Notes under the pieces: generated by a model
Database searches by the model: none
What the model was told of the DNA's origin: nothing
The model's input: only the letters and a program-made list of their open reading frames with translations
Assembly: GCA_014874475.1 (NCBI GenBank)
Contig: JADBJJ010000022.1
Span: 1 to 64,000 of the forward strand
Origin: Chloroflexota bacterium
GTDB taxonomy: Bacteria; Chloroflexota; Anaerolineae; B4-G1; DUEL01
Direction: 5' to 3'
Length of the DNA stretch: 64,000 nucleotides
Part shown: positions 1-64,000 of the stretch, one piece after another
How positions within the stretch are numbered: the first letter of the stretch is position 1
Layout: every line of letters begins with the position of its first letter
Program-made: the position numbers and the translations under genes

Positions 1-183
1 AAAGGGCGCCCGCTCCACGAGAAGGACTCGCCCGCCGGTTGGGGCGAGGCCTACCTCCAGGCCGGATACGACATCCGCACCGCCCAGGAGTTACCGGGCC
101 ACGAGGACGCGCAGACGACGATGACCGGCACCCCTCTCTTGCAACAGGGGAGACTGGCCATCCGTTCTGCGCTGGATCTGTGA
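1..183 (+). pseudogene. C-terminal remnant of an integron-type tyrosine recombinase
   Basis: Frame 1 is open from the window edge to a TGA at 181-183. The 60 residues read [20 protein letters not shown] and end in RSALDL. They follow the C-terminal end of integron/XerD-like recombinases, whose usual form is AGYDIRTVQELLGHKDVSTT, then MIYTHV, then a stretch ending in RSPLD. The conserved GH pair is kept. The segment that should carry the catalytic tyrosine (MIYTH) reads MTGTP, and the upstream HxxR box is not recognisable in what is visible. Either change would inactivate the enzyme, so I call it a decayed remnant. The N-terminal part lies outside the window. Confidence 0.7.
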
Positions 184-359
184 AAGCGAAGAGCGACAGA
201 GGAAATCCGTCCGGGAAAAGCAGGGGGAGATTGAGGAGAGGCGCGAAGGGATACTCGGGTAGAGGGGAAAGAGAGCGAAACGGTTGTGGAGATGCCCTGA
301 ATTCTCCGGGCCGATGGAGTCCATCGCCGCTCCTTTCCGGAACTCCAAGAGCGAACGAA

Positions 360-512
360 AAACAACAGCAGCCCCCGCCAGGACTGGACGGAAGCCACCT
401 TTTGGGGTGCACTATCGGCGACCTCCGAGCCACCTGCACCGGCGTGGAGACCGGCCCTCCGGTCGGTGCCCAAATCCACTGCGGAGGGAGTTTTTTATCT
501 GGAAAGGTAACT
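360..512 (-). ncRNA. Possible structured small RNA downstream of an orphan promoter
   Basis: A transcript starting about 7 nt after the minus-strand -10 box at 519-524 would run through sequence with nested complementary segments: TTTGGG with CCCCAAA, and GCACCG with CGGTGC. It then reaches a GC-rich stem (CCAG/CTGG) and a run of T around 365. No credible protein is encoded there. I cannot assign it to 6S, SRP, tmRNA or RNase P RNA. This is inference from the promoter and hand-read pairing only. Confidence 0.2.
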
Positions 513-518
513 GCTTAT

Positions 519-546
519 AGTATATCCCAAATGCCCGATTTGTCAA
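519..546 (-). promoter_or_regulatory. Orphan minus-strand promoter
   Basis: On the minus strand: -35 TTGACA (541-546), a 16-bp spacer, and -10 TATACT (519-524). It shares the CTTGACAAA context of the repressor-gene promoters at 8775, 19996 and 26641. No coding sequence follows it, which is why a small RNA or a deleted gene is suspected. Confidence 0.5.
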
Positions 547-729
547 GTTTCGGCACGGCGGGCGAGGAGGGCTACCGAAGTGACTCGTGGAAACCTTCGC
601 TGCAGATGCCAACCGGCGGGCCACCCTGGTCGTCTCTGGCTTCTCAGCGAGGGCTCAATGCCCCCCAGACATCATAGCATGAAACCGGCAGGGGGCAGGC
701 CGTACGGCCCACCCCTGTTCCCTTCCTCA

Positions 730-1074
730 TCACCTCAAAAAAGGCCGCTTCCGGCTCCGGATGCTCCTCGTCATACACCGGCCCCGGCCCCCCTCCGGCA
801 AATCCCGCCAGTACGCCTCCAGTATCCGCCGATCGTCCGCCGCCCGCCGCCACAACTCCGCCAGCCACCCCTCCTCCCGCGCCGCCAGTTTCCCCCTTCG
901 CCCTGGAACGAGCGGCCCGCAACCAGCCCCCTGCTCCCTGTAATCGCCCTCCACCGCAGTGGTCGGCACGGCCAGAGGATGAGCATCCCCCCGGAAATCA
1001 CAAGGGTACATCACCAGACGGCGGCTGAGCCAGCGAATTCCACAGGCGATCAGATAGACTGCCCCGGCGACCAT
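730..1074 (-). CDS. Doubtful hypothetical protein with one membrane segment
   Basis: A frame of 114 aa opens with a hydrophobic stretch (VAGAVYLIACGI) followed by basic residues, then a charged helical-looking region (LAELWRRAADDRRILEAYW) and an Arg-rich end. The frame stays open for another 34 codons upstream of the ATG but without a standard start codon or ribosome binding site. It may therefore be the tail of a gene whose start has been lost. No family is recognised. It could equally be a chance frame in GC-rich DNA. Confidence 0.25.
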   Translation of the reverse strand: MVAGAVYLIACGIRWLSRRLVMYPCDFRGDAHPLAVPTTAVEGDYREQGAGCGPLVPGRRGKLAAREEGWLAELWRRAADDRRILEAYWRDLPEGGRGRCMTRSIRSRKRPFLR

Positions 1075-1313
1075 TGCCAGGAGTACCCGCGGAATACCGA
1101 AGTCCTGGCTATAGGCCAGGACCTCTTCCCGTCGCTCTGCCTGGCGAGTTGCAGTGGCCTGATAGGGCCACTCAGGTCACTCGGTAACCATCCGCCGTAG
1201 CAGTGAGCCAGCCGCTGCGAATCTGTGCGGTAACGGTGGCGACGTCGTTGTGGGTTGCCGTTCCTTTACATCACCTCCAGAGGTACCGATTTTCCCTCGC
1301 AGAGAGGAGAGAT

Positions 1314-2231
1314 TTATGCCTCCTTCAACCCCGTCACCGCCACGCTGCGGATGAAATACCGCTGGAAGAGGAAGAAGATGATGATGATCGGCAAACTGTT
1401 GAAAATGGAGCCCGCCAGCACGATGGAGTAAAGAGTGTAGTATTCGCCCTTGAACCACTGAAGCCCAATAGGCAGAGTGAAATTCTCCGGCGAGCGCAGG
1501 ACGATGAGCGGCCACATAAAGGAGTTCCACGTCCCCTGAAAGGTGAAGAGGGCGAGAGTAAGGAGCGCCGTTTGGCTGATGGGCAGGACAATACGGAAGA
1601 AAATACCGAACCGGCCCAGGCCATCTACCAGCGCAGCCTCCTCCAATTCCGTGGGGATGCTCTTGTAGAACTGGGTCATCATAAAGAGGCCAAAAGCGTC
1701 CACGATGCTGGGCAAAATCAGTGCTCCCAGGTTGTTCAGCAGGCCGAAGCCGGTGGGAATCTCGACGCCGGCGATGGTCAGGTTTCGGATCACCCCAGGG
1801 CCAATAATGAGGAACTGAGGGATGAGAGTGACCTGGCCCGGGACCATCATGGTGAAGAGGGTGAGAGTGAAGAGCAGGTCCTTGCCAGGAAATCGCAGGC
1901 GAGCGAAGGCATACCCGCCCATCGCGCAGAAGAGGGTACGAATCAGCATCACTGCGATGGCGACCACCGTGCTGTTCAGCAACCAGCGAGGGAAGAGTTC
2001 AAATTGGGTCAGCACAGTACGGTAGTTTTCCAACGTGAAAGGGATCGGCCACAGATAGGGTGGAGCGTAGGAGTTCGCCACCGGCTTCAGTGAATAGACC
2101 ACCGACACCCAGAAGGGAAAGACGCTGATGAGCGTCCAGAGAATCAGGACGCCGTAGAAGAGGGGCATTTTGATCCGGTCCCAGAAAGCGAAGATATCCC
2201 GGCGGGGCATTGTGCGCGCCATCGTGGTCAT
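1314..2231 (-). CDS. Sugar ABC transporter permease, MalG type (module 1)
   Basis: Inner-membrane permease of a CUT1 carbohydrate importer, 305 aa. About six hydrophobic segments are visible, beginning MPLFYGVLILWTLISVFPFW. The cytoplasmic coupling loop is EEAALVDGLGRFGIFFRIVLP, the EAA motif that contacts the ATPase. I start at the ATG at 2231 because GGGAGGAG lies six bases upstream and it follows the MalF stop at once; an in-frame TTG at 2249 would overlap MalF. It is the last gene of the operon running from 8689. No ATP-binding subunit is encoded nearby. Substrate is inferred only from the GH65 phosphorylase of the same operon, so an alpha-glucobiose is likely. Confidence 0.88.
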   Translation of the reverse strand: MTTMARTMPRRDIFAFWDRIKMPLFYGVLILWTLISVFPFWVSVVYSLKPVANSYAPPYLWPIPFTLENYRTVLTQFELFPRWLLNSTVVAIAVMLIRTLFCAMGGYAFARLRFPGKDLLFTLTLFTMMVPGQVTLIPQFLIIGPGVIRNLTIAGVEIPTGFGLLNNLGALILPSIVDAFGLFMMTQFYKSIPTELEEAALVDGLGRFGIFFRIVLPISQTALLTLALFTFQGTWNSFMWPLIVLRSPENFTLPIGLQWFKGEYYTLYSIVLAGSIFNSLPIIIIFFLFQRYFIRSVAVTGLKEA

Positions 2232-2232
2232 C

Positions 2233-3108
2233 TCACTCCTCCCGTTCAATAATCCGGCGCTGGATCAGGACGACGACCAGTATCATCAGGGACAGGATAA
2301 AGGCGACTGCCGATGCCCGCCCCATCTGGATGTTGGTGCTTCCGAAGGCCCACTTGTAGATGAGATAGGCGATCGTCGTCGTTGAGCCCAGCGGCCCTCC
2401 AGCAGTCATCACGTAAATTTGGTCAAAGACCTGGAAGCAGCCGATAACGCCCATCGTCACCACGAAAAAGATGGCTGGCCGCAGGGCCGGGATGGTCACA
2501 TAGCGAAGAATCTGAAACCGATTGGCCCCGTCTATCTGAGCCGCTTCGTAGAGGGTCAAGGGAATATCTTGCAACGCAGCCAGAAAAATCAGCATCATCG
2601 TGCCGATGGTGGACCAGATGTTCACCATCATAATCGTCGGCAGGGCATAGGTAGGGCTGTTCAACCAGTCAATCTTGAGGTGAAAAATCTGGTTGATGAT
2701 GCCAACTTTGCTGAAGAGCCAGACGAAAATCAGCGAGATGACCACCGATGAAGTCACCGAGGGGACGTAGAAGGCCGTTCGGAAGAAGCGGCGGAAGCGG
2801 ATGTTCTGGTCCAGGGCGAAGGCGATGATCAGGGAGATAAACGTCTGGATTGGCACCACCACAGCAACGTATTGCAGAGTGTTTGGAAGAGCGCGCTGCA
2901 GAAAATCGCGATCCCGCAGTACCCGGATGTACTGGCTCAACCCCACCCACTTGGGCGGACTGAAGAGATTGTAGTCGGTGAACGAGAGGTAGAAAGCCCA
3001 GCCGATGGAGAAGAGGACGAAGACAAAGAGGATGAAGAACCAAGGGGCCAGGAAGACGTACGCAGTGAACCATTCAGATAGTTTCCGGCGTTTTGCCTGG
3101 GAGAACAC
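2233..3108 (-). CDS. Sugar ABC transporter permease, MalF type (module 1)
   Basis: Partner permease of the MalG-type protein at 1314-2231, 291 aa, about six membrane segments, starting with a hydrophobic helix at residues 17-38. The EAA loop is YEAAQIDGANRFQILRYVTIP, followed by ALRPAIFFV, typical of CUT1 MalF/UgpA-type subunits. The start is GTG at 3108 with AAAGGAGGT just upstream. The stop lies one base from the start of the next gene, so the two are probably translationally coupled. It lacks the large periplasmic P2 loop of enterobacterial MalF, as is usual in Gram-positive-type homologues. Confidence 0.88.
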   Translation of the reverse strand: MFSQAKRRKLSEWFTAYVFLAPWFFILFVFVLFSIGWAFYLSFTDYNLFSPPKWVGLSQYIRVLRDRDFLQRALPNTLQYVAVVVPIQTFISLIIAFALDQNIRFRRFFRTAFYVPSVTSSVVISLIFVWLFSKVGIINQIFHLKIDWLNSPTYALPTIMMVNIWSTIGTMMLIFLAALQDIPLTLYEAAQIDGANRFQILRYVTIPALRPAIFFVVTMGVIGCFQVFDQIYVMTAGGPLGSTTTIAYLIYKWAFGSTNIQMGRASAVAFILSLMILVVVLIQRRIIEREE

Positions 3109-3215
3109 GATACCTCCTTTTCCTTGCGGCGGTAGGACAACGGCTCAGCCGTCATCCTACCGCCACCCATTGCCTGACCTGCGGGCCTCCAGGCCGGTCG
3201 GTGATAGAAGGGTAA

Positions 3216-3247
3216 CGTGCCAGGCGCTTTCCCCAGCACCTGGCACG
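3216..3247. repeat. Inverted repeat between binding-protein and permease genes
   Basis: CGTGCCAGG (3216-3224) and CCTGGCACG (3239-3247) form a 9-bp stem with a 14-nt loop in the gap between the module 1 binding-protein gene and the permease genes. There is no T-tract, so it is more likely an mRNA-stability or attenuation hairpin than a strong terminator. Its GCCAGGCGCTTT core resembles the palindrome at 7638-7662. Confidence 0.6.
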
Positions 3248-3262
3248 CTCCTGTAGCCGAGG

Positions 3263-4570
3263 CTATTTGCCCATAATCTCCCGCAGTTCCTGGGCCGCCT
3301 GCTGGAACGAGGCCTCCGGGTCCTGGCCCTCCAGGTAGATGCGCTCCAGGGCCTGCCCCATCTTCTCGTTCACGTCCGAGCCGTAGAGGCCCCACATAAA
3401 CGGCGTGGCGCCGTTGGCCCCCTGGAAGATAGCCGCCGATTCGGGGTGGCTCTCAAAGTAGGGGTTGTTGATCAGGGAAGCGCGGGACGGAAGGGCAAAC
3501 CCGCTCTCCAGCACGGTCGTCTGGCTGGCCTCGTTGGTGAGGAACTCTATCACCTTCCAGGCAGCCTCGGGGTTCTTGGAGTTCTTGGAGATGACGTAGG
3601 CGACGGTGAAGATGAGGTTGCCATACCCCTTCGGCCCCTTAGGCGGCAGCACCGCGCCGTACTTCAGGTCCGGGAACTGCTGGTTCAGATACGGGATGAG
3701 CCAGCCACCCTCGTAGACCATCGCAAAATTGCCCTTGCCGAAGGCTGTCCCCTGCCATCCCTCCCCCACATCCGAGGGGAGCGCGCCGCTCTTGTCAAAG
3801 TAGAAACCGGTGTAGAAGCGAGCCGCCTCTGCGACCTCGGGGCTATCCAGCAGCGTATCGGAGAAGTCTTCGGTCATAATGCGGCCGCCGTTCTGGAAGA
3901 CGAAAATGGGGAAACGACCCGGGTCGGCGGGGACGCCCATCCCGTAGATATTCTTATCGGGCTGGCTCAACTGCTGCGCCGCCGCCTTCAGGTCGTCCCA
4001 GGTCCAATCGTCTGTCGGGTATGCCAGCCCGGCCTGATCAAACAGGTCCTTATTGAAAAAGAGGGCCAGAGTGTTGAAGTCCTTGGGGATGCCGTAGGTC
4101 TCGCCCTCATAAGTGAAGGCATTGATCAGGTCGGGGATGAAGGCATCCCGGCTGGTCCCGGTGGCCGCCATCAGGTCGTCCAGCGGCAGGAGCACGCCCT
4201 CTTTCGCGAAGAAGGGGAACTGGAAGATGTCCATGTAGTAGATGTCCGGTTCCTCCCCTGCGCCCACAAGAGTCTTAATGGCCTGCCAGTAGTCGCCGGT
4301 GATGGGTTCGTACTTGACGATGATATCGGGGTTCTCCAGGCTGAAGCGGTAGAGGAGCGACTCCAGCAGTGCCGTCTCCTGGGGGTTGGCGGCCCAGCCG
4401 GAGAGCCGGACCGTCGCCCGCTCCTGGGGGACGACCACAGTCTTCTCCACCGGCACCGGCACCGTCTCCTTCACGGGCACGGTGACGGTGACTGTCTGGG
4501 GGGCGCAGGCCGTCAGGACCAGGCCTGCTACCACCAGCAGAGCCATCAGAGCGAACGCTTTGCGGTACAT
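3263..4570 (-). CDS. Extracellular sugar-binding lipoprotein (module 1)
   Basis: Solute-binding protein of the module 1 importer, 435 aa. Signal peptide with lipobox LTAC gives lipidation at Cys22. It is followed by a Val/Thr/Pro tether (CAPQTVTVTVPVKETV...) and then a family 1 (MalE-like) fold, with segments such as WDDLKAAAQQLSQP and FAMVYEGGWLIPY typical of that family. ATG at 4570 has AGGAGATAAC in front. It sits between the GH65 fusion gene and the permease genes and is separated from the latter by a hairpin, which may allow more binding protein than permease to be made. Ligand not determinable from sequence. Confidence 0.9.
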   Translation of the reverse strand: MYRKAFALMALLVVAGLVLTACAPQTVTVTVPVKETVPVPVEKTVVVPQERATVRLSGWAANPQETALLESLLYRFSLENPDIIVKYEPITGDYWQAIKTLVGAGEEPDIYYMDIFQFPFFAKEGVLLPLDDLMAATGTSRDAFIPDLINAFTYEGETYGIPKDFNTLALFFNKDLFDQAGLAYPTDDWTWDDLKAAAQQLSQPDKNIYGMGVPADPGRFPIFVFQNGGRIMTEDFSDTLLDSPEVAEAARFYTGFYFDKSGALPSDVGEGWQGTAFGKGNFAMVYEGGWLIPYLNQQFPDLKYGAVLPPKGPKGYGNLIFTVAYVISKNSKNPEAAWKVIEFLTNEASQTTVLESGFALPSRASLINNPYFESHPESAAIFQGANGATPFMWGLYGSDVNEKMGQALERIYLEGQDPEASFQQAAQELREIMGK

Positions 4571-4662
4571 GTTATCTCCTCCTGTAAAATTTGGAAATAG
4601 TATGGTTACTGAACGGTTAGAACTGCCATCCCGTTTTTCCCGATAGTATCACCTCCTTCCGT

Positions 4663-7491
4663 TTATGACGAACTGACATCCACCGCTATCCGCTGGCCGC
4701 GAATGCGGACGGAGAAAGCCAGCCGCCGCCAGTGGGCAGGCAGGCAGGGGGTCAGAGTGGGGCTCCCATTGCAAACCTCCAGTCCGGCAAAGCCAAAGAC
4801 CAGTGCCTGCCAAAGGCCTCCCGCCGTCGCAGCGTGGAAGCCATCAGCGGCATTCCCGCGCAAATCTTCCAGGTCGGTCAGCGCCGCGTGCATAAAATGC
4901 CGATATGCCGCCTCCGAGTCCCCCATCCGGGCTGCCAGCAGGGCATGAATGGACGGCCCCAGCGAAGAGCCGTAAGAAAGGTCCGTACGCGGAGTGTAGT
5001 ACTCCCAGTTCCGGCGCAACACCTCCGGTTCGTACCGATCCCGCAACATATAGAGGAGCATCAACAGGTCCGGTTGCTTCAAGACCTGATACCGCTGAGT
5101 CCCCTCTATGCCCAGAATGACCTGCATAGAGACGCTCCGGGGCTCGTAGGCGCTCAGGTCAATATCCTCCCGGTCAAAAAAGCCCTCAAACTGCTCTATC
5201 AGCCCACTTTCCGGGTCGTAGGGGATGTAGAGGTGCTCAATGACGTGGGCCCATTGGCGCAGCACCTCCTCGGTCAGGCCCAGGCGGGACTGCAGGTCGG
5301 CGGCTTTCTGAGGGGCCATCTCCCGGAGCCACGCCAGCACTTCCAGCGCGGCTTCCAGGTTCCAGCGGGCCATCCCGTTGGTGTAGGCATTGTTGTCCAC
5401 GTGCTCGTGGTACTCGTCTGGCCCGATGACATCCCGAATCTCGTAGCGGCTGCGCTCTTCGTTCCAGCAGGCGCGCGAGGCCCAGAAGCGGGCCGTATCC
5501 AGGACGATTTCGGCCCCGTAGTCCCGCATAAAGTCATCATCACCCGTGACCCGCCAGTACTGGACGACAGCATAAGCGACGTCGGCGGTGATGTGGTCCT
5601 CAATGTCGCCGCACCAGATGCGGACCAAGTCGCCATTTGGGGCAGGGACCCAGCGGGGGGTGGTCTCATCGCCGGTGTCGGCCGATTCCCAGGCATACAT
5701 GGCGCCCTCGTAGCCATGCCGCTGGGCCTTGCGCCGCGCGCCGGGGAGCGTGTGGTAGCGATACATCAGCAGGCTGCGGGCGATTTCCGGACGGGTGAAA
5801 GTAAAGAAGGGCAGGATGAAGGTGTCCGTGTCCCAGAAGACGTGGCCCCGGTAGCCGAAGCCGCTGAGCGTCCTGGCAGGGATGCTCACCCGGTCGTCGT
5901 GGCGGGGGGCCGCGATAAGCAACTGGAAAAGGCTGTGGCGGACGGCCTGCTGGGCCCGGTCGTCGCCCTCAATGACGACATCGCAGGCCTCCCACTCCCG
6001 CGCCCACGCGGCCTCATGGGCCGCGCGCAGGTCGTCGTAGGGCTGGGCAACGGCCTCCTCCAGTGCCGCAAGCGCTGCCTTCTGGACGTCGGAGACCTCT
6101 CGGCTCGTGTAGAGGGCCACCCGTTTCTCCACCACCAGCGTTTCGCCAGGGCGGACTGTCGTCCGGGCCACCACCGCCGGAGCGTTCTCGCAGTCGGTCC
6201 AGGTGTAGGTAACCTCTCCCGGCGCAGCGACGGTCAGGTGAGCCGCCATACAGGCCTCTATGCCGGAGTGACAGGTACGGGTGTTCAGGTAGACCGCCTG
6301 CGGCCCGACGGCCCCCTGATCTACCAGTTGCCAGTGATAGAGTTCAGGATTAAAGGAGTACCCGTTCAGCCCGGCCCGTAGTTCGGTCGTCCCGGTGAAG
6401 TCCAGCACAGTGATCCGCTGGCGGATGACCAGCAGGTGGGGGTTATCCAGACTGGCGAAGCGCTCTATCTTCAGGTCAACAGTGTGCCCGGCGGGACTCC
6501 GCCAGCGCACCAGGCGGGTGAGGACCCCCGTCCGCAGGTCCAGTTCCCGGTGGTAAGCCAGAACAGTCCCCCGGTCCAGCCGGAACCGTTCACCCTCCAC
6601 AATGAGGGTCAAGGGAAGCCAGTTGGGGAAGTTGACCAGTTCGGTGTAGAAGAGAGGGTGGTCGTCAAAGACGCCGTGGACGAGAGTGGCGGGGGTATCA
6701 CCGGGGTATCCTTCCTCAAAAGTGCCGCGCGTTCCCAGATAGCCATTGCCAATGGTGAAGACCGTCTCCATCTGGCGCAGGCGGTCGGGCCGAAACTCCG
6801 CCTCCCTGATGTGCCAGGTATCGGTGGGGAGAGATTCCGCCGGGACGGGGAACCGGGAGAGAATGCTCGCCAAAGTGACGCCTTCCAGGGACGGAAGAAG
6901 GACGTGGGCGGTGCCCACGCGCGCGTCAGGCCCCAGCCCGACGGCCCAGAAGCCGCCGGCCAGGGCAGCCTCCACACCCGCAGCCGCGTCCTCCACCACC
7001 ACCGCCTCTTCTGGCGCCACGCCCAGAACTTGCGCACAGTGCAGGAAGAGGTCGGGGGCAGGCTTGGTCCGCTCCACACTATAGCCGTCCGAGACAGCAT
7101 CGGCCAGGGACCAGAGGTCCAGGCGATCCAGGACGGTGCGGGTGTTCTTGCTGGCAGAGGCGATGCCGACTTTCAGGCCAGCCTGACGGATTTCCCGAAG
7201 AAGGTCCAGCGCGCCGGGGAGAAGGTCGTCGGGAGTAAGGGCTTCCAGGGACTCCACGTAATAGCGGTTCTTGCGCTCCATCCACTGCTCCATCTGGGCC
7301 TCGGTGGCAGGGCGGCCATCCAGGAGAAGTTCCAGGGAGCGGCGGCGGGAGACACCGCGCAGGGCCTCGTTGCGCCTGCGGTCAAAGGGGATGCCCAATT
7401 CGTCGGCCAGCCGCTTCCAGGCGCGGTAGTGGTATTCAGAAGTATCGGTCAGGACGCCGTCCAGGTCAAAGATGAAGGCTTTGATCCTCAT
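4663..7491 (-). CDS. Beta-phosphoglucomutase fused to GH65 disaccharide phosphorylase
   Basis: One 942-aa polypeptide. Residues 1-220 are a HAD-family beta-phosphoglucomutase, with nucleophile and acid/base in FDLDGVLTDT (Asp9, Asp11) and a GRPATEAQMEQ cap. Residues 221-942 are a glycoside hydrolase family 65 phosphorylase, with TIGNGYLGTRG near its start and IGPDEYHEHV around Glu693, the expected general acid. The pair would phosphorolyse an alpha-glucobiose (maltose, trehalose, kojibiose or nigerose) to glucose and beta-glucose 1-phosphate, then convert the latter to glucose 6-phosphate. I start at the ATG at 7491 because the HAD fold begins there; upstream codons encode no domain. It lies between the LacI gene and the binding-protein gene. 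Exact substrate unknown. Confidence 0.9.
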   Translation of the reverse strand: MRIKAFIFDLDGVLTDTSEYHYRAWKRLADELGIPFDRRRNEALRGVSRRRSLELLLDGRPATEAQMEQWMERKNRYYVESLEALTPDDLLPGALDLLREIRQAGLKVGIASASKNTRTVLDRLDLWSLADAVSDGYSVERTKPAPDLFLHCAQVLGVAPEEAVVVEDAAAGVEAALAGGFWAVGLGPDARVGTAHVLLPSLEGVTLASILSRFPVPAESLPTDTWHIREAEFRPDRLRQMETVFTIGNGYLGTRGTFEEGYPGDTPATLVHGVFDDHPLFYTELVNFPNWLPLTLIVEGERFRLDRGTVLAYHRELDLRTGVLTRLVRWRSPAGHTVDLKIERFASLDNPHLLVIRQRITVLDFTGTTELRAGLNGYSFNPELYHWQLVDQGAVGPQAVYLNTRTCHSGIEACMAAHLTVAAPGEVTYTWTDCENAPAVVARTTVRPGETLVVEKRVALYTSREVSDVQKAALAALEEAVAQPYDDLRAAHEAAWAREWEACDVVIEGDDRAQQAVRHSLFQLLIAAPRHDDRVSIPARTLSGFGYRGHVFWDTDTFILPFFTFTRPEIARSLLMYRYHTLPGARRKAQRHGYEGAMYAWESADTGDETTPRWVPAPNGDLVRIWCGDIEDHITADVAYAVVQYWRVTGDDDFMRDYGAEIVLDTARFWASRACWNEERSRYEIRDVIGPDEYHEHVDNNAYTNGMARWNLEAALEVLAWLREMAPQKAADLQSRLGLTEEVLRQWAHVIEHLYIPYDPESGLIEQFEGFFDREDIDLSAYEPRSVSMQVILGIEGTQRYQVLKQPDLLMLLYMLRDRYEPEVLRRNWEYYTPRTDLSYGSSLGPSIHALLAARMGDSEAAYRHFMHAALTDLEDLRGNAADGFHAATAGGLWQALVFGFAGLEVCNGSPTLTPCLPAHWRRLAFSVRIRGQRIAVDVSSS

Positions 7492-7637
7492 CTGGGCAGT
7501 TCTCCGGGTTTGTGGTATAATCACAGCGCGCGAAGCCCTCGCCCGCACTCTGGGTGAGTGGGCATCGCTGCGTCGGGCAGGGGCCGGCAGTCTCCTGGCC
7601 CGGGACAGGCCCCTGCTCGGAAATCTCATCCTGAAGG

Positions 7638-7662
7638 GCCAGACACTTTCAAAGTGCCTGGC
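7638..7662. repeat. Palindrome overlapping the end of the module 1 lacI gene
   Basis: CCAGACACTTT (7639-7649), a central C, and AAAGTGCCTGG (7651-7661) form a near-perfect palindrome with one mismatch. The stop codon and last residues (KCQAL) of the LacI protein are encoded within it, suggesting that a mobile palindrome or terminator arm replaced the original 3' end. There is no clear T-tract after it. Confidence 0.6.
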
Positions 7663-8689
7663 ATTTTCCGCTGGATTCCCGCACAATCAGCCGGGGCAAA
7701 AGGAGCACCCTCCGCTCCGGCAGCGGTTCCCCCCGAATCAACCTCAGAAGCATCTGCACCACATTCGCCCCGACCTCCGCGATCGGCTGGCGGACGGTGG
7801 TCAAGGGCGGATGGAGGTACTGGGCCATCGGCACATCGTCAAACCCCACGACCGAGACGTCCCGGCCAGGCTGGAGCCCGGCCTCGTAGAGGGCGTTCAT
7901 CGCGCCGATGGCCATCAGGTCACTCATCGTTACCACAGCGGTGGGGCGACGGTCGGGCGGCAGGGCCAGCAGGGCCTGCATCGCCTGACGACCGGCGGCC
8001 TCTGCGTGCTCCGTCCGGACAATCCATGCCGGGTCCACCGGAAAACCGGCTGCCGCCATCCCCTCCAGGTAACCCTGAAGGCGGTAACTGCCGGTGAGGG
8101 AATCTTCCGGCCAGGCAATAACGGCAATCCGCCGGTGGCCCAGTTCTACCAGATGCTCCACAGCCATCCGGGTCCCCGCCGCGTTGTCCACGTCCACGTA
8201 GGGGAAGTCCCATTCCTCATTGGCGCGCCCGAAAGCGACGAAGGGGAAATCGCGGTCCAGGAGGTAGCGAACGCGCGGGTCGTTCCGGTTCGTTTCAGAG
8301 AGGATGAAACCGTCCACCCGACCGGTGAGCATCAGTTCCTGGTAGGGAAGCCAGGGGTTGCCGTCAGTGGGTTGAGCGAAGGTAAGGATGTGGTACCCTT
8401 CCGTCTCAGCGGCCTGGGCCATACTGTACAGGAAGGGGTCCAGGATGGGATGCCAGTGGTCGCGGGGGACGTGGTGCCAGGAATAACCGATGATGTGGCT
8501 CTGGCGGGCGCGCAGACTGCGGGCCAGGGCGCTGGGGCGGTAGCCCAGTTCGGCGGCAGCCGCCAGGACCCGGGCGCGGGTCTCCTCGCTGATAGGGGCG
8601 CTCTCGTTGAGGACGTAGGAGACGGTGGCGATGGAGACCCCCGCGCGGCGGGCGACATCCCGGATAGTGGGCATAGAATTCTTAGCCAT
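7649..8689 (-). CDS. LacI-family transcriptional repressor (module 1)
   Basis: DNA-binding repressor of 346 aa. The N-terminal helix-turn-helix TIRDVARRAGVSIATVSYVL is followed by the hinge YRPSALARSLRARQSHIIGY and a periplasmic-binding-protein-like effector domain (VSVVGFDDVPMAQYLHPPLT). ATG at 8689. Two copies of a TTGAAACGTTTCAA-like operator lie between its promoter and start codon, so it is probably autoregulated. A perfect copy of the same operator precedes the sucrose-phosphate-synthase-like gene at 11246, which puts that operon in the same regulon by inference. It is the first gene of the operon that continues into the GH65 fusion and transporter. The effector sugar is unknown. Confidence 0.9.
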   Translation of the reverse strand: MAKNSMPTIRDVARRAGVSIATVSYVLNESAPISEETRARVLAAAAELGYRPSALARSLRARQSHIIGYSWHHVPRDHWHPILDPFLYSMAQAAETEGYHILTFAQPTDGNPWLPYQELMLTGRVDGFILSETNRNDPRVRYLLDRDFPFVAFGRANEEWDFPYVDVDNAAGTRMAVEHLVELGHRRIAVIAWPEDSLTGSYRLQGYLEGMAAAGFPVDPAWIVRTEHAEAAGRQAMQALLALPPDRRPTAVVTMSDLMAIGAMNALYEAGLQPGRDVSVVGFDDVPMAQYLHPPLTTVRQPIAEVGANVVQMLLRLIRGEPLPERRVLLLPRLIVRESSGKCQAL

Positions 8690-8691
8690 AG

Positions 8692-8705
8692 TTGAAACGT
8701 TTCAA
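8692..8705. promoter_or_regulatory. LacI-type operator O1 at the repressor start codon
   Basis: Perfect 14-bp palindrome TTGAAACGTTTCAA two bases from the lacI start codon. It is identical to the operator at 11263-11276. Central CG and flanking half-sites match LacI/GalR-family operators. Binding here would block transcription of the repressor operon. Confidence 0.8.
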
Positions 8706-8732
8706 TTCTTGGGTAAAAAAAAGCCGTCTGGG

Positions 8733-8746
8733 CTTAAACGTTTCAA
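8733..8746. promoter_or_regulatory. LacI-type operator O2 next to the -10 box
   Basis: CTTAAACGTTTCAA, an imperfect copy of the operator at 8692-8705 with changes only in the left half-site. It lies a few bases downstream of the -10 box, with centres 41 bp from O1 (about four helical turns), so paired binding or looping is possible. Confidence 0.7.
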
Positions 8747-8751
8747 CTCAT

Positions 8752-8780
8752 ATTATACACCTATTTGCACCGTTTGTCAA
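8752..8780 (-). promoter_or_regulatory. Promoter of the module 1 lacI operon
   Basis: Minus strand: -35 TTGACA (8775-8780), 17-bp spacer, -10 TATAAT (8752-8757), both consensus. The two operators lie directly downstream. The upstream PfkB gene ends at 8792, so the promoter is packed into the intergenic gap. Confidence 0.85.
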
Positions 8781-8791
8781 GAGGTCGCGGC

Positions 8792-9745
8792 CTATTTCTT
8801 TATCGCTTTTTCTTCCGCATCCAGTTCGGTGTAGATTTCCCCCCGGTCAATCTTCGCCGGAAACGGGCCGACAACGGCCAGTTTCCGGACGGCCACCCGC
8901 TGCGCGAAGCGGACACAGCGGACCGGCGGGTTGCCGTCCAGAAAAGCGATCAGAAATCCGGCCCAGAAGGCATCACCAGCACCGGTAGCATCCACGACCG
9001 AGACTGGCAGCGAAGGGATGTGCTGGATCCGTCCCCCTTCGGAGAGGAGGACCCCTTCGGCTCCCATCGTCAGCACCACAATGGAAGGGCCCAGGTCGTG
9101 GAAACGCTGGATGTAGCCCTCCGGGGTGAGGTTGGGCCCGAAAAGCCGTCGGGCATCGTCCAGGGACGGTTTGGTCAGGGTTGCCAGGGCCAGCGCCTGC
9201 CAGATGACCTGCATCGCTTCTTCCCGGTCCGGCCAGATGCGCGGGCTGTAGTTCGGGTCCACTGAGACGACGCGCCCCCATTCCCGTCCCAACCGAAGGG
9301 CCCGCAGGACGGCCTGACGGGCCGGTGGGCGGGAAAGCGCAAACGCAGACCCGTGGACCGCGCGGGACCGGATGATGGCTTCTTCGGGGACCTGCTCCGG
9401 TCCCAGATGATGGTCTCCATCCCGATAGGCCAGAAAGTCCGGCGTTCCCTGGGTGTGGGAGACAAAGATGACCGTGGTCTGAACGGAGGGGTTTACCACC
9501 AAGTACTCGCAGAGGACGCCCGCTGCCTCCAGTTCAGCGCGCAGAAAGTGTCCGAAGGGGTCATCGCCGATACAGGCGGCCAGGGCGGCCCGACCTCCCA
9601 GCCGGGCCATATTGGCGGCGATGTTGGCCGGGGAGCCCCCTGCGTGCATCCGAAAAGTACGCGCCCCCCGCAACGAGACGGTTTCTTCCAGCGAGATCAG
9701 GTCCACCAGCGCTTCACCAACGGCCAGCAGGTCCAGGTCACTCAT
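8792..9745 (-). CDS. PfkB-family sugar kinase, probably fructokinase
   Basis: Cytoplasmic ribokinase/PfkB-family kinase, 317 aa. The N-terminal signature MHAGGSPANIAANMARLGG and the C-terminal catalytic signature VVDATGAGDAFWAGF (catalytic Asp in GAGD) are both intact. I use the ATG at 9745: the gene then begins MSDLDLLAVGEALVDLI, the normal family start, and overlaps the upstream glycosyltransferase stop by eight bases. Pairing with a sucrose-phosphate-synthase-like enzyme suggests fructose as substrate, as in sps-frk clusters of other bacteria. That specificity is inferred from context; the family also includes kinases for other sugars and nucleosides. Confidence 0.85.
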   Translation of the reverse strand: MSDLDLLAVGEALVDLISLEETVSLRGARTFRMHAGGSPANIAANMARLGGRAALAACIGDDPFGHFLRAELEAAGVLCEYLVVNPSVQTTVIFVSHTQGTPDFLAYRDGDHHLGPEQVPEEAIIRSRAVHGSAFALSRPPARQAVLRALRLGREWGRVVSVDPNYSPRIWPDREEAMQVIWQALALATLTKPSLDDARRLFGPNLTPEGYIQRFHDLGPSIVVLTMGAEGVLLSEGGRIQHIPSLPVSVVDATGAGDAFWAGFLIAFLDGNPPVRCVRFAQRVAVRKLAVVGPFPAKIDRGEIYTELDAEEKAIKK

Positions 9746-11246
9746 CGGATTCGTCTCCCCAGTACAGTTGGCGCAGTTCGTCCAGAGAGATGTCGTTCTC
9801 GGGCCGCGGGTCCTGAAAGTAAGGCGGGATGGGCAGCAGGGCATCCGTCGGACCGGGGCGAGGGGTGCTCAGAACCCGCTGGATAACGGTCAGGTATCCC
9901 TCAGCGGTGCGCTCCCAGGTGTAGCGGGCCAGGACTCGCTCCTGCCCCCGGCGGGCGAACTCCTCCCAGGCTCCGGGGCTCTCCAGAAGCCGCAACAGGC
10001 CCCGGGCGATGTCGGCGGGATCGGCGGGGTCCACCAGGACACCGTACTCCTCCCCGTCCTCCTGCCAGATTTCAGCGGGCCCGCCGCTCCGGGTGACGAC
10101 CACCGGCAACCCGGTCGCGGCGGCCTCCAAGGGGGCCAGGCCGAAGGGCTCGTACCAGGCCGTCAGTGCGAAGACGGAGCGGCGCCGAGCCAGCAACCGG
10201 TAGGCCGCCGCCAGCGCCGATTGCCCCGCCAGGGCCACCGTGCTCACTTCGCCCCAGAGGCTGCGGCCCTGGACGACCTGCCGGATGCGCGCCAGAATCT
10301 CCCGTTCCACCGGGGTTCCCTCCTCCCGGCGGAGGGGGTCCTCCAGGTGGGCCGTAACCAGCAGCAGGTTGGCTCGTTCCCGCAGGGTCGGGCTTTCGGC
10401 GAAGGCCACTACCAGTCCCAGGTGGTTCTTCTTCGGCTCCAGTCGGCTGGAAGCGACGATACAGGGCAGATGACGGCGATCTTCCTGGATGTCCCGTTCC
10501 AGCGCGGCCAGAACCCGCTGGTGGATGGCCTCCTCATCGGGGGCCCGCGCCCTGGGGTCAAAGACGGTGGTATCCACCCCGGGCGGTATGAGGGCGAAGC
10601 GGCGGTCGTCTCCAACATCCACGGCGCCCCGGTAGGCCCGATGGCCGTACTGCTGAAACCGCTCCTGGCGGGTGCTGGTGATGTTGACGGCGGACCGGTT
10701 CATGCTGAGCCGCTCTGCCACCAGGCGGCGGGCGAAGTGGTAGCGGGCGTCCAGTTCGGGGAGATTCTCCGGAGTTGCGCCCAGTCCGTCCATCTTCTGG
10801 GCGCCCAGGGAGTGGGCGGTGAAGGTAAAGGGGATACCCGTCTCAGCGGCGATGAGGACGCCCGCCAAGCCGCCGTCTCCGTAGTGGGCCGTGAACGCGT
10901 CGGGGAAGCGGCCCTCCCGGCGGTAGAAATCCAGGATGCCCGGCACCCAGTCTGTGCCGATATAGGGCCAGAGATCTTCTTTGGGGAGAAAATGGTCCGG
11001 CCCGGCAGAGATCCGGACGATGCGGACGTTCGGCATGCCCGGATACCCATCCAGGAGGCCATCCAGCCCGGGCCACTGGGGATCCCGGATGTGGCGGGTG
11101 AGGATGTCCACCTGATGCCCCATCCGGCCCAGCGCCAGCGCGACCTGCTTAACGTAGACCAGTTGTCCGCCGAAATCGGGGTGCTGGGTCCAGTACCGAT
11201 CCTGCGGGTCAAAGTTTCCCTGTGGGTTCAGAAAAGCTAGGTGCAT
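9738..11246 (-). CDS. GT4 glycosyltransferase, sucrose-phosphate synthase-like
   Basis: A 502-aa retaining glycosyltransferase of family GT4. The N-terminal domain opens with LNPQGNFDPQDRYWTQHPDF, GGQLVYVKQVALALG and MGHQVDILTR, characteristic of sucrose-phosphate and mannosylfructose-phosphate synthases. The C-terminal nucleotide-sugar domain has ASSRLEPKKN and the E-x7-E motif in YEPFGLAPLEAAATGLP. It would transfer a hexose from a nucleotide sugar to fructose 6-phosphate, or act in sucrose breakdown if run in reverse. No separate sucrose-phosphate phosphatase is seen nearby. I start at ATG 11246 because in-frame codons further upstream come from the operator sequence. Cotranscribed with the PfkB kinase and controlled by the operator at 11263. 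Confidence 0.75.
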   Translation of the reverse strand: MHLAFLNPQGNFDPQDRYWTQHPDFGGQLVYVKQVALALGRMGHQVDILTRHIRDPQWPGLDGLLDGYPGMPNVRIVRISAGPDHFLPKEDLWPYIGTDWVPGILDFYRREGRFPDAFTAHYGDGGLAGVLIAAETGIPFTFTAHSLGAQKMDGLGATPENLPELDARYHFARRLVAERLSMNRSAVNITSTRQERFQQYGHRAYRGAVDVGDDRRFALIPPGVDTTVFDPRARAPDEEAIHQRVLAALERDIQEDRRHLPCIVASSRLEPKKNHLGLVVAFAESPTLRERANLLLVTAHLEDPLRREEGTPVEREILARIRQVVQGRSLWGEVSTVALAGQSALAAAYRLLARRRSVFALTAWYEPFGLAPLEAAATGLPVVVTRSGGPAEIWQEDGEEYGVLVDPADPADIARGLLRLLESPGAWEEFARRGQERVLARYTWERTAEGYLTVIQRVLSTPRPGPTDALLPIPPYFQDPRPENDISLDELRQLYWGDESDE

Positions 11247-11261
11247 AGTGTACTCCCGAGA

Positions 11262-11314
11262 ATTGAAACGTTTCAATCCCGGACCGTTATACCATTACCC
11301 GGGATTCTGTCAAG
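11262..11314 (-). promoter_or_regulatory. Promoter with LacI operator for the sucrose-type operon
   Basis: Minus strand: -35 TTGACA (11309-11314), 17-bp spacer, -10 TATAAC (11286-11291). The palindrome ATTGAAACGTTTCAAT (11262-11277) is placed over the likely transcription start. Its 14-bp core is identical to operator O1 at 8692, so the LacI protein encoded at 7649-8689 is the likely regulator. Confidence 0.85.
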
Positions 11315-11468
11315 GAGATCCATCGCGAACGTCCGCTGGAGAGTATAAGGAACAACTCCTTCTGGTTTTTGCAGCAGCGGTCAACAACGGGTCTTTGTGG
11401 GGGCCCTTAAGGCAGACGGATCCAACTATCAATCACCAAGAGCGAGACGATCTCGCGGCGCGCGCATC

Positions 11469-11497
11469 TTGCCCTTTCGGGAAAAATGTGCTATGAT
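11469..11497 (+). promoter_or_regulatory. Promoter for the DUF362/polyferredoxin pair
   Basis: Plus strand: -35 TTGCCC (11469-11474), 17-bp spacer, -10 TATGAT (11492-11497), 21 bp before the ATG at 11519, with GGGGG as a possible ribosome binding site. The rest of the 11315-11468 gap shows nothing recognisable. Confidence 0.6.
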
Positions 11498-11518
11498 GAT
11501 CTACATAAAGGGGGTTCT

Positions 11519-12535
11519 ATGAGTTCATTAGACCGTCGCGAATTCCTGCGTTATTGTGCTCTCGGGCTGGGCGCGCTGATCGGCGGGCCGGTGCTGGCCG
11601 CCTGCCGCCCCCGACCGTCACCAACCCCCGCGCCGGGACCTTCCTTCACCCCAATCCCAGCCTCCCCGACGCCGGGTTCTCCGGCAACCACCCCATCCTC
11701 TACCCCCTCGGCCTCCCTAACCACCGTACCCGAATACCCCCACCTGGCTGTGGCGCGCGGCGGGGAGCCGGAAGACCTGGTCCGGCGGGCGGTGGATGCC
11801 CTGGGCGGGATGGGGCGCTTCGTCCGCCCAGGGAATGACGTCATCATCAAGCCCAACATCTGCGTCGCCTACCACACCTACGAGTACGCCGCCACCACCA
11901 ACCCCTGGGTCGTCGGCGCACTGGTCCGGATGTGCTACGAGGCCGGCGCCCGGCAGGTGCGGGTGATGGACTACCCCTTCGGCGGGACGCCGGAAGAGGC
12001 CTACGCCCAAAGCGGTATTGCCGAACAGGTGCGCGCGGCCGGCGGCGAGATGGAGGTGATGGCCCGGTTCAAGTTCGTGGAGACGGAGATTCCAGAAGGG
12101 CTGGACCTGCGCCAGTGCGCCATCTACGAGGATATTCTGAAGGCCGATGTCGTCATCAATGTCCCCATCGCCAAGCACCACAGCCTGGCCCGGCTGACGC
12201 TGGGGATGAAGAATCTGATGGGGACCATCTGGGACCGTCCGGCGATGCACCGGAATCTGGGCCAACGGCTGGCGGACCTAACTTCCCGCATCCGCCCCAC
12301 CCTAACGGTGGTGGACGCGGTGCGCATCCTCACTGCCCACGGGCCGACAGGCGGCAATCTGGATGACGTGCGGAAACTGGATACCGTCATCGCCAGCCCG
12401 GACATCGTCGCCGCCGATGCCTTTGCGGCGACCCTCTTCGGCCTGAGGCCGGAGGACCTGAGCTACGTCCGCGCGGGGGCGACGATGGGGCTGGGCCGCT
12501 CCGACCTGGAGAACCTGCGTATCGCCGAAGTGTAG
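11519..12535 (+). CDS. DUF362 domain protein, Tat-exported lipoprotein
   Basis: 338 aa. The N-terminus carries a twin-arginine signal (RREFLRY) and a lipobox ending LAAC with Cys29 as lipid anchor, then a Pro/Ser/Thr linker to about residue 75. The rest is a DUF362 domain: NDVIIKPNICVAYHTYEYA, ADVVINVPIAKHHSLARLTL, GMKNLMG. DUF362 proteins often occur with ferredoxin-like partners and are suspected of metal or redox roles, but no biochemical function is established. ATG at 11519 is chosen because the Tat signal starts there. The polyferredoxin gene follows after 31 bp, so they are probably co-expressed and work together at the outer face of the membrane. Confidence 0.85.
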   Translation: MSSLDRREFLRYCALGLGALIGGPVLAACRPRPSPTPAPGPSFTPIPASPTPGSPATTPSSTPSASLTTVPEYPHLAVARGGEPEDLVRRAVDALGGMGRFVRPGNDVIIKPNICVAYHTYEYAATTNPWVVGALVRMCYEAGARQVRVMDYPFGGTPEEAYAQSGIAEQVRAAGGEMEVMARFKFVETEIPEGLDLRQCAIYEDILKADVVINVPIAKHHSLARLTLGMKNLMGTIWDRPAMHRNLGQRLADLTSRIRPTLTVVDAVRILTAHGPTGGNLDDVRKLDTVIASPDIVAADAFAATLFGLRPEDLSYVRAGATMGLGRSDLENLRIAEV

Positions 12536-12566
12536 CGCCAGATTCATCTGGTGCCCCATTCAGCGA

Positions 12567-14096
12567 ATGAGAAAGGGTTCTCTTTCCCGCATCCGACGGC
12601 CATCCGCCCTCTGGCTCCGCCGGGGTATCCAGTTCGGCACCCTGGTCGCGTTCCTGGTCCTGCTGGTGGCTGCCCGGCGAGGCGGCGCGCCGCCGTCGCT
12701 GGCGAACCTGCCGATGCGGCTGGACCCGCTGACAACGCTGGCTCATGCCATCGCCGCGCGCGTCCTCCTGCCCGGTTCGGCCCTGGCCCTGCTGACCCTG
12801 GCGCTGACCCTGCTCTTTGGCCGGGCTTGGTGTGGGTGGCTCTGCCCCCTGGGGACGCTGCTGGATGCTGTCCCTTCACCCCGCTCCGCTGTCCGGCGGA
12901 CCTTCCCGGAGACCTGGCGCCGCGCCAAGCACTTCCTCTGGCTGACCCTCCTGGCGGCCGCTCTGCTGGGCAATCTGACCCTGCTGGTGCTGGACCCGCT
13001 GACTCTGGTCATCCGGACCTTCGGGGCCGCCCTCTGGCCGGCTCTGGAGCGGATGGTGACGGCCGCCGAAGTGGCCGCGTACGCGCTCCCGCCCCTGCGC
13101 CCAGCAGTGGAGGCGCTGGACCGTCTCCTGCGCCCGGCAGTTTTCCCCGTGGAGGCACCCTTCTACCGCGCGCCCGTCCTCTACGCCCTGGTCCTGGGGA
13201 CGGTCCTCGCCCTCAACGGGCTGGCTCCCCGGTTCTGGTGCCGGTACCTTTGTCCGCTGGGGGGACTGCTGGGGCTGGTGAGCAAAGTCGGCCTGGTTCG
13301 CCGGGAGGTCACGCCAGCCTGCACCCACTGCGGCGCCTGCGCGCGGGTCTGCCCCACGGGGACAATCCGCCCGGACCGGGACTACGCCAGCGACCCGGCA
13401 GAGTGCACAATGTGCCTGGAATGCCGGGAGGCCTGTCCATACAAGGCCATCCGTTTCCCGGCCCGTCCGGCTCTGGCGCCGATGGAGGCCTACGACCCGG
13501 ACCGGCGGACAGCGCTGGCGGCGCTGGGAGTGGCCGCTCTGGGCATCGCCCTCTTTCGCAGCGACCGCTTCACCCGCCGGTCGCCGCTGATCCGACCGCC
13601 GGGCGCCCGGGAGAACCATCTCACGGCCCGATGCGTCCGCTGCGGGCTCTGTGTCCGGGCCTGTCCGACAGGCGCCATCCAACCGGCGCTCCTGGAGGGT
13701 GGGCTGGAGTCCCTCTGGACGCCGGTGCTCATCCCCCGCCTGGGATACTGCGACTACTCCTGCAACGCCTGCGGCCAGGTCTGTCCGGTGGAGGCCATCC
13801 CGCCGCTGCCGCTGGAGGAGAAGCGGCGAGCCGTGCTGGGGCGGGCCTACATAGACCGCAATCGCTGCATTCCCTGGGCCGACCACCGCCCGTGCATCGT
13901 CTGCGAAGAGATGTGCCCGGTGCCGGAGAAGGCCATTGTCCTGGAAGAGGTCACGGTAACCGATGCGACAGGCCAACCGGTGACCGTGCAGCGGCCGCGT
14001 GTGGTAGAGGAACGGTGCATCGGCTGCGGCATCTGTGAATATAAATGCCCGGTGAGCGGCGAGGCCGCCATCTGGGTTTCCGCTGTGGAGGGCTGA
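12567..14096 (+). CDS. NapH/MauN-like membrane polyferredoxin
   Basis: 509 aa. The N-terminal half has several membrane segments and two NapH-type motifs, WCGWLCPLG and WCRYLCPLG. The C-terminal half holds at least four clear CxxCxxC-type [4Fe-4S] motifs (CTHCGACARVCP, CTMCLECREACP, CVRCGLCVRACP, CIGCGICEYKCP) and two variant ones (SCNACGQVCP, CIVCEEMCP). It probably carries electrons between a quinone or cytoplasmic donor and a partner protein. The DUF362 lipoprotein just upstream is the obvious partner. Much longer than NapH itself (about 290 aa) because of the added ferredoxin domains. The redox substrate is not evident. Confidence 0.85.
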   Translation: MRKGSLSRIRRPSALWLRRGIQFGTLVAFLVLLVAARRGGAPPSLANLPMRLDPLTTLAHAIAARVLLPGSALALLTLALTLLFGRAWCGWLCPLGTLLDAVPSPRSAVRRTFPETWRRAKHFLWLTLLAAALLGNLTLLVLDPLTLVIRTFGAALWPALERMVTAAEVAAYALPPLRPAVEALDRLLRPAVFPVEAPFYRAPVLYALVLGTVLALNGLAPRFWCRYLCPLGGLLGLVSKVGLVRREVTPACTHCGACARVCPTGTIRPDRDYASDPAECTMCLECREACPYKAIRFPARPALAPMEAYDPDRRTALAALGVAALGIALFRSDRFTRRSPLIRPPGARENHLTARCVRCGLCVRACPTGAIQPALLEGGLESLWTPVLIPRLGYCDYSCNACGQVCPVEAIPPLPLEEKRRAVLGRAYIDRNRCIPWADHRPCIVCEEMCPVPEKAIVLEEVTVTDATGQPVTVQRPRVVEERCIGCGICEYKCPVSGEAAIWVSAVEG

Positions 14097-14104
14097 AACG
14101 CGGG

Positions 14105-15346
14105 TCATCCCGCGCTCAACTGGCCAAATAGCCGGAGATAATCGGCCAGGTAGCGGGTGGTGAGGAAGTGCCGCCGGACATGCTCCCGGCCCGCCGTCCC
14201 CATCCGTCGGACCTCCTCCGGGCGGCGGAGCAGGTAGAGAATCCGGTCGGCGCATTCCTCCACGCTGTTCACTAAAAAGCCCGTCTCCCCATCTATCACC
14301 TGTAGCGGGATGCCGCCCACGTTACCACCCACCACCGGCTTCCCCTTCCAGAGGGCCTCTGCCACCACCAGCCCGAACCCTTCCCGCAGCGACTTCTGCA
14401 CCACCACATCGGCAGCGGTCTGGAACGCGTTCACCTCCCGGTTCCCCACCCCGTGGAAGTTGTGGAGGATGAAGATGTCGTAGTCCTCCCCAGCGTAGCG
14501 GATGGTCCGGTCCAGGTAGGTCCACCCCTCTGGATCGTCCGCCGCCATAGAGCCGACCAGCGCCAGTTGTACCTTGGGCACCTCCTGCTTCACCCGTCGG
14601 TACGCGTCTATCACCCCCAGCGGGTCCTTCCAGGGGTCAAACCGGCTCACCTGGACGATGAGGGGACGACGGACGTCCACACCGAACCGGGCCACTGTCC
14701 GCCGGGCCTCCTCTATGCCCATGGGGACGTTCTTGGGAGAGAGGGGGTCAATGGTCGGCGGTATTATCGCCAGGTGCCGAAAGGCCACCCCCGGCCCTAC
14801 GTACTCCCGCATAGTGAAAATAGCGGCATCGTACTGGGAGATGTACGGCACAAAGAACTCCCAGTAGAGAGGATTGGGCTGGGAGGTATCTATGTGGCAG
14901 CGCCAAATCCAGTGCTTCCCCCCTGCGCGGCCGTGATAGTGGAGGAGTCCGGCGGGCTGGGGGTCATGGACGATGATGAAGTCGTACTCCCCCTCCAGAC
15001 GGCGGGCATTGGCCTGGTTGTACCGCTGCCAGATGGCCTTCATCTCGTCGGTGAAGGGGATGTCCATCCCCTGGAGGCCGTTGTGGCAGGCCTTGGTGAC
15101 GTTGAAGAATTCGTCCGCGCCCTCAATGACCTGCCAGTGGGCATCCAGGCCCACATCCCGCATCAGCGGGACCAGCGTCTGGAGGATTTCCGCCACCCCG
15201 CCTCCATAGGCGGTGGCGTTGATATGCACGACGCGCGCGCCCCGGAGGGGCTCCCCCAGGGCGCGGATTTCGGCGATAGCCTCTTCGCCCACGATGAGGC
15301 GGTAATCGTCCAGTCGTTTCTCAGAAACAGGGACTTGTGGCAGCAA
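14105..15346 (-). CDS. treT: Trehalose glycosyltransferring synthase (TreT)
   Basis: 413 aa GT4 enzyme. TreT reversibly converts trehalose plus NDP to NDP-glucose plus glucose. The sequence shows HINATAYGGGVAEILQTLVP and VHDPQPAGLLHY in the acceptor domain, and QVSRFDPWKDP plus the E-x7-E motif of SLREGFGLVVAEALWKGKPV in the donor domain, all characteristic of TreT. The start is a TTG at 15346 with AGGAGGAACCC before it; there is no nearby ATG. It lies 24 bp after the module 2 permease stop, so imported trehalose would be handed straight to it. The same transporter-treT pairing is known in Thermococcales. Alternative annotation would be trehalose phosphorylase. Confidence 0.88.
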   Translation of the reverse strand: MLPQVPVSEKRLDDYRLIVGEEAIAEIRALGEPLRGARVVHINATAYGGGVAEILQTLVPLMRDVGLDAHWQVIEGADEFFNVTKACHNGLQGMDIPFTDEMKAIWQRYNQANARRLEGEYDFIIVHDPQPAGLLHYHGRAGGKHWIWRCHIDTSQPNPLYWEFFVPYISQYDAAIFTMREYVGPGVAFRHLAIIPPTIDPLSPKNVPMGIEEARRTVARFGVDVRRPLIVQVSRFDPWKDPLGVIDAYRRVKQEVPKVQLALVGSMAADDPEGWTYLDRTIRYAGEDYDIFILHNFHGVGNREVNAFQTAADVVVQKSLREGFGLVVAEALWKGKPVVGGNVGGIPLQVIDGETGFLVNSVEECADRILYLLRRPEEVRRMGTAGREHVRRHFLTTRYLADYLRLFGQLSAG

Positions 15347-15370
15347 GGGTTCCTCCTGTAATCTTGGATT

Positions 15371-16228
15371 TTATCCCTTCACCGACCCGGCCAGGATGCC
15401 CCGGACGAAGTAGCGCTGGAGAGCGAAGAAGACCAGCAGGGGCACGGCCATAGAGACGAAGGCCGCCGCCGTCAATAGATGCCAGTCCTGCCCCAGCGAT
15501 TGCACCATCGCAGAGAGCCGCAGCGTCAGCGGGGCCACCTTCTCCGTCCCGCCCAGGTAAATCAGCGCGACCAGCAGGTCGTTCCAGACCCAGATGAACT
15601 GGAAGATGGCCAGCGATGCCAGCGACGGGACGGATAGCGGCAGCGCCAGGCGGGTGAAGGCGGTCAGCGGCGAGGCGCCGTCCAGATAAGCCGCCTCAAA
15701 AAGGTCCTTGGGTAACGAGCCAAAGAAATTCCGCAACAGGTAGACCGCGAAGGGCAGACCGTAGCCGGTATGGGCCAGCCAGATGCCCAGGAAGGTCCCC
15801 GAAAGCCCAACCTGGTTGTAGATGCGCAGGAGGGGGATGAGCGTCATCTGGAGGGGCACCACCAGCAGCCCAACTACGATGACGAACAGGACCTGACGGC
15901 CAGGGAAGTTCATCCAGGCAAAGGCATATCCGGCGAAGGCCGCGATGGTGATGGGGATGACGGTGGACGGAATCACAATGGTCAGGCTGTTCAGAAACGC
16001 CCGCCCCAGCCCCTGCGCGGTCAGGACCTGGATGTAGTTATCCAGCCGGAACTGGGAGAAATCCAGCGGGAACTGGAAGACGGCCCACCAACCGGTGGCG
16101 AAGACAGCATCTTTGGGCCGGAAGGAACTGACCAGCAGGCCGACCGTCGGCAACAGCCAGAGAAGGCAAAGGCCAATGATGGCCAGATGGAGGGAGAATC
16201 GCGCAAGAACCTGGCGCACTATGCTCAT
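15371..16228 (-). CDS. Sugar ABC transporter permease, MalG type (module 2)
   Basis: 285 aa, about six membrane segments (first: FSLHLAIIGLCLLWLLPTVG), coupling loop FEAAYLDGASPLTAFTRLALP. C-terminus ALQRYFVRGILAGSVKG is typical of MalG-type CUT1 permeases. ATG at 16228 overlaps the MalF-type stop by four bases (ATGA), a sign of translational coupling. Followed by treT. With the MalF-type partner and the binding protein it forms the membrane core of a trehalose or maltose importer; the substrate is inferred from treT. Confidence 0.88.
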   Translation of the reverse strand: MSIVRQVLARFSLHLAIIGLCLLWLLPTVGLLVSSFRPKDAVFATGWWAVFQFPLDFSQFRLDNYIQVLTAQGLGRAFLNSLTIVIPSTVIPITIAAFAGYAFAWMNFPGRQVLFVIVVGLLVVPLQMTLIPLLRIYNQVGLSGTFLGIWLAHTGYGLPFAVYLLRNFFGSLPKDLFEAAYLDGASPLTAFTRLALPLSVPSLASLAIFQFIWVWNDLLVALIYLGGTEKVAPLTLRLSAMVQSLGQDWHLLTAAAFVSMAVPLLVFFALQRYFVRGILAGSVKG

Positions 16229-17205
16229 CGTATCTCCTCCTGGGCCTGGAAGCGGCGGATGTTCGCCGCCATTACCGGGACGATGGCCAGCAGCAGGATG
16301 ACGGCGATAGCGCTGGCCCGTCCGAAGTTCAGAAACGAGAACATCTCCTTGTACATCCGGTTGGCGATGACCTCGGTCCCGCGCGTGCCGTTGGTCATCA
16401 CGAAGACGATGTCAAAGGCCTTCAGAGCGTTGATGATCACCGTCGTCGCCACCACTGCCACGGTGGAACCGATCATCGGCACTGTGATTTGCCAGAAGAT
16501 GCGCCACTCACTGGCACCGTCCACCCGTGCCGCCTCCAGAATCTCCCGGGGGATGGCCTTGAGGGCGGCGGAGAGAATCACCATGCAGAAGCCCGTCTGC
16601 AGCCAGATGCCGACCGCGATGAGGGCGAAGTTGTTGACCGCCGTATCCACTAACCATCCCATTGGCCGCTCCCCCAGAGCGACGATCACCGCGTTCAGCA
16701 GACCAATCTGGGGGACGTTGGCCGGCTTGTAGGCGTAGACAAAGCGCCAGATGACGCTGGCGCCCACAAACGAGATCGCCATAGGCAGGAAAATGACGGA
16801 TTTGGCGAGGGGTTCATAGCGTACCCGGTCCACCAGAACGGCGATGACCAGCCCCAGCCCGACGCTGAAGGTGGTCATCAGAACAATCCAGAGGAGATTA
16901 TTGCGGAAGGCAATGCGCATTTCGGGCGAGGTGAGCGTCCAGAGATAGTTCTGGAGCCCGACGAACTGCTCCGATTTGGCGTCAAAGAAACTTAAGTAGA
17001 GGGTCTGCAGAGTGGGATAGACCAGGTAGAAGCCCAGGATAAGGAGGGCGGGCCCGATGTAGGCCCAGGGGCGCACTCTGGGCTGCAGGCGCTGGGGGAG
17101 CAGGCCGACCAGGAAATCCAGCCCCAGGAAAAGGCCGGCGATGCCCGCGACCCCCAAAAGGATAGCGGCCAGCGTGGCGAGCACTTGGGAGACCAACTCG
17201 CTCAT
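16225..17205 (-). CDS. Sugar ABC transporter permease, MalF type (module 2)
   Basis: 326 aa. Two N-terminal hydrophobic segments (VLATLAAILLGVAGIAGLF and the one beginning YIGPALLILGFYLV) precede the usual six-helix core, so it has one more membrane segment than the MalF proteins of modules 1 and 3. Coupling loop ILEAARVDGASEWRIFWQITVP. ATG at 17205 with GGAGGAACGC upstream. ATGA overlap with the MalG-type gene downstream. Confidence 0.87.
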   Translation of the reverse strand: MSELVSQVLATLAAILLGVAGIAGLFLGLDFLVGLLPQRLQPRVRPWAYIGPALLILGFYLVYPTLQTLYLSFFDAKSEQFVGLQNYLWTLTSPEMRIAFRNNLLWIVLMTTFSVGLGLVIAVLVDRVRYEPLAKSVIFLPMAISFVGASVIWRFVYAYKPANVPQIGLLNAVIVALGERPMGWLVDTAVNNFALIAVGIWLQTGFCMVILSAALKAIPREILEAARVDGASEWRIFWQITVPMIGSTVAVVATTVIINALKAFDIVFVMTNGTRGTEVIANRMYKEMFSFLNFGRASAIAVILLLAIVPVMAANIRRFQAQEEIR

Positions 17206-17300
17206 GCGTTCCTCCGACAGAACGGGAAGCCTCCTGCAGGCTTTGAACTACGGATGCGCGCTGCCAGCCCGCGCGTCATCCTGCATCCGACAGGATGGGG

Positions 17301-17333
17301 AGCCCCCCGCAGGCTCTGAGCCTGCGGGAGGCT
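17301..17333. repeat. Strong hairpin between binding-protein and permease genes (module 2)
   Basis: AGCCCCCCGCAGGCT (17301-17315) and AGCCTGCGGGAGGCT (17319-17333) pair over 15 bp with one mismatch and a 3-nt loop. It is in the 150-bp gap between the binding-protein stop (17355) and the MalF start (17205). A second, weaker inverted repeat (CGGATGC...GCATCCG, about 17251-17289) lies beside it. There is no T-run on the transcribed strand, so read-through to the permeases is likely. Confidence 0.7.
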
Positions 17334-17354
17334 TTCGCGCTCACGTTTCACGAC

Positions 17355-18707
17355 TTACTTCTTGTAAGCATCCAGCGCACTGGTCTCAATCGCCTGGAGC
17401 ACCGCGTCCAGGTCCTTCCCGCCGACGTAGTCCATCACGCCGGTCCAGAACGACCCAGCACCGACGGCGGCGGGCATCAGGTCGGAGCCGTCAAAGCGGA
17501 AGACCTCGGCGCCGGCCAGAATCTGGGCCTGTTTGCGGGTCAGTTCATCCGGATAGGTGTTGGGGTCCACGCCCCGGTGCGGGGAGATGAAGCCACCCCG
17601 GGCGGCCCAAATCTCGTGCGGCTTGGGCGAGGCCAGGTACTGGATGAACGCCCGGGCTTCGGGGGTGTCGTTGAGCATCACTACCACGTCGCCCGCACCC
17701 AGCGCCGGAACGCCCCACTGAGGGTCAATGGACGGGAAGGCGAAGACATCGTAGTCCTCTCCGGCCTGCACGCCCTGGGGGAAGAAGCCAGTGATGAAGG
17801 AGGCCTGCCGGTGCATGTAGCAGCCGGGGGGCGTGTCAAAGAGGGGGCGCGGGGAATCGCCGAAGTTGGTGCTCAGCACGCCCGTCGTGCCGCCCCAGAC
17901 GTACTGCTCATTGCGGGCGATCTGGCCGAAGAGTTCCCAGGCCCGTTGCACCGCCGAGTCGGTCCAGGGGATTTCGTGGTTGACCCACTGGTCGTAGACC
18001 TCGGGACCGGCGGTGCGGAGCATAATGTCTTCAATCCAGTCGGTGCCGGGCCAGCCGCTGGCCGCGCCGCTCTCCAGCCCGATGCACCAGGGCGTCCCGC
18101 CGTCGGCCACAATCTGGTCCGAGAGGGCGATCATCTCGTCCCAGGTGGTGGGCACCTGGTAGCCTTTCTCCTGGAACGCCTTGGGGTTGTACCAGACCAG
18201 GCTCTTCAGGGCGCCCTTGAACCAGATGCCATAGAGGTGGCCGTCGTAACTGCCCAGGTCAATCCAGGCCTGCGCGTAGTCCTTCTTCAACTGGTCCATA
18301 TCCACGATGTTCTCCAGTGGGACCAGCGCGCCCATCTTGGCCAGGTCCACCAGCAGACCGGGCTGGGGGAGAATGGCGATGTCTGGGGGATTGCCCGCCT
18401 GGACCCGGGTGACCAGGACCGTGGCCTGCTCGCGGGAGGTCTCAAAGGCCATGCCGATGCCCGTCTCTTTGGTGAAGGGCTCCACGGCGGCGGCGAAGGC
18501 CTCAAACTCGGAGCCGCCCCACACGCCCAGCACGGTGACTGCACCTTTGGGGGCGGGAACAGGGACGGGAACGGTGACCTCTACCGGCACTTCCACCGTC
18601 TCCTTCACGGGAACGGTGACGGTGACCGTCTGGGGAGCGCAGCCGGCCAGGACCAGGCCGACCACCACCAGAGCGGTCAGGGAGAATCCAACGATACGCC
18701 GAGACAT
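17355..18707 (-). CDS. Extracellular sugar-binding lipoprotein (module 2)
   Basis: 450 aa solute-binding protein. Signal peptide MSRRIVGFSLTALVVVGLVL with lipobox LAGC, lipid anchor at Cys23, then the same CAPQTVTVTVPVKETV tether as module 1. The mature domain is family 1 (VTVLGVWGGSEFEAFAAAVE, WDEMIALSDQIVADGG, IEDIMLRTAGPEVYDQW), resembling alpha-glucoside binding proteins (AglE-like). I start at ATG 18707 because the signal peptide begins there and AGGAGGAAAGAG precedes it; an upstream in-frame ATG adds 21 residues that look non-coding. It sits between the LacI gene and the permeases. Confidence 0.9.
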   Translation of the reverse strand: MSRRIVGFSLTALVVVGLVLAGCAPQTVTVTVPVKETVEVPVEVTVPVPVPAPKGAVTVLGVWGGSEFEAFAAAVEPFTKETGIGMAFETSREQATVLVTRVQAGNPPDIAILPQPGLLVDLAKMGALVPLENIVDMDQLKKDYAQAWIDLGSYDGHLYGIWFKGALKSLVWYNPKAFQEKGYQVPTTWDEMIALSDQIVADGGTPWCIGLESGAASGWPGTDWIEDIMLRTAGPEVYDQWVNHEIPWTDSAVQRAWELFGQIARNEQYVWGGTTGVLSTNFGDSPRPLFDTPPGCYMHRQASFITGFFPQGVQAGEDYDVFAFPSIDPQWGVPALGAGDVVVMLNDTPEARAFIQYLASPKPHEIWAARGGFISPHRGVDPNTYPDELTRKQAQILAGAEVFRFDGSDLMPAAVGAGSFWTGVMDYVGGKDLDAVLQAIETSALDAYKK

Positions 18708-18879
18708 CTCTCTTTCCTCCTGAATTGGAATGGGGTTAGGGATACTATAGACGGATCGCGAACAGTTCACCGGTAAAGCGACGATTCACATTCAGCGCCC
18801 GATACCACCTCCTCTCCGAACAAAATGAGTAAGTACCTACTCTTTCTGTTTTGACGGTTAGATCAACGTCAACGCTCGC

Positions 18880-19923
18880 TCACACCTTTCCCTGTGGCGC
18901 GCTGGCCCCGCAGGATTCCCGAACGACCAATTCGGTCTCCAGGCGGACCTGGGTTTCGCTGGGAGCGTCGCCTTCAATGATGCGGATGAGGAGTTCAACC
19001 GCGCTCCAGCCCAGGCCGAAGGCGGGGACATGGACGGTGGTGAGGGCGGGGGTGAGGTAGCGGGAAGTCGCGATGTCATCAAAGCCAGCGATGGCCATAT
19101 CTTCCGGGACCCGCAGGCCGTGCTCCCGCAGGGCCCGCAGCGCGCCCACAGCGACCATGTCGCTGGCGATAAAGACCGCCGTGGGGCGCTCCGCCAGGGC
19201 CAGGAGAGCCTGCATCGCCTGCCGACCACTCTCTTCGTCAAAGTTCCCGCAGTGAACCAGTGCCTCGTCAAAGGGGATCCCTACCTCCTCCAGCGCGCGC
19301 CGGTACCCTTCCAGCCGCTGACGGCTGGCAATGTAGGCCAGGGGGGCATTCGTGATCATCCCGATCCGGCGGTGGCCCAGGGCCAGCAGATGCCGGATAG
19401 CGGCCATCGCGCCGCTTTCGTTATCCACATCCACTGCGGGAATGTCGGTGCCGGGCAACTGGCCGTGAAGGACCAGGGGGAAGCCTTCGCGGTAGAGGTC
19501 CAGGAGAGCGGCATCGTCGGAGCGGGGACCGGAGAGGATGAGGCCGTCGGTGTGGCGCCCCCGGGCCAGTTCCACCCAAGCGTCGTCGGACTCGTCGGGC
19601 TCTATGGGGCGGAAGAGGACATAATAGCCGTAGTGTCGGGCCGCACGGGTGGCTCCCTGCAGGAGGCCGGGGAGGAAGGCATCCCGGTAGGTCCGGTCCG
19701 GCCCCCGGTGCCAGACCAGAGCGATGGTGGAGGTTTTGCCGCTGACCAGGCGACGGGCGGAGGCATCGGGGTAGTAGTTCAGTTGCCGGGCAGCCTCCAG
19801 CACCCGTTGCCGGGTCTCCGGACTGATGTGGACATCGGGGACGTTGTTGAGGACCAGGGAGACGGTGGTTCGGGAGACCCCGGCCAGACGGGCGACATCT
19901 CGGGATGTGGGGCGGTCGGGCAT
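18880..19923 (-). CDS. LacI-family transcriptional repressor (module 2)
   Basis: 347 aa. Helix-turn-helix TSRDVARLAGVSRTTVSLVL, hinge YYPDASARRLVSGKTSTIAL, then a sugar-binding effector domain (MAIAGFDDIATSRYLTPALT). The recognition helix SRTTVSLVL differs from that of module 1 (SIATVSYVL), in keeping with its different operator TAACACGTGTTA. ATG at 19923. The promoter and tandem operators lie immediately upstream, so autoregulation is likely. Directly upstream of the binding-protein gene of module 2, so trehalose or a related sugar is the likely inducer. Confidence 0.9.
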   Translation of the reverse strand: MPDRPTSRDVARLAGVSRTTVSLVLNNVPDVHISPETRQRVLEAARQLNYYPDASARRLVSGKTSTIALVWHRGPDRTYRDAFLPGLLQGATRAARHYGYYVLFRPIEPDESDDAWVELARGRHTDGLILSGPRSDDAALLDLYREGFPLVLHGQLPGTDIPAVDVDNESGAMAAIRHLLALGHRRIGMITNAPLAYIASRQRLEGYRRALEEVGIPFDEALVHCGNFDEESGRQAMQALLALAERPTAVFIASDMVAVGALRALREHGLRVPEDMAIAGFDDIATSRYLTPALTTVHVPAFGLGWSAVELLIRIIEGDAPSETQVRLETELVVRESCGASAPQGKV

Positions 19924-19948
19924 GCGGTTCCTCCGGGTGGGCCGGAAT

Positions 19949-20001
19949 TAACACGTGTTACTAACACGCGTTAGTATACACCAAAACGCCCGATTTGTCA
20001 A
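19949..20001 (-). promoter_or_regulatory. Promoter with tandem operators for the module 2 lacI gene
   Basis: Minus strand: -35 TTGACA (19996-20001), 17-bp spacer, -10 TATACT (19973-19978). Two abutting operators follow: CTAACACGCGTTAG (19961-19974), which overlaps the -10, and the perfect palindrome TAACACGTGTTA (19949-19960). The arrangement implies direct steric repression of the lacI promoter by its own product. Confidence 0.82.
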
Positions 20002-20129
20002 GAGGGGGAGAGCCTGTTGAGTAGATTGAGGGAGAAAGAGCGGGAAAAAGGGGTAAACCCCGATGCCCCCCTGCGTTCAGGGAAACGGTGGGGGGCGGGC
20101 GGCGAGGCCACCCGCCCCAAACTTTCATC

Positions 20130-22136
20130 TCACCGAGGACCGGTGGAAATCAGGAGAATCCGGATTTCCCGCGCGCCGATTTCCCCATCCCCCCAACGTT
20201 CGCCAGTGACGAGGTCCGTCGCCGGCGCGGGGAGCGAGACCCGGACCGGTCGGTCGTTGTGGTTCAGTAGGAAGAGCATGGGGCCAGAGGGGCCCACCCG
20301 GACCTTTGCCTCCACCCCCTCCGGCGTCGCCGGAAGAGGATGGACTCCCAGTTGGGGCAGCAGCCAGTCCATCAGTGGGCCGTAGAACTCCGCCCCCATC
20401 AGGACGCCCACGTAGATGGCCCGGCCCCGGCCCACCTCCGCGATGGTCGCGGCGGGCTTCCCGGCATAGAAGTCCTCTTCGTAGACCGCCAACGGCCGGG
20501 CACCGGTCGGCTGGAGCACTTCCATCCACAAGGATACAGGGAAAGCGCCGGTGGGCCCATTCACAAATCGCACCAGATTGCGGCGGTCCGGGGGCAGGGA
20601 GTCAAATTCTTCAACAAGCACTCCCATCAGATCAGCGAGGTGCCCTGGAGGCTGGCCCGGAACCCGTCCGTATTCGTCCTTGAAGCCTGTCCGGGCGGTG
20701 GCGATGAGAGTCCCGCCGCCCTGGACATAGTCTGCCAGCCGCCGGGCCAGTTCGGGGCCGACCAGGTTGAGCGCGGGCAGGATGACCAGTTTGTAGGCCG
20801 AGAGGTCGGTCTCCGGGTCGGCCCGCAGGATGTGCACCGGGACGTGGCGGGCCCAGAGGGCCTCATATGGCCCCATCAGCGCCCGTCGGAACGTCTCATC
20901 GTTGGCCAGGTCGCGGTTGTGGGGCTGGATGTCCAGCGACCAGCGGGAGGCATAGTCGTGGAGGATAGCCACCTCTGCAAGAGGGAGACTCCCCTCCAGA
21001 TAGGGGGCCAGGCGCTGGAGCATCTGACCAATCTGGCAGGCTTCATCGTATCCCCGAGTCGGACGGTTGCTGTAGTCCAGAAGGCCGGAGTGGTAGATTT
21101 CGGCGCCCCGCGTCGTCGCCCGCCAGGCGAAGTAAAGGACGCCGTCGGCCCCGTGGGCCACCGCCTGCCAGACCTTCAGGCCCACCTCGCCAGGGCGGAA
21201 GACGGGATTGTATGGCGCCCAGTTTACCTGGCTGACCTGCTGCTCAATCACCCAGTAGTTGCGGGCCTTCATCCCCCAGTAGAGGTCGTGGGTCGCTGCA
21301 ACCAGGGCCGGCGTGGCCCCGTAGAAGTGGTAGTTGTCCCAGGAGACGAAGTCCAGCGGGGCTGCCAGGTCGTAGAAATCCAGTTCCCGCGAATGGAAGG
21401 GCATATAGTTGTGGGTGATGAACTGCCCTGGGGCGTGCTCCCGGAGGATATCCACCTGCAACTGCTGGTACCGGCGGAAGGAGTCGGTACCAAAACGGAG
21501 GAAATCCAGCAGATGCGCCGGGTTGTGCTCCGCCGGCGCGGCCCAGGGGAGGGGAATCTCGTGCCATGAACGGTAGATGGCGGACCAGAAGACAGTCCCC
21601 CAGGACTCGTTGAGAGCGTCCAGGGAGCCGTAGCGCTCCTGCAGCCACTCCCGAAAGCGGGCTGCGCAGATGTCGCAGTAGCAGAGACCGGTATCGTGGC
21701 AGCCGAATTCGTTATCTATCTGCCAGCCAATGACCCGTTTATCGGCGCCGTACCGCTGGGCCAGCGCGGTGACGATGCGGCGAGTGTATTCCTGATAGAC
21801 GGGACTGTTGGGGCAGTAGTGGCGGCGGCTCCCGGAGTGGCGGACCCGGCGGTGCATATCGCGGGGGAGGATTTCAGGATGGACCGCCACCAGCCAGGGG
21901 GGTGGGGCCGCTGTGGGTGTGCCCAAAACCACCTGCAGTCCGTGCCGGTGGAGAACCTCTATGGCCCGGTCCAGCCAACCCCAGTCGTACTGGCCTTCGG
22001 TCGGCTCCATGCGGGCCCAGGCGAACTCGCTGATGCGGACGACGTTGAAGCCCGCCTCCTGCATCCTGCGGGCATCCTCTTCCCAGAAGGATTCTGGACG
22101 ATGTTCAGGGTAGTAGTCGCAGCCGTAGTAGAACAT
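20130..22136 (-). CDS. GH42 beta-galactosidase (module 3)
   Basis: 668 aa, the usual length for family 42. The TIM barrel begins YYGCDYYPEHRPESFWEEDA. The acid/base is Glu143 in WQIDNEFG and the nucleophile Glu298 in NYWVIEQQ. Four cysteines (108, 152, 154, 157) match the zinc site of the Thermus A4 enzyme. A trimerisation (glutamine amidotransferase-like) domain and a small beta domain follow. No signal peptide, so it is cytoplasmic and would hydrolyse beta-galactosides imported by the module 3 transporter. ATG at 22136. A hairpin and a separate -10 box lie just upstream, so it may have its own promoter in addition to read-through from the transporter genes. Confidence 0.92.
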   Translation of the reverse strand: MFYYGCDYYPEHRPESFWEEDARRMQEAGFNVVRISEFAWARMEPTEGQYDWGWLDRAIEVLHRHGLQVVLGTPTAAPPPWLVAVHPEILPRDMHRRVRHSGSRRHYCPNSPVYQEYTRRIVTALAQRYGADKRVIGWQIDNEFGCHDTGLCYCDICAARFREWLQERYGSLDALNESWGTVFWSAIYRSWHEIPLPWAAPAEHNPAHLLDFLRFGTDSFRRYQQLQVDILREHAPGQFITHNYMPFHSRELDFYDLAAPLDFVSWDNYHFYGATPALVAATHDLYWGMKARNYWVIEQQVSQVNWAPYNPVFRPGEVGLKVWQAVAHGADGVLYFAWRATTRGAEIYHSGLLDYSNRPTRGYDEACQIGQMLQRLAPYLEGSLPLAEVAILHDYASRWSLDIQPHNRDLANDETFRRALMGPYEALWARHVPVHILRADPETDLSAYKLVILPALNLVGPELARRLADYVQGGGTLIATARTGFKDEYGRVPGQPPGHLADLMGVLVEEFDSLPPDRRNLVRFVNGPTGAFPVSLWMEVLQPTGARPLAVYEEDFYAGKPAATIAEVGRGRAIYVGVLMGAEFYGPLMDWLLPQLGVHPLPATPEGVEAKVRVGPSGPMLFLLNHNDRPVRVSLPAPATDLVTGERWGDGEIGAREIRILLISTGPR

Positions 22137-22167
22137 AGGAGTGCTCGCTTGCGATTGAGATGGGCGT

Positions 22168-22195
22168 ATTATACAAAATTTTGCGGCGGCGACAA
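22168..22195 (-). promoter_or_regulatory. Possible promoter for the GH42 gene
   Basis: Minus strand -10 TATAAT (22168-22173) with a weak -35 TTGTCG (22190-22195) at 16 bp. It partly overlaps the hairpin at 22180-22210. The good -10 and poor -35 suggest activator dependence or simply a weak internal promoter. Confidence 0.4.
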
Positions 22196-22210
22196 CGTCG
22201 CTGCCGCAAA
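22180..22210 (-). terminator. Hairpin after the module 3 permease genes
   Basis: TTTGCGGCAGCGAC and GTCGCCGCCGCAAA (minus strand, 22197-22210 and 22180-22193) pair over 14 bp with one G:T pair and a 3-nt loop. The minus strand then reads ATTTTGT. This resembles a rho-independent terminator or attenuator that reduces read-through from the permease genes into the GH42 gene. Confidence 0.6.
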
Positions 22211-22227
22211 CGTCTCTCGGATGTCAT

Positions 22228-23067
22228 CTATTTGGTCGCACCCAGCGTTAGCCCTTCAATGAAGTACCTCTGGAGGAAGATGAAGACTATCACCGTCGGA
22301 ATGGTCGCTAGGAGGGCTCCCGCCACAATGACCGTCCAATCCATCACGTACTGGCCCTGGAGGGTCGCCAGGCCCGCCGTCACTGGCTTCAGGCTGTCGC
22401 TACGCAGGAGGATGATAGCCCAGAGGTAATCGTTGAAAATCCAGGTGAACTCCAGCGTCGCCAGGGCGGCCAGGGCGGGGAGCGTCAGCGGCATCATGAT
22501 CTGCCACCAGATGCGGAACTCACTGCAGCCGTCCATCCGGGCCGCTTCCAGGATTTCGCCGGGGACGGTGCGCATATAATTGCGCAGGAGGAAGGTGCAG
22601 AAGCCCAACTGGAAGGCCGTGTGGAAGGCAATCAGCCCCCAGTACGTGTCGTAAAGCCCCAGCGCGTTGGTCAGGCGGAAGACCGGCAGCATCAGCACCT
22701 GGAAAGGGAGCATCGTGCCGCCCACGTAGAGGAAATACAGCGCCCGATTCCCTGGAAAGCGAAACCGGGCCAGGGCGTAGGCGGAGAGGGAAGAAAAGAG
22801 CAACGTCAGGATCAGGGAGGGAAGAGTGATGATGAAACTATTGGGCAGATAACGGCTCAGCCCGCCTCGGACCCACGCCTCCCGGTAACTGTTCAGGGAG
22901 ATGGTCTGGGGCAGCGAGAAGAAGCCGCGAATCATAATGTCGTCGTAGGAGCGGAAGGAGGTCAGGATGGCCTGTCCGAAGGGCACCAGCCAGAGCAGGG
23001 TGACGATGACCAGCAGGATGTATCCGGCGGTGCGCCAGGGGGAGCGGAAAAACCGTCGCGCGCTCAT
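22228..23067 (-). CDS. Sugar ABC transporter permease, MalG type (module 3)
   Basis: 279 aa, about six membrane segments (first: YILLVIVTLLWLVPFGQAIL), coupling loop LEAARMDGCSEFRIWWQIMMP, C-terminus FLQRYFIEGLTLGATK. ATG at 23067, two bases after the MalF-type stop. Pairs with the protein at 23070-23954. Substrate inferred as a beta-galactoside from the GH42 gene downstream. Confidence 0.88.
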   Translation of the reverse strand: MSARRFFRSPWRTAGYILLVIVTLLWLVPFGQAILTSFRSYDDIMIRGFFSLPQTISLNSYREAWVRGGLSRYLPNSFIITLPSLILTLLFSSLSAYALARFRFPGNRALYFLYVGGTMLPFQVLMLPVFRLTNALGLYDTYWGLIAFHTAFQLGFCTFLLRNYMRTVPGEILEAARMDGCSEFRIWWQIMMPLTLPALAALATLEFTWIFNDYLWAIILLRSDSLKPVTAGLATLQGQYVMDWTVIVAGALLATIPTVIVFIFLQRYFIEGLTLGATK

Positions 23068-23069
23068 CG

Positions 23070-23954
23070 CTAATACTCCAATTCCGTCTGTAGAACCCGC
23101 CAGAGGTAAATGAAAATAAAGACCGCGCTGAGGAGGAAGAGGATAACCGAAATCGCCGCACCGTAGCCCATTTTGTAGTTGTTGAAGGCCTCAATGTACA
23201 TAAAGTTGGCCAGGACGCTGGAGGAGTAATACGGTCCTCCCCGGGTCATCACCGAGACCAGATCAAACGCGCGCAGGGAGTCAATGATGCTGATGACGAC
23301 CACCACGACGGTGACGGGAGTCAGGAGGGGGAGGATGACATGTCGGATGGTCTGCCACCGGTTGCATCCGTCCACCCTGGAGGCGTCCACCAGTGTGGGG
23401 TCAATCCCCTGCAGTCCGGCCAGGTAGAGAATCATCACGTACCCCACCTGCCGCCATACGCCGACGGCGATGATGGCCCACATCACCAGCCGGCGGTCAC
23501 TGAGCCAGCCCTTCGCCAGCATGTCCAGGCCGACGGCCCGGAAGGTCTCATTTATCAACCCCTTTGCCGGGTGGTACATCCAGGACCAGATAAGCCCACA
23601 GACAACGAGGGAGAGGACCATAGGGGAGTAGAAAGAAGTCTTGAAGAACTTGGCCCCCGGGATATTCCGATTGAGCACCAGCGCCAGGGCCAGCCCGACC
23701 ACCACCGGGATGGTGATGAAGCAGAGCATCCATTTGAGATTGTTGGTGAGGGAGATGTAGAAGACGGGGTCCCGGAAGAGTTTCTGATAATTGCGCCAGC
23801 CGGTGACGGCGGGGGAAGAAACGCCGTCCCAGTTGGTAAAACTCAGGTAGATAGTATACAGCATCGGCCCGACCACCCAGATAAAGTAAAGGATGAGCGG
23901 GCCAATGAGGAAAAGGTAGGGCGTCAGACGGGAGCGGAACATTTTTCGTCTCAT
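23070..23954 (-). CDS. Sugar ABC transporter permease, MalF type (module 3)
   Basis: 294 aa, starting MRRKMFRSRLTPYLFLIGPLI, with six membrane segments and coupling loop VDASRVDGCNRWQTIRHVILP, a slightly variant EAA motif (VDASRVDG). The ATG at 23954 is chosen because AGGAGCACCCG lies just upstream; an upstream in-frame codon at 24014 would add 20 residues with no membrane or signal character. Confidence 0.87.
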   Translation of the reverse strand: MRRKMFRSRLTPYLFLIGPLILYFIWVVGPMLYTIYLSFTNWDGVSSPAVTGWRNYQKLFRDPVFYISLTNNLKWMLCFITIPVVVGLALALVLNRNIPGAKFFKTSFYSPMVLSLVVCGLIWSWMYHPAKGLINETFRAVGLDMLAKGWLSDRRLVMWAIIAVGVWRQVGYVMILYLAGLQGIDPTLVDASRVDGCNRWQTIRHVILPLLTPVTVVVVVISIIDSLRAFDLVSVMTRGGPYYSSSVLANFMYIEAFNNYKMGYGAAISVILFLLSAVFIFIYLWRVLQTELEY

Positions 23955-24050
23955 CGGGTGCTCCTGAACAGAGACGAGGCCCCCTGCTGCCGAAGCGAGC
24001 GGACGATGGGGCAAACAGCGGCCATTTTGATACCCCCCAGAGAGATAGAA

Positions 24051-24079
24051 GGGAGAGCCCGCGAGATGCGGGCTCCCCC
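24051..24079. repeat. Hairpin between binding-protein and permease genes (module 3)
   Basis: GAGCCCGC (24055-24062) and GCGGGCTC (24068-24075) form a perfect 8-bp stem with a 5-nt loop, extended by further G:C pairs. It lies just after the binding-protein stop at 24087, the same relative place as the hairpins at 3216 and 17301. Confidence 0.65.
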
Positions 24080-24086
24080 ACTGCGG

Positions 24087-25412
24087 CTACTGCTCAGCGA
24101 AGATCTCCTGCCGGGCCGCCTCCAACCGGGCCAGGATGTCGTCAATGGCGCCAGGGTTGTCCCAGAACTCCAGGAAGGCCGCCATACCCTTCTCGGCCAT
24201 CTCCGGAGTGGTGTCCCGGTCATAGAACTGGGACACGTAGTCGGCGCCCTGGATCAGTTCCAGGCCCTTCAACTGCATCGGGGTGAACTTGCTGGTATCC
24301 ACCCCCATATTGGTCGGCAGCCGTCCCAGCGTGTCGGCGAAATACTGCTGCGCCTTCACCGAGCCCAGGAAAGCCAGGAACAGTTTTGCCTCCTCTGGAT
24401 GCTGGGAGTTGGCGGCGATGAAGAAGCCGTCCGTGGGCGCCTCTTCGCCGATGGGCATATTGGGGTCAATGATGGGGAAGCGGAAGAAGTCCAGGTTGCC
24501 CTCCAGTTCGTCCGGATAACTATCCCGGAGGAAGTCGCCCATCAGGTACATCGCCGCCTTCCCCTCAATCATGAACTGGAGTGCCTCGGACCAACTGTAG
24601 GCAGCAGCATCCTCCAGGAAGTAGCCGTTCTGGATCAGCGGCGCCCAGTAGTCGGTGAACACCCGTTTGACGCGCGGGTCATCGTACCGCTCCTTGCCCA
24701 GCATCAGGTTGATGTGGAACTCGGGGCCGTTCACCCGCATGTTCAGGTAGTCAAACCAGCCAGCCGCCGTCCACGGGTACTTGGTGCCGATGGTGATGGG
24801 GGTGATGCCATTCTGCTTGAGGGTCGCGCAGACCTGGAGAAACTCGTCCCACGTCTGCGGGGGCTTCAGGCCGTACTGGTCAAAGATGTCCTTGCGGTAG
24901 TAGACGGCCCACCAGTACCAACTCGCTGGGAGGAAGTACTGTTTGTCGTTCACCGTGCTGAGGGCACGGAATCCTTTGGGGTAACTCTCGTTCCACCCCT
25001 CCTTCTCCCAGACGTCGCTGATGTCCATAATCAGGCCCTTGTCAATGAAGAAGCGGGCCCGGTTCCCGGCGAACCAGGTCATCACGTCCGGCGGGGTGGA
25101 GGCTGTGAGATAGGCCCGAATCGCCTGCTTGAAGTCCTCGTGAGCGATGGTGCTGTGGATGACGTCAATGTCGGGGTGCTCTTCCTCAAACATCTTCACG
25201 AGGGCGGCGTCGGCCTCCCGGGGTGCCGGGTCGCTCATATAGGAGTTGTAGATGACGATGCGCTTCTCCACCGGCTTTTCCACCGGAACCTGAACGGTCT
25301 CCCGCACCGGGACGGTCCGTTCCACGGTCACGGTCACCGTCTGAGGGGCGCATGCAGCCACGAGGGTCAGGATAGTGACCAGGGCCAGCAGGGTCAGCAG
25401 ATACCGTTTCAT
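24087..25412 (-). CDS. Extracellular sugar-binding lipoprotein (module 3)
   Basis: 441 aa. Signal peptide MKRYLLTLLALVTILTLVAA with Cys21 as lipid anchor, followed by the CAPQTVTVTVERTVPV tether common to the three modules. The mature domain is family 1: KRIVIYNSYMSDPAPREADA, WDEFLQVCATLKQNGITPIT, FMIEGKAAMYLMGDFLRDSY, close in layout to galactoside, raffinose or multiple-sugar binding proteins. ATG at 25412 with AGGAGGAGAG upstream. Located between the LacI gene and the permeases; the ligand is likely a galactoside by context. Confidence 0.9.
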   Translation of the reverse strand: MKRYLLTLLALVTILTLVAACAPQTVTVTVERTVPVRETVQVPVEKPVEKRIVIYNSYMSDPAPREADAALVKMFEEEHPDIDVIHSTIAHEDFKQAIRAYLTASTPPDVMTWFAGNRARFFIDKGLIMDISDVWEKEGWNESYPKGFRALSTVNDKQYFLPASWYWWAVYYRKDIFDQYGLKPPQTWDEFLQVCATLKQNGITPITIGTKYPWTAAGWFDYLNMRVNGPEFHINLMLGKERYDDPRVKRVFTDYWAPLIQNGYFLEDAAAYSWSEALQFMIEGKAAMYLMGDFLRDSYPDELEGNLDFFRFPIIDPNMPIGEEAPTDGFFIAANSQHPEEAKLFLAFLGSVKAQQYFADTLGRLPTNMGVDTSKFTPMQLKGLELIQGADYVSQFYDRDTTPEMAEKGMAAFLEFWDNPGAIDDILARLEAARQEIFAEQ

Positions 25413-25564
25413 GGCACTCTCCTCCTATTCTGCTTTTGGGTAAAATAACGGGTTGGGGTACGTGAGCGGAAGCGGCCGTTTATCCGATAGACACCTCCTT
25501 TCGTCGCTCGTGGAGTCCCTACTACACCGGCGAGGCTGCCACAGCAGCCGCTGGATTGACCGTG

Positions 25565-26575
25565 TTACCGTGCCGCGCAAGAGGCCCGCTCTACGATGCG
25601 GGCCGGCAGGAGCGCCCGTTCCGGGAAAAAGTTGGGCTCGCGAATTGCAGTGATGAGGAGACGGGCCGCCTGTTCGCCCAGTTCCGTCATCGGCTGGCGG
25701 AGGGTGGTCAGGGGAGGGTCAAAGTAGGAAGCCAGTGGGATGTCGTCAAAGCCAATGACCGATACATCGTGCGGAACCTGCAGGCCCGCTTCCCGTAACG
25801 CCCGGATGGTACCAATCGCCATCTGGTCGTTCTGGGCGAAGACGGCGGTGAAAGTCACACCGGCCTCCAGCAGAGAGCGGGTGGCCTGATCGCCGGAGTG
25901 GGCGGACCAATCGCCGCTGGCGATCCGGCGTTTGTCTACGGGAAGCCCGTTCTCCGCCAGGGCCCGGAAGTATCCGTTCAGCCGGTCGCTGACGCATTCC
26001 TCGTTGGGCGGGCCGGTGATGGTCGCGATAGCCGTATGCCCCAAAGCCAGCAGATAGCGGGTTGCCTGAAAGCCGCCGTCCAGGTCGTCGCAGCGGACCG
26101 AGGAGACCGGTTCGCTGCGCGGAGTATTGCCCAGATAGACGACCGGGATGCCGTTTTCAATGAGGGGGTGGAGATAGCGGAAACGGCCATCAGCATAGGG
26201 GTTGAAGACCATCAGGCCGTCCACCTGGCGGTGGAGGAATTCCTCCAGCAGGGACTCCACTTCCTGTTCGGTGGGAGCGCTGCCGGTGAGGATGAAGTAA
26301 CCCTGGCGGCGGGCTTCGGCCTGGGCGCCTTCAATGATGCTGGCGAAGGTGAAATCGGTGAGGCTGGGGGAGATACAGCCGATGGTACAGGTATGGCCGC
26401 GCACCATGCTGCGGGCGACGGCGTTAGGGCGGTAGTTCAGTTCTTCTATGGCGGCCAGCACCCGCTCTCGGGTCTCCGGCCGGACTTCGCCCTTATTGTT
26501 GAGGACGCGCGAGACGGTTTGGCGGGATACGCCGGCTCGCTGGGCGACGTCCTGGATGGTGGGCCTGGGGCGCAT
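25565..26575 (-). CDS. LacI-family transcriptional repressor (module 3)
   Basis: 336 aa. Helix-turn-helix TIQDVAQRAGVSRQTVSRVL, hinge YRPNAVARSMVRGHTCTIGC, effector domain with VSVIGFDDIPLASYFDPPLT. I start at ATG 26575 because the HTH begins a few residues later; an in-frame start at 26617 would translate the operator itself. Tandem GTGAACGTTCAC-type operators lie 19 bp upstream, so autoregulation is likely. It heads the module 3 operon (binding protein, permeases, GH42), and a galactoside is the probable inducer. Confidence 0.9.
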   Translation of the reverse strand: MRPRPTIQDVAQRAGVSRQTVSRVLNNKGEVRPETRERVLAAIEELNYRPNAVARSMVRGHTCTIGCISPSLTDFTFASIIEGAQAEARRQGYFILTGSAPTEQEVESLLEEFLHRQVDGLMVFNPYADGRFRYLHPLIENGIPVVYLGNTPRSEPVSSVRCDDLDGGFQATRYLLALGHTAIATITGPPNEECVSDRLNGYFRALAENGLPVDKRRIASGDWSAHSGDQATRSLLEAGVTFTAVFAQNDQMAIGTIRALREAGLQVPHDVSVIGFDDIPLASYFDPPLTTLRQPMTELGEQAARLLITAIREPNFFPERALLPARIVERASCAAR

Positions 26576-26593
26576 TGGGGCCTCCCGGTTGGT

Positions 26594-26646
26594 GTGAACG
26601 TTCACGTGAACGCTCACATTATACCACTTTCGTCGGGGTTTGTCAA
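26594..26646 (-). promoter_or_regulatory. Promoter with tandem operators for the module 3 lacI gene
   Basis: Minus strand: -35 TTGACA (26641-26646), 17-bp spacer, -10 TATAAT (26618-26623). Directly downstream are two abutting operators, GTGAACGCTCAC (26606-26617) and the perfect palindrome GTGAACGTTCAC (26594-26605). The sequence differs from the operators of modules 1 and 2, so each repressor should be specific to its own module. Confidence 0.85.
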
Positions 26647-26703
26647 GGGGGTGAAGGGCGGGTGATTGTTCCGGGTATGGTAAAATGGGGGGAGATTATA
26701 GAA

Positions 26704-27117
26704 CACTGGACAAGGCAACTTCTTGCCGACTGATTGGTGGAACTGGGAGTGGTAGATTCCATCTCCGACGAAACGGTACGCCGGGTGTTAAAAAAGACCT
26801 CAAGCCCTGGCAGAAGTCTGAACACGCATACCCCGGCTGCGCTGTATGAGGTTTTTCCGCCGGAGGAGGTCCGCCGGTTGACCCGGAAGCCGGAGTTTCA
26901 TTCCACTCCCAAGCGCGGCAGTTGGCTGAATATGGTTGAGATTGAGTTTTCGGTCCTATCCCGTCAACGCTTGAACCGGCGCCTGCCGGACATAGAAATG
27001 GTGCAACGGGAAGTGGAGGCCTGGGCCAGGAAACGGAATGAGGCACAGGCCACTGTGGAATGGCGCTTTACTTCTGCTGCCGCACGGGACTGGCTGAAGC
27101 GCCTATACCGCCAATAA
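26704..27117 (+). pseudogene. IS630-family transposase remnant with internal deletion
   Basis: The translation starts as WTRQLLAD, stop, LVELGVVDSISDETVRRVLKK, the HTH region of IS630 transposases. In a shifted frame DLKPWQK follows. The sequence then jumps to LNTHTPAALYEVFPPEEVRR and runs to the C-terminus (GSWLNMVEIEFSVLSRQRLN, the DDE glutamate region). The catalytic block with the first aspartate is missing. The defects are an in-frame TGA near 26731, a frameshift around 26795 and a deletion at about 26816. It lies between the module 3 lacI promoter and pheT. No terminal inverted repeats were found by eye. Confidence 0.85.
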
Positions 27118-27158
27118 TCGCTGTGGTCAAATACGAGGAGACGATAGGCCTGGACTCC

Positions 27159-29672
27159 TTATCCTCCCCGCAATGTCGCGCCCATCTCCCGCTCCAGCCG
27201 CCGGATGATTTTCTCCCGCACGCGCGCCACCTCCGCGTCGGTCAGTGTGCGGTCGTCGGCTTGGTAGGTCAGGCGGTAGGCTAGACTCTTCTTGCCCGGC
27301 CCGATCTGTTCCCCCCGATAGACATCAAAGAGGACGACAGATCGCAGGAGCGGCGCCCCAGTCTGGGCGACGAGGTCCCGTACCCGCACCGCCGGCGTCT
27401 CCTCGTCCACCACCACCGCCAGGTCCTCGTAGACGGGCGGATGGAGAGAGATAGGGGTCATCCGGCGCGGCGCGCCCCAGAGGTCCATCAGCACTTCCAG
27501 GTCAAACTCCAGCGCGGCTACCGGCCCCTCGGGCAGGTCGAAGGCTTCTCGCACCAATGGGTGGAGTTCGCCTATGACGCCCAGGATGTGCCCGTTTGCC
27601 GAAACCTGCGCGCAGCGGCCCGGGTGGAAGGCGGGGTGTTGACCGCGTTCAAAGGCCCCGGAAAGGCCCAGACCCGCCAGCAGAGCCTCCACCACGCCCT
27701 TGAGGTCGTAGAAATCCAGCGGGGTGGTCTGACGGTCGGGAAGCCAGGAGCGGGGCTCCCGGGGACCGGTCATCGCGATGCCCAGCCGGAGCGGTTCGTC
27801 CGGCAACAGTTGCCCCTCCACGGGCAGGTAGACGGCGCCAATCTCAAAAATCGCTACCCGTTCCTGGAAGCGCAGGTTCTCCCGCAGCGTGCGCAGGAGC
27901 GAAGGGAGTAGCGTCTGACGCAGGTAGGCCCGGTCGGCGGAGAGGGGGTTTTTGAGCCGCAGGTAGCGGGCGGCGTCGGGCGCCGGACCCTGGGGGTAGA
28001 GTTTTCCTTCGTCGGCGATATCTACCAGGGAGTAGGTGATGACTTCATCCAGCCCGCATCCCACCAGCAGGTCCCGCACCCGTTCGGCACACTCCAGGCG
28101 AACGTTGGGCCGCTGGGGCGGCAATTCGTCCCGCAGAAGCGTGGGCGGGAAGCGGTCGTACCCCCAGACGCGGCCGACCTCTTCCACCAGGTCCACCGGA
28201 CGGGTCACATCGGGGCGGTGGGAGGGGACGGTGACGCGGTAGATGGGGGGATGGGCAGAAGAAGCGGGCTGGACGGTGAATTCCAGAGCAGTGAGGATGC
28301 GGACGATGTCCTCGTTCGGGATTTCCACGCCGAGAATGCGGGTCACGTCGGCATGGTTCAGTTCTATGGTACGGGATGGCTGGCGGCCCGGATAGATGTC
28401 GCCAATGGACGGGGCCACTGTCCCGCCGGCCAGTTCGGCCATAAGGAGCGCGGCGCGCAGGGCAGCGGGGACCGTCAACTCCGGGTCTGCCTGGCGGCCA
28501 AAGCGCTGGGCGGCCTCGCTGGTCAGTCCCAGGAGGCGGGAAGTGCGGCGGACGCTCAGAAAATGGAAGTTGGCGGATTCCAGAAGGATGTCCGTGGTCG
28601 CGTCGGTAATCTCGCTCTCCAGCCCGCCCATAACGCCTGCCACGGCCACAGGCCCGCCGCCGTCGGTGATGAGGAGCATGTCGCTGTCAAAGGTGCGCAG
28701 GGTCCCGTCCAGGGTGGTCATCTGCTCGTTCGGGCGGGCCCGCCGGATGATGATGGCGGGTCGGTTCTCGCCGGGGCGCGGCCGCAGCCGGTGATAGTCA
28801 AAAGCATGGAGCGGCTGGCCCAGTTCCAGCATCACGTAGTTGGTGATGTCCACGATGTTGCTGATGGGGCGCATGCCGGCCAGCCGCAGCCGCATCTGCA
28901 TCCAGAACGGGGAGGGGCCTATGCGGACGCCGCCGATAAAGGCCGCCGAGTAGCGGGGGCAGAGGTCGGGGTCAGCGATGGCCAGAACGATGAAATCGGG
29001 GTCCGGGGTGATGGAGACGGGATGGCTCTCTGCCACGCGCCGGGGGTCATTCCGCAACGGCAGGTCCAGCAGGGCGGCTACTTCCCGGGCGATGCCGAAT
29101 ACGGAGTACAGATGGGCAAAGGGCCCCTTGATGTCAAACTCCAGGACGGCGTCCCCCAGATATTCGGCCAGGGGGACACCCACAGGGGCGTCGTCGGGCA
29201 AGTAGATGATGTCCTCGTGCTCGTCGGAGAAGCCCAGTTCCTTTTCGGAGCAGACCATTGCGCGGGAGGGGACCCCCCGGATTTTGGTGGCCTTGAGTTT
29301 CATAACCTGGAAACCGGGGGCATGGCCGTCGTAGAGATGAGCACCCTCCAGCGCAAAGGCGACTTTGATGTGGAGGTCGGTCTGACCCCGGCGGGCCAAG
29401 AGGCTGGGCGCGCCGGTGACGACGACTTCCGGCGCCGGTCCGCCGTACTCCACCTCCGCCAGGACCAGTCGGTCAGCGTTGGGGTGGGGATGGACGGCGC
29501 GCAGTTCGCCCACGATAATTTTATCCGGCTCCCAGGGGAGTTCGGCGCCGGGCAGGCCGATGTAGGTGACCGTTTCCACTTCCAATCCGGCCAGGGTAAG
29601 CCGTTCGGCCAGTTGGGGGATGGGGACAGGGATGTCCACGTAGTCTTTGAGCCATGAAAGCGGAACGCGCAT
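27159..29672 (-). CDS. pheT: Phenylalanine-tRNA ligase beta subunit
   Basis: 837 aa. Begins MRVPLSWLKDYVDIPVPIPQ and contains the EMAP/OB tRNA-binding domain (about 40-160), the B3/B4 editing domain (about 210-390), B5 (about 410-490), the core and a C-terminal ferredoxin-fold anticodon-binding domain (ISLHPPVYEDLAVVVDEETP onwards). With PheS it forms the heterotetramer that charges tRNA-Phe. ATG at 29672 is clear because the family start MRVPLSWLK lies there. The gene follows pheS after 40 bp and shares its T-box control. Confidence 0.97.
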   Translation of the reverse strand: MRVPLSWLKDYVDIPVPIPQLAERLTLAGLEVETVTYIGLPGAELPWEPDKIIVGELRAVHPHPNADRLVLAEVEYGGPAPEVVVTGAPSLLARRGQTDLHIKVAFALEGAHLYDGHAPGFQVMKLKATKIRGVPSRAMVCSEKELGFSDEHEDIIYLPDDAPVGVPLAEYLGDAVLEFDIKGPFAHLYSVFGIAREVAALLDLPLRNDPRRVAESHPVSITPDPDFIVLAIADPDLCPRYSAAFIGGVRIGPSPFWMQMRLRLAGMRPISNIVDITNYVMLELGQPLHAFDYHRLRPRPGENRPAIIIRRARPNEQMTTLDGTLRTFDSDMLLITDGGGPVAVAGVMGGLESEITDATTDILLESANFHFLSVRRTSRLLGLTSEAAQRFGRQADPELTVPAALRAALLMAELAGGTVAPSIGDIYPGRQPSRTIELNHADVTRILGVEIPNEDIVRILTALEFTVQPASSAHPPIYRVTVPSHRPDVTRPVDLVEEVGRVWGYDRFPPTLLRDELPPQRPNVRLECAERVRDLLVGCGLDEVITYSLVDIADEGKLYPQGPAPDAARYLRLKNPLSADRAYLRQTLLPSLLRTLRENLRFQERVAIFEIGAVYLPVEGQLLPDEPLRLGIAMTGPREPRSWLPDRQTTPLDFYDLKGVVEALLAGLGLSGAFERGQHPAFHPGRCAQVSANGHILGVIGELHPLVREAFDLPEGPVAALEFDLEVLMDLWGAPRRMTPISLHPPVYEDLAVVVDEETPAVRVRDLVAQTGAPLLRSVVLFDVYRGEQIGPGKKSLAYRLTYQADDRTLTDAEVARVREKIIRRLEREMGATLRGG

Positions 29673-29712
29673 GGGTTCCCTCCTGATTGTTCTCCTTTGC
29701 CCTCCTGAGCCG

Positions 29713-30735
29713 CTAAAACTGGTGCAAGAAGCGGAGGTCATTACTGTAGAAGAGGCGGATGTCGTCAATGGAGTATTTGAGCATCGCGGGACGCTCCACG
29801 CCCAGGCCGAAGGCGAATCCGGACCACTCGTCGGGGTCGTAGCCGCCGTTGGCCAGGACGACGGGGTGGACCATGCCCGCGCCGGCGATTTCCAGCCAGC
29901 CGGAGTACTTGCAGACCCGGCAGCCCTTGCCGTTGCAGAGGATGCAATCAATGTCGGCCTCAATGCTGGGTTCGGTGAAGGGGAAGTAGGAACTGCGAAT
30001 GCGGATGCGCCGCTCAGCGCCGTAGAAGCGACGAGCGAAGGCGGTCAGCGTGCCGATGAGGTCGGTCATAGTGATACGGCGGCCTACCGCCAAGCCCTCC
30101 ACCTGGAAGAACTGATGTTCGGAGCGGGCGGTAATCTGTTCGTACCGGTAGCACTTGCCGGGGAGGATGACCCGAATAGGCTCGGGGCACCGCTCCCGCA
30201 TCACCCGAATCTGTCCGGGGGAGGTGTGGGTGCGCAGGAGGAGTTCGTCGGTGATCCAGAAAGTATCCCACATCTCCCGGGCGGGGTGGTGGGGCGGCAT
30301 GTTCAGCAGGCCGAAGTTCATCTCGTCGGTCTCCACATCTCGCGCCTCGTAGACCTGGAAGCCCATTTCGGTGAAGATGGCATAAATCTGGCGCAGGGTG
30401 CGGGTGGTGATGTGGAGGTGGCCCAGCCCGACCGGGCGGCCTGGCAGAGTGACGTCCAGTTCGCCGGCCTCCAGTTCCCGCGCCAGTTGGGCCTGGCGGA
30501 CGGCTTCAGTGCGGGCTTCGCAGGCGGTCTTCAGTCGCTGCTTGATTTCGTTGGCGCGCTGACCAACGGCGGGCCGCTCTTCCGGCGACAGATTTCCCAG
30601 CGCGCGCAGGATAGTCGTCAGTGCGCCCTTCCGGCCCAGGTAGGTGTGATACCACCGGTCCAGGTCTTCCAGTGTCTGGACCTCCTCCAGATGCCGGAGA
30701 GCATCCGTTTCCAGTTGGGCCAGTTGTTCCAGCAT
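29713..30735 (-). CDS. pheS: Phenylalanine-tRNA ligase alpha subunit
   Basis: 340 aa, the normal length. An N-terminal coiled coil (about residues 1-85) is followed by the class II catalytic core with HHPAREMWDTFW, LLRTHTSPGQIRVM, EHQFFQVEGLAVG and GFAFGLGVERPAMLKYSIDD. It forms the catalytic half of PheST. ATG at 30735 with AGGAGGC just upstream. Expression is governed by the T-box leader at 30801-31268, so it should rise when uncharged tRNA-Phe accumulates. Confidence 0.97.
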   Translation of the reverse strand: MLEQLAQLETDALRHLEEVQTLEDLDRWYHTYLGRKGALTTILRALGNLSPEERPAVGQRANEIKQRLKTACEARTEAVRQAQLARELEAGELDVTLPGRPVGLGHLHITTRTLRQIYAIFTEMGFQVYEARDVETDEMNFGLLNMPPHHPAREMWDTFWITDELLLRTHTSPGQIRVMRERCPEPIRVILPGKCYRYEQITARSEHQFFQVEGLAVGRRITMTDLIGTLTAFARRFYGAERRIRIRSSYFPFTEPSIEADIDCILCNGKGCRVCKYSGWLEIAGAGMVHPVVLANGGYDPDEWSGFAFGLGVERPAMLKYSIDDIRLFYSNDLRFLHQF

Positions 30736-30800
30736 AAGGCCTCCTTAGCGTATGGCGTGCTGCGGATTCCCGTCTTCTGAGGTCTGTGGTCTGTTGTCTC

Positions 30801-31268
30801 AAACAGAAACGCCCTCGCCCCGTTGGGGACGAGAGCGCTGGACTCCCGTGGTACCACCCCGATTGGTTCCTGAAAGAACCCACTCATTGCGCCGACAGCA
30901 CCGGACGTGCGATCGGCTGCCCCGATAACGCAGGGCCTGCGGAGCGGACTACTGAGGTCGGTAGATGGGTATCTGGTAGATGGGTATCCGGGAAATCGGT
31001 TTCGGGTGCCGGTAAGAGACTCGGACTGATCATCCATTACCAGACGACCCACACCCACCTGTTCACCCGTCGGCTCAGGAGCGAACTTCGGCGGGCTTCC
31101 TCCGGGCAGGACTCTCAGTCGGGCCGGTGATCGGGCGGCGCTCCGCGGTCGCTTCGTGCCGGACTCCAGATGGCGCCGGTCCTGCCTCCCTGTCGGTCTC
31201 CCTCCGCCTACTCCTCTCCGTCGTCGCCTTTGATGGGATCAGTTGTCGCAGCGGCGAGGTTCGCCGTT
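30801..31268 (-). promoter_or_regulatory. T-box leader (tRNA-Phe-responsive riboswitch) of pheST
   Basis: The minus strand contains the T-box core GGGGTGGTACCACGG (30846-30860), matching the AGGGTGGNACCGCG consensus. It is followed by a terminator stem CGCTCTCGTCCCC/GGGGCGAGGGCG with a T-rich tail (30801-30838). Upstream are GAGGAGTAGG, GAGAGTCC and GAAGTTCGCTCCTGAGC, which look like stem I elements. In the last, TTC at 31083-31085 is a plausible phenylalanine specifier codon. A direct repeat (GGTAGATGGGTATC, 30960-30973 and 30975-30988) lies in the linker. Binding of uncharged tRNA-Phe should stabilise the antiterminator. Confidence 0.9.
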
Positions 31269-31275
31269 GGCCCGA

Positions 31276-31304
31276 ATTATGCCGCAGAGTACCGGATTTG
31301 TCAA
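31276..31304 (-). promoter_or_regulatory. Promoter of the T-box pheST operon
   Basis: Minus strand: -35 TTGACA (31299-31304), 17-bp spacer, -10 CATAAT (31276-31281). It begins just after the end of the phosphofructokinase gene (31329), so pheST has its own transcription unit with a leader of about 470 nt. Confidence 0.75.
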
Positions 31305-31328
31305 GGGCGGCTTTGCGGGCAACGGGCG

Positions 31329-32300
31329 TCACAATTCCATCACCGCTGCCAGTTTCCAGAGTTCCAGATTGATCTCTTTGCAGAAAGCGACCGCTTCCTC
31401 CAGCGGTGTGGTGATGGCCCGGTCGTGGCACCATCCCACCATCACGCCGCGCTCCCCCCGGATCAGCGCTTCGGCCGCGGCCGCACCCAGCCGGGTCGCC
31501 AGCAACCGGTCAAAGGCCGACGGTCGCCCGCCCCGCTGGATGTGTCCCAGGACGGTCAGGCGAATCTCAAACCCCAGTTCTTCCCGGCGGCTGTTCAGAT
31601 AATCCACCAGAGCGCGGGTACCGGGTTTCCACCCTTCGGCGACGATGATGATGCAATGGGCCTTCCCTCGCACATATGTGTCGCCGATGACCCGCGCCAC
31701 ATCTTCCATCGTGGTTTCCACCTCCGGGATCAGCACCAGTTCGGCACCGCCGGCCACGCCGCTGGCGAGGGCCAGATAGCCGCAGTGGCGCCCCATCGTC
31801 TCAATCAAAAAGGCCCGGTTGTGGGAGGAGGCGGTATCTTTGATGCGGTCTACGGCGTCCAGGATGGTATTCAGCGCGGTGTCCACACCGATGGCGATGT
31901 CGGTGCCGTTGACGTCGTTATCTATGGTGGCGGGGACGCCGACGACGGGGAAGCCCATACGGTGCAGTTCCAGCGCGCCGGTGAGGGAGCCGTTGCCGCC
32001 AATCACCACCAGGCCGTCTATATCCAGCCGGTTGAGGGTGCGCAGTGCTTCCCGGCGCCCCTTCTCCGTCTGGAATTCCGGGCAGCGGGCGGTGCCCAGG
32101 AAGGTGCCGCCGTAGCCCATAACTCCTCCGACGGCCCGCCGGTCCAGTTCCACCACTTCGCCGTTGATCAGGCCCAGGTACCCCCGTCGGACCCCGATCA
32201 CTTCTACCCCCATATGGATGGCCATCCGGGTCACCGCGCGGATGCAGGGGTTTAGCCCCGGCCCGTCGCCGCCGCTGGTCAGCACCGCAATACGCTTCAC
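31329..32300 (-). CDS. pfkA: 6-phosphofructokinase, ATP-type active site
   Basis: 323 aa, the bacterial PfkA length. Glycolytic enzyme phosphorylating fructose 6-phosphate. Motifs: LTSGGDGPGLNPCIRAV, VVIGGNGSLTGA (Gly104 in E. coli numbering, usual for ATP users), VPATIDNDVNGTD (position 124 Ala, not Lys), LGHIQRGGRPSAFDR. The usual Asp103 of GGDGS is Asn here, which could alter metal binding. Starts at GTG 32300 with AGGAGGAAAG just upstream. It follows a second PFK gene after 52 bp. Confidence 0.88.
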   Translation of the reverse strand: MKRIAVLTSGGDGPGLNPCIRAVTRMAIHMGVEVIGVRRGYLGLINGEVVELDRRAVGGVMGYGGTFLGTARCPEFQTEKGRREALRTLNRLDIDGLVVIGGNGSLTGALELHRMGFPVVGVPATIDNDVNGTDIAIGVDTALNTILDAVDRIKDTASSHNRAFLIETMGRHCGYLALASGVAGGAELVLIPEVETTMEDVARVIGDTYVRGKAHCIIIVAEGWKPGTRALVDYLNSRREELGFEIRLTVLGHIQRGGRPSAFDRLLATRLGAAAAEALIRGERGVMVGWCHDRAITTPLEEAVAFCKEINLELWKLAAVMEL

Positions 32301-32352
32301 CTTTCCTCCTGTGCCTTTGGGCCTCTCGCGATAGACGATCTGCGCTGCGCGA

Positions 32353-33510
32353 TTAATACAAGAACATCGGCTTCCCGTGGACGTGCATCACTTTCGGCCG
32401 GTATTCATCCACATCATAGAGCGCCCGCACGTCTACATGCTTGGTCCCCAGCGTCGGCGATGCGGCGTCCACATCGGTGTACCGCCCTTCCCGCAGAGCC
32501 ACCATCCGGCCGAACTTCTTCTCCTGGATCAGGTCCATCGCGGTATTGGCGAAGTTGACGGCCACCATAATGTCCAGCGCGTCCGGCTCCCCGGAGCGCA
32601 TCAGATAGGCCAGTTCCTGGCACATCGTCCCCTCGCCGGTTATCTGCTCCAGTCGCTTGGCAGTTACGGCGCCGATGCCGCCCAGTTTCTTGTGCCCGTA
32701 GGGGTCGGGGACACCGGACTGGATGACCTCCTTCCCGATCTCGCGGGCCCCCTCGGAGATGGTCATAATGGCGTAGCGGCTGGGGTTCTCGTACTTGTCT
32801 TTGAGCAGCAGGCGGGCCAGTTTCTCAATATCAAAGGGGACTTCCGAGATGATGGCCCGATCTGCCCCGGCCAGATAGGCAGCGATCAGAGAGGTCTCGC
32901 CGGAGTGGCGGCCGAAGAGTTCCACCACGCAGATGCGTTCGTGGGAGCCGGCGGTGGAGCGGAGTTGGTGGATGAAGCGGACGCTACGGGTGACGGCGGT
33001 GGAGAAGCCGATGCAGTAGTCGGTGCCGAAGACGTCATTGTCCATCGTCTTGGGGATGCTGACGATGGGGAAGCCCTCACGGTGGATTCGGGCCGCGTAT
33101 CCCAGAGTGTCTTCGCCGCCGATGGGCACCAGGACGTCTATCTTGAGGTGCTCCAGCACTCGCAGGATGTGGCTGGTGAGGTCCACGTTTCCATTTTTAT
33201 CCACTGGGAACTGCTCTGGGTTCAGAAACGGTGGCGCTTTATCCGGCGCCACTCGGCTGGGATTGGTGCGGGACGTGTGGAGAAATGTGCCGCCGGTCCG
33301 ATCAATCGTACGGACGATAACCTTGTCCAGCGGGATTACGTTCTCCGGCTGAGGAGAGGGGTCATCGGGATTATAGTACAGCAGTCCGGCCCATCCCCGG
33401 CGGATACCGACCACTTCGTGGCCTTCATCCACAGCCCGATAGACCAGAGCCTTGATGCAGGGATTCAGTCCAGGGACGTCGCCCCCTCCAGTCAGAACTC
33501 CGATTCTCAT
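32353..33510 (-). CDS. 6-phosphofructokinase, PPi-type active site
   Basis: 385 aa, PFKA superfamily. Motifs: [34 protein letters not shown] and [20 protein letters not shown]. Asp134 and Lys154 correspond to E. coli positions 104 and 124. Asp plus Lys there is the signature of pyrophosphate-dependent enzymes, including the GGEDT type known from actinomycetes, while ATP users have Gly104. It would therefore run fructose 6-phosphate phosphorylation reversibly with PPi; this is inferred from those residues. ATG at 33510 with GGAGGAAGC upstream; codons further upstream have no homology. It is the first gene of the two-PFK operon. Confidence 0.85.
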
Positions 33511-33555
33511 GATTTGCTTCCTCCAAAGATGCTGGTCTAACAGATATTTAGGGGA

Positions 33556-33584
33556 ATTATACCATACCATTGGTGACGTTGCAA
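33556..33584 (-). promoter_or_regulatory. Promoter of the two-phosphofructokinase operon
   Basis: Minus strand: -35 TTGCAA (33579-33584), 17-bp spacer, -10 TATAAT (33556-33561), about 46 bp before the PPi-type PFK start. Confidence 0.7.
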
Positions 33585-33917
33585 AGGCAGACGGTCTCCC
33601 TCCTGAGTGTTGCTAAATATGACGCTGCTGGCTCATCGCCGAGTTTGTGCTGGCTCATGATGGGGCCTTCAGCACCCCCTCCCCGCACAGCGCAGCCGTG
33701 GGGGGAGAGTGGGACAACACGTTGGATGGTACGTCGGCCTTTACTCCAAGAAAAAGAACCCAGCATTCCCGCGCGCCATGAATATTCAGCAACCCTCTAT
33801 GGGGAGGATACCCCAAAGTAGGCAGTAGTTCTCAGTCCTCAAAGGGGCTTTGCAATGAAAGCCTGGCTGTGAACTGCCGAGCGGGGGAAGCCCGACAATT
33901 TGGGGACACAACCCCTC
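33585..33917. other. Intergenic region without recognisable gene
   Basis: About 330 bp between the PFK promoter and the stop of the unrecognised gene at 33918. It contains a C-rich/G-rich imperfect inverted repeat (CCCCCTCCCC...GGGGGGAGAG, about 33675-33712), reminiscent of the palindromic repeat at 40224, but no convincing reading frame. Confidence 0.4.
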
Positions 33918-35408
33918 TCATTTTTCCAACCACTCCAAGGGGTCATCAGCGTGGACCTTCATCTGGCCCGTCGGGTCGGGAAGGTAGGTCAGGGGACCCT
34001 GGGGAACAAAACGGTCCACCTGCAGGTGTCCTGCATCCATAAACTCCCAGATGGTCTGGAAGGGCGTCTTTCCCGGCAGCCACTTCTCCGCAATAAATAC
34101 GCCGTGGCCGGGCAGGATGGTGAACACCACAGCCCGGGGGTCATCGGGATTCCGCAGGCTCTCCGCCCGTCCGAACGCCTCCACGATCCCCTCCGCCTGG
34201 GCGCCCGTCCCACAGGAGACAGGATAATACTGGTAGGGATCGGCGATGGGGACGTACTCCACGTAGCGAGGGTTGTAGGCCGCAATTCCCCGATGGCCGT
34301 GCAGTTTGGAGCGTGCCACCGGCACCTCCACCATCCCTGCCGATGTCTCCCATCGGACGCGGGGCAATATTTCGTCCATTGCAAACATCTCCACCGCCTC
34401 TGAGGAGGGCGAGTCGTTCCGCTTCCCTTCCACGGGCCGGTAGAACGCCCCCCGTCGGTCGGGCCGGACGCCTACAATGGCCGCCAGGTCGTCTTCGGTC
34501 ACCTGGCGCTTGTCCACGGGGCGGGCGCTCCCGGTCACTGTGGATACCAGCGCGCCCAGATGAGGGTCCCAGGTGGCAAAGCAGCCCTCACTGTATTGCT
34601 CCGCCACCGCCTCGGAGACGGCGGGAACATGGACCAGGTCAGCGATCCGAACCATCTCGGTGAAGAAGTCCCGGCGGCTCAGTTGCCGGGCCGCCTCCGT
34701 CATTGCGAGGGGCGTGTCCAGAGCCTGCCATGTCACGCGCTCTATCGGCGGTTCCACTGGAAGGTGATGGGTGATCTCCTCTACGCTGACCGCAGTGACC
34801 ATCCGCAGGACCAGGTCGTCGTAGAAGCGGTCGGATTCTGTGGCCCGGCAACAGGGATAAGCCCCTACCAGGTCAAAGGAGTATGCGACCTGGGGAGTTT
34901 CATCCCCCACAAACAGCAAGATGCGCAGACATTTGGCCTGGGCCTGGACCATCCGTTCCAGCGCCAGAAGGGGGCCTCCCCGCCGACCCTGTTCCAACAG
35001 TACGCGCCCCGCCTCCGGAGCCAGTCCGGGAAAAGCAAAATCCATCGGATCTGGCTTCGGCCGGGAGAGCGCCTGCCGGAAGTGATCCAGGAAATGGCGG
35101 AATTTCTGGACCGTTGCGTGCATCAGCGTGACCACTGTGGGTATTCGGGAGAGGCGAAAACGGCGTCGGGCGGTGAGGAGAAGGGATTGTCGCCAGCCGA
35201 TCGGTTCGGCAAAAGGGGCGGTGGTCAGCAGAAGGTCGGTCTGGTCGTCGGGAACAGGCTGGACCGCGTCTCCCCGTGCCCGGAAACGGGCCAGCAGCCG
35301 CTCCACCACCTTTTCCAGCAGCGCAGTTGTGGCGAGGCCAGGCACAAAAGCGACCCCGATCCCCCGACGCAACCAGGAATGAACAACAGAGCAGGTCTGC
35401 GGACTCAT
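33918..35408 (-). CDS. Conserved-looking protein of unknown function, 496 aa
   Basis: I do not recognise this family. The start at ATG 35408 has a strong AGGAGGT and overlaps the upstream SDR stop by four bases, so it is a real, co-translated gene. Sequence is soluble with no signal or membrane segment: a basic N-terminal third (TARRRFRLSRIP), a middle part with LLFVGDETPQVAYSFDLVGA and CCRATESDRFYDDLVLRMV, and a C-terminal third with SKLHGHRGIAAYNPRYVEY, YYPVSCGTGAQAEG and FTILPGHGVFIAEKW. The His-rich C-terminal segments hint at a metal or cofactor site but I cannot name a fold. Its partner SDR suggests a metabolic enzyme. Confidence 0.8.
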   Translation of the reverse strand: MSPQTCSVVHSWLRRGIGVAFVPGLATTALLEKVVERLLARFRARGDAVQPVPDDQTDLLLTTAPFAEPIGWRQSLLLTARRRFRLSRIPTVVTLMHATVQKFRHFLDHFRQALSRPKPDPMDFAFPGLAPEAGRVLLEQGRRGGPLLALERMVQAQAKCLRILLFVGDETPQVAYSFDLVGAYPCCRATESDRFYDDLVLRMVTAVSVEEITHHLPVEPPIERVTWQALDTPLAMTEAARQLSRRDFFTEMVRIADLVHVPAVSEAVAEQYSEGCFATWDPHLGALVSTVTGSARPVDKRQVTEDDLAAIVGVRPDRRGAFYRPVEGKRNDSPSSEAVEMFAMDEILPRVRWETSAGMVEVPVARSKLHGHRGIAAYNPRYVEYVPIADPYQYYPVSCGTGAQAEGIVEAFGRAESLRNPDDPRAVVFTILPGHGVFIAEKWLPGKTPFQTIWEFMDAGHLQVDRFVPQGPLTYLPDPTGQMKVHADDPLEWLEK

Positions 35409-36214
35409 CGGACCTCCTGTGCTGTCTGGGCTTCTTCCCATCCTTCCAAATGAAATTGACGGGTAAACCAATCCCCCAGAGAGGGGAAAAGAGCGCTCAC
35501 GTAGACGAAGAGGCGAACTTGGAGGGGGAGAATGACCTCCGGGGTCCGGCGACGGAGGGCTTGCAAGATGGCTCGCGCCACCGCCTTCGGCGGGATTTTG
35601 GCCGAAATCCAGGGTACCCGGAGATGAGCAATCATCGGCGTATCCACGCGTCCGGGGAAAACTGTGGTGACGGCAATGCCGTATGGCCGCAGTTCCTGCC
35701 GCAGGATGTCCCCCAGACCGGCGACGGCGAACTTCGCCGCCACGTAGGGGCCGTCCGGCGGGATGCCCTTTTTGCCGTCAGCGGAAGAGACGAGAACGAT
35801 GTGGCCGCCTCTCTGGCCAACCATGTGCGGGAGGACAGCCTGGACGGCATAGAGGACGCCGTAGAAATTCACGGCCATAGAGCGTTCCACGTCGGCGACG
35901 GTCATCTGGAGGACGGGAGCGCGGACATAGGCGCCAGCACAGGCTGCCAGGATGTCCACCCGACCCCAGCGCGCCACGGTCTGAGCCACAGCGCGCTCTA
36001 CCTCTTCCTGCCGGGTGACGTCAGCGGGAAGGGTCAGCGCCTCCCGTCCCATTCTTTCTATTTCCTGGGCGACCTCCCGAAGCAGCCCTTCGCGCCGGGC
36101 AACCAGCGCCAGACGAGCCCCCTCCCGTGCCAGCAGCAGCGCGGTCGCCCGTCCAATGCCGCTGGACGCACCGGTCACCAGGGCCACATGGTCTTGAAGA
36201 AAGTCGCGAGCCAT
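35405..36214 (-). CDS. Short-chain dehydrogenase/reductase
   Basis: 269 aa classical SDR. Cofactor motif TGASSGIG near the N-terminus, ACAGAY in place of the usual NNAG, catalytic Ser in IVLVSSADG and the YxxxK pair in GPYVAAKFAVAGL. An Arg after the second strand (VARREG) suggests NADP preference. The C-terminus has a hydrophobic segment (VRLFVYVSALFPSLGDWF). ATG at 36214 with GGAGGAAGGAAAGG upstream; longer starts add non-homologous residues. It is the first gene of a two-gene operon with the unknown protein. Substrate unknown. Confidence 0.88.
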   Translation of the reverse strand: MARDFLQDHVALVTGASSGIGRATALLLAREGARLALVARREGLLREVAQEIERMGREALTLPADVTRQEEVERAVAQTVARWGRVDILAACAGAYVRAPVLQMTVADVERSMAVNFYGVLYAVQAVLPHMVGQRGGHIVLVSSADGKKGIPPDGPYVAAKFAVAGLGDILRQELRPYGIAVTTVFPGRVDTPMIAHLRVPWISAKIPPKAVARAILQALRRRTPEVILPLQVRLFVYVSALFPSLGDWFTRQFHLEGWEEAQTAQEVR

Positions 36215-36503
36215 TTTTCCTTTCCTTCCTCCCAGGGGTAAGTCTGTAGAATAAGAGTTGGCATTTGGGTTGGCCTGCGATTCCCCCAGTGCAGGTCTTT
36301 GCAGGCTATCACCCAATATGGCAGGCCGAAAATCTCGCCCATTATCTGACCACGGCGGAATACGGCGCTACCACCTCAGGGATCATGCATAAAAACAGCG
36401 ACAGTGCCTAAAAGTTACGCGGCGGCTGCCGTTGCGGCAAACCCTGTCTTCCACCCGCCTCATGCGCGTTGCCGGTCTACAGCCGGTGCACAGCCAGAGC
36501 CGC

Positions 36504-36531
36504 TTGACTTTTCGCTTGATTGTGGTATAGT
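36504..36531 (+). promoter_or_regulatory. Promoter of the acetoin-dehydrogenase-like locus
   Basis: Plus strand: -35 TTGACT (36504-36509), 16-bp spacer, -10 TATAGT (36526-36531). It lies about 95 bp before the first gene. The rest of the 36215-36503 gap shows only an imperfect GC-rich palindrome near 36418 and no gene. Confidence 0.7.
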
Positions 36532-36626
36532 ATTGATATAATCTTCTCCCCATCACACATTCCACCCTCTTTTTCGGTTTGTTCTGTGTACCATTATCTG
36601 TTCCCCCACACTATCCGGAGAGAACC

Positions 36627-36998
36627 ATGGCGGAACGACGGTTTGTCGTGGAATGGGGTACCGGAGCGGATCTCCACGGGCAAGATCCTACAAAGGCCGC
36701 CTGTCGGGCCGTTCAGGATGCGATTTCCCGAAGTTGCCTCTGTGGACTGGTGGAGATCCTGCATCTTCAGGACTTGAACGATATGCGGGTGGAGGTTCTG
36801 GTCGCCGTTCCTATGCCGGAGCAGGTACAGGTAGATGTTGTCCTCTCTGTTATCCCCTTTGGACGAAAAACTCTCCAGGCCGTCTCCGGTGGTATGAGAG
36901 CCCCCAGTCTGTACCAGCCTGAACTGGGCGATCAATCCCCTGATATTATTGTGGCCAATGCGGCGGTTACCGTCTGGGTAGACCAAGAGGAACTATAA
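36627..36998 (+). CDS. Lin0512-family protein
   Basis: 123 aa, soluble. MAERRFVVEWGTGADLHGQD then PTKAACRAVQDAISR matches the Lin0512 family, small conserved proteins of unknown function with an invariant LHGQD-TKAA segment near the N-terminus. ATG at 36627 with CCGGAGAG upstream. It leads the acetoin-dehydrogenase-like gene string, so a role linked to that pathway, perhaps as a ring-shaped enzyme or sensor, is possible but unproven. Confidence 0.82.
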   Translation: MAERRFVVEWGTGADLHGQDPTKAACRAVQDAISRSCLCGLVEILHLQDLNDMRVEVLVAVPMPEQVQVDVVLSVIPFGRKTLQAVSGGMRAPSLYQPELGDQSPDIIVANAAVTVWVDQEEL

Positions 36999-37110
36999 AA
37001 TCTATAGGTAGCACATCTCAAGGCGAGGAAGGGGGTGAGCCGGGAAAATACAGCGGTTCCTAATCCTGAAGTGCTGCTCAGGCTGTCTCATCCAGGCAAG
37101 GAGGTGCCAA

Positions 37111-38073
37111 ATGTCCACTGATACCGAGAAACTGCTGTGGATGTATACGAATATGCTCAAAATTCGTCGCTTTGAGGAAAAGGTTGGTGAATTCTTCGCT
37201 GCGGGCAAAATCCCGGGCTTTGTGCACCTGTACATCGGCGAAGAGGCGGTCGCCACAGGGGTCTGTGCTCACCTGCGAAAGGATGACTATATCACCAGCA
37301 CCCACCGGGGCCACGGGCATTTAATCTCCAAGGGCGGTGATCTCAAACTGATGATGGCCGAACTCTTCGGGAAGCGCACCGGCTACTGCAAGGGCAAGGG
37401 TGGCTCCATGCATATCGCTGATGTGGACCTGGGCATCCTGGGGGCGAACGGCATCGTCGGTGGAGGGCCGCCGATTGCCACCGGCGCGGCACTGGCTGCC
37501 AAGTATAGGGGGACCGATGGGGTTGCTGTTTGCTTCCTCGGCGACGGAGCCTCCAACCAGGGGACGTTCCACGAAGGGGTGAACCTGGCCTCTATCTGGA
37601 AACTTCCGGCCATCTTCGTTGTGGAAAACAATATGTACGGCATCTCTCTCCCCCAAACCCGTTCCATGCGCGTCCAGGACATCGCCGACCGCGCCGCTGC
37701 CTATGACATCCCCGGGTTCGTGGTGGACGGGAACGACGTCATCGCGGTCTACGAGGCTGCGGGCGAGGCTATTCAGCGGGCCCGGGCTGGGGAAGGCCCT
37801 GCCCTGATTGAGTGCAAGACCTACCGCTACCGGGGCCACTTTGAGGGGGACCCGATGGTCTATCGGACGCGGGAAGAGGAAGAGATGTGGAGGGCCAAAG
37901 ACCCTATCTCCCGCTTTGAGACAAAACTCATGGAAATGGGGGTTTTGAACGAGGCTCAGGCCCGGGAGATTAACGAGCGCATCCTCGCCCAGGTAGAGGA
38001 GGCGGTACGCTTCGCGGAAGAGAGCCCCTGGCCAGCCCCAGAGGAAGTTCTGGAGGATGTCTACACGGTCTGA
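37111..38073 (+). CDS. acoA: Acetoin/pyruvate dehydrogenase E1 component, alpha subunit
   Basis: 320 aa, ThDP-dependent 2-oxo acid or acetoin dehydrogenase E1 alpha. The ThDP-binding motif is FLGDGASNQGTFHEGVNLAS ending at the N of VVENNMYGIS. Other hallmarks are MHIADVDLGILGANGIVGGG and TYRYRGHFEGDP. ATG at 37111 with GGAGGTG upstream. Followed by E1 beta after 50 bp. The presence of an AcoX homologue in the same locus favours acetoin (cleaved to acetaldehyde and acetyl-CoA) over pyruvate as the substrate. That choice is by context; sequence alone does not separate the two. Confidence 0.9.
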   Translation: MSTDTEKLLWMYTNMLKIRRFEEKVGEFFAAGKIPGFVHLYIGEEAVATGVCAHLRKDDYITSTHRGHGHLISKGGDLKLMMAELFGKRTGYCKGKGGSMHIADVDLGILGANGIVGGGPPIATGAALAAKYRGTDGVAVCFLGDGASNQGTFHEGVNLASIWKLPAIFVVENNMYGISLPQTRSMRVQDIADRAAAYDIPGFVVDGNDVIAVYEAAGEAIQRARAGEGPALIECKTYRYRGHFEGDPMVYRTREEEEMWRAKDPISRFETKLMEMGVLNEAQAREINERILAQVEEAVRFAEESPWPAPEEVLEDVYTV

Positions 38074-38123
38074 ACAGACCGATCTGGTAACCCATGTCTG
38101 TCCCGGGGAATGGAGGTGAACCC

Positions 38124-39098
38124 ATGCGAACTTTGACCTTTGCTCAAGCACTCAATGAGGCCCTGAAGCAGGAGATGCGGCGGGACCCCACGATTTATGT
38201 GGCCGGGGAGGATGTAGGGGTATACGGCGGCATCTTCGGCGTCACGGCTGGCCTTCTGCAGGAATTCGGGGAGGACCGGGTGCGCGACACTCCCATCACG
38301 GAGAGTGCCATCATCGGCTCGGCCGTTGGCGCGGCGGCCGCAGGCCTGCGCCCGGTGGTAGAACTGATGTTCATTGACTTCATCGGCGTCGCGCTGGATC
38401 AACTGTACAACCAGGCCGCCAAGATGAAGTACATGTTCGGTGGCAAGGCCCGATTGCCTATTGTCATGCGGACCACCTGCGGTGCCGGGATGTGCGCCGC
38501 CGCTCAACACTCCCAGTCGCTGGAGGCCTGGATGATGCACATCCCGGGTCTCAAGGTGGTGGTCCCCTCCACCCCTTACGATGCCAAAGGACTTCTCATC
38601 ACAGCCATCCGGGACGATAACCCGGTCGTGTTCATTGAACACAAGATGCTCTATGGCATAGAGGGGGAAGTCCCGGAGGAGCCCTACACAATCCCCTTCG
38701 GCCAGGCGGACGTGAAGAGGGAGGGGACGGATGTGACCGTTGTCGCCACGATGGCGATGGCCCATAAGGCCCTCACTGCTGCCGAGGAACTGGCCAAAGA
38801 CGGGATCTCGGTGGAAGTGGTAGATCCCCGCACGCTGACACCGCTGGATGTAGAGACCATCGTCAACTCGGTGAAAAAGACTCACCGGCTGGTGGTTGTC
38901 CACGAGGCGGTGAAACACGGCGGGGCAGGGGGCGAAATCGTTGCATCGGTGGTGGAGGAGGCCCTTGACTATCTGGATGCCCCACCGAAACGGGTGGCGG
39001 CTCCCTTCACGCCGGTGCCCTTCAGCCCGGTGCTGGAACAGGTTTTCATCCCCAGCGTGGAGAAGATTGTCGCCGCCGTAAAGGAGGTTGTAACCTAA
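38124..39098 (+). CDS. acoB: Acetoin/pyruvate dehydrogenase E1 component, beta subunit
   Basis: 324 aa. Transketolase-like pyrimidine-binding domain (IYVAGEDVGVYGGIFGVTAG, RDTPITESAIIGSAVGAAAA) and C-terminal transketolase domain (DVTVVATMAMAHKALTAAEE, VEVVDPRTLTPLDVETI, HRLVVVHEAVKHGG). Forms the alpha2beta2 E1 with the upstream protein. Start ATG 38124 is chosen for the GGAGGTG six bases upstream; an in-frame ATG at 38094 lacks one. A strong hairpin follows the stop. Confidence 0.92.
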   Translation: MRTLTFAQALNEALKQEMRRDPTIYVAGEDVGVYGGIFGVTAGLLQEFGEDRVRDTPITESAIIGSAVGAAAAGLRPVVELMFIDFIGVALDQLYNQAAKMKYMFGGKARLPIVMRTTCGAGMCAAAQHSQSLEAWMMHIPGLKVVVPSTPYDAKGLLITAIRDDNPVVFIEHKMLYGIEGEVPEEPYTIPFGQADVKREGTDVTVVATMAMAHKALTAAEELAKDGISVEVVDPRTLTPLDVETIVNSVKKTHRLVVVHEAVKHGGAGGEIVASVVEEALDYLDAPPKRVAAPFTPVPFSPVLEQVFIPSVEKIVAAVKEVVT

Positions 39099-39107
39099 AG
39101 GTCCAAT

Positions 39108-39141
39108 GGGGGCAGCACGCAGAGTTTCTGCTGCCCCCTTT
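39108..39141 (+). terminator. Hairpin after the E1 beta gene
   Basis: GGGGGCAGCA (39108-39117) and TGCTGCCCCC (39129-39138) form a perfect 10-bp stem with an 11-nt loop followed by TTT. Only three T residues follow, so partial termination or mRNA 3'-end protection of the E1 message is more likely than a full stop. Confidence 0.65.
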
Positions 39142-39181
39142 GGACTTGCTTCCATGCGGGCCTGCCATAAACAACGATTGA

Positions 39182-39196
39182 GTAGGATAATCCTAC
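39182..39196. promoter_or_regulatory. Palindrome upstream of the SDR gene
   Basis: GTAGGATAATCCTAC is a perfect 15-bp palindrome (7-bp arms, one central base), 28 bp before the SDR start codon. Size and position fit a dimeric repressor operator. No regulator gene is nearby to pair it with. Confidence 0.45.
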
Positions 39197-39224
39197 AAGA
39201 GGCGCAACAAAGGAGGAACCCAAA

Positions 39225-40022
39225 ATGGACCTGGGATTGAAGGAGCGGGTGGCCCTGATCACCGGGGCTGGGTCGGGGATTGGCAGGGCCTGCACTCTTG
39301 TGCTGGCTGATGAAGGTTGCAATGTGGCTATCTGCGACATTAACCTGCAGACGCTTCAGCAGACTGCTGAGGAGGCCCGGACGAAGGGCGTGGAGGCCTT
39401 GACCGTGCAGGCCGATGTCACCAGAAAAGAAGAAACCGACGGTTTTGTGGCCCGGGCTGCCGAACGATTCGGGCGTATTGACATTCTGGTCAACAACGCG
39501 GGCACGGCCCGGTTGAGCGACCTGATGACCTTGCCGGAGGAAGAGTTCCGGTATAACATGGACCTAATGCTCTATGGCCTGATCCGTTTGAGCAAGGCGG
39601 TGGTTCCGTACATGCGCCGGCAGAAATGGGGCCGCATCATCAACATCTCTTCCATCTTCGGCAAGCAGCCGGGCGGATTGCTGGACTACGATACCATCAA
39701 AGCGGCCGTTATTATGGTGACCAAAGATTTCGCCAACTACCTGGCGAAAGATGGCATTCTGGTGAATGCGGTCTGCCCTGGGCCAATCCGGACCCCCCTG
39801 TGGGAGGGGCCGGGACAGTTGGGAGAACAGTTGGGGCAAATGGTTGGCAAATCCGCTCAGGAAGCCATCCAGTGGTTTGCCGAGCAAAACATCCCCGTAG
39901 GGCGATATGGCTACCCCGAAGAGATTGCCTATATGGTGGCGTTCTTGGCCTCCGAAAAGGCCAGTTTCATCACCGGCCAGGCGATTAATGTGGACGGGGG
40001 AATGGTGAAGGCCTGCATCTAA
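39225..40022 (+). CDS. Short-chain dehydrogenase/reductase of the acetoin locus
   Basis: 265 aa classical SDR. GAGSGIGRACTLVLADEGCN near the N-terminus with an Asp after the second strand (AICDINLQTL), which indicates NAD. NNAG in VNNAGTARL, Ser in NISSIFGKQPGG and a shifted catalytic Tyr in LDYDTIKAAVIM (YDTIK, intact YxxxK). C-terminus ITGQAINVDGGM. ATG 39225 with AAAGGAGGAACC. In this setting an acetoin reductase or 2,3-butanediol dehydrogenase role is plausible, feeding acetoin to the complex, but specificity is not readable from sequence. A rho-independent terminator follows. Confidence 0.88.
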   Translation: MDLGLKERVALITGAGSGIGRACTLVLADEGCNVAICDINLQTLQQTAEEARTKGVEALTVQADVTRKEETDGFVARAAERFGRIDILVNNAGTARLSDLMTLPEEEFRYNMDLMLYGLIRLSKAVVPYMRRQKWGRIINISSIFGKQPGGLLDYDTIKAAVIMVTKDFANYLAKDGILVNAVCPGPIRTPLWEGPGQLGEQLGQMVGKSAQEAIQWFAEQNIPVGRYGYPEEIAYMVAFLASEKASFITGQAINVDGGMVKACI

Positions 40023-40042
40023 CCATTGCCGAATAACGAGGG

Positions 40043-40070
40043 GCGGGCAGGGCTTCTCTGCCCGCTTTTT
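40043..40070 (+). terminator. Rho-independent terminator after the SDR gene
   Basis: GCGGGCAG (40043-40050), 7-nt loop, CTGCCCGC (40058-40065), then TTTTT (40066-40070). It splits the locus into an E1-SDR unit and a downstream acetamidase-acoX-E2-E3-lip unit. Confidence 0.85.
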
Positions 40071-40223
40071 AGTGCCCGCCAGCCATCGCATACGGTAAGA
40101 GCAGGCGGGAAAACAGAACATTTCCTTACATCTCCGGGGATGGCACTTTTTGCGGGCGTTAAAATTGCCACTTTCTGCCCTCACCTACTCCTGCTCTTTC
40201 CTCTTGCCTGCAGCCGGGGGAAA

Positions 40224-40287
40224 CCCTCACCCATCCTCTCCCCTGGCCGCAGGCCAAGGTGAGAGGGGAACCAAAGGGGATGAGGGG
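40224..40287. repeat. CCCTCACCC/GGGTGAGGG-type interspersed palindrome
   Basis: CCCTCACCCATCCTCTCCCC, a GGCCGCAGGCC centre, and GAGAGGGG...GGGATGAGGG form nested complementary arms across about 64 bp. This type of C-rich/G-rich palindrome recurs in many bacterial genomes. A relative with the same CTTCTCCC/GGGAGAAG core lies within a gene at 61153-61177. The rest of the 40071-40340 gap has no gene. Confidence 0.6.
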
Positions 40288-40340
40288 CAACGAGGCTGAT
40301 GAACCATCCCCTACAATACAGCGCTATAAGGGAGGATACG

Positions 40341-41639
40341 ATGAACGCTCAGGAAGTTATCCGTGTCGCAACCTTCACAGGAGGGCTGATCGGGCCCAGC
40401 ATCCCGATGATCGGCCCGCTGGCACCAGGAGGGACACTGATCGCGGAAACGGCCCCGGGCTGCTGGGGGCCGATGATTACCCCGTCCTTCCAGGGTGGCC
40501 ATGAGGTCACTACCCCTGTGGCGGTTGCCGGGGCGGAGCCCGGCGATGCTCTGGTGATTCACATTCGCCGTATCCAGGTCACCTCCATCGCCACCGCCTC
40601 CGGGGTAATGTCCATCGTTGAGGGACGCTATACGGGTGATCCGTTCGTTGCCCGGTTCTGTCCTAACTGTGGGACTCAGAACCCGCCCACCCAATTGGAA
40701 GGCACCGGGCCGGAGGCTGTACGGTGCGCGGTTTGCGGCGTGGAGGTCAGCCCCTTCCGGGTTATCCATGGCTATACCATGGTTCTGGACGGGAAGCAGG
40801 GAGTGGGAGTAACGGTCGGTCCCGATGTGGCGGAAACGCTTGCCCGGGACGCGGCCCGTTGGATGGCACTTCCCCAGGCCTCTGCCCAGCATCCCATTGT
40901 CGTGATGTGGCCAGTCAATCTACCAGGCGTGATCAGCCGGATGCGGCCGTTTATTGGTAACATTGGGACCACGCCATCCAAAGACATGCCGGACTCCCAT
41001 AACGCTGGAGACTTCGGGCAGTTTCTGGTCGGTGCGCCGCATCGGTGGGGGCTGACCAAAGAGCAACTGGAGGAGGCCCGCACCGATGGGCATATGGATG
41101 TTGATTCAGTCCGAGAAGGTGCCATCCTCCTTTGTCCGGTCAAAGTCCCTGGTGGCGGGGTCTATCTGGGTGACGTTCACGCTATGCAGGGCGACGGGGA
41201 AATTGCCGGTCACACTACCGATGTCTCGGCGGAAGTGACGCTCCAGGTTGATCTCCTGAAGGGCCTCCACATTGAGGGACCCATCCTGCTGCCGCCCATG
41301 GAGGACCTGCCTCCCCTGGCCCGTCCTCTGCGCCCTGCCGAACGGGAGGCTGCTCGCCGGCTGGCGGAGCAGTTCGGTCAGCACATCCTGGAGGACGCGG
41401 CGCCGATCCAGATGGTCGGGTCTGGCGCCAACCTGAACGAGGCCACCGATAACGGCGTCCAGCGGCTGGCCCGGTTGCTGAGTATGTCCCCTGCAGAAGT
41501 TCTCAACCGGGTGACCATCTCCGGTGGAGTGGAGATTGGCCGGCTTCCAGGCATAGTGACCGTGACGATGATGGTGCCCCTGGAGAAACTGGCTGCTCTG
41601 GGATTGGCCGATCTGGTGCGCCGTCAATACAACCTCTAA
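40341..41639 (+). CDS. Acetamidase/formamidase homologue with a four-cysteine insertion
   Basis: 432 aa. Shares the FmdA/AmdA layout: GPLAPGGTLIAETAPGCWGP near the start, then PVAVAGAEPGDALVIHI, GNIGTTPSKDMPDSHNAGDF, LCPVKVPGGGVYLGDVHAMQ, GDGEIAGHTTDVSAEVTLQV. Members hydrolyse short amides. Unusually there is a segment with CPNC (Cys107, Cys110) and CAVC (Cys129, Cys132), spaced like a zinc ribbon. ATG 40341 with AAGGGAGGA. The next gene (AcoX-like) follows after 11 bp. Why an amidase-like protein lies in an acetoin locus is unclear; it may act on a different carbonyl substrate. Confidence 0.85.
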   Translation: MNAQEVIRVATFTGGLIGPSIPMIGPLAPGGTLIAETAPGCWGPMITPSFQGGHEVTTPVAVAGAEPGDALVIHIRRIQVTSIATASGVMSIVEGRYTGDPFVARFCPNCGTQNPPTQLEGTGPEAVRCAVCGVEVSPFRVIHGYTMVLDGKQGVGVTVGPDVAETLARDAARWMALPQASAQHPIVVMWPVNLPGVISRMRPFIGNIGTTPSKDMPDSHNAGDFGQFLVGAPHRWGLTKEQLEEARTDGHMDVDSVREGAILLCPVKVPGGGVYLGDVHAMQGDGEIAGHTTDVSAEVTLQVDLLKGLHIEGPILLPPMEDLPPLARPLRPAEREAARRLAEQFGQHILEDAAPIQMVGSGANLNEATDNGVQRLARLLSMSPAEVLNRVTISGGVEIGRLPGIVTVTMMVPLEKLAALGLADLVRRQYNL

Positions 41640-41650
41640 AAGGTCTGTTT

Positions 41651-42712
41651 ATGGATACAGCCATCGTCGGTATTATCGCGAACCCGGCCTCCGGCAAGGA
41701 CATCCGTCGCCTAGTGGCCCAGGGATCGGTCTTTGACAACATTGAGAAAGTCAACATCGTCCGCCGGGTGCTGCTGGGGCTGGAGGCTGTCGGGGTGGAA
41801 CAGGTGCTCTTTATGCCCGATTACTTTGGCATCGTCCCTAGAGCCCTGGAAAGCATCCGCGTCCGTATAGATGTCCGTCCCCTGGAGATGCGCATTCGGG
41901 GGACTCAGGACGATTCCACACTGGCGGCGACCCTGATGGCTGAGGCTGGGGTCGCCTGCATCATCACCCTGGGCGGGGACGGCACCAATCGGGTCGTCGC
42001 GAAGGGCACAGTGGACATCCCCTTAATGCCCATCTCCACCGGGACCAACAACGTGTTTCCCGTAATGGTGGAGGGGACCATCGCTGGACTGGCTGCCGGA
42101 GTGGTCGCCCGAAGAATGGTGCCTCTGGAAGAGGCCACCCTCCCGACGAACCGTCTGGATGTGGTGATAGACGGTCGGCTGGTGGACCTGGCGCTGGTGG
42201 ACGTGGCCGTCTACGACGACCTCTTTGTGGCAACCCGCGCCATCTGGGACATCAGCAAGGTGCGGGAGATCTTCCTTGCCCGGGCAGCGGCCAGCAATGT
42301 GGGCCTCTCTTCCATTGGTGGAAACCTTTCCTGCGTCCGGATGGATAGCCACCGCGGAGCCTATCTTCGCCTGGCCGAACCGGGGAGCGCGGAAGGGGTA
42401 GAACTGACCGCACCCGTTGGGCCCGGTCTGGTGAAGCCGCTGCGCGTCTCTGCCTTCCGCCTCCTGGCGGTCGGCGACGAGGAGCGTGTTCGCTTCCAGC
42501 CTTCCATCCTGGCTCTGGACGGCGAGCGGGAGGTGGAAATCCACCGGAATCGGGAAGTGACTATCCGCCTAAGCGACCGGGGGCCGCGAGTGGTGGATGT
42601 GGGGCGGACACTGGCGCTGGCGGCCCAGCATCAGTGCTTTTATGCCGTCCGGCACCGCGCTGGCGGCCGGTGTTGGCTGACCGAACTGGGCATCTGTCAG
42701 AGTCCGTGCTGA
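41651..42712 (+). CDS. acoX: AcoX-like protein of the ATP-NAD kinase family
   Basis: 353 aa. NAD-kinase/diacylglycerol-kinase-like fold: VGIIANPASGKDIRRLVAQG near the N-terminus, the nucleotide motif CIITLGGDGTNRVVAKG around residue 100, and ISTGTNNVFP. This combination defines AcoX, a protein of acetoin catabolic operons whose exact role is unknown. Its presence is the main reason for reading the E1/E2/E3 genes as acetoin dehydrogenase. The start ATG 41651 lacks a strong ribosome binding site and is close to the amidase stop, so translation is probably coupled. A large hairpin follows the stop. Confidence 0.85.
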   Translation: MDTAIVGIIANPASGKDIRRLVAQGSVFDNIEKVNIVRRVLLGLEAVGVEQVLFMPDYFGIVPRALESIRVRIDVRPLEMRIRGTQDDSTLAATLMAEAGVACIITLGGDGTNRVVAKGTVDIPLMPISTGTNNVFPVMVEGTIAGLAAGVVARRMVPLEEATLPTNRLDVVIDGRLVDLALVDVAVYDDLFVATRAIWDISKVREIFLARAAASNVGLSSIGGNLSCVRMDSHRGAYLRLAEPGSAEGVELTAPVGPGLVKPLRVSAFRLLAVGDEERVRFQPSILALDGEREVEIHRNREVTIRLSDRGPRVVDVGRTLALAAQHQCFYAVRHRAGGRCWLTELGICQSPC

Positions 42713-42714
42713 GG

Positions 42715-42764
42715 GGTGGGGCGGTTCTTGCGGCGTTTCCGCCGCAAAAACCGCCCATCCCACC
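42715..42764. repeat. Long hairpin between acoX and the E2 gene
   Basis: GCGGTTCTTGCGGCG (42721-42735), loop TTTC (42736-42739), CGCCGCAAAAACCGC (42740-42754): 15-bp stem with one mismatch, extended by outer GGTGGG/CCCACC arms. No T-run. It resembles the hairpins at 45481-45522 and 22180-22210 (TTTGCGGC...GCCGCAAA), suggesting a repeat family that may also protect or space operon messages. Confidence 0.7.
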
Positions 42765-42787
42765 GACTTTGCCTCGGAGGAACCGAT

Positions 42788-44092
42788 ATGGCGACCCAGA
42801 TTATCATGCCGAAACTGGGTATGGCAATGACAGAGGGGACCGTCGTCAAATGGCTGAAGCAGGACGGCGAGGAGGTCTCCAAAAGTGAGCCCGTCGTGGT
42901 GGTGATGAGCAAGAAAATCACCTACACGGTGGAAGCACCCGCAGCGGGCATCCTGCGCATCGTAGCCGGGCCCAAGGAGACCCGCGCGGTCGGGCAGGTC
43001 ATTGGCTTTATCCTGAGCCCGGGCGAGTCGATGCCAGTGGTGGAAATGGTGCCACCTCCCGCGCCGGAGGCGGTAGCAGTGGAGGTCCGGGAGGCTGCTC
43101 CACCACCCCCGCCGCCTCCCCCCGAGGCGCCCCGGGAAATACGCGCCTCCCCGGCCGCCCGCCGGCTGGCTCGGGAGTTGGGCGTGGACCTGACCCGAGT
43201 TCGGGGCACGGGTCCGGAGGGCCGCATCACCGAGGCCGACGTTCAGGCTTATTACGACCAACAACAGGTCCGGGCTACCCCGCTGGCCCGCCGCATCGCC
43301 GAAGAGGAGGGGCTGGACCTGAGCCAGATTCAGGGCACAGGGCCGGGGGGGCGTATCACCGAAGAGGACGTCCTGCGCGCGCTGGAAGGCCGAAAAGCGC
43401 CCACTCCGACCCTCCCGAAGACCATCCCCTTCACTGGCATGCGCCAGGCCATTGCCGAGCGGATGATGGAGAGCCTTCACTCCATGGCCCAACTTACTCT
43501 TACCACCCGGGCCGACGTGACCGAACTGATGGGCCTGCGGGAAACTCTCTCTCAGCGGTGGAATGTCCGTCTCTCCTACACCGATTTCATTGTTAAAGCG
43601 ACGGCACTGGCCCTGAAGGAGCATCTCACCCTGAATAGCAGTCTGGTGGGTGAGGAAATCGTCCTTCATGAAGACGTCCACATTGGTGTGGCGGTGGCCC
43701 TGGAGGAAGGTCTCATCGTGCCCGTGATCCGCCAGGCTGACCGGAGGTCTATCCTAGAAATCCACCAGATAGTGCAGGACTTGGCCGAACGGGCCCGGAA
43801 AGGGGATCTCTCGGTGGACGAAGTGACCGGGGGCACGTTCACTATCACCAACCTGGGGATGTACGGGATTGACGTCTTCACGCCCATCATCAATCCGCCG
43901 GAGGTGGCCATTCTGGGTGTGGGGCGAATCTTTGAGGATCTGGCCCTGGTGAACGGCCAGATCGCTGTCTGCTCTCGCGTGGTGCTGAGTCTGACCATTG
44001 ACCATCGGATTATAGATGGTGCTCCCGCCGCAGCCTTCCTCCAGACGGTCGTCCACTATCTGGAGCACCCGACGTTAATGTTTGTCCCGTGA
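42788..44092 (+). CDS. acoC: Dihydrolipoamide acyltransferase E2 with two E3-binding domains
   Basis: 434 aa. Lipoyl domain 2-76 with the lipoyl-lysine at Lys43 (VMSKKITYTVEAP). A Pro/Ala-rich linker runs to about 117. Two consecutive peripheral-subunit-binding domains follow, 118-155 (RASPAARRLARELGVDL...EGRITEADV) and 161-198 (RATPLARRIAEEEGLDL...GGRITEEDV). The catalytic domain is 210-434 with the active-site HRIIDGAPAAAF. E2 normally has one such domain in bacterial acetoin or pyruvate complexes. ATG 42788 is chosen because the lipoyl domain starts there; GGAGGAACCG precedes it. Core of the complex with E1 (37111-39098) and E3 (44102). Confidence 0.92.
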   Translation: MATQIIMPKLGMAMTEGTVVKWLKQDGEEVSKSEPVVVVMSKKITYTVEAPAAGILRIVAGPKETRAVGQVIGFILSPGESMPVVEMVPPPAPEAVAVEVREAAPPPPPPPPEAPREIRASPAARRLARELGVDLTRVRGTGPEGRITEADVQAYYDQQQVRATPLARRIAEEEGLDLSQIQGTGPGGRITEEDVLRALEGRKAPTPTLPKTIPFTGMRQAIAERMMESLHSMAQLTLTTRADVTELMGLRETLSQRWNVRLSYTDFIVKATALALKEHLTLNSSLVGEEIVLHEDVHIGVAVALEEGLIVPVIRQADRRSILEIHQIVQDLAERARKGDLSVDEVTGGTFTITNLGMYGIDVFTPIINPPEVAILGVGRIFEDLALVNGQIAVCSRVVLSLTIDHRIIDGAPAAAFLQTVVHYLEHPTLMFVP

Positions 44093-44101
44093 GGAGCGCC
44101 A

Positions 44102-45478
44102 ATGACGGAGATTCAGGCCCTGGTTGTGATCGGTGGTGGTTCGGGCGGGTTTGCTACCGCTATGCGCGCCGCCCAACTGGGTGGTCGGGTGACTCTGGTG
44201 GAGGCAGACCTCTACGGTGGAAACTGCATGAATCGCGCCTGTATCCCCACCGCGTTTCTGATGGCTGCCGCGCGGCAGATGCAATCCGTCCGGAAAGCAG
44301 GGCTTTTCGGCATTCGGACTGGGGAGCCGGAGGCGGATTTGCGGGCCCTCCACGAGCGCAAGGACCTGTTGATTGAGGGATTGCGTATGGGCACCGAGCA
44401 GTTGTTGACCGAATACGGGGTCACGCTGCTGCGAGGACGGGGTCGGCTGGTCGCCCGGGATGGGGTGGAGGTAGACGGGCAGCGGATCCCAGCCCGCAAT
44501 ATCGTCATTGCTACCGGGTCGGTGGCGGCCCAATTGCCCGTGGAAGGCGCGGACCTCCCCGGCGTGATGGGAACCGAGGAGGCCATCGCGCTGCGGGAGG
44601 TCCCGGCCCGGATGGCTGTCATCGGGAGCCAGCCGTGGGACCTGGAACTGGCCCAGTTCTTCCATATCCTGGGTAGTCAGGTCACCCTTATAGAGCCCGG
44701 CCCCCAGTTGTTGCCCGAGGCTGACCGGGAGGTTGCCCAGCGGCTGAGCAAGCACCTCTACGATTCCGGCATCGCAATCCGGCGGGGCGTCGCGGTGGAG
44801 GCTATCCGCCAGCGGGAAGACGGTGCCCTGGCCGTCTTTTTAGTGAACGGTCAGGAAGTGGTGGCTGACCGGGTTTTAGCGGCCCGCCGCCTGCCTAACT
44901 CCATCGGGCTGGGCTTGCAAGAACTGGGGGTCCGGACAGAAAGGGGCGCCATCCTGGTCAATGACCGGATGGAGACCAGTGTCCCGCACATCTACGCGGT
45001 GGGCGACGTTGTCGCCGGGCCGATGTGGTCGCACAAGGCCAACGCCGAGGGCATTGTCGCTGCCGAGAACGCGCTGGGACGGGCCAGCCGGATGGACTAC
45101 CGAGCGCTCCCTCGCTGTGTCTATACCTGGCCGGAGGTGGCCTGGGTGGGTCTGACGGAGGAAGAAGCCCTGGCGCGCGACCTGGAGGTGACGGTTGGCA
45201 AGTTCCCTGTCGCCATCAACCCCTATGCGATGATTCTGGAAGAGGGCGCGGGCATGGTCAAGGTCATCGCCGGGCGGTACGGCAAAGTCCTGGGCGTCCA
45301 CGTGATGGCCCCCGGTGCGGCGGACCTCATCAACACGGCGGCGATGGCGATAATGGCCGAAGCGACAGTAGAGGAACTCATCCATCTGATCCCGGCTCAC
45401 CCATCCATCGGGGAGGCGCTGGTGGATGCGGCGATGGATGTGGAGAAACGGTCGCTGCATCTACCTAAGTGGGAGTGA
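44102..45478 (+). CDS. Dihydrolipoamide dehydrogenase-like E3
   Basis: 458 aa flavoprotein disulphide reductase. FAD motif VVIGGGSGGFATAMRAA; redox-active disulphide in GGNCMNRACIP (the usual form is GGTCLNVGCIP, with the same C-x4-C spacing); second FAD motif IYAVGDVVAGPMWSHKANAE. C-terminal HPSIGEAL stands where the catalytic His-Glu pair of HPTLSE normally is. The NAD-binding GxGxxG is degenerate (VIGSQPWDLELAQ), so cofactor binding may be unusual. ATG 44102 follows E2 after 9 bp with GAGGAG upstream. It would reoxidise dihydrolipoyl E2. Confidence 0.88.
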   Translation: MTEIQALVVIGGGSGGFATAMRAAQLGGRVTLVEADLYGGNCMNRACIPTAFLMAAARQMQSVRKAGLFGIRTGEPEADLRALHERKDLLIEGLRMGTEQLLTEYGVTLLRGRGRLVARDGVEVDGQRIPARNIVIATGSVAAQLPVEGADLPGVMGTEEAIALREVPARMAVIGSQPWDLELAQFFHILGSQVTLIEPGPQLLPEADREVAQRLSKHLYDSGIAIRRGVAVEAIRQREDGALAVFLVNGQEVVADRVLAARRLPNSIGLGLQELGVRTERGAILVNDRMETSVPHIYAVGDVVAGPMWSHKANAEGIVAAENALGRASRMDYRALPRCVYTWPEVAWVGLTEEEALARDLEVTVGKFPVAINPYAMILEEGAGMVKVIAGRYGKVLGVHVMAPGAADLINTAAMAIMAEATVEELIHLIPAHPSIGEALVDAAMDVEKRSLHLPKWE

Positions 45479-45480
45479 GC

Positions 45481-45522
45481 GGGTTTGGCAGCGGTGGCCT
45501 TCGGCCGCCACTGCAAAATCCC
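45481..45522. repeat. Long hairpin between the E3 and lipBA genes
   Basis: GGGTTTGGCAGCGGTGGCC (45481-45499), loop TTC, GGCCGCCACTGCAAAATCCC (45503-45522): a stem of about 19 bp with G:T pairs. It occupies nearly the whole gap between the two genes and has the same general form as the hairpin at 42715-42764. Confidence 0.7.
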
Positions 45523-45534
45523 ATCCCTGTATAG

Positions 45535-47079
45535 ATGCTGGCTATGACGGATATCCTCTCCGTCATCCGTCTGGGGGTAGTGGGCTACGAGGAGGCCTTA
45601 CGGCTTCAGGAGGAACTCGCGGCCGCCCGTGCACGCGGCTCTATCGGCGACATCCTGGTTCTCCTGGAGCATCCACCAATCATCACCATCGGAAGGAGCG
45701 GTGGGGAAGAAGACCTGTTGGTCCCCCGGGAATCCCTCCTTCAGCGGGGCATTCGCGTGGTCCCTACCGACCGGGGCGGACGGGCCACCTATCACGGCCC
45801 AGGGCAACTGGTCGCCTATCCCATCCTCAGGCTGCCTGATGGGGACCTGTACCGATACATCTGGCGGCTGGAGGAGGTCGCAATCCGGACGCTGCAAGTC
45901 TTCGGCTTGAGGGCCGAACGCCTGGAGGGGCATCCGGGCGTCTGGGTGAACGGCCGGAAAATCGCCGCCATCGGCATCTCCGTGCAGAACGGAGTCACCC
46001 GCCATGGATTGGCACTGAACATCGCCCCTCAGATGGCTCACTTTGATCTTTTTATCCCCTGCGGACTGCGGGACCGAGGGGTGACCTCTATGGAGCGAGA
46101 ACTGGGGTATGTGCCGGACCTGCAGGAGGTCACCGACCGGTTTTTGCGGATGTTTGCCGAAGTGTTCGGTTACCAGGTATGGGAAGAAAGTCCCGCGCGG
46201 CTCAAGGAATACTCAGGCGAACAGACCATGCAACCGGTCTGGTTATGGCGAAGCATTTCGGCGGAGCATCAGGATGCTGTGCGCCGGATGGAGGACCTGC
46301 TGGATGGCCTGACGCTCCACACCGTCTGCCAGGAAGCCCTTTGTCCCAATCTGCCGGAATGCTTCGGACAGGGCACGGCAACGTTTTTGATTCTGGGGGA
46401 CGTCTGCACCAGAAATTGCCGCTTCTGCGCGGTGAAGAAAGGGCACCCGCTTCCTCCAGACCCGGAGGAGCCGGAGCGAGTGGCGGAGGCGGCGGCTCAA
46501 CTGCACCTGCGGCACGTGGTGGTCACCTCGGTGACCCGGGACGACCTGCCTGATGGTGGTGCAGGTCACTTCGCGGCCACTGTACAGGCTATCCGTCGCC
46601 GGTTGCCGGGGGTCGGGGTGGAAGTCTTGATCCCCGATTTTCGGGGGTCGCTAGCCGCCCTGGAAACCGTCTTAGATGCAGACCCCGATGTGGTGAACCA
46701 TAACATGGAAACCGTGCCCCGGTTGTATCCTTTAATTCGTCCCCAGGCCAATTACCAGCGCTCCATCGGCCTCCTATCTTGGATCAAGATCCGCGCTCCT
46801 CACGTTGCGACTAAATCCGGGCTCATGCTGGGATTGGGGGAACAGATAGCGGAGGTCCTGCGGGTCTTATACGACCTGCGAGCGGCTGGATGTGATATGC
46901 TCACTCTGGGGCAATATCTTCAGCCCACCGAGCACCAGCACCCGGTCGTTCGGTATATTCCCCCAGAAGAGTTTGCTGAATACCGTGAGAAAGCAGAAAC
47001 CATGGGATTCCGGAGGGTGATCGCAGGTCCGCTGGTCCGGAGTTCGTATCAGGCCGGACGACTGACGAATTTTCCCTGA
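45535..47079 (+). CDS. lipBA: Fused octanoyltransferase-lipoyl synthase (LipB-LipA)
   Basis: 514 aa in one frame. Residues 1-225 are LipB: RGGRATYHGPGQLVAYP (His87), NGRKIAAIGIS (Lys142), catalytic Cys176 in LFIPCGLRDRGVTSME. Residues 230-514 are LipA, a radical-SAM enzyme: auxiliary cluster cysteines 265, 270 and 276 (TVCQEALCPNLPEC), SAM cluster cysteines 291, 295 and 298 (VCTRNCRFC) and the C-terminal RSSY (502-505). All catalytic residues of both are present. LipB moves octanoate from acyl carrier protein to the lipoyl domain and LipA inserts two sulphurs. Placed after E2/E3, it would lipoylate the E2 encoded here. Start at 45535, or a second ATG at 45544. Confidence 0.93.
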   Translation: MLAMTDILSVIRLGVVGYEEALRLQEELAAARARGSIGDILVLLEHPPIITIGRSGGEEDLLVPRESLLQRGIRVVPTDRGGRATYHGPGQLVAYPILRLPDGDLYRYIWRLEEVAIRTLQVFGLRAERLEGHPGVWVNGRKIAAIGISVQNGVTRHGLALNIAPQMAHFDLFIPCGLRDRGVTSMERELGYVPDLQEVTDRFLRMFAEVFGYQVWEESPARLKEYSGEQTMQPVWLWRSISAEHQDAVRRMEDLLDGLTLHTVCQEALCPNLPECFGQGTATFLILGDVCTRNCRFCAVKKGHPLPPDPEEPERVAEAAAQLHLRHVVVTSVTRDDLPDGGAGHFAATVQAIRRRLPGVGVEVLIPDFRGSLAALETVLDADPDVVNHNMETVPRLYPLIRPQANYQRSIGLLSWIKIRAPHVATKSGLMLGLGEQIAEVLRVLYDLRAAGCDMLTLGQYLQPTEHQHPVVRYIPPEEFAEYREKAETMGFRRVIAGPLVRSSYQAGRLTNFP

Positions 47080-47091
47080 CGGTGGCAATAC

Positions 47092-47120
47092 TTGCGGAGG
47101 CCTCCATGCTGTGGTATAAT
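47092..47120 (+). promoter_or_regulatory. Promoter of the thiamine operon
   Basis: Plus strand: -35 TTGCGG (47092-47097), 17-bp spacer, -10 TATAAT (47115-47120), immediately before the TPP riboswitch. Confidence 0.8.
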
Positions 47121-47136
47121 TTAACCAACAACTGAA

Positions 47137-47249
47137 TCCTTCCCAGGGGAGTCCGGGCGAGCCGGGCTGAGAGGGCGTCCATCGGCTAGATGCTGCCGAC
47201 GCCGACCCTTTGAACCTGATCTGGGTCATACCAGCGGAGGAAGGGGAGC
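47137..47249 (+). promoter_or_regulatory. TPP riboswitch (THI element)
   Basis: Contains the two conserved halves: GGGCTGAGAGG (47164-47174) and GACCCTTTGAACCTGATCTG (47204-47223) followed by GGTCATACCAGCGGAGG. The closing P1 stem pairs CCTTCCC near 47138 with GGAAGGG near 47240. A terminator hairpin follows at 47289. When thiamine diphosphate is plentiful it should switch off the downstream thi genes. Confidence 0.97.
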
Positions 47250-47288
47250 AAAGGGCCCTTTGGGTCCGTGTTGATGTTGAAAAAAGGC

Positions 47289-47317
47289 CGTCCCACGCTG
47301 GTGGGACGGTTTTTTTC
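47289..47317 (+). terminator. Terminator of the TPP riboswitch expression platform
   Basis: CCGTCCCAC (47289-47297), 4-nt loop, GTGGGACGG (47302-47310), then seven T (47311-47317). A textbook rho-independent terminator placed 40 bp after the aptamer, so control is by transcription termination. A palindromic AAAGGGCCCTTT lies between the aptamer and terminator. Confidence 0.9.
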
Positions 47318-47389
47318 TCCCCAGGCTGTCCCCAGCAGGTCAGCTCGTGCCCCCACGGTCTCCCAATCATATGACCCGTTTCAAGGAAG

Positions 47390-47997
47390 ATGTATAAAAT
47401 TCAAGCACCCCCCGAATGGGGCATAGAGCCGGTCCCGTCATCTCACCGCATTTTGGGATTCCTAGATTACTTCGCCCTCTGGTCCAGCCTGGGGGTGGGA
47501 CTGCTGGCCTTCCCGCTCACCCTGGTGGATAAGACCGATAACGGCTTCGCCGATATCTACTCTGCGGCTGTCTCCGGTCAGAATCTGGTCCCCCGCGCCA
47601 CCAGTGGTGGCTGACGGTAGCCGTCGGCGTTATCTGTTTCATCCTGGCGGTGACGGTGCCCATCACCCAATACGAGCACTTTCTGCTCTTGATCGGCTCC
47701 GTCTTCGTGCCCCTCTTTGGGATTCTGGCTGCCGATTACTTCCTGCTGCCGGGGCGGCGGTACGACGTGCCCGAATTCTACCGCCCGCAGGGTCGGTACT
47801 GGTATCGGGAAGGCCTGAATCCGTGGGGTCTCCTGATCTGGCTTCTGGGCGTACTGACCTACCAGGCCATCGCCCGCTACCTGCCCTGGCTGGGGGCCTC
47901 GGTGCCGGCTTTTCTCTTCGCTCTCATCGTCTATTTTGCTCTAGGAAAACTTTTCGTGAAGGAGGACCGAAATGAACTGGAACGAGCGAGTCGCTGA
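47390..47997 (+). pseudogene. Broken NCS1-family (CytX-like) thiamine-precursor transporter
   Basis: N-terminal residues PPEWGIEPVPSSHRILGFLD then YFALWSSLGVGLL match NCS1 permeases, which for riboswitch-linked CytX import the pyrimidine precursor. After about 40 residues the sequence jumps to LVDKTDNGFADIYSAAVSGQ, which in intact homologues lies more than 200 residues later. A one-base frameshift near 47600 then breaks the frame (TGA at 47612-47614). The rest, QWWLTVAVGVICFILAV to FVKEDRNELERASR, continues in another frame and ends at 47997, overlapping thiM. The large deletion and frameshift leave no functional transporter. Confidence 0.9.
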
Positions 47998-48775
47998 ATT
48001 GCGGGAGCAGGTTCGCCAGCAACGGCCCTTGCTCCACCACATCACCAACTTCGTCGTGATGAACGACACGGCCAACGTGACGCTCCACATCGGCGGCCTG
48101 CCGGTGATGGCCCACGCACGGGAGGAGGTGGCAGAGATGGTCGCCGCTGCCGGAGCGCTGGTTCTCAACCCCGGCACGCTCACCCCCGAATGGGTAGAGT
48201 CTACGCTGGTCGCCGGGAAGCGGGCCAACGAATTGGGTATCCCCATCGTTCTGGACCCCGTGGGGGCCGGCGCCACAACGCTCCGCACCGAGAGCAACCG
48301 CCGCCTTCTGGAGGAACTGCAGATCGCGGTCGTCCGGGGCAATTCCGGCGAAATCGGCGCACTCACCGGCATGGGCGGCGTGGTCAAGGGCGTGGAGACC
48401 GTCGTAGAGGTGGATGATCCGGTGGAGGTCGCCCAGGCGCTGGCTCGCCAGTATGGGGTGACCGTCGCCATCACCGGCCCACGGGATACCGTCACCGGCG
48501 GGACACGTGTTTTTGGGGTGGATAATGGGCATCCGATGCTCAAGACCATCACCGGCACCGGCTGTGCGGCCACCACGATGATCGCTGCCTTTGTTGCAGT
48601 GGAGCGGGACTATGCGCTGGCCACCGCGGCGGCACTGGCCTGCTTCGGCCTGGCGGCAGAAATAGCGGCCCAGGAGGCCCGCGGCCCGGCCAGTTTCAAG
48701 ATCGCCCTGTTTGACGCCATCTACAACCTCTCCCGCGACCAGATTCTGGCCGGAGCGAAGGTGGTGGAACTGTAG
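47972..48775 (+). CDS. thiM: Hydroxyethylthiazole kinase
   Basis: 267 aa. Phosphorylates the thiazole alcohol recycled from thiamine. Family signatures: PLLHHITNFVVMNDTANVTL near the N-terminus, AGALVLNPGTLTPEW, IPIVLDPVGAGATTLRTESN and the catalytic TGTGCAATTMIAAF. ATG 47972 with GAAGGAGGACCG, inside the tail of the broken transporter. First intact gene of the riboswitch-controlled operon; thiE follows after 9 bp. Confidence 0.96.
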   Translation: MNWNERVAELREQVRQQRPLLHHITNFVVMNDTANVTLHIGGLPVMAHAREEVAEMVAAAGALVLNPGTLTPEWVESTLVAGKRANELGIPIVLDPVGAGATTLRTESNRRLLEELQIAVVRGNSGEIGALTGMGGVVKGVETVVEVDDPVEVAQALARQYGVTVAITGPRDTVTGGTRVFGVDNGHPMLKTITGTGCAATTMIAAFVAVERDYALATAAALACFGLAAEIAAQEARGPASFKIALFDAIYNLSRDQILAGAKVVEL

Positions 48776-48784
48776 GAGGCCGCG

Positions 48785-49417
48785 ATGATCGACTGGAGCC
48801 TGTATGTCATTACCGATGCGAAACTCTCCCGCGGACGTTCCCATCTGGAGGTTCTTCGCGCTGCCATCGCGGGCGGCGCCACCGTCGTCCAGTATCGGGA
48901 AAAGGAGGGAACGACCCGCCAGATGATTGAGGAAGCCCGCGCGCTGCGGGAGTTGACCCGTCAGGCTGGAATCCCCTTTATCGTCAACGACCGGGTGGAC
49001 ATCGCCCTGGCGGTGGACGCCGACGGGGTCCACGTGGGCCAAGACGATATGCCCGCCCCCGTTGCCCGCAGGCTTTTGGGGCCGGGGAAAACCGTCGGCG
49101 TTTCGGTGGACAATCTGGAGCAGGCGTTGCAGGCAGAGCAGGACGGGGCCGACTATGTGGGCGCAGGGCCCATCTTCGCCACCTTGACCAAACCGGATGC
49201 TGCGCCGCCCATCGGCCCGGAGGGACTGGCCGAAATCTGCCGCCGGGTCTCTATCCCAGTTGTGGCCATCGGGGGCATCAACGAGGAGAACGCGGCCGCG
49301 GTCATCGCGGCGGGTGCTGCTGGTGTGGCCGTCGTCTCGGCGGTGGTGGCCGCCCCGGATGTGGAGGCCACTGCCCGCCGGCTGCGAGAGATCATAGAGG
49401 CCGCCCGCGCGCGGTAG
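48785..49417 (+). CDS. thiE: Thiamine-phosphate synthase
   Basis: 210 aa TIM-barrel enzyme that joins the pyrimidine and thiazole phosphates to thiamine monophosphate. Signatures: [89 protein letters not shown] 48785 with GGAGGC upstream. Lies between thiM and the thiazole synthase gene. Confidence 0.96.
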
Positions 49418-49454
49418 GGCCTGCGGGCAGACATTCTGGATTCAGGAGGCAAAC

Positions 49455-50240
49455 GTGGTTGAACTGGACGAACGCATCATTACCGAGGCTATCATCCACC
49501 GCTTCTTTGAGAAGTTAAGAGCCAACCTGGATGTGGATGTGGCCATTGTGGGCTGTGGGCCCAGTGGCTTGGTAGCAGGCACTTTGCTGGCAGAAGCCGG
49601 CAAGCGCGTGGCCATCTTTGAGCGCAAATTGAGCATCGGTGGAGGGATGTGGGGCGGAGGGATGCTCTTTAACGAAATCGTCGTGCAGGAAAGCGCCCTG
49701 CATTTGCTTCAGCGTTTTGGCATCCGCTACGTTCCGTACCGCGATCACTACTACGCCGCCGATAGCATTGAGGCCGTCACTTCCCTGGCAAGGGCGGCGG
49801 TGCAGGCCGGGGCCACCATCTTCAACACAGTTACCGTGGAGGACGTGGTGATGCGCCCGGACCGGGTCATCGGGCTGGTGATTAACTGGACACCTGTGGA
49901 AATGGCCGGTCTGCACGTAGATCCCCTGGCCATCCATGCCCGCTTCGTGGTGGACGCAACGGGCCATGATACGGAGGTCGTCCGGGTCGTGGCGAAAAAA
50001 GTCCCCGGAAAACTCAATACGCCTTCGGGGCAGATTGAGGGGGAAAAGTCCATGTGGTCGGAGCGGGCGGAATCGCTGACTCTGGAGAACACCCGCGAAG
50101 TCTTCCCGGGCCTATATGTGGCGGGCATGGCCGCCAACGCCACCTACGGCGGGCCGCGCATGGGGCCTATCTTCGGAGGAATGCTCCTCTCCGGGGAAAA
50201 GGTCGCCCGGGAACTGATTCAGCGTCTCAGTGATCCCTGA
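49455..50240 (+). CDS. thi4: Thi4-type thiazole synthase, cysteine-free active site
   Basis: 261 aa FAD/NAD-binding Thi4 family protein that makes the adenylated thiazole from NAD and glycine. Signatures: [91 protein letters not shown]. The yeast enzyme donates its own sulphur from Cys205 in the segment after GHDG. Here the segment after GHD holds no cysteine, and the only Cys is residue 34 in the FAD motif. Like archaeal relatives it should therefore use sulphide and turn over repeatedly. Starts at GTG 49455 with AGGAGGC. Confidence 0.93.
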
Positions 50241-50253
50241 TCGAGAGGTGAGT

Positions 50254-51270
50254 ATGCGCGTACGCGACATTGGTGAATTTGGACTGATTGCCCGCATCGC
50301 CCGCGCGCTGCCCGCCCCGGGGAAGGGGGTGGTCGTCGGCATCGGCGACGATGTGGCCGTCCTCCGAACCGATGGAACCCGTTACATCCTGGCGACTTGC
50401 GACATTCAGGTAGAGTCTGTCCACTTCCTGCGAGATCGCATCACTCCCCACCAACTGGGGCGGAAAGTCGTGGCGATCAACGTCAGCGACATTGCCGCAA
50501 TGGGTGGATTGCCGCGCTACCTCCTGGTCTCGCTGGTGCTCCCCAAAGAGACCGAGGTGGCTTTCGTAGATGGCCTCTACGAGGGGATGCGGGAAGAATG
50601 CGCTCGCTGGGGGGCCGAAATCGTCGGGGGCAATATGGCCCACTCACCGGACGGTATCATCGTGGACCTCTTCCTGCTGGGGGAGGTGGAGCCAGACTGG
50701 CTGTTGCGGCGCTCCGGCGCGCGCGTGGGCGATCGAGTGCTGGTGACGGGCACCCCGGGCGATTCCGCTGCCGGGCTGGCGCTGCTGCTCCGTCCAGAGG
50801 CGACCTGTCCGGACGTCCACAGGGAGTTGGTTCTCCGCCGCCACCTCACCCCGACCCCGCGCCTCTGGGAGGGGCGGGCCATTGCCCGTTCCGGCCTGGC
50901 GACAGCGACAATCGATGTGAGCGACGGGCTGGCCAGCGATATCGGTCACATCTGTGAGATGAGTGGGGTGGGCGTCCGCCTCTGGGCAAGCGCGCTACCC
51001 ATCTCCGAGGCGGCGCAGGCGGTGGCGGAGGCGACCGGCGCCAACGTGTTGGACTGGGCTCTTTTCGGCGGAGAGGACTATGAGTTGCTCTTCACGGCCC
51101 CCGCCGAGTCGGCGGAAGAACTGGCGCGCCAGGTGCGGGAGGAGACCGGCACCCCGGTGGCCATCATCGGAGAGATTACCCCTGCCGAGGAGGGAATGAC
51201 TCTCGTCCGGGCCGACGGGGTCGCCCTGCCGCTCCAGAAGGGCGGCTGGGACCATTTCGCAAACCGATAG
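50254..51270 (+). CDS. thiL: Thiamine-monophosphate kinase
   Basis: 338 aa PurM-like ATPase making thiamine diphosphate, the end product sensed by the riboswitch. Signatures: VVVGIGDDVAVLRTDGTRYI, GRKVVAINVSDIAAMGGLPR, IVGGNMAHSPDGIIVDLFLL, TIDVSDGLASDIGHICEMSG, LFGGEDYELLFTAPA. I start at ATG 50254 with GAGAGGTG upstream. An in-frame ATG at 50230 would overlap thi4 and lacks that site. Confidence 0.95.
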   Translation: MRVRDIGEFGLIARIARALPAPGKGVVVGIGDDVAVLRTDGTRYILATCDIQVESVHFLRDRITPHQLGRKVVAINVSDIAAMGGLPRYLLVSLVLPKETEVAFVDGLYEGMREECARWGAEIVGGNMAHSPDGIIVDLFLLGEVEPDWLLRRSGARVGDRVLVTGTPGDSAAGLALLLRPEATCPDVHRELVLRRHLTPTPRLWEGRAIARSGLATATIDVSDGLASDIGHICEMSGVGVRLWASALPISEAAQAVAEATGANVLDWALFGGEDYELLFTAPAESAEELARQVREETGTPVAIIGEITPAEEGMTLVRADGVALPLQKGGWDHFANR

Positions 51271-51286
51271 AATGTAAGGAGGTGAA

Positions 51287-51958
51287 ATGAAACCGCTCTT
51301 TACCGACGAATTATGGAATACCATCACACCCATTTTTCAGGCGATTCTGGAACATCCCTTCATCCGTGGGTTGACCGACGGGAGTTTGCCTGAACAGAGT
51401 TTCCGCTTCTTTGTCATTCAGGATGCGTTATACTTACAGGATTTCGCCCGCAGTCTGGCCCTTGCGGCGGCCAAGTCGCCCGAGGATACCGATTGTCAGA
51501 TGTTTGCCGAGCACGTGAGGGAAGTACTGATCGCAGAAAGAGCGTTGCACGATAGCTTCTTTCGTGAATGGGGTTTGAGTCCGGAGGAAGTCTACGCGAC
51601 TCCCCAGATGCCCACCACTCTGGCCTACACCTCGTATCTGCTGCGCGTCGCCTACGGTACGCCCTTCCCCGAACTGGTTGGCGCTCTTCTGCCGTGTTAC
51701 TGGATTTATTGGGAGGTGGGCAAGGCCTTAGAGGCGCAGGGTTCCCCTTCCCCACTCTATCGGCGCTGGATAGATCTCTATGCCTCGGAGCAGTTCGCCG
51801 CAGTTGTGCGGCCGGTAATAGATGTAATGAACTCGGTGGCCGAGGGGTTGCCGGAAAGCCAGCGTGCAGCGGTCCGGAATCATTTTATCACTACCAGCCG
51901 ATATGAATGGATGTTCTGGGATGCTGCTTGGCGGCTGGAAGGGTGGCCGGTCGGATGA
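51287..51958 (+). CDS. tenA: TenA-family aminopyrimidine aminohydrolase
   Basis: 223 aa all-helical protein, thiaminase II family, which salvages the pyrimidine from degraded thiamine. Features: HPFIRGLTDGSLPEQSFRFF, FVIQDALYLQDFARSLALAA, LLPCYWIYWEVGKALEAQ, and a Glu-rich C-terminus ending MFWDAAWRLEGWPVG. The catalytic Cys of Bacillus TenA (in LLPCYW) is present. ATG 51287 with AAGGAGGTG. With thiD it provides a salvage route, which matters if the upstream transporter is dead. Confidence 0.94.
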   Translation: MKPLFTDELWNTITPIFQAILEHPFIRGLTDGSLPEQSFRFFVIQDALYLQDFARSLALAAAKSPEDTDCQMFAEHVREVLIAERALHDSFFREWGLSPEEVYATPQMPTTLAYTSYLLRVAYGTPFPELVGALLPCYWIYWEVGKALEAQGSPSPLYRRWIDLYASEQFAAVVRPVIDVMNSVAEGLPESQRAAVRNHFITTSRYEWMFWDAAWRLEGWPVG

Positions 51959-52113
51959 ACCGCCCATCCCCCGTAGGGACGTTTGTGGTCAAGCGCGGAG
52001 CATGGGATGCCGTCCAAGAGGGCCATTGGGTGCTTACTCCGTCTCTGGAGCGCGTTGCACAAGTCCCAGTGACATCCTTCTGGAGCGATCCGGGAAACGA
52101 AGAGGCAAAATGA
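51955..52113 (+). CDS. Possible small protein in the thiamine operon
   Basis: A 52-aa frame starts at ATG 51955, overlapping the tenA stop by four bases (ATGA), and ends 13 bp before thiD. The sequence (MNRPSPVGTFVVKRGAWDAV, then EGHWVLTPSLERVAQVPVTS) has ordinary composition and no membrane segment. The coupling geometry supports translation, but I know no family. It may be a gene remnant. Confidence 0.35.
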   Translation: MNRPSPVGTFVVKRGAWDAVQEGHWVLTPSLERVAQVPVTSFWSDPGNEEAK

Positions 52114-52126
52114 CACGGAGGTGGAT

Positions 52127-52936
52127 ATGAATATGAAGCGAGCATTGACCATTGCCGGTTCCGATTCCGGCGGCGGGGCGGGCATTCAGGCAGACCTGAA
52201 GACCTTTGCCGCGCTGGGCGTCTACGGGATGAGCGCCCTGACGGCCATCACCGCCCAGAACACCCTGGGCGTCCAGGGGGTACACGAACTCCCCGCCGAA
52301 TTTGTGGGATTGCAGATTGACTCCGTCGTTACCGACATCGGGGTGGACTCGGTCAAGACGGGGATGCTGGCCAATGCCGACATCATTGCTGTCGTGGCGG
52401 CCAAGGTCCGGGAGCACGCGCTGCCCAACCTGGTGGTGGACCCGGTGATGGCGGCCAAGAGCGGCGATCCGCTACTGCGGCCCGAGGCGCGGGACGCGCT
52501 GCTCGGCCTGCTCCTGCCGCTGGCCGTTATCGTTACCCCTAACCTGCACGAGGCGCGCGTCCTGACCGGGATGGAGATAGAGACGGTGGGAGATATGGAA
52601 CGGGCGGCGGTGGCGATCCACCAGATGGGGCCCCGCTCCGTGGTGGTCAAGGGAGGACATTTAACGACGGAGGACAGCGTGGACGTCCTATACGATGGGG
52701 AGAGGTTTTACCACTTCCCCTCTCCGCGCGTGGAGACGAAGAACACCCACGGCACGGGGTGTACCTTCGCCTCGGCGATCGCAGCGGGGTTGGCGCAGGG
52801 GCTGGATGTGGTGGAGGCGGTGCGGCAGGCCAAGGAGTACATCACCCTGGCCCTGCGTCATGCGCCGAACCTGGGGCAGGGTCACGGCCCCACCCACCAC
52901 TTCGCTGCGCTCTACGCAAAGATGGGATGGTTGTGA
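52127..52936 (+). CDS. thiD: Hydroxymethylpyrimidine (phosphate) kinase
   Basis: 269 aa ribokinase-fold kinase acting twice on the pyrimidine precursor. Signatures: TIAGSDSGGGAGIQADLKTF, VYGMSALTAITAQNTLGVQG, VVDPVMAAKSGDPLLRPEA, ETKNTHGTGCTFASAIAAGL (catalytic Asp replaced in GTGC as usual for ThiD). GGAGGTG lies just before the first ATG at 52127; the next ATG at 52133 is also possible. Last gene of the thiamine operon. Confidence 0.95.
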   Translation: MNMKRALTIAGSDSGGGAGIQADLKTFAALGVYGMSALTAITAQNTLGVQGVHELPAEFVGLQIDSVVTDIGVDSVKTGMLANADIIAVVAAKVREHALPNLVVDPVMAAKSGDPLLRPEARDALLGLLLPLAVIVTPNLHEARVLTGMEIETVGDMERAAVAIHQMGPRSVVVKGGHLTTEDSVDVLYDGERFYHFPSPRVETKNTHGTGCTFASAIAAGLAQGLDVVEAVRQAKEYITLALRHAPNLGQGHGPTHHFAALYAKMGWL

Positions 52937-53112
52937 TTACAGGCGCCTCTCTGCGGCCAGCACTGCCTGGCGGAATATCTCCAGCCCTTCCTCCACCTGT
53001 GCCCGGTGGATGGTCAGCGGCGGGATGAGGCGGATGGTCTGGGTCCAGTGGCCGCAGGGGTAGAGGAGCAGGCCGTCTTCCAGCGCCTGTTGGAGGACGC
53101 AGCGGACTGCCC
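52937..53112 (-). pseudogene. C-terminal remnant of a class III aminotransferase
   Basis: On the minus strand about 58 codons before a TAA at 52937-52939 read VRCVLQQALEDGLLLYPCGH, WTQTIRLIPPLTIHRAQVEE, GLEIFRQAVLAAERRL. This matches the C-termini of acetylornithine/4-aminobutyrate-type aminotransferases (GLLL..CG....IRLLPPLTI). The similarity stops abruptly upstream, where an in-frame stop and unrelated sequence follow. The rest of the gene has been lost. It converges tail to tail with thiD. Confidence 0.75.
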
Positions 53113-53238
53113 CTCTGGAGAGTAAAAAACACTTCTCTTAGACCGCGAGAGCGACTGGAGGTCTATGCAGGGGGCTCCAGCGCCACAGGCTAAGTTAGGA
53201 AAAGGGTAAAGAGCAGAGGGGGCGGACAAAAAATCGTT

Positions 53239-54372
53239 TCACCATTTTTCCCGATGGCGCATAACGACGCTTTCTACCAGCCCCAGCGCGGTCATATAGG
53301 TCACCAGGGCGGTGCCGCCGTAACTAATGAAGGGGAGAGGCAGACCGGTCACGGGCAAAAGCCCGATATTCATCCCCACATTGATCAGAAGCGGGACGTA
53401 AAGGATAACTCCTACCCCCACGACTATCAGTCGCCCGAATCGGTCGGGCGCCAGGACAGCCGCCCGCAATAGCCGCCAAGCGATGAGGATAAACAGAAAG
53501 AAGACCAGCATCGCCCCGATGAAACCCAGTTCCTCCCCGATAACGGAGAAAATGAAGTCCGTGTGACGGACCCGCAGGAAGTGCAACTGGCTCTGGCTGC
53601 CCCCGCCGTAGCCCTGCCCCCATAGCCCGCCGGAGCCGATGCTGATCAGTGCCTGATGAATGTTGTAGAGCGCGCCGGGGTCTCGTTCAGGATTCAGAAA
53701 GACCAACAATCGCTGCCGCTGGTATTCTTTCATCATCTGCCAGAAGGGAACCGCACCCGCGAGGGCCAGTAGTCCCGTGCTGATGAGATACAGGAGGCGC
53801 ACGCCGGAAACGAAAGCCATCACCGCCCAGGCCACGATGTAAATGAACGCCGTGCTCAGATCGGGTTCCCGAAAGACCAGTGCAGCGACAATCAGCGTCA
53901 GAAAGCCGGAGAGGACGTAGGGAATGAGCCCCGGCGGCACGTTCTCTGGCACCGCATCTCCTGACCCACGGCGTTTCAGGCGAAACCGGGAATTCAGAAC
54001 GGCAGCCACAGTGACCACCTGGAGGAGCATCGCTGGGAACGAGGGCTGAAAGCGGAAGGAGCCAATGAAGAACCAGCGCCGCACGTCGCCGATTTCGCTT
54101 CGGCCGATGAAGAGCACCAGGACCAGGAGTCCCAGGGCGACCAGGTAACCCAGCCACCAGACCGGACGCCACCACGTATAGGGGGCGGCAGCCACGAGGA
54201 GGAAAAGCGCAAAGCCAATAATGGCAAAGTTCGCCTGACGCCGCCACAGATCGGCCAGGTCGGGGGTGTTGGTGGTGGCGCTGCGGATCATCGCCACGCC
54301 CAGCGCCACCAGCAGCACCATCACGACCAGGAGGAAAAAATCAAACTGTCGCCAAGGTTGAATCGGACGCAT
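53239..54372 (-). CDS. rodA: RodA-type SEDS peptidoglycan glycosyltransferase
   Basis: 377 aa integral membrane protein with about ten hydrophobic segments, family SEDS (RodA/FtsW). It polymerises glycan strands for cell elongation. Signatures: FREPDLSTAFIYIVAW with the conserved Asp, YNIHQALISIGSGGLWGQGYG, HTDFIFSVIGEELGFIGAML, GLPLPFISYGGTALVTYMTA near the end. ATG 54372. It lies 12 bp after minE in one operon, linking elongation and division-site placement. Confidence 0.93.
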   Translation of the reverse strand: MRPIQPWRQFDFFLLVVMVLLVALGVAMIRSATTNTPDLADLWRRQANFAIIGFALFLLVAAAPYTWWRPVWWLGYLVALGLLVLVLFIGRSEIGDVRRWFFIGSFRFQPSFPAMLLQVVTVAAVLNSRFRLKRRGSGDAVPENVPPGLIPYVLSGFLTLIVAALVFREPDLSTAFIYIVAWAVMAFVSGVRLLYLISTGLLALAGAVPFWQMMKEYQRQRLLVFLNPERDPGALYNIHQALISIGSGGLWGQGYGGGSQSQLHFLRVRHTDFIFSVIGEELGFIGAMLVFFLFILIAWRLLRAAVLAPDRFGRLIVVGVGVILYVPLLINVGMNIGLLPVTGLPLPFISYGGTALVTYMTALGLVESVVMRHREKW

Positions 54373-54384
54373 AAAAGACTTGTG

Positions 54385-54651
54385 CTACCGGCGCGCTCTC
54401 CGCTCCGTCCGCAGGGGGATATCGGCCACCAGCCGGTTGACGCGCGGGCCTTCCGTGTAGGTCACCTGCACCCCATCCGGGTCTATGGGCACATGGCGGG
54501 AGATGACAGCGATGATTTCGTCCTTCAGGACCTCTAGCAGGCCGGGGGAGATGTTGGCCCGGTCGTGGGCCAGCACCAGGCGCAGGCGTTCGCGGGCGAT
54601 TTCGCCACTGGGCGGTTCTTGACGGTGGAGTAGACGGTCCAGAAGTTTCAT
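54385..54651 (-). CDS. minE: MinE cell division topological specificity factor
   Basis: 88 aa. N-terminal amphipathic start MKLLDRLLHRQ, then ARERLRLVLAHDRANISPGL, LEVLKDEIIAVISRHVPIDP, the standard MinE core, and a basic C-terminus (TERRARR). Stimulates MinD ATP hydrolysis so that MinCD oscillates or is displaced from mid-cell. ATG overlaps the minD stop by four bases. Confidence 0.95.
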   Translation of the reverse strand: MKLLDRLLHRQEPPSGEIARERLRLVLAHDRANISPGLLEVLKDEIIAVISRHVPIDPDGVQVTYTEGPRVNRLVADIPLRTERRARR

Positions 54652-55457
54652 TGTTGTTCCTCCCCCTCGAAGCGCATCCAGCGGAAAAGACGTTCCAGGA
54701 AACCCGGTTCCTTGAGCGGAGCGAAGGGGACCTCTTCGCCCATCAGGCGGCGGGCAATCTGATGGAACGCGCGGCCGGCCGGGCTGTTATCGGTAAAGGC
54801 GACTGGTCGGCCCGTGTTGGCGGCCACGATCACAGTCTCGTCCTCCGGAATGATGCCGATCAGGTCTATTGCCAGCAGTTCCAGCACGGCCTCCGTGTCC
54901 AGCATATCCCCCCGCCGCACCAGTTCTGGCTTCAGCCGGTTGATGATGAGGCGGGCGGGGCCTTTGCCTTCCGCCTCTATCAGGCCGATGACCCGGTCGG
55001 CGTCCCGCACCGCTGCCACTTCCGGATTGGTCACGATGAGCACCTCATCGGCAGGGGCGACGGCATTGCGGAATCCTTGCTCAATCCCTGCCGGGGAATC
55101 CACCAGCAGGAAGTCAAAGGATTCCCGCAGTTCATTGCAGACGCGGACCATGTCCTCCGCGCGCAGGGCGCTCTTATCACGGGTCTGGGCAGCGGGGAGC
55201 AGATACAGTTCCTGCAGTCGCTTATCCCGCACCAACGCCTGACGCAATCGGCATCGTCCCTCCACCACATCCACCAGGTCGTAGACGATGCGGTTCTCCA
55301 GACCCAGCATAACGTCCAGGTTGCGCAGGCCGATATCGGCGTCTATGGTCACAACTCGCTGGCCGCGCATGGCCAGCGCAACCCCCAGGTTGGCGGTGAT
55401 AGTGGTCTTGCCGACCCCGCCTTTACCCGAAGTAATGGTCACCACCCGGGCACTCAT
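54648..55457 (-). CDS. minD: MinD septum-site-determining ATPase
   Basis: 269 aa. Deviant Walker A GKGGVGKTTITANLG, DADIGLRNLDVMLGLENRIV, DSPAGIEQGF (Walker B region), VIGIIPEDETVIVAANTGRP-like segment near the end, and a C-terminal amphipathic membrane-targeting helix FLERLFRWMRF. ATP-bound MinD recruits MinC to the membrane. ATG 55457, nine bases after the minC stop. Confidence 0.97.
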   Translation of the reverse strand: MSARVVTITSGKGGVGKTTITANLGVALAMRGQRVVTIDADIGLRNLDVMLGLENRIVYDLVDVVEGRCRLRQALVRDKRLQELYLLPAAQTRDKSALRAEDMVRVCNELRESFDFLLVDSPAGIEQGFRNAVAPADEVLIVTNPEVAAVRDADRVIGLIEAEGKGPARLIINRLKPELVRRGDMLDTEAVLELLAIDLIGIIPEDETVIVAANTGRPVAFTDNSPAGRAFHQIARRLMGEEVPFAPLKEPGFLERLFRWMRFEGEEQQ

Positions 55458-55466
55458 TCCACCTCC

Positions 55467-56153
55467 TTACCGATGGGGCCAGGGAATGGCCTCTATACGC
55501 CCTCTGTGGACGCGAGCCATTTCCGGCACGGGCCGACGGCGGCGCTCCTCCGGAGATCGGGCGATGTGGTCGGCGATGCGGAGTTGCGTCGGGGCCAGGT
55601 CCAGCGCGCAGACGACCGCGTTTTCGTCCCCCAGGGCCCCAGCATGCACCATGCCCTGCAGTTTTCCCCAGACGATAACGTGACGACCAGCGACAATCTC
55701 CGCCCCAGCATGGACGTCGCCGATGATGATGATATCGCCGGGATGTTCAATGCGCTGGCCCGAGCGGACAGTCCGTTCCACCACCAGCCCGCTGGCGGGG
55801 GGGACGAGGGTCTCTTCCTGCCCCCGTTGTGGGTCCGCTCTTCCGGCCTCCTCCGGGCGCAGAATGGGGGAGAGACCCAACCGCACTGCTGCCAGTATGG
55901 TGGCATCCGCTGTGCTCTGCATAGCCCACAGGTCTATCTCGTATCGGGCCAGCAGATCCCGCACCTGGCGAATCTGGGCCTCATCCAGAGGCCGGGAGCC
56001 CACATCCAGAGCGGCGCGCCCGCCCTGGAAGAAGGCGGCTCCCTTCTCCAGCCGCCGGGCCAGGGCGTCTACCTGGGCCTCCCATGGGCCTTCTCCCAGG
56101 GTAATCAGCAGCCCCTGACGGGTGCCTTTGATGGCAATGCCGTCCCTCTCCAT
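55467..56153 (-). CDS. minC: MinC septum-site-determining inhibitor
   Basis: 228 aa. N-terminal FtsZ-inhibiting domain (about 1-100: IKGTRQGLLITLGEGPWEAQ, FFQGGRAALDVGSRPLD) and C-terminal beta-helix (about 115-210: VVERTVRSGQRIEHPGDIII, IGDVHAGAEIVAGRHVIVWG) that binds MinD. C-terminal tail is short and basic. ATG 56153 overlaps the HIT-protein stop by one base (TAATG). Confidence 0.94.
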   Translation of the reverse strand: MERDGIAIKGTRQGLLITLGEGPWEAQVDALARRLEKGAAFFQGGRAALDVGSRPLDEAQIRQVRDLLARYEIDLWAMQSTADATILAAVRLGLSPILRPEEAGRADPQRGQEETLVPPASGLVVERTVRSGQRIEHPGDIIIIGDVHAGAEIVAGRHVIVWGKLQGMVHAGALGDENAVVCALDLAPTQLRIADHIARSPEERRRRPVPEMARVHRGRIEAIPWPHR

Positions 56154-56650
56154 TACCGCAGTGCATACTTCTCAAATAACGGGCGCAGTTGCCGGTATGT
56201 TTCCTCCAGCCACTCCGGGATGGTGCGGGTCTGACCGACGACGCTCATATAGTTGGTGTCTCCGCCCCAGCGAGGCACAACATGGAGATGGACGTGATCC
56301 GCCACCCCCGCTCCGGCGGCCGTACCGATGTTCAGCCCCACATTGAACCCCTGGGGGCTGTAGGCCTCCCGCAGCACCCGCAGGCTGGTCTGCGTCAGCA
56401 CCATCCACTCCGCCAGCGTCGGCCCATCCAGGTCTTCCAGGGAAGGAACATGGACGTAGGGGACAACCATCAGGTGGCCGTTGTTGTACGGGAAGCGGTT
56501 AAGGACGACGTAGCACAGACGTCCCCGATAGACGATGTGCGCTTCCTCGTCGGGCTGGCGAGGTTTGACGCAGAAAAGACATTCCTGCGGCAGCGGCTGC
56601 TCGCCCCGCAGATAGGCCATGCGCCAGGGAGTCCAGAGAATATCGCTCAT
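56153..56650 (-). CDS. HIT-family hydrolase/transferase
   Basis: 165 aa. Histidine triad VADHVHLHVVPRWGGDTNYM near residue 115, N-terminal CLFC motif (possible metal site) and LNRFPYNNGHLMVVPYVHVP. This is the branch of HIT proteins similar to Ap4A phosphorylase/hydrolase-like enzymes with a long C-terminal helix. Start ATG 56650 because ILWTPWRMAYL is the usual family start; the frame upstream of it is antisense to the LCP gene. It sits in the min operon, 53 bp after the LCP gene. Confidence 0.92.
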   Translation of the reverse strand: MSDILWTPWRMAYLRGEQPLPQECLFCVKPRQPDEEAHIVYRGRLCYVVLNRFPYNNGHLMVVPYVHVPSLEDLDGPTLAEWMVLTQTSLRVLREAYSPQGFNVGLNIGTAAGAGVADHVHLHVVPRWGGDTNYMSVVGQTRTIPEWLEETYRQLRPLFEKYALR

Positions 56651-56703
56651 ATTGGTCCTGAACGATGGGCTATTGATCACCGACCGCAGACGGCGGTCTG
56701 CCT

Positions 56704-58203
56704 TCAAGGCCCGGGAGTCGGCGAGGGCGTCGGTGTGGGCATCGGCGTCGGCACGTACTGAATGGCCCCCGGCCGGATGCAGGAATCGTAGTTCGTCCCC
56801 AGAATGACCCGGAAATCCACCTCTCTGCCTGCCCCCGGCTGTTTCTCTACATCCTCCGACTTCAGGTGATAGAGGCGGGTCAGCAACCACAGGGGAGAGC
56901 CCTTGGCGGTGGTGGTGAAATCCACCAGCCGGGTGCGAGAGACCGGCTCCGTCGCTGTGATTCTTGTCACCACGAAGCCCTCCCAGCGCAGTCGCTCGGC
57001 CGCTACCTCCGCCATTCCCGGACGCCCCGTCCCGTCCCAGACCTCCACCCGGAAGGGGGATTGGCGCGCCCGCCCGGTCGCCGGGGGCTGCAGCGCCTCC
57101 GCGACCAGCGGCTCCAGCGCGCCGGGCACCGGCAGGAGCACGTATGCGCCGTTCGGGTCGGTCCAGTGCTCCACGTAGGGCGGGGTGATAAAGCGACTCT
57201 TCACATTGGCCCAGTCCAGGCGGGTCCCCAGCCATCCCAGATAAATCATCTCTTTCAGACCCAGGTCTGTCTCCACTGTCTGGCGGAGGGCGTCCCAGAG
57301 GTCCGGGATGCGCGTCAGCACTCCACCGCTCAATGCCTGCCGGTAGAGGGCCCGCAGGACCTGTTGCTGCCGCCGGCCGCGGTCAAAGTCGCTGGTAGAC
57401 CAGCGGGAGCGGACGTACCAAAGGGCCTGCTGACCGTCCAGGTGCTGGATGCCTGGGTAGAGGTCTATATCTACCCCCCGCGTCGGGTCGGCAGGGTCGG
57501 GGAAGGTGTCGTGGAACTCGCATTCCACCGGCACGTCCACCCCGCCCAGGGCGTCCACGATGCGGATAAAGCCGGCAAAGTCCACCATCGCGTAGTAGTG
57601 GATGGGGATGCCAAAATTGTATTCCACCGTCGCCTTGACCAGTGCCATCCGCCCGCCGGGGTAATCCTTCCCCCGGTTGATGGCGGTGTTGATTTTCCCG
57701 AACCCGTACCCGGGAATCCAGGCGTAATAGTCCCGGGGAATGGAGAGCATACTTACCGCCGGAATATCCGGGTGGACGCTGACCACGATCATCACATCTG
57801 TCCGCCCGCCGTTCTCCGCATCCAGCCCCAGCAAGAGGATGTTGATCACCCCCTCGGGCAGGGAGACAAGGGGCATCGGCGTGGGGACGGGCAGACTGAT
57901 CGGCAGCGTGTTGCTGACCGGCAGTTCATAGACCGGCGTCTCGTGGGAGATGGTCGGTGGAGACGGCGGGATCATCGTGGGCGTGGGCGTCGGGGTCGGC
58001 GTAGAGGTGGGGGCGAGCGTCGGCGTCGCCGTTGCTGTTGGCGATGAGGAAGGAGACGGCGGATGCGGATTGTTGTGGGGCACCACAATCGTTGCCGTCG
58101 GCGCTGCGCTCGTCGGGATAATAGGCACTATCAGCCCCCGCGCGGCGATGGCGGTGGCGACCAGAACGAAAATCAGGATGACAGGCGCAAACACCTTCCT
58201 CAT
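56704..58203 (-). CDS. LytR-CpsA-Psr (LCP) family protein with LytR_C domain
   Basis: 499 aa envelope protein. N-terminal membrane anchor (VFAPVILIFVLVATAIAARG), Pro/Ser/Thr-rich linker of about 85 residues (PTPTPTPT), LCP domain about 115-300 with SIPRDYYAWIPG and YVRSRWSTSDFDRGRRQQQ (arginines binding the pyrophosphate), a LytR_C domain about 370-460 (FRVEVWDGTGRPGMAEVAAE), and a Pro/Thr tail. LCP enzymes attach glycopolymers to cell wall or lipid carriers. ATG 58203. It is divergent from surE and probably the first gene of the operon reaching rodA. Confidence 0.92.
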   Translation of the reverse strand: MRKVFAPVILIFVLVATAIAARGLIVPIIPTSAAPTATIVVPHNNPHPPSPSSSPTATATPTLAPTSTPTPTPTPTMIPPSPPTISHETPVYELPVSNTLPISLPVPTPMPLVSLPEGVINILLLGLDAENGGRTDVMIVVSVHPDIPAVSMLSIPRDYYAWIPGYGFGKINTAINRGKDYPGGRMALVKATVEYNFGIPIHYYAMVDFAGFIRIVDALGGVDVPVECEFHDTFPDPADPTRGVDIDLYPGIQHLDGQQALWYVRSRWSTSDFDRGRRQQQVLRALYRQALSGGVLTRIPDLWDALRQTVETDLGLKEMIYLGWLGTRLDWANVKSRFITPPYVEHWTDPNGAYVLLPVPGALEPLVAEALQPPATGRARQSPFRVEVWDGTGRPGMAEVAAERLRWEGFVVTRITATEPVSRTRLVDFTTTAKGSPLWLLTRLYHLKSEDVEKQPGAGREVDFRVILGTNYDSCIRPGAIQYVPTPMPTPTPSPTPGP

Positions 58204-58217
58204 TCGCTGGACTTTCC

Positions 58218-58246
58218 TTGCCTTTAGAGTTCTTTTGGATTATACT
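58218..58246 (+). promoter_or_regulatory. Promoter of surE, consistent with a leaderless transcript
   Basis: Plus strand: -35 TTGCCT (58218-58223), 17-bp spacer, -10 TATACT (58241-58246). Only five bases separate the -10 from the surE ATG at 58252, so transcription would start at or next to the start codon. On the other strand TATAAT at 58239-58244 may be the -10 of the LCP operon, so the two promoters overlap. Confidence 0.65.
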
Positions 58247-58251
58247 ACGGA

Positions 58252-59103
58252 ATGTTGAAAATGCCAGTGCAGACTACAGACCATAGACCCCTCATTCTGA
58301 TAACCAACGATGACGGGATTGATTCGCCCGGGCTGCTGGCCGCGGTCCGGGCAGTCTGGGGATTGGGGGATGTGCTGGTCGTCGCGCCCACCCGTCAGTG
58401 GTCGGGGGCGGGCCGCTCGTTCGCACGGGAGACCACCGGCACCATTGCTCCCCGAACGCTGGATGTGGATGGGGAGCGGATACCGGCGTTCGCCGTGGAC
58501 GGTTCCCCCGCCCAGGTGGTGCTACACGCATTGATGGAATTGGCCTCCCGTCCGCCGGACCTGCTGGTGGTAGGGATCAATTACGGAGAGAACCCTGGAG
58601 CCGATGTGACCTGCTCCGGCACGATCGGCGCAGCGCTCCAGGGCGCTTCCTGCGGCATCCCGGCGCTGGCTGTCTCCCGGCAGGCGCCCAAAGAGGTTCA
58701 CATCAATCTCTCCGACGAGGTGGATTTCACCGTCGCGGCCCATTTCACCCGATTCTTCGCCCACCGGATCTTAGCGGTAGCGCTCCCCTTTGATGTGGAC
58801 GTCCTCAAAGTGGACGTCCCCGACTGCGCGACCCCCCAAACCCCCTGGCGGCTGACCCGCCAATCCCGTCGGACCTACTTTCGTCCGGTCCCGCCCCAGC
58901 GAAATGACCTCTCTCAACCCGGGCGGATGGACTATGAGGCCGCGTGGGACATCCAGGACCTGGAGCCGGATAGCGACATCTACGCGCTGGTGGTGGACCG
59001 GGTGGTAGCAGTGACGCCGTTGAGTTTGGACCTGACCTCCCGGGTCCATCTGGCGGAGATCGCCCGAATACTTCAACCTTCGCCCGAGGGTGTGGCAACT
59101 TGA
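58252..59103 (+). CDS. surE: 5'-nucleotidase SurE
   Basis: 283 aa. Signatures: ILITNDDGIDSPGLLAAVRA (metal-binding NDD), VVAPTRQWSGAGRSFAR, FAVDGSPAQVVLHALMELAS, LLVVGINYGENPGADVTCSG, TIGAALQGASCGIPALAVS. SurE is a metal-dependent phosphatase acting on nucleoside monophosphates and polyphosphate. Start 58252, with an alternative ATG at 58261. No ribosome binding site precedes it, in line with a leaderless message. Confidence 0.94.
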   Translation: MLKMPVQTTDHRPLILITNDDGIDSPGLLAAVRAVWGLGDVLVVAPTRQWSGAGRSFARETTGTIAPRTLDVDGERIPAFAVDGSPAQVVLHALMELASRPPDLLVVGINYGENPGADVTCSGTIGAALQGASCGIPALAVSRQAPKEVHINLSDEVDFTVAAHFTRFFAHRILAVALPFDVDVLKVDVPDCATPQTPWRLTRQSRRTYFRPVPPQRNDLSQPGRMDYEAAWDIQDLEPDSDIYALVVDRVVAVTPLSLDLTSRVHLAEIARILQPSPEGVAT

Positions 59104-59121
59104 AATGACGCCTTTGTCCCT

Positions 59122-62100
59122 ATGAAACTGACCGTTCCGTTCATTCTACTGACCTTTCTGCTGATCCTGGCCCTCCTGAGCGGCGCGGCTCTTGCCGCCG
59201 ACCACCGCGCCGCCCTGCGCGGCATCCCCCCGGGCCTGCCCGAACCCGTCGCCGATGCCGACGTCCCTCTCCTCTGCGTCAACGCGGCGCTTCATGCTCC
59301 CTCGCAGCCCCTCTCCCTGGAGCAGACACTGGACCTCATCGCCGCCGGTGGCTTCCGCTGGGTGCGGCAATCCTTCCCCTGGGCGCTGATAGAACCCGCT
59401 CCGTACCAGTACGACTGGGCCCTCTGGGATCACATCGTAGAAGAGACGGCCCTGCGCGACCTGCGACTGATCGCCGTCCTGGAGCGTCCGCCGGATTGGG
59501 CCGGGAATCCCCCCATCCCGGTGGACTTCGCCCGCTTCGCCGGAGCCGTTGCGGCCCGCTACGGCGACCGCATAGACTACTATCAGGTCTGGCACAACCC
59601 CAACCTGCAGGACGGCTGGGGCACGCAGCCGCATCCGGCCCAGTACGCCGAACTCCTCCGTCAGGCCGCCCAGGCCATCCGCTCCGCTGACCCCGATGCC
59701 CGCATCCTTCTGGCAGGCCTGGCCCCCACGGTGGAGCAGGGACCTCAGAACATCTCCGAAGTCCGCTTCCTGGAGGAACTCTACACCGTCGGGGCGGCCC
59801 CGTATTTTGACATCGTCACCGCCCAGGCCTACGGTTTTGAGACGGGGCCGGAGGACCGGCGGGTGGGTGAGGGAGTGCTCAACTTCTCCCGCGCCGTCCT
59901 GATCCGGGAAGTAATGGAAGCCCACGGGGAGGGCGGGAAATCCCTCTGGGTCTCCCACTTTGGCTGGAACAGCCTCCCGCCGTCCTGGGAGGACGTTCCC
60001 TCTATCTGGGGAACCGTTGATGAAGGGACTCAAGTGGCGTACACCGTCGGCGCGCTGGAGCGGGCCCGCCGAGAGTGGCCCTGGGCTGGCGCGATGTGCC
60101 TTTCCCACTTCCAACCCGACCTGAGCCTGCCCGCGCCCGGCACAGGCACCCCCGACGCCCGTCGCCACTGGGGCTTTGCCCTGGTCGGGCCCGACGGCAC
60201 TCCCCGGTCTCTCTACGACGCGGTGGCCGAATGGGCCCACCGTACCCCCACCAATGACCCTGGATACTGGACCCCATCTTCCGGCGTCGCCACCTGGGAG
60301 GGTGGGTGGGAACTCTCCGAATTGGGCGCCGACCCGGGGCAGGAGGGGACGTACACGGTGACGATTCCCTTCTGGGGCACCGACTTCGGTTTGCGGGTGC
60401 GGCCGGGCAACTACCGGGCCTACCTCTACGTCGCGGTGGATGGAGAGCCGGCCAATATGCTCCCCCAGGATGAGCAGGGCCGGGCCTACGTCATCCTGAC
60501 CTCCCCGGATTACCGGCCTCAGGAAGTTACGATACCGGTCGCCCGGGGCCTTGCGCCGGGGCGGCATACCGCCGTTGTGGTCGCCGAACGGGGTTGGGAT
60601 CAGTGGCCGCTGGCAGGGTGGAGTGTGGGGTACCGCCCCGACGACCGTCTCTATCGGCGCGCCCTAACAGGCCTGGGAGCCCTTGTGCTGGGCGCGCTGG
60701 CGGGAGCGGTCGTCATCGGGCGGCGGATGGACTGGGGCCGGGTCGGGCGCGCGGTCGCCGATGTATGGGCGCGCTTCTCGGAGGGGGTCCGCTGGGTGCT
60801 TACCCTCATCGCCGCTGGCCTCCTCTGGGCGGGGGCCTGGATGACCTGGGGCCTGGAGACGGGCGGGGGCGTCTTCCGCCGCCTGGGAGAGGGCGGCAGT
60901 CTCGCAGTGACGCTGGCCACCGCCGGCCTCTTCTACTCCCCCTGGTTCCTGCTGACGGTCCTCGCTGGCCTGGTGCTCTTCGGCATCATCCTTCTGCGGC
61001 CCGATTACGGGCTGGCGCTGATCGCCGGACTGGCTCCCTTCTATACCCTTCCCCGCCCGCTCCTGGATAAAGCCTTCTCTATGGCCGAAATCGTCACCCT
61101 GATGACGCTGGTGTCGTGGGGGGTGAGAGCCCTCTCTTCTCTTGGCTCTTCCCCTTCTCCCGCTCTGCGGGAGAAGGGAGAGGGTGGCCTAAAGGGCTGG
61201 GGGTGGGGTGGGGGCGTCGTCCTGGCCCTCGTCCTGGTCTCTCTGGCCTCCACCCTCCAGGCCGACTTCCAGCGGGTGGCCTGGAGGGAACTGCGGACGA
61301 CCATCCTGGAGCCGGCCCTGTTCTACCTGATGCTGCGGACGCTGCCGATGAATCGCCAGGGGCAGGCACAAGGCCTCTCCCCGCTGTGGCGCGTGGCCGA
61401 CTTTTTCGTCCTGGGTGGGGTGGCGGTGGCCGTCATCGGCCTGGTCCAGTACGCGTTGGGGGTCAATCTCATCACCGCCGAGGGAGGATTGCCCCGCCTG
61501 CGCTCCGTCTACGGCTCGCCGAACAACGTGGGGCTCTACCTGGGGCGGGTGCTGCCGCTGCTGGTGGCGGTGGCCTTGCTGGCGCGGGACCGGAGGCGGC
61601 GGCTGGCCTACGGGCTGGCCGCGCTGCCGGTGGGCGCGGCGCTGCTGCTCAGTTTCTCCAAAGGGGCCCTCCTCCTGGGCGTTCCTGCCGCCCTGGTGAC
61701 GGTGGGGCTTCTGGCGAATGGGCGCTGGCGCTGGGCCACCCTGGTCCTTATCCTGGTCCTGGCGCTGGCGCTGATCCCGCTCCTGCAACTGCCTCGCTTC
61801 GCCTCCCTCTTCACCACCCAGGAGGGCACCACTTTCTTCCGCCTCAAACTCTGGCAGGGGACAGCGGCGATGATTCGGGACCACTTCTGGCTGGGCGTGG
61901 GACCGGATAACTTCCTCTACCACTACCGGAGTCGCTACATCCTCCCCTCGGCCTGGCAGGAGCCGGACCTCTCCCATCCCCACAACTTCCTGCTGGACTT
62001 CTGGGCCCGGCTGGGGGTCCTGGGGGTGGTGGCAGGTATCGGGCTACAGGTCGCCTTCTGGCGGGCCGCCCTCCCCCTGCGCCGCCACGCCGACCCCGAT

Positions 62101-62264
62101 GCCCGCGCCCTGGCCGTCGGCCTTATGGGCGGCGTCGCCGACATGCTGGCCCACGGCCTGGTGGACCATTCGTTCTTCCTGATAGACCTGGCCTACGCCT
62201 TTTTCCTGGCCCTGGCTCTCGCGGAACGAATGAAACAAAACGACAAAGAGACAAAAGGAGCAAA

Positions 62265-62268
<4 letters not shown>
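59122..62268 (+). CDS. Degenerate glycosidase domain fused to an O-antigen-ligase-like membrane domain
   Basis: 1048 aa. Signal/anchor segment 1-25 (VPFILLTFLLILALLSGAAL). Residues about 40-395 form a GH5/GH39-like TIM barrel (RWVRQSFPWALIEPAPYQYD). The acid/base site, usually NEPN, reads VWHNPNL, and the nucleophile site, usually TEFGWNS, reads VSHFGWNS, so both glutamates are gone. A beta-sandwich-like region follows to about 510. Then come ten or more membrane segments including the ligase loop GVGPDNFLYHYRSRYILP, HPHNFLLDFWARLG. Residues about 671-697 derive from an inserted palindrome. It probably binds glycan and ligates or polymerises it at the outer membrane face; function is inferred. 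Confidence 0.85.
61137..61217. repeat. Palindromic element inserted in frame inside a gene
   Basis: CCTTCTCCCGC (61153-61163), TCT, GCGGGAGAAGG (61167-61177) is a perfect 11-bp-arm hairpin followed by GAGAGGGTGGCCTAAAGGGC and a GGGGTGGGG stretch, the usual form of interspersed bacterial palindromes. It is translated as SSPSPALREKGEGGLKGWGW, an island of hydrophilic residues between membrane segments, without breaking the frame. Confidence 0.75.
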
Positions 62269-63722
<1,454 letters not shown>

Positions 63723-63792
63723 CGGCGGCCGCCGGCGTGCTGCGCCTCACCCTCCCGCCTCTCTCCGGGGCGGTGCTGGCGCGCGGCCCATA

Positions 63793-63913
63793 GCGCCGGA
63801 CCTGCGCGGGCTGACACCTGGGCTGTGCCGGGTCAAAGCGGCGCAAGATTTGGCCGTTGAACAAACCTTAGACTCCCTCTGCCCCGAAAAAGAGGCGAGC
63901 GTCACTGTCCGCT
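63793..63913. other. Intergenic region without recognisable feature
   Basis: About 120 bp after the duplication. No reading frame or hairpin of note. Confidence 0.4.
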
Positions 63914-64000
63914 CTACTCCTCGTCCAGCGGCGCGCCGCTGCCGGATGGTGTGCAACCGGGCGATTCCCGCGGCGCCATCGCTCGCGCCACCTCTCGTCC
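63914..64000 (-). CDS. Possible C-terminus of a protein running off the window
   Basis: On the minus strand an open frame enters from the right edge and ends at TAG (63914-63916), reading REVARAMAPRESPGCTPSGS then GAPLDEE. The composition is protein-like with an acidic end, but 28 residues are too few to assign or confirm. Confidence 0.25.
   Translation of the reverse strand, partial: GREVARAMAPRESPGCTPSGSGAPLDEE

Follow-up and report, generated by a model that had tools for sequence, protein, structure and literature searches.

The window, a stretch of 64,000 nucleotides analysed by computation throughout, contains two neighboring genes on the same strand, separated by 31 bp. The first codes for a protein of the DUF362 family and the second for a polyferredoxin, hereafter PFD (Table 1). 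The DUF362 product matches PF04015 over residues 108-304 of 338 (E 6.6e-46), with a score of 157.3 bits against a gathering cut-off of 24 bits and positions 1-199 of the 200-position profile covered, which makes it a member of the family. Its N terminus, MSSLDRREFLRYCALGLGALIGGPVLAAC, combines a twin-Arg motif with the lipobox LAAC and is followed by a Pro/Thr-rich linker and, last, by one DUF362 domain. The mechanically called open reading frame starts at 11486, and the ATG at 11519 was taken as the start because the signal peptide fits there. The twin-Arg motif and the Cys residue at the end of the signal are present in all 23 orthologs with a readable N terminus, four of which have a lipobox that falls outside the regular expression and was identified by eye. 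In a second set of orthologs, 53 of the 57 rows fit the twin-Arg pattern, three others have RK and one is without its N terminus; a single row of that set, L157, lacks the lipobox. TatC was found in this genome. A reading made earlier from the sequence alone had proposed a Tat-exported DUF362 lipoprotein, and the family match and the signal conserved among orthologs bear this out, with export as a prediction. Neither a set of Fe-S ligands nor a recognised redox cofactor site was found in this DUF362 protein.

Table 1. Features of the DUF362-PFD locus and of the region around it (positions in the window; residues numbered in each protein)
Feature	Position	Strand	Basis
DUF362 Tat lipoprotein, 338 aa, LarA-N-domain fold	11519..12535	+	PF04015; AF2 model; structure search; conservation
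Twin-arginine signal peptide with lipobox (DRREFLR...LAAC, Cys29)	11519..11605	+	Read from sequence; R6, R7 and C29 conserved in 23-row ortholog alignment
Invariant DUF362 residues: K111-P-N, D151, K219-x-H221-x9-K231-N, H244, D266, D295, D300			Conservation
NapH-NapG fusion polyferredoxin (PFD), 509 aa, five predicted membrane helices, 6 Cys quartets, 2 CX3CP motifs	12567..14096	+	
PFD Cys quartets: 252/255/258/262; 280/283/286/290; 356/359/362/366; 395/399/402/406; 434/443/446/450; 484/487/490/494			
PFD CX3CP motifs: 89/93 and 225/229			
Internal twin-Arg (R313-R314) and low-hydropathy fifth membrane helix, Arg residues after: predicted Tat-dependent segment	13503..13565	+	Conservation; model; family precedent (PMC5449189)
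Sugar-use genes flanking the pair: GH65-type enzyme fused to beta-phosphoglucomutase; LacI-type regulator; sugar kinase; sucrose-phosphate-synthase-like glycosyltransferase; TreT-like trehalose synthase	4663..11276 and 14105..18770	-	
ABC transporter genes in the sugar-use region			Read by eye

NapH-NapG fusion protein carrying a predicted internal Tat signal

In profile searches PFD matched Fer4 families over their cut-offs. Its residues 219-297 are NapH-like and residues 320-504 NapG-like, both matches being under the cut-offs of the models; against the curated models it scored 88.6 bits for NapG (cut-off 269), 75.3 for MauM/NapG (178.85), 73.6 for NapH/MauN (213.05) and 64.8 for NapH (234). 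The 24 Cys residues that serve as cluster ligands form two quartets on the N-terminal side and four on the C-terminal side, and all 28 Cys residues of the quartets and CX3CP motifs are kept throughout a 71-row alignment, rows that stop short of a column being left aside, so that the sequence-only reading of a six-cluster polyferredoxin stands. Its description of the protein as NapH-like fits the N-terminal half, while the whole protein is a NapH-NapG fusion that carries the internal Tat signal R313-R314. These two Arg residues are found in 19 of 19 rows and, in a larger alignment, in 66 of the 68 rows that reach the column. In the structure model the fifth helix spans residues 313-331, and the NapG half is of low confidence, with 10-residue means of 32-67 across residues 331-460. 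The PDB matches of this model are chiefly two-cluster ferredoxin domains, aligned at approximately residues 235-311, and the matches listed include no NapH-like solved structure.

Proteins of this kind are already known. A PFD-type protein has been described whose membrane insertion takes both Sec and Tat and places the NapG half outside (Tooke et al., 2017; PMC5449189), and Chloroflexi homologues of this dual Sec-Tat polyferredoxin have been reported (PMC5449189). PFD resembles that family, represented by Q1NSB0 of MLMS-1, in being a NapH-NapG fusion with an RR pair before the fifth helix and with sets of [4Fe-4S] clusters that are predicted to be cytoplasmic and periplasmic. The family hallmarks present in PFD are the twin-Arg motif before the fifth helix, Arg after it, and the division of the quartets into two and four. 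In contrast, the earlier study deals with biogenesis, and DUF362 does not appear in its text, whereas a dedicated exported partner is added by the present analysis. PFD also resembles the NapGH and MauMN quinol dehydrogenases, with a membrane CX3CP module, two plus four clusters and a predicted role on the quinol side; the role of NapH towards quinol and the importance of the CX3CP motifs are discussed in PMC5928378. Unlike them, however, it is one fused chain that remains under the cut-offs of the NapG, NapH and MauM/NapG models, and genes for a nitrate reductase or an amine dehydrogenase do not recur beside it.

Co-occurrence of DUF362 and PFD

The gene-neighbourhood survey that had been suggested for the pair was run with loci and genomes retrieved by DUF362 alone, PFD being looked for afterwards. 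The two genes co-occur in 24 of 25 ortholog-bearing relatives, in seven of nine such genomes in a sample of the phylum and at 78 of 80 loci. Among 60 relatives, the DUF362 ortholog group was delimited by scores of at least 286 bits, against at most 102 bits for other DUF362 matches. The ortholog is present in 25 of these genomes and PFD in 27, 24 having both. Ortholog without PFD is the case of G009, a genome that is 83% complete. PFD was found in three genomes with no ortholog, G002, G024 and G052; it is cut by a contig end in G002 and G052, and no DUF362 ortholog was detected in G024, which is 93% complete. In G038 the ortholog is represented by contig-edge fragments only, and this genome was counted as ortholog-free. 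PFD is adjacent to the ortholog in 19 of the 25 relatives, and five of the remaining six genomes have it elsewhere. In an even sample of 301 genomes of the phylum, for which the best five or seven candidates per genome were scored, the ortholog was found in nine genomes and PFD in seven, all of them within the nine. Fisher tests, in which relatedness is ignored, gave p = 1.9e-12 for the 60 relatives and p = 8.7e-13.

The third collection consisted of the best 80 of 378 genome-contig loci, retrieved by DUF362 and overlapping with the set of relatives. PFD follows downstream on the same strand in 70 of them, its start lies at the contig end in three more, and none occurs within the stretch in seven, of which five belong to genomes that have PFD elsewhere and two to genomes that do not; the 78 loci thus include the three cut at a contig end and the five with an unlinked PFD. 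Tandem DUF362 duplicates lie upstream of one PFD in L097, L120 and L125, and L175 has a divergent pair. At nine loci of other DUF362 paralogs (L063-L067 and L069-L072, five of them from this genome), PFD was found in none; L068, examined beside them, proved to be LarA.

A third operon partner was sought by all-against-all comparison of the open reading frames of the 80 loci and was rejected, as only the DUF362-PFD pair recurs across them. Other families were present in at most five loci, save for overlapping-frame shadows of the pair. The sugar-use genes on either side, which lie on the opposite strand, were therefore treated as incidental. The position of the pair inside an unrelated sugar-use region might also be taken to mean that the two genes stay together through common descent or through horizontal transfer of a neutral neighborhood and not through joint function, and the mostly Chloroflexota origin of the loci points the same way. 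This is highly improbable, however: no other neighbor is conserved across the loci, PFD co-occurs with DUF362 when unlinked, the pair reaches Bacteroidota, and paralogous DUF362 loci are without PFD.

The 80 loci are labelled Chloroflexota nearly throughout, with the cultured Pelolinea submarina among them. The records outside that phylum are one from Bacteroidota, one metagenome-assembled genome labelled Bathyarchaeota (L157), which is possibly misbinned, and the phyla published for PFD (PMC5449189). The Bacteroidota record, from a plasmid collection, is from Parabacteroides distasonis, where a DUF362 protein 41% identical to that of the window is followed 6 bp on by a 532-aa PFD that keeps all 28 Cys residues and the internal RR. 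Because that DUF362 protein has a twin-Arg signal and no lipobox, export rather than lipidation seems, on sequence grounds, to be the constant feature of the DUF362 partner.

Fold and putative active-site residues of DUF362

An AF2 model was obtained for a 269-aa domain from 58 ortholog rows, with a mean pLDDT of 95.6. Compared with the PDB, it matched the N-terminal domain of LarA, as found in lactate and malate racemases, with Z scores of 15.4-19.0 over 202-209 residues (rmsd 2.5-3.1), the next unrelated fold being at Z 5.8. The 19 Foldseek matches at E of 0.001 or below are LarA-family entries, including 4nar, whose title names a Thermotoga protein only and whose LarA-like status follows from its place in the lists. 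The C-terminal domain of LarA is absent, since the model aligns to target residues up to 286 and the protein ends at residue 338. At the level of sequence, the profile-profile comparison of DUF362 with LarA was not significant, a broad DUF362 profile scored at most 3.9 bits on LarA, and sequence searches of the PDB returned no DUF362 relative and one weak match, a short-chain dehydrogenase. The homology of the two families is drawn from the structure comparison and from their common Pfam clan, CL0471, in which LarA appears as DUF2088 (PMC11770544). The weakest DUF362 match of this genome (L007; G000:C12:69678-70283), with 23.8 bits, is a LarA homolog (PF09861, 206.8 bits) and is, as judged from these scores, a sequence-level trace of that relation.

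The motif K219-x-H221-x9-K231-N...H244 is invariant in 58 of 58 orthologs, and the motif is found in 96 of 97 broader DUF362 rows, the remaining row being cut. The spacing of H221-x9-K231 equals that of His174-x9-Lys184 in LarA, with H244 near the His200 position, and profile alignments, which are weak, place H221 on His174 and K231 on Lys184 ungapped. In LarA, His174 is the catalytic base, Lys184 holds the nickel-pincer nucleotide (NPN) and His200 is a nickel ligand (PMC11770544). The conservation of DUF362 reveals no invariant His near the place of LarA His108; single-His LarA homologs exist, and they retain the other His (PMC12611868).

DUF362 might be a LarA-like NPN enzyme: NPN tethered to K231 would accept hydride from a 2-hydroxyacid on the outer side of the membrane, PFD would take off the electrons, and the enzyme would be a dehydrogenase and not a racemase. 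The fold (Z 15-19), the ungapped H-x9-K match and the presence of LarC and LarE in this genome agree with this reading. It is nevertheless very unlikely. DUF362 has no LarA C-terminal domain, and none of its invariant residues is a His at the position of His108. The control Bacteroides ihuae, which has DUF362, gave no LarC match. Nine of the 25 ortholog genomes, namely G009, G010, G037, G039, G042, G045, G047, G057 and G058, lack both LarC and an above-cut-off LarE, with G057 being 96% complete. Because LarC and LarE make the cofactor for LarA, NPN was rejected as a general cofactor of DUF362, and this DUF362 probably does not use it in general, an absence test that is less than absolute given that some genomes, G007 for example, have LarA homologs without LarC. 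Both G007 and G010 have three or four LarA homologs, with LarC undetected and LarE matched below its cut-off only.

In another version, DUF362 would be an electron-coupled half of LarA, whose cofactor, a metal pincer not made by LarC or some other nucleotide, would be covalently held on the invariant Lys. The reaction would be hydride chemistry with an extracytoplasmic hydroxy- or oxo-acid as substrate, and the Sec-Tat PFD would connect the enzyme to the quinone pool. We consider this distinctly unlikely; if true, it would be an enzyme of a new class, serving respiration or electron disposal, common to Chloroflexota and gut Bacteroidota. Whatever its cofactor, DUF362 shares with LarA the N-domain fold and has a His-x9-Lys that would, from its spacing and the weak alignments, lie at the cofactor-lysine position, and it differs from LarA by its predicted export and by occurring where LarC and LarE were undetected.

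A candidate two-gene membrane oxidoreductase

The recurrent adjacency of DUF362 and PFD suggests an electron-transfer enzyme that has so far not been described. In the reading that we favor and regard as fairly probable, the two proteins form a membrane oxidoreductase, with PFD as the connection between DUF362, an extracytoplasmic catalytic lipoprotein, and either the quinone pool or cytoplasmic ferredoxin. PFD would be a NapGH-type quinol dehydrogenase in a single chain. Its N-terminal part would be made of four Sec-inserted helices with the CX3CP motifs and two [4Fe-4S] clusters on the cytoplasmic side, and its C-terminal part, beginning with the fifth helix inserted via Tat, of an external NapG-like domain holding four [4Fe-4S] clusters. 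By homology, two clusters of PFD are thus predicted to be cytoplasmic and four to be on the outer face, where DUF362 is also predicted to reside as a separate Tat-exported, lipid-anchored catalytic subunit with a LarA N-domain and a Lys/His active site. We infer that this topology applies in the cell and that DUF362 and PFD are in contact. The cluster chain of PFD would carry electrons between DUF362 and the quinone pool (or cytoplasmic ferredoxin), and DUF362 would oxidise or reduce a small extracytoplasmic substrate. That the pair forms a redox module in the membrane, with DUF362 as its extracytoplasmic partner, had been put forward from the sequence alone; the strong and specific co-occurrence supports this, with the placement predicted from the conserved Tat features and the redox role deduced from the Fe-S side.

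The pairing would be equally compatible with a role of DUF362 in assembly or anchoring. The protein might be a non-catalytic factor that matures, chaperones or anchors the extracytoplasmic cluster domain of PFD, and PFD would feed other periplasmic acceptors. That only two genes recur, no third acceptor gene being conserved at the 80 loci, and that they co-occur even when unlinked are compatible with such a factor. On the other hand, the invariant K-x-H-x9-K-N...H site on the fold of the LarA enzyme looks catalytic from its sequence, the tandem DUF362 duplicates beside one PFD better fit substrate diversification, and other DUF362 proteins are found at PFD-free loci, and we consider a maturation or anchoring factor unlikely.

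For the oxidoreductase that we favor, PFD as the conserved partner of DUF362 is very probably an electron carrier. The literature searched, which left most subscription papers outside its scope, yielded no functional study of DUF362, PF04015 or COG2006, and two papers retrieved (PMC10892978 and PMC12423673) were rejected because both match DUF3623 and not DUF362. Neither the conserved two-gene module nor the active-site parallel between DUF362 and LarA was found in that literature, as far as the texts were accessible. DUF362 is a large prokaryotic family, and its recurrent pairing with PFD provides a handle on its function. A conserved partner, a fold that strongly matches that of a racemase using an exotic cofactor, and the occurrence of the pair in Parabacteroides distasonis together make that function testable with few experiments. 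The analysis also provides a candidate redox partner for the Sec-Tat polyferredoxin, a protein so far known for its mode of insertion.

The association of the domain with [4Fe-4S] clusters also takes another form. This genome encodes five further DUF362 paralogs, two of which have two [4Fe-4S] motifs in the same chain, and Fe-S motifs nested within DUF362 have been published (PMC7955657). DUF362 therefore meets [4Fe-4S] chains both in cis, in the proteins with built-in ferredoxin domains, and in trans, the clusters of the pair described here being in the membrane protein PFD. One paralog with nested 2[4Fe-4S] motifs (L064, on G000:C27) carries HIEAGYGGAIKN, which closely resembles the LarA motif HFFAGFSGGPKA, and it is a possible bridge between the two families. 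In L069, L070 and L071, from Chloroflexota relatives, the DUF362 domains lie within very long open frames of 1209-1339 aa.

Follow-up and report, generated by a model that had tools for sequence, protein, structure and literature searches.

What role is left to a glycosidase-like barrel that has lost both catalytic glutamates and is joined, within one polypeptide, to a membrane-embedded enzyme of the Wzy/WaaL type? The question is raised by an open reading frame in the window, i.e. the whole 64,000-nucleotide stretch of Chloroflexota DNA analysed here, whose features are collected in Table 1.

Table 1. Features of the barrel-ligase fusion; positions refer to the window.
Feature	Position	Strand	Observation
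Whole ORF	59122..62268	+	Intact, 1048 aa; signal segment, PslG-like barrel, jelly roll, Wzy_C ligase/polymerase; full-length homologues
Signal peptide or signal anchor, residues 7-25	59140..59196	+	Hydropathy peak 2.65; model helix 4-31; places the barrel outside
(β/α)8 barrel, PslG/GH39-like, residues 50-376	59269..60249	+	Eight strands in the model; best match PslG
C52, β1	59275..59277	+	Cys throughout the clade (25/25), Gly in 86/88 others
G128, loop after β3	59503..59505	+	Clade-specific; column comparison
VWHNPN, residues 156-161, former acid/base site	59587..59604	+	E to N at 159, preceding N to H at 158; PslG alignment
Q235, end of β6	59824..59826	+	Lys in the sister lineage; Asn in most stand-alone barrels
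SHFGWN, residues 278-283, former nucleophile site	59953..59970	+	E to H at 279; PslG alignment
C326, β8	60097..60099	+	Cys in 25/25 of the clade, 0/33 of the sister lineage
H349, loop after β8	60166..60168	+	Invariant in the clade
Jelly-roll domain, residues 388-505	60283..60636	+	Weakly CE2_N-like; Pfam search, model
First transmembrane helix after the soluble part, residues 514-532	60661..60717	+	Out to in; model, hydropathy topology
Membrane ligase/polymerase part, about residues 554-1035	60781..62226	+	Profile match to WaaL structure 7tpg, 5.1e-12
Pfam Wzy_C (PF04932), residues 833-970	61618..62031	+	E 2.4e-18; 66.8 bits, curated cut-off 31.7
R907	61840..61842	+	Aligns with Arg of WaaL VRLKIW; invariant in 77 fusions
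H954-N955 of SHPHN	61981..61986	+	Aligns with HAHN of WaaL; His invariant in fusions

The barrel is related to PslG of Pseudomonas aeruginosa (GH39; PDB codes 4zn2, 5bx9 and 9g17) in sequence, with 5.7e-10 for the single sequence and 1e-24 for a profile. Structure prediction, proposed as a check in an earlier sequence-only reading of this DNA, supports the same assignment, with PslG ranking first in the PDB by predicted fold, but from AlphaFold models of modest quality (9 aligned sequences, mean pLDDT 66.6–66.9). Compared with the GH39/PslG-type members of clan GH-A, the barrel and the sequence relationship are present while both catalytic glutamate positions are occupied by other residues. 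In clan GH-A the two catalytic residues are located at the ends of strands β4 and β7. In our model VWHNPN is found at the C-terminal end of β4 (151–156) and SHFGWN at that of β7 (274–280), and in the sequence alignment N159 takes the place of the acid/base Glu of PslG (NEPN) and H279 that of its nucleophile (TEWGW), the catalytic residues of PslG being Glu165 and Glu276 (PMC6813494; PMC11912335). The claim of the sequence-only reading that both catalytic glutamates are gone is thus borne out by alignment and by model placement. Since both are likewise absent in 25 related fusions and both kept in 32 of 34 stand-alone barrels, the loss is neither chance nor sequencing error. PslG is an active endo-β-glucanase (PMC11912335) and belongs, in association with the membrane, to the machinery of Psl synthesis (PMC6813494). 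The window barrel is similarly tied to a membrane polysaccharide synthesis machine, whereas PslG is a separate protein with both glutamates and the window barrel is fused to the ligase with both replaced.

The second half of the earlier claim, a fusion to a Wzy/WaaL-type enzyme, holds as well: the Wzy_C domain scores above its cut-off, the reading frame is intact and the fusion is conserved in dozens of genomes. The only convincing solved relative of the membrane part is the WaaL-type ligase 7tpg. With WaaL and the Wzy_C family (PF04932, including PglL) the window protein shares the Wzy_C domain, the Arg and His residues and a multi-helix membrane domain with an outside loop; it differs from WaaL by its large N-terminal barrel and jelly roll and by a host in which no LPS genes were found. 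All 77 long fusions share R907, G925 and G927, and wherever a long fusion has a letter at the positions of H954, H1011 and D1015, these residues are identical as well. According to the topology predicted from helix count and from positively charged loops on the inside, the barrel, R792, R907 and H954 all lie outside the cytoplasmic membrane, so that the barrel and the catalytic residues of the ligase share one membrane side.

The label O-antigen-ligase-like given in the sequence-only reading is appropriate as far as the Wzy_C/WaaL-type enzyme is concerned, but an O-antigen ligase in the strict sense, with lipid A-core as acceptor, is unlikely, because neither LpxC nor Omp85 gave a match in the 97.7% complete genome of the window, control searches being positive. 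That genome encodes four LytR-CpsA-Psr proteins, one of them the neighbour at 56704-58203, and one Wzz homologue, which is compatible with the role of a Wzy polymerase. Another long frame of 1161 aa in the same genome shows a weak Wzy_C match (G000:C1:78094-78261). An NCBIfam match to IctB was rejected as far below cut-off, and PDB matches to TRPV1 were rejected as chance similarity of hydrophobic helices. Between two membrane helices the window protein contains a loop with an in-frame low-complexity insert, SSPSPALREKGEGG... (61138-61197, residues 673-692), the DNA of which carries the inverted repeat ttctcccgctctgcgggagaa. Similar elements are scattered over genomes of the genus, and other inserts of this kind are found in homologues (L037, L038, L039); the element is a small repeat that tolerates coding sequence.

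The same fusion, for which the sequence-only reading had suggested a search, is found throughout the class Anaerolineae and extends to other classes of the phylum. Some match is present in all 60 nearest genomes and in 273 of 297 genomes of the class, many of the class matches being full-length fusions of about 1000–1100 aa with 38–81% identity over the whole length; Thermoflexus and other Anaerolineae MAGs are among the named relatives, and other classes of Chloroflexota have full-length fusions as well. A scan of a genome collection covering all phyla, with a single protein query and exact peptide patterns, returned matches from Anaerolineae only. The window's genome is a draft of 32 contigs, which might suggest a misassembly or a wrongly called reading frame; as the fusion recurs in dozens of independent genomes, including the single-contig G056 and G299, such an artefact is hardly credible and was rejected. 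Stand-alone barrels carry the jelly roll too, as do ligase paralogues that lack the barrel. The latter are represented by second copies in family f2 (L044-L050, about 640–730 aa, jelly roll and ligase), which often share a genome with the full fusion.

The present state of the barrel is the last step of a staircase, leading from separate neighbouring genes with both glutamates to a fusion with both, then to the exchange of N for D, to the loss of the nucleophile and finally to the loss of the acid/base, the latter reached only in the window's own order. The sample comprised 114 barrels, 34 of them stand-alone; among these 34 the acid/base Glu is kept throughout and the nucleophile Glu in 32. 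Several genomes of other classes encode the barrel, with both glutamates, and the ligase as separate adjacent genes (L124, L130, L155, L156, L157, L166, L168). Most fusions of other classes keep NEPN and the nucleophile, and basal fusions keep both glutamates. In most Anaerolineae fusions the motif reads DEPN; the nucleophile is still present in some of them (L035, L053, L088) and replaced by H, N, Q, S or A in most. Within the window's order, families f1 and f3 show HNPN with H, D, L or T at the nucleophile position, and family f2 is still at DEPN. When the motif columns are left out of tree building, the fusions fall into a single group, corresponding to one change of state, and the glutamate losses nest in staircase order. 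The full 114-row tree contains extra losses arising from long branches; once the long-branch rows are removed, one acid/base loss and two nucleophile losses are left, one among the fusions and one in a stand-alone barrel.

Homologues with separate domains and retained glutamates, which the sequence-only reading had counted against itself, do exist as stand-alone Chloroflexota PslG-like barrels beside Wzy_C genes, but they do not restore activity to the window protein. The same two modules lie side by side there, differing from the fusion in being separate genes with the catalytic glutamates retained, and they document the ancestry from gene pair to fusion to loss. Such an ancestry argues for a shared pathway of barrel and ligase. 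Where a tabulated genome has an adjacent pair, both glutamates are retained in one or both of the barrels, and catalytic stand-alone barrels (L064, L065) are encoded elsewhere in the window's genome. A reciprocal case is seen at L114:583-1836 and L122:10535-11788, where a stand-alone barrel without the nucleophile (HEPN, SAYGWN) lies in the same region as a fusion with both glutamates. The phylum-wide fusion, the stepwise loss and the new invariant pocket residues described below had escaped the sequence-only reading.

The clade at the last step consists of 25 sequences and was defined by N159, with H158 in the same motif. Across the 475 residues of the soluble part, no more than seven columns carry a residue that is fixed in this clade but rare elsewhere, namely C52, G128, H158, N159, Q235, C326 and H349, five of which (C52, G128, Q235, C326 and H349) are independent of the clade definition. 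All seven are situated in pore strands or in loops of the catalytic face. The window protein has no cysteines besides C52 and C326, and both are absent from all 33 nucleophile-less sister fusions. As β1 and β8 adjoin in such a barrel, the two most likely form a disulfide closing β1 to β8 in the predicted fold; alternatively, they may be part of a Cys/His metal site. The cleft tryptophans 87, 99, 126, 157, 166, 276, 282, 319 and 321 are kept. As this gain of new invariant residues, C52, C326 and H349 among them, shows, the pocket was rebuilt and did not merely decay.

The loss of both glutamates would also be expected of a functionless remnant decaying after the fusion. However, in the close species pairs compared, dN/dS amounts to 0.12–0.20 for the barrel, 0.05–0.18 for the jelly roll, 0.06–0.24 for the ligase and 0.22–0.33 for the membrane linker; the barrel is therefore under purifying selection as strong as that of the ligase. 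Together with the full-length barrel kept in intact copies and the new invariant columns, this makes decay very improbable, and the conservation of the fusion and the dN/dS values led us to reject an artefact or pseudogene.

We favour the reading, at a probability of about 60%, that a former PslG-like endoglycosidase now serves as a non-hydrolytic glycan-binding domain that guides its fused extracytoplasmic ligase/polymerase. By analogy to PslG within the Psl machine, the active ancestral glycosidase would have worked beside the same ligase. The present barrel would bind a glycan, either the growing chain or the acceptor, without cutting it, also in vitro, and would hold it near the active site of the ligase, so that transfer is guided in cis. 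The acceptor could be a surface acceptor other than lipid A or the chain itself.

A structural spacer or a protein-protein docking domain making no contact to sugar would equally render the catalytic residues dispensable, and the barrel-less paralogues composed of jelly roll and ligase are in line with it. A spacer, however, needs neither clade-specific fixation on the catalytic face nor the retained cleft tryptophans, and we regard it as unlikely.

That the pocket did not drift but acquired invariant Cys, His and Asn in its rebuilding could also indicate a barrel that is still catalytic through new residues, be it H158, H279/D279, H349, E91 or E205, or a metal held by C52, C326 and His. Of the 25 clade members, 21 have H or D at position 279 (17 H, 4 D), the conserved E91 and E205 sit in loops of the catalytic face, and H158 and H279 could take part in an unusual chemistry. 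On the other hand, position 279 is L or T in the remaining 4, the metal-site version has only two cysteines at its disposal, which are better explained by a disulfide, and we know of no GH-A enzyme that functions without the β4 Glu. We therefore consider retained catalysis rather doubtful.

Somewhat bolder is the idea that the emptied pocket became a new functional site composed of C52, H158, N159, Q235, H/D279, C326 and H349, which may bind either a metal or some specific sugar, and that the sister lineage may have turned to substrate-assisted cleavage of 2-acetamido sugars; we put it forward as a speculative possibility. The sister lineage combines an invariant D158-E159 dyad with a free nucleophile position, and an Asp-Glu pair is what GH20 enzymes employ for substrate-assisted cleavage of 2-acetamido sugars. 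Such a switch is proposed because the exchange of N for D preceded the loss of the nucleophile. If true, the ligase-fused barrel would show how a cutter evolved first into an altered cutter and then into a holder.

In 21 neighbourhoods no constant operon partner was found across the class. In 9 of them (L149:5688-7328 and eight other loci) the gene immediately upstream encodes a protein with a G5 domain and a β-propeller, a possible partner of the fusion; GT4, GtrA, an epimerase and a second Wzy_C gene occur near the fusion in some. In the window an alpha-amylase-family gene follows at 62265-63722 (+), its TTG start overlapping the stop of the fusion; such a gene adjoins the fusion in another genome of the genus as well (L132).

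No description of this barrel-ligase fusion was found in the open-access literature; both modules are of known kinds, and within the reach of our literature searches the novelty lies in their combination, in its history and in the rebuilt pocket. It is still an open question by what means enzymes of the Wzy/WaaL type select their glycan and regulate chain length, and the fusion ties the readable pocket of a former glycosidase to such an enzyme. Every evolutionary stage persists in living relatives, namely the separate active pair, the fused active, the nucleophile-less and the fully rebuilt barrel, so that matched sets can be tested. The family thereby illustrates plainly how an enzyme can become what is probably a binding domain while joined to the very machinery that it served.
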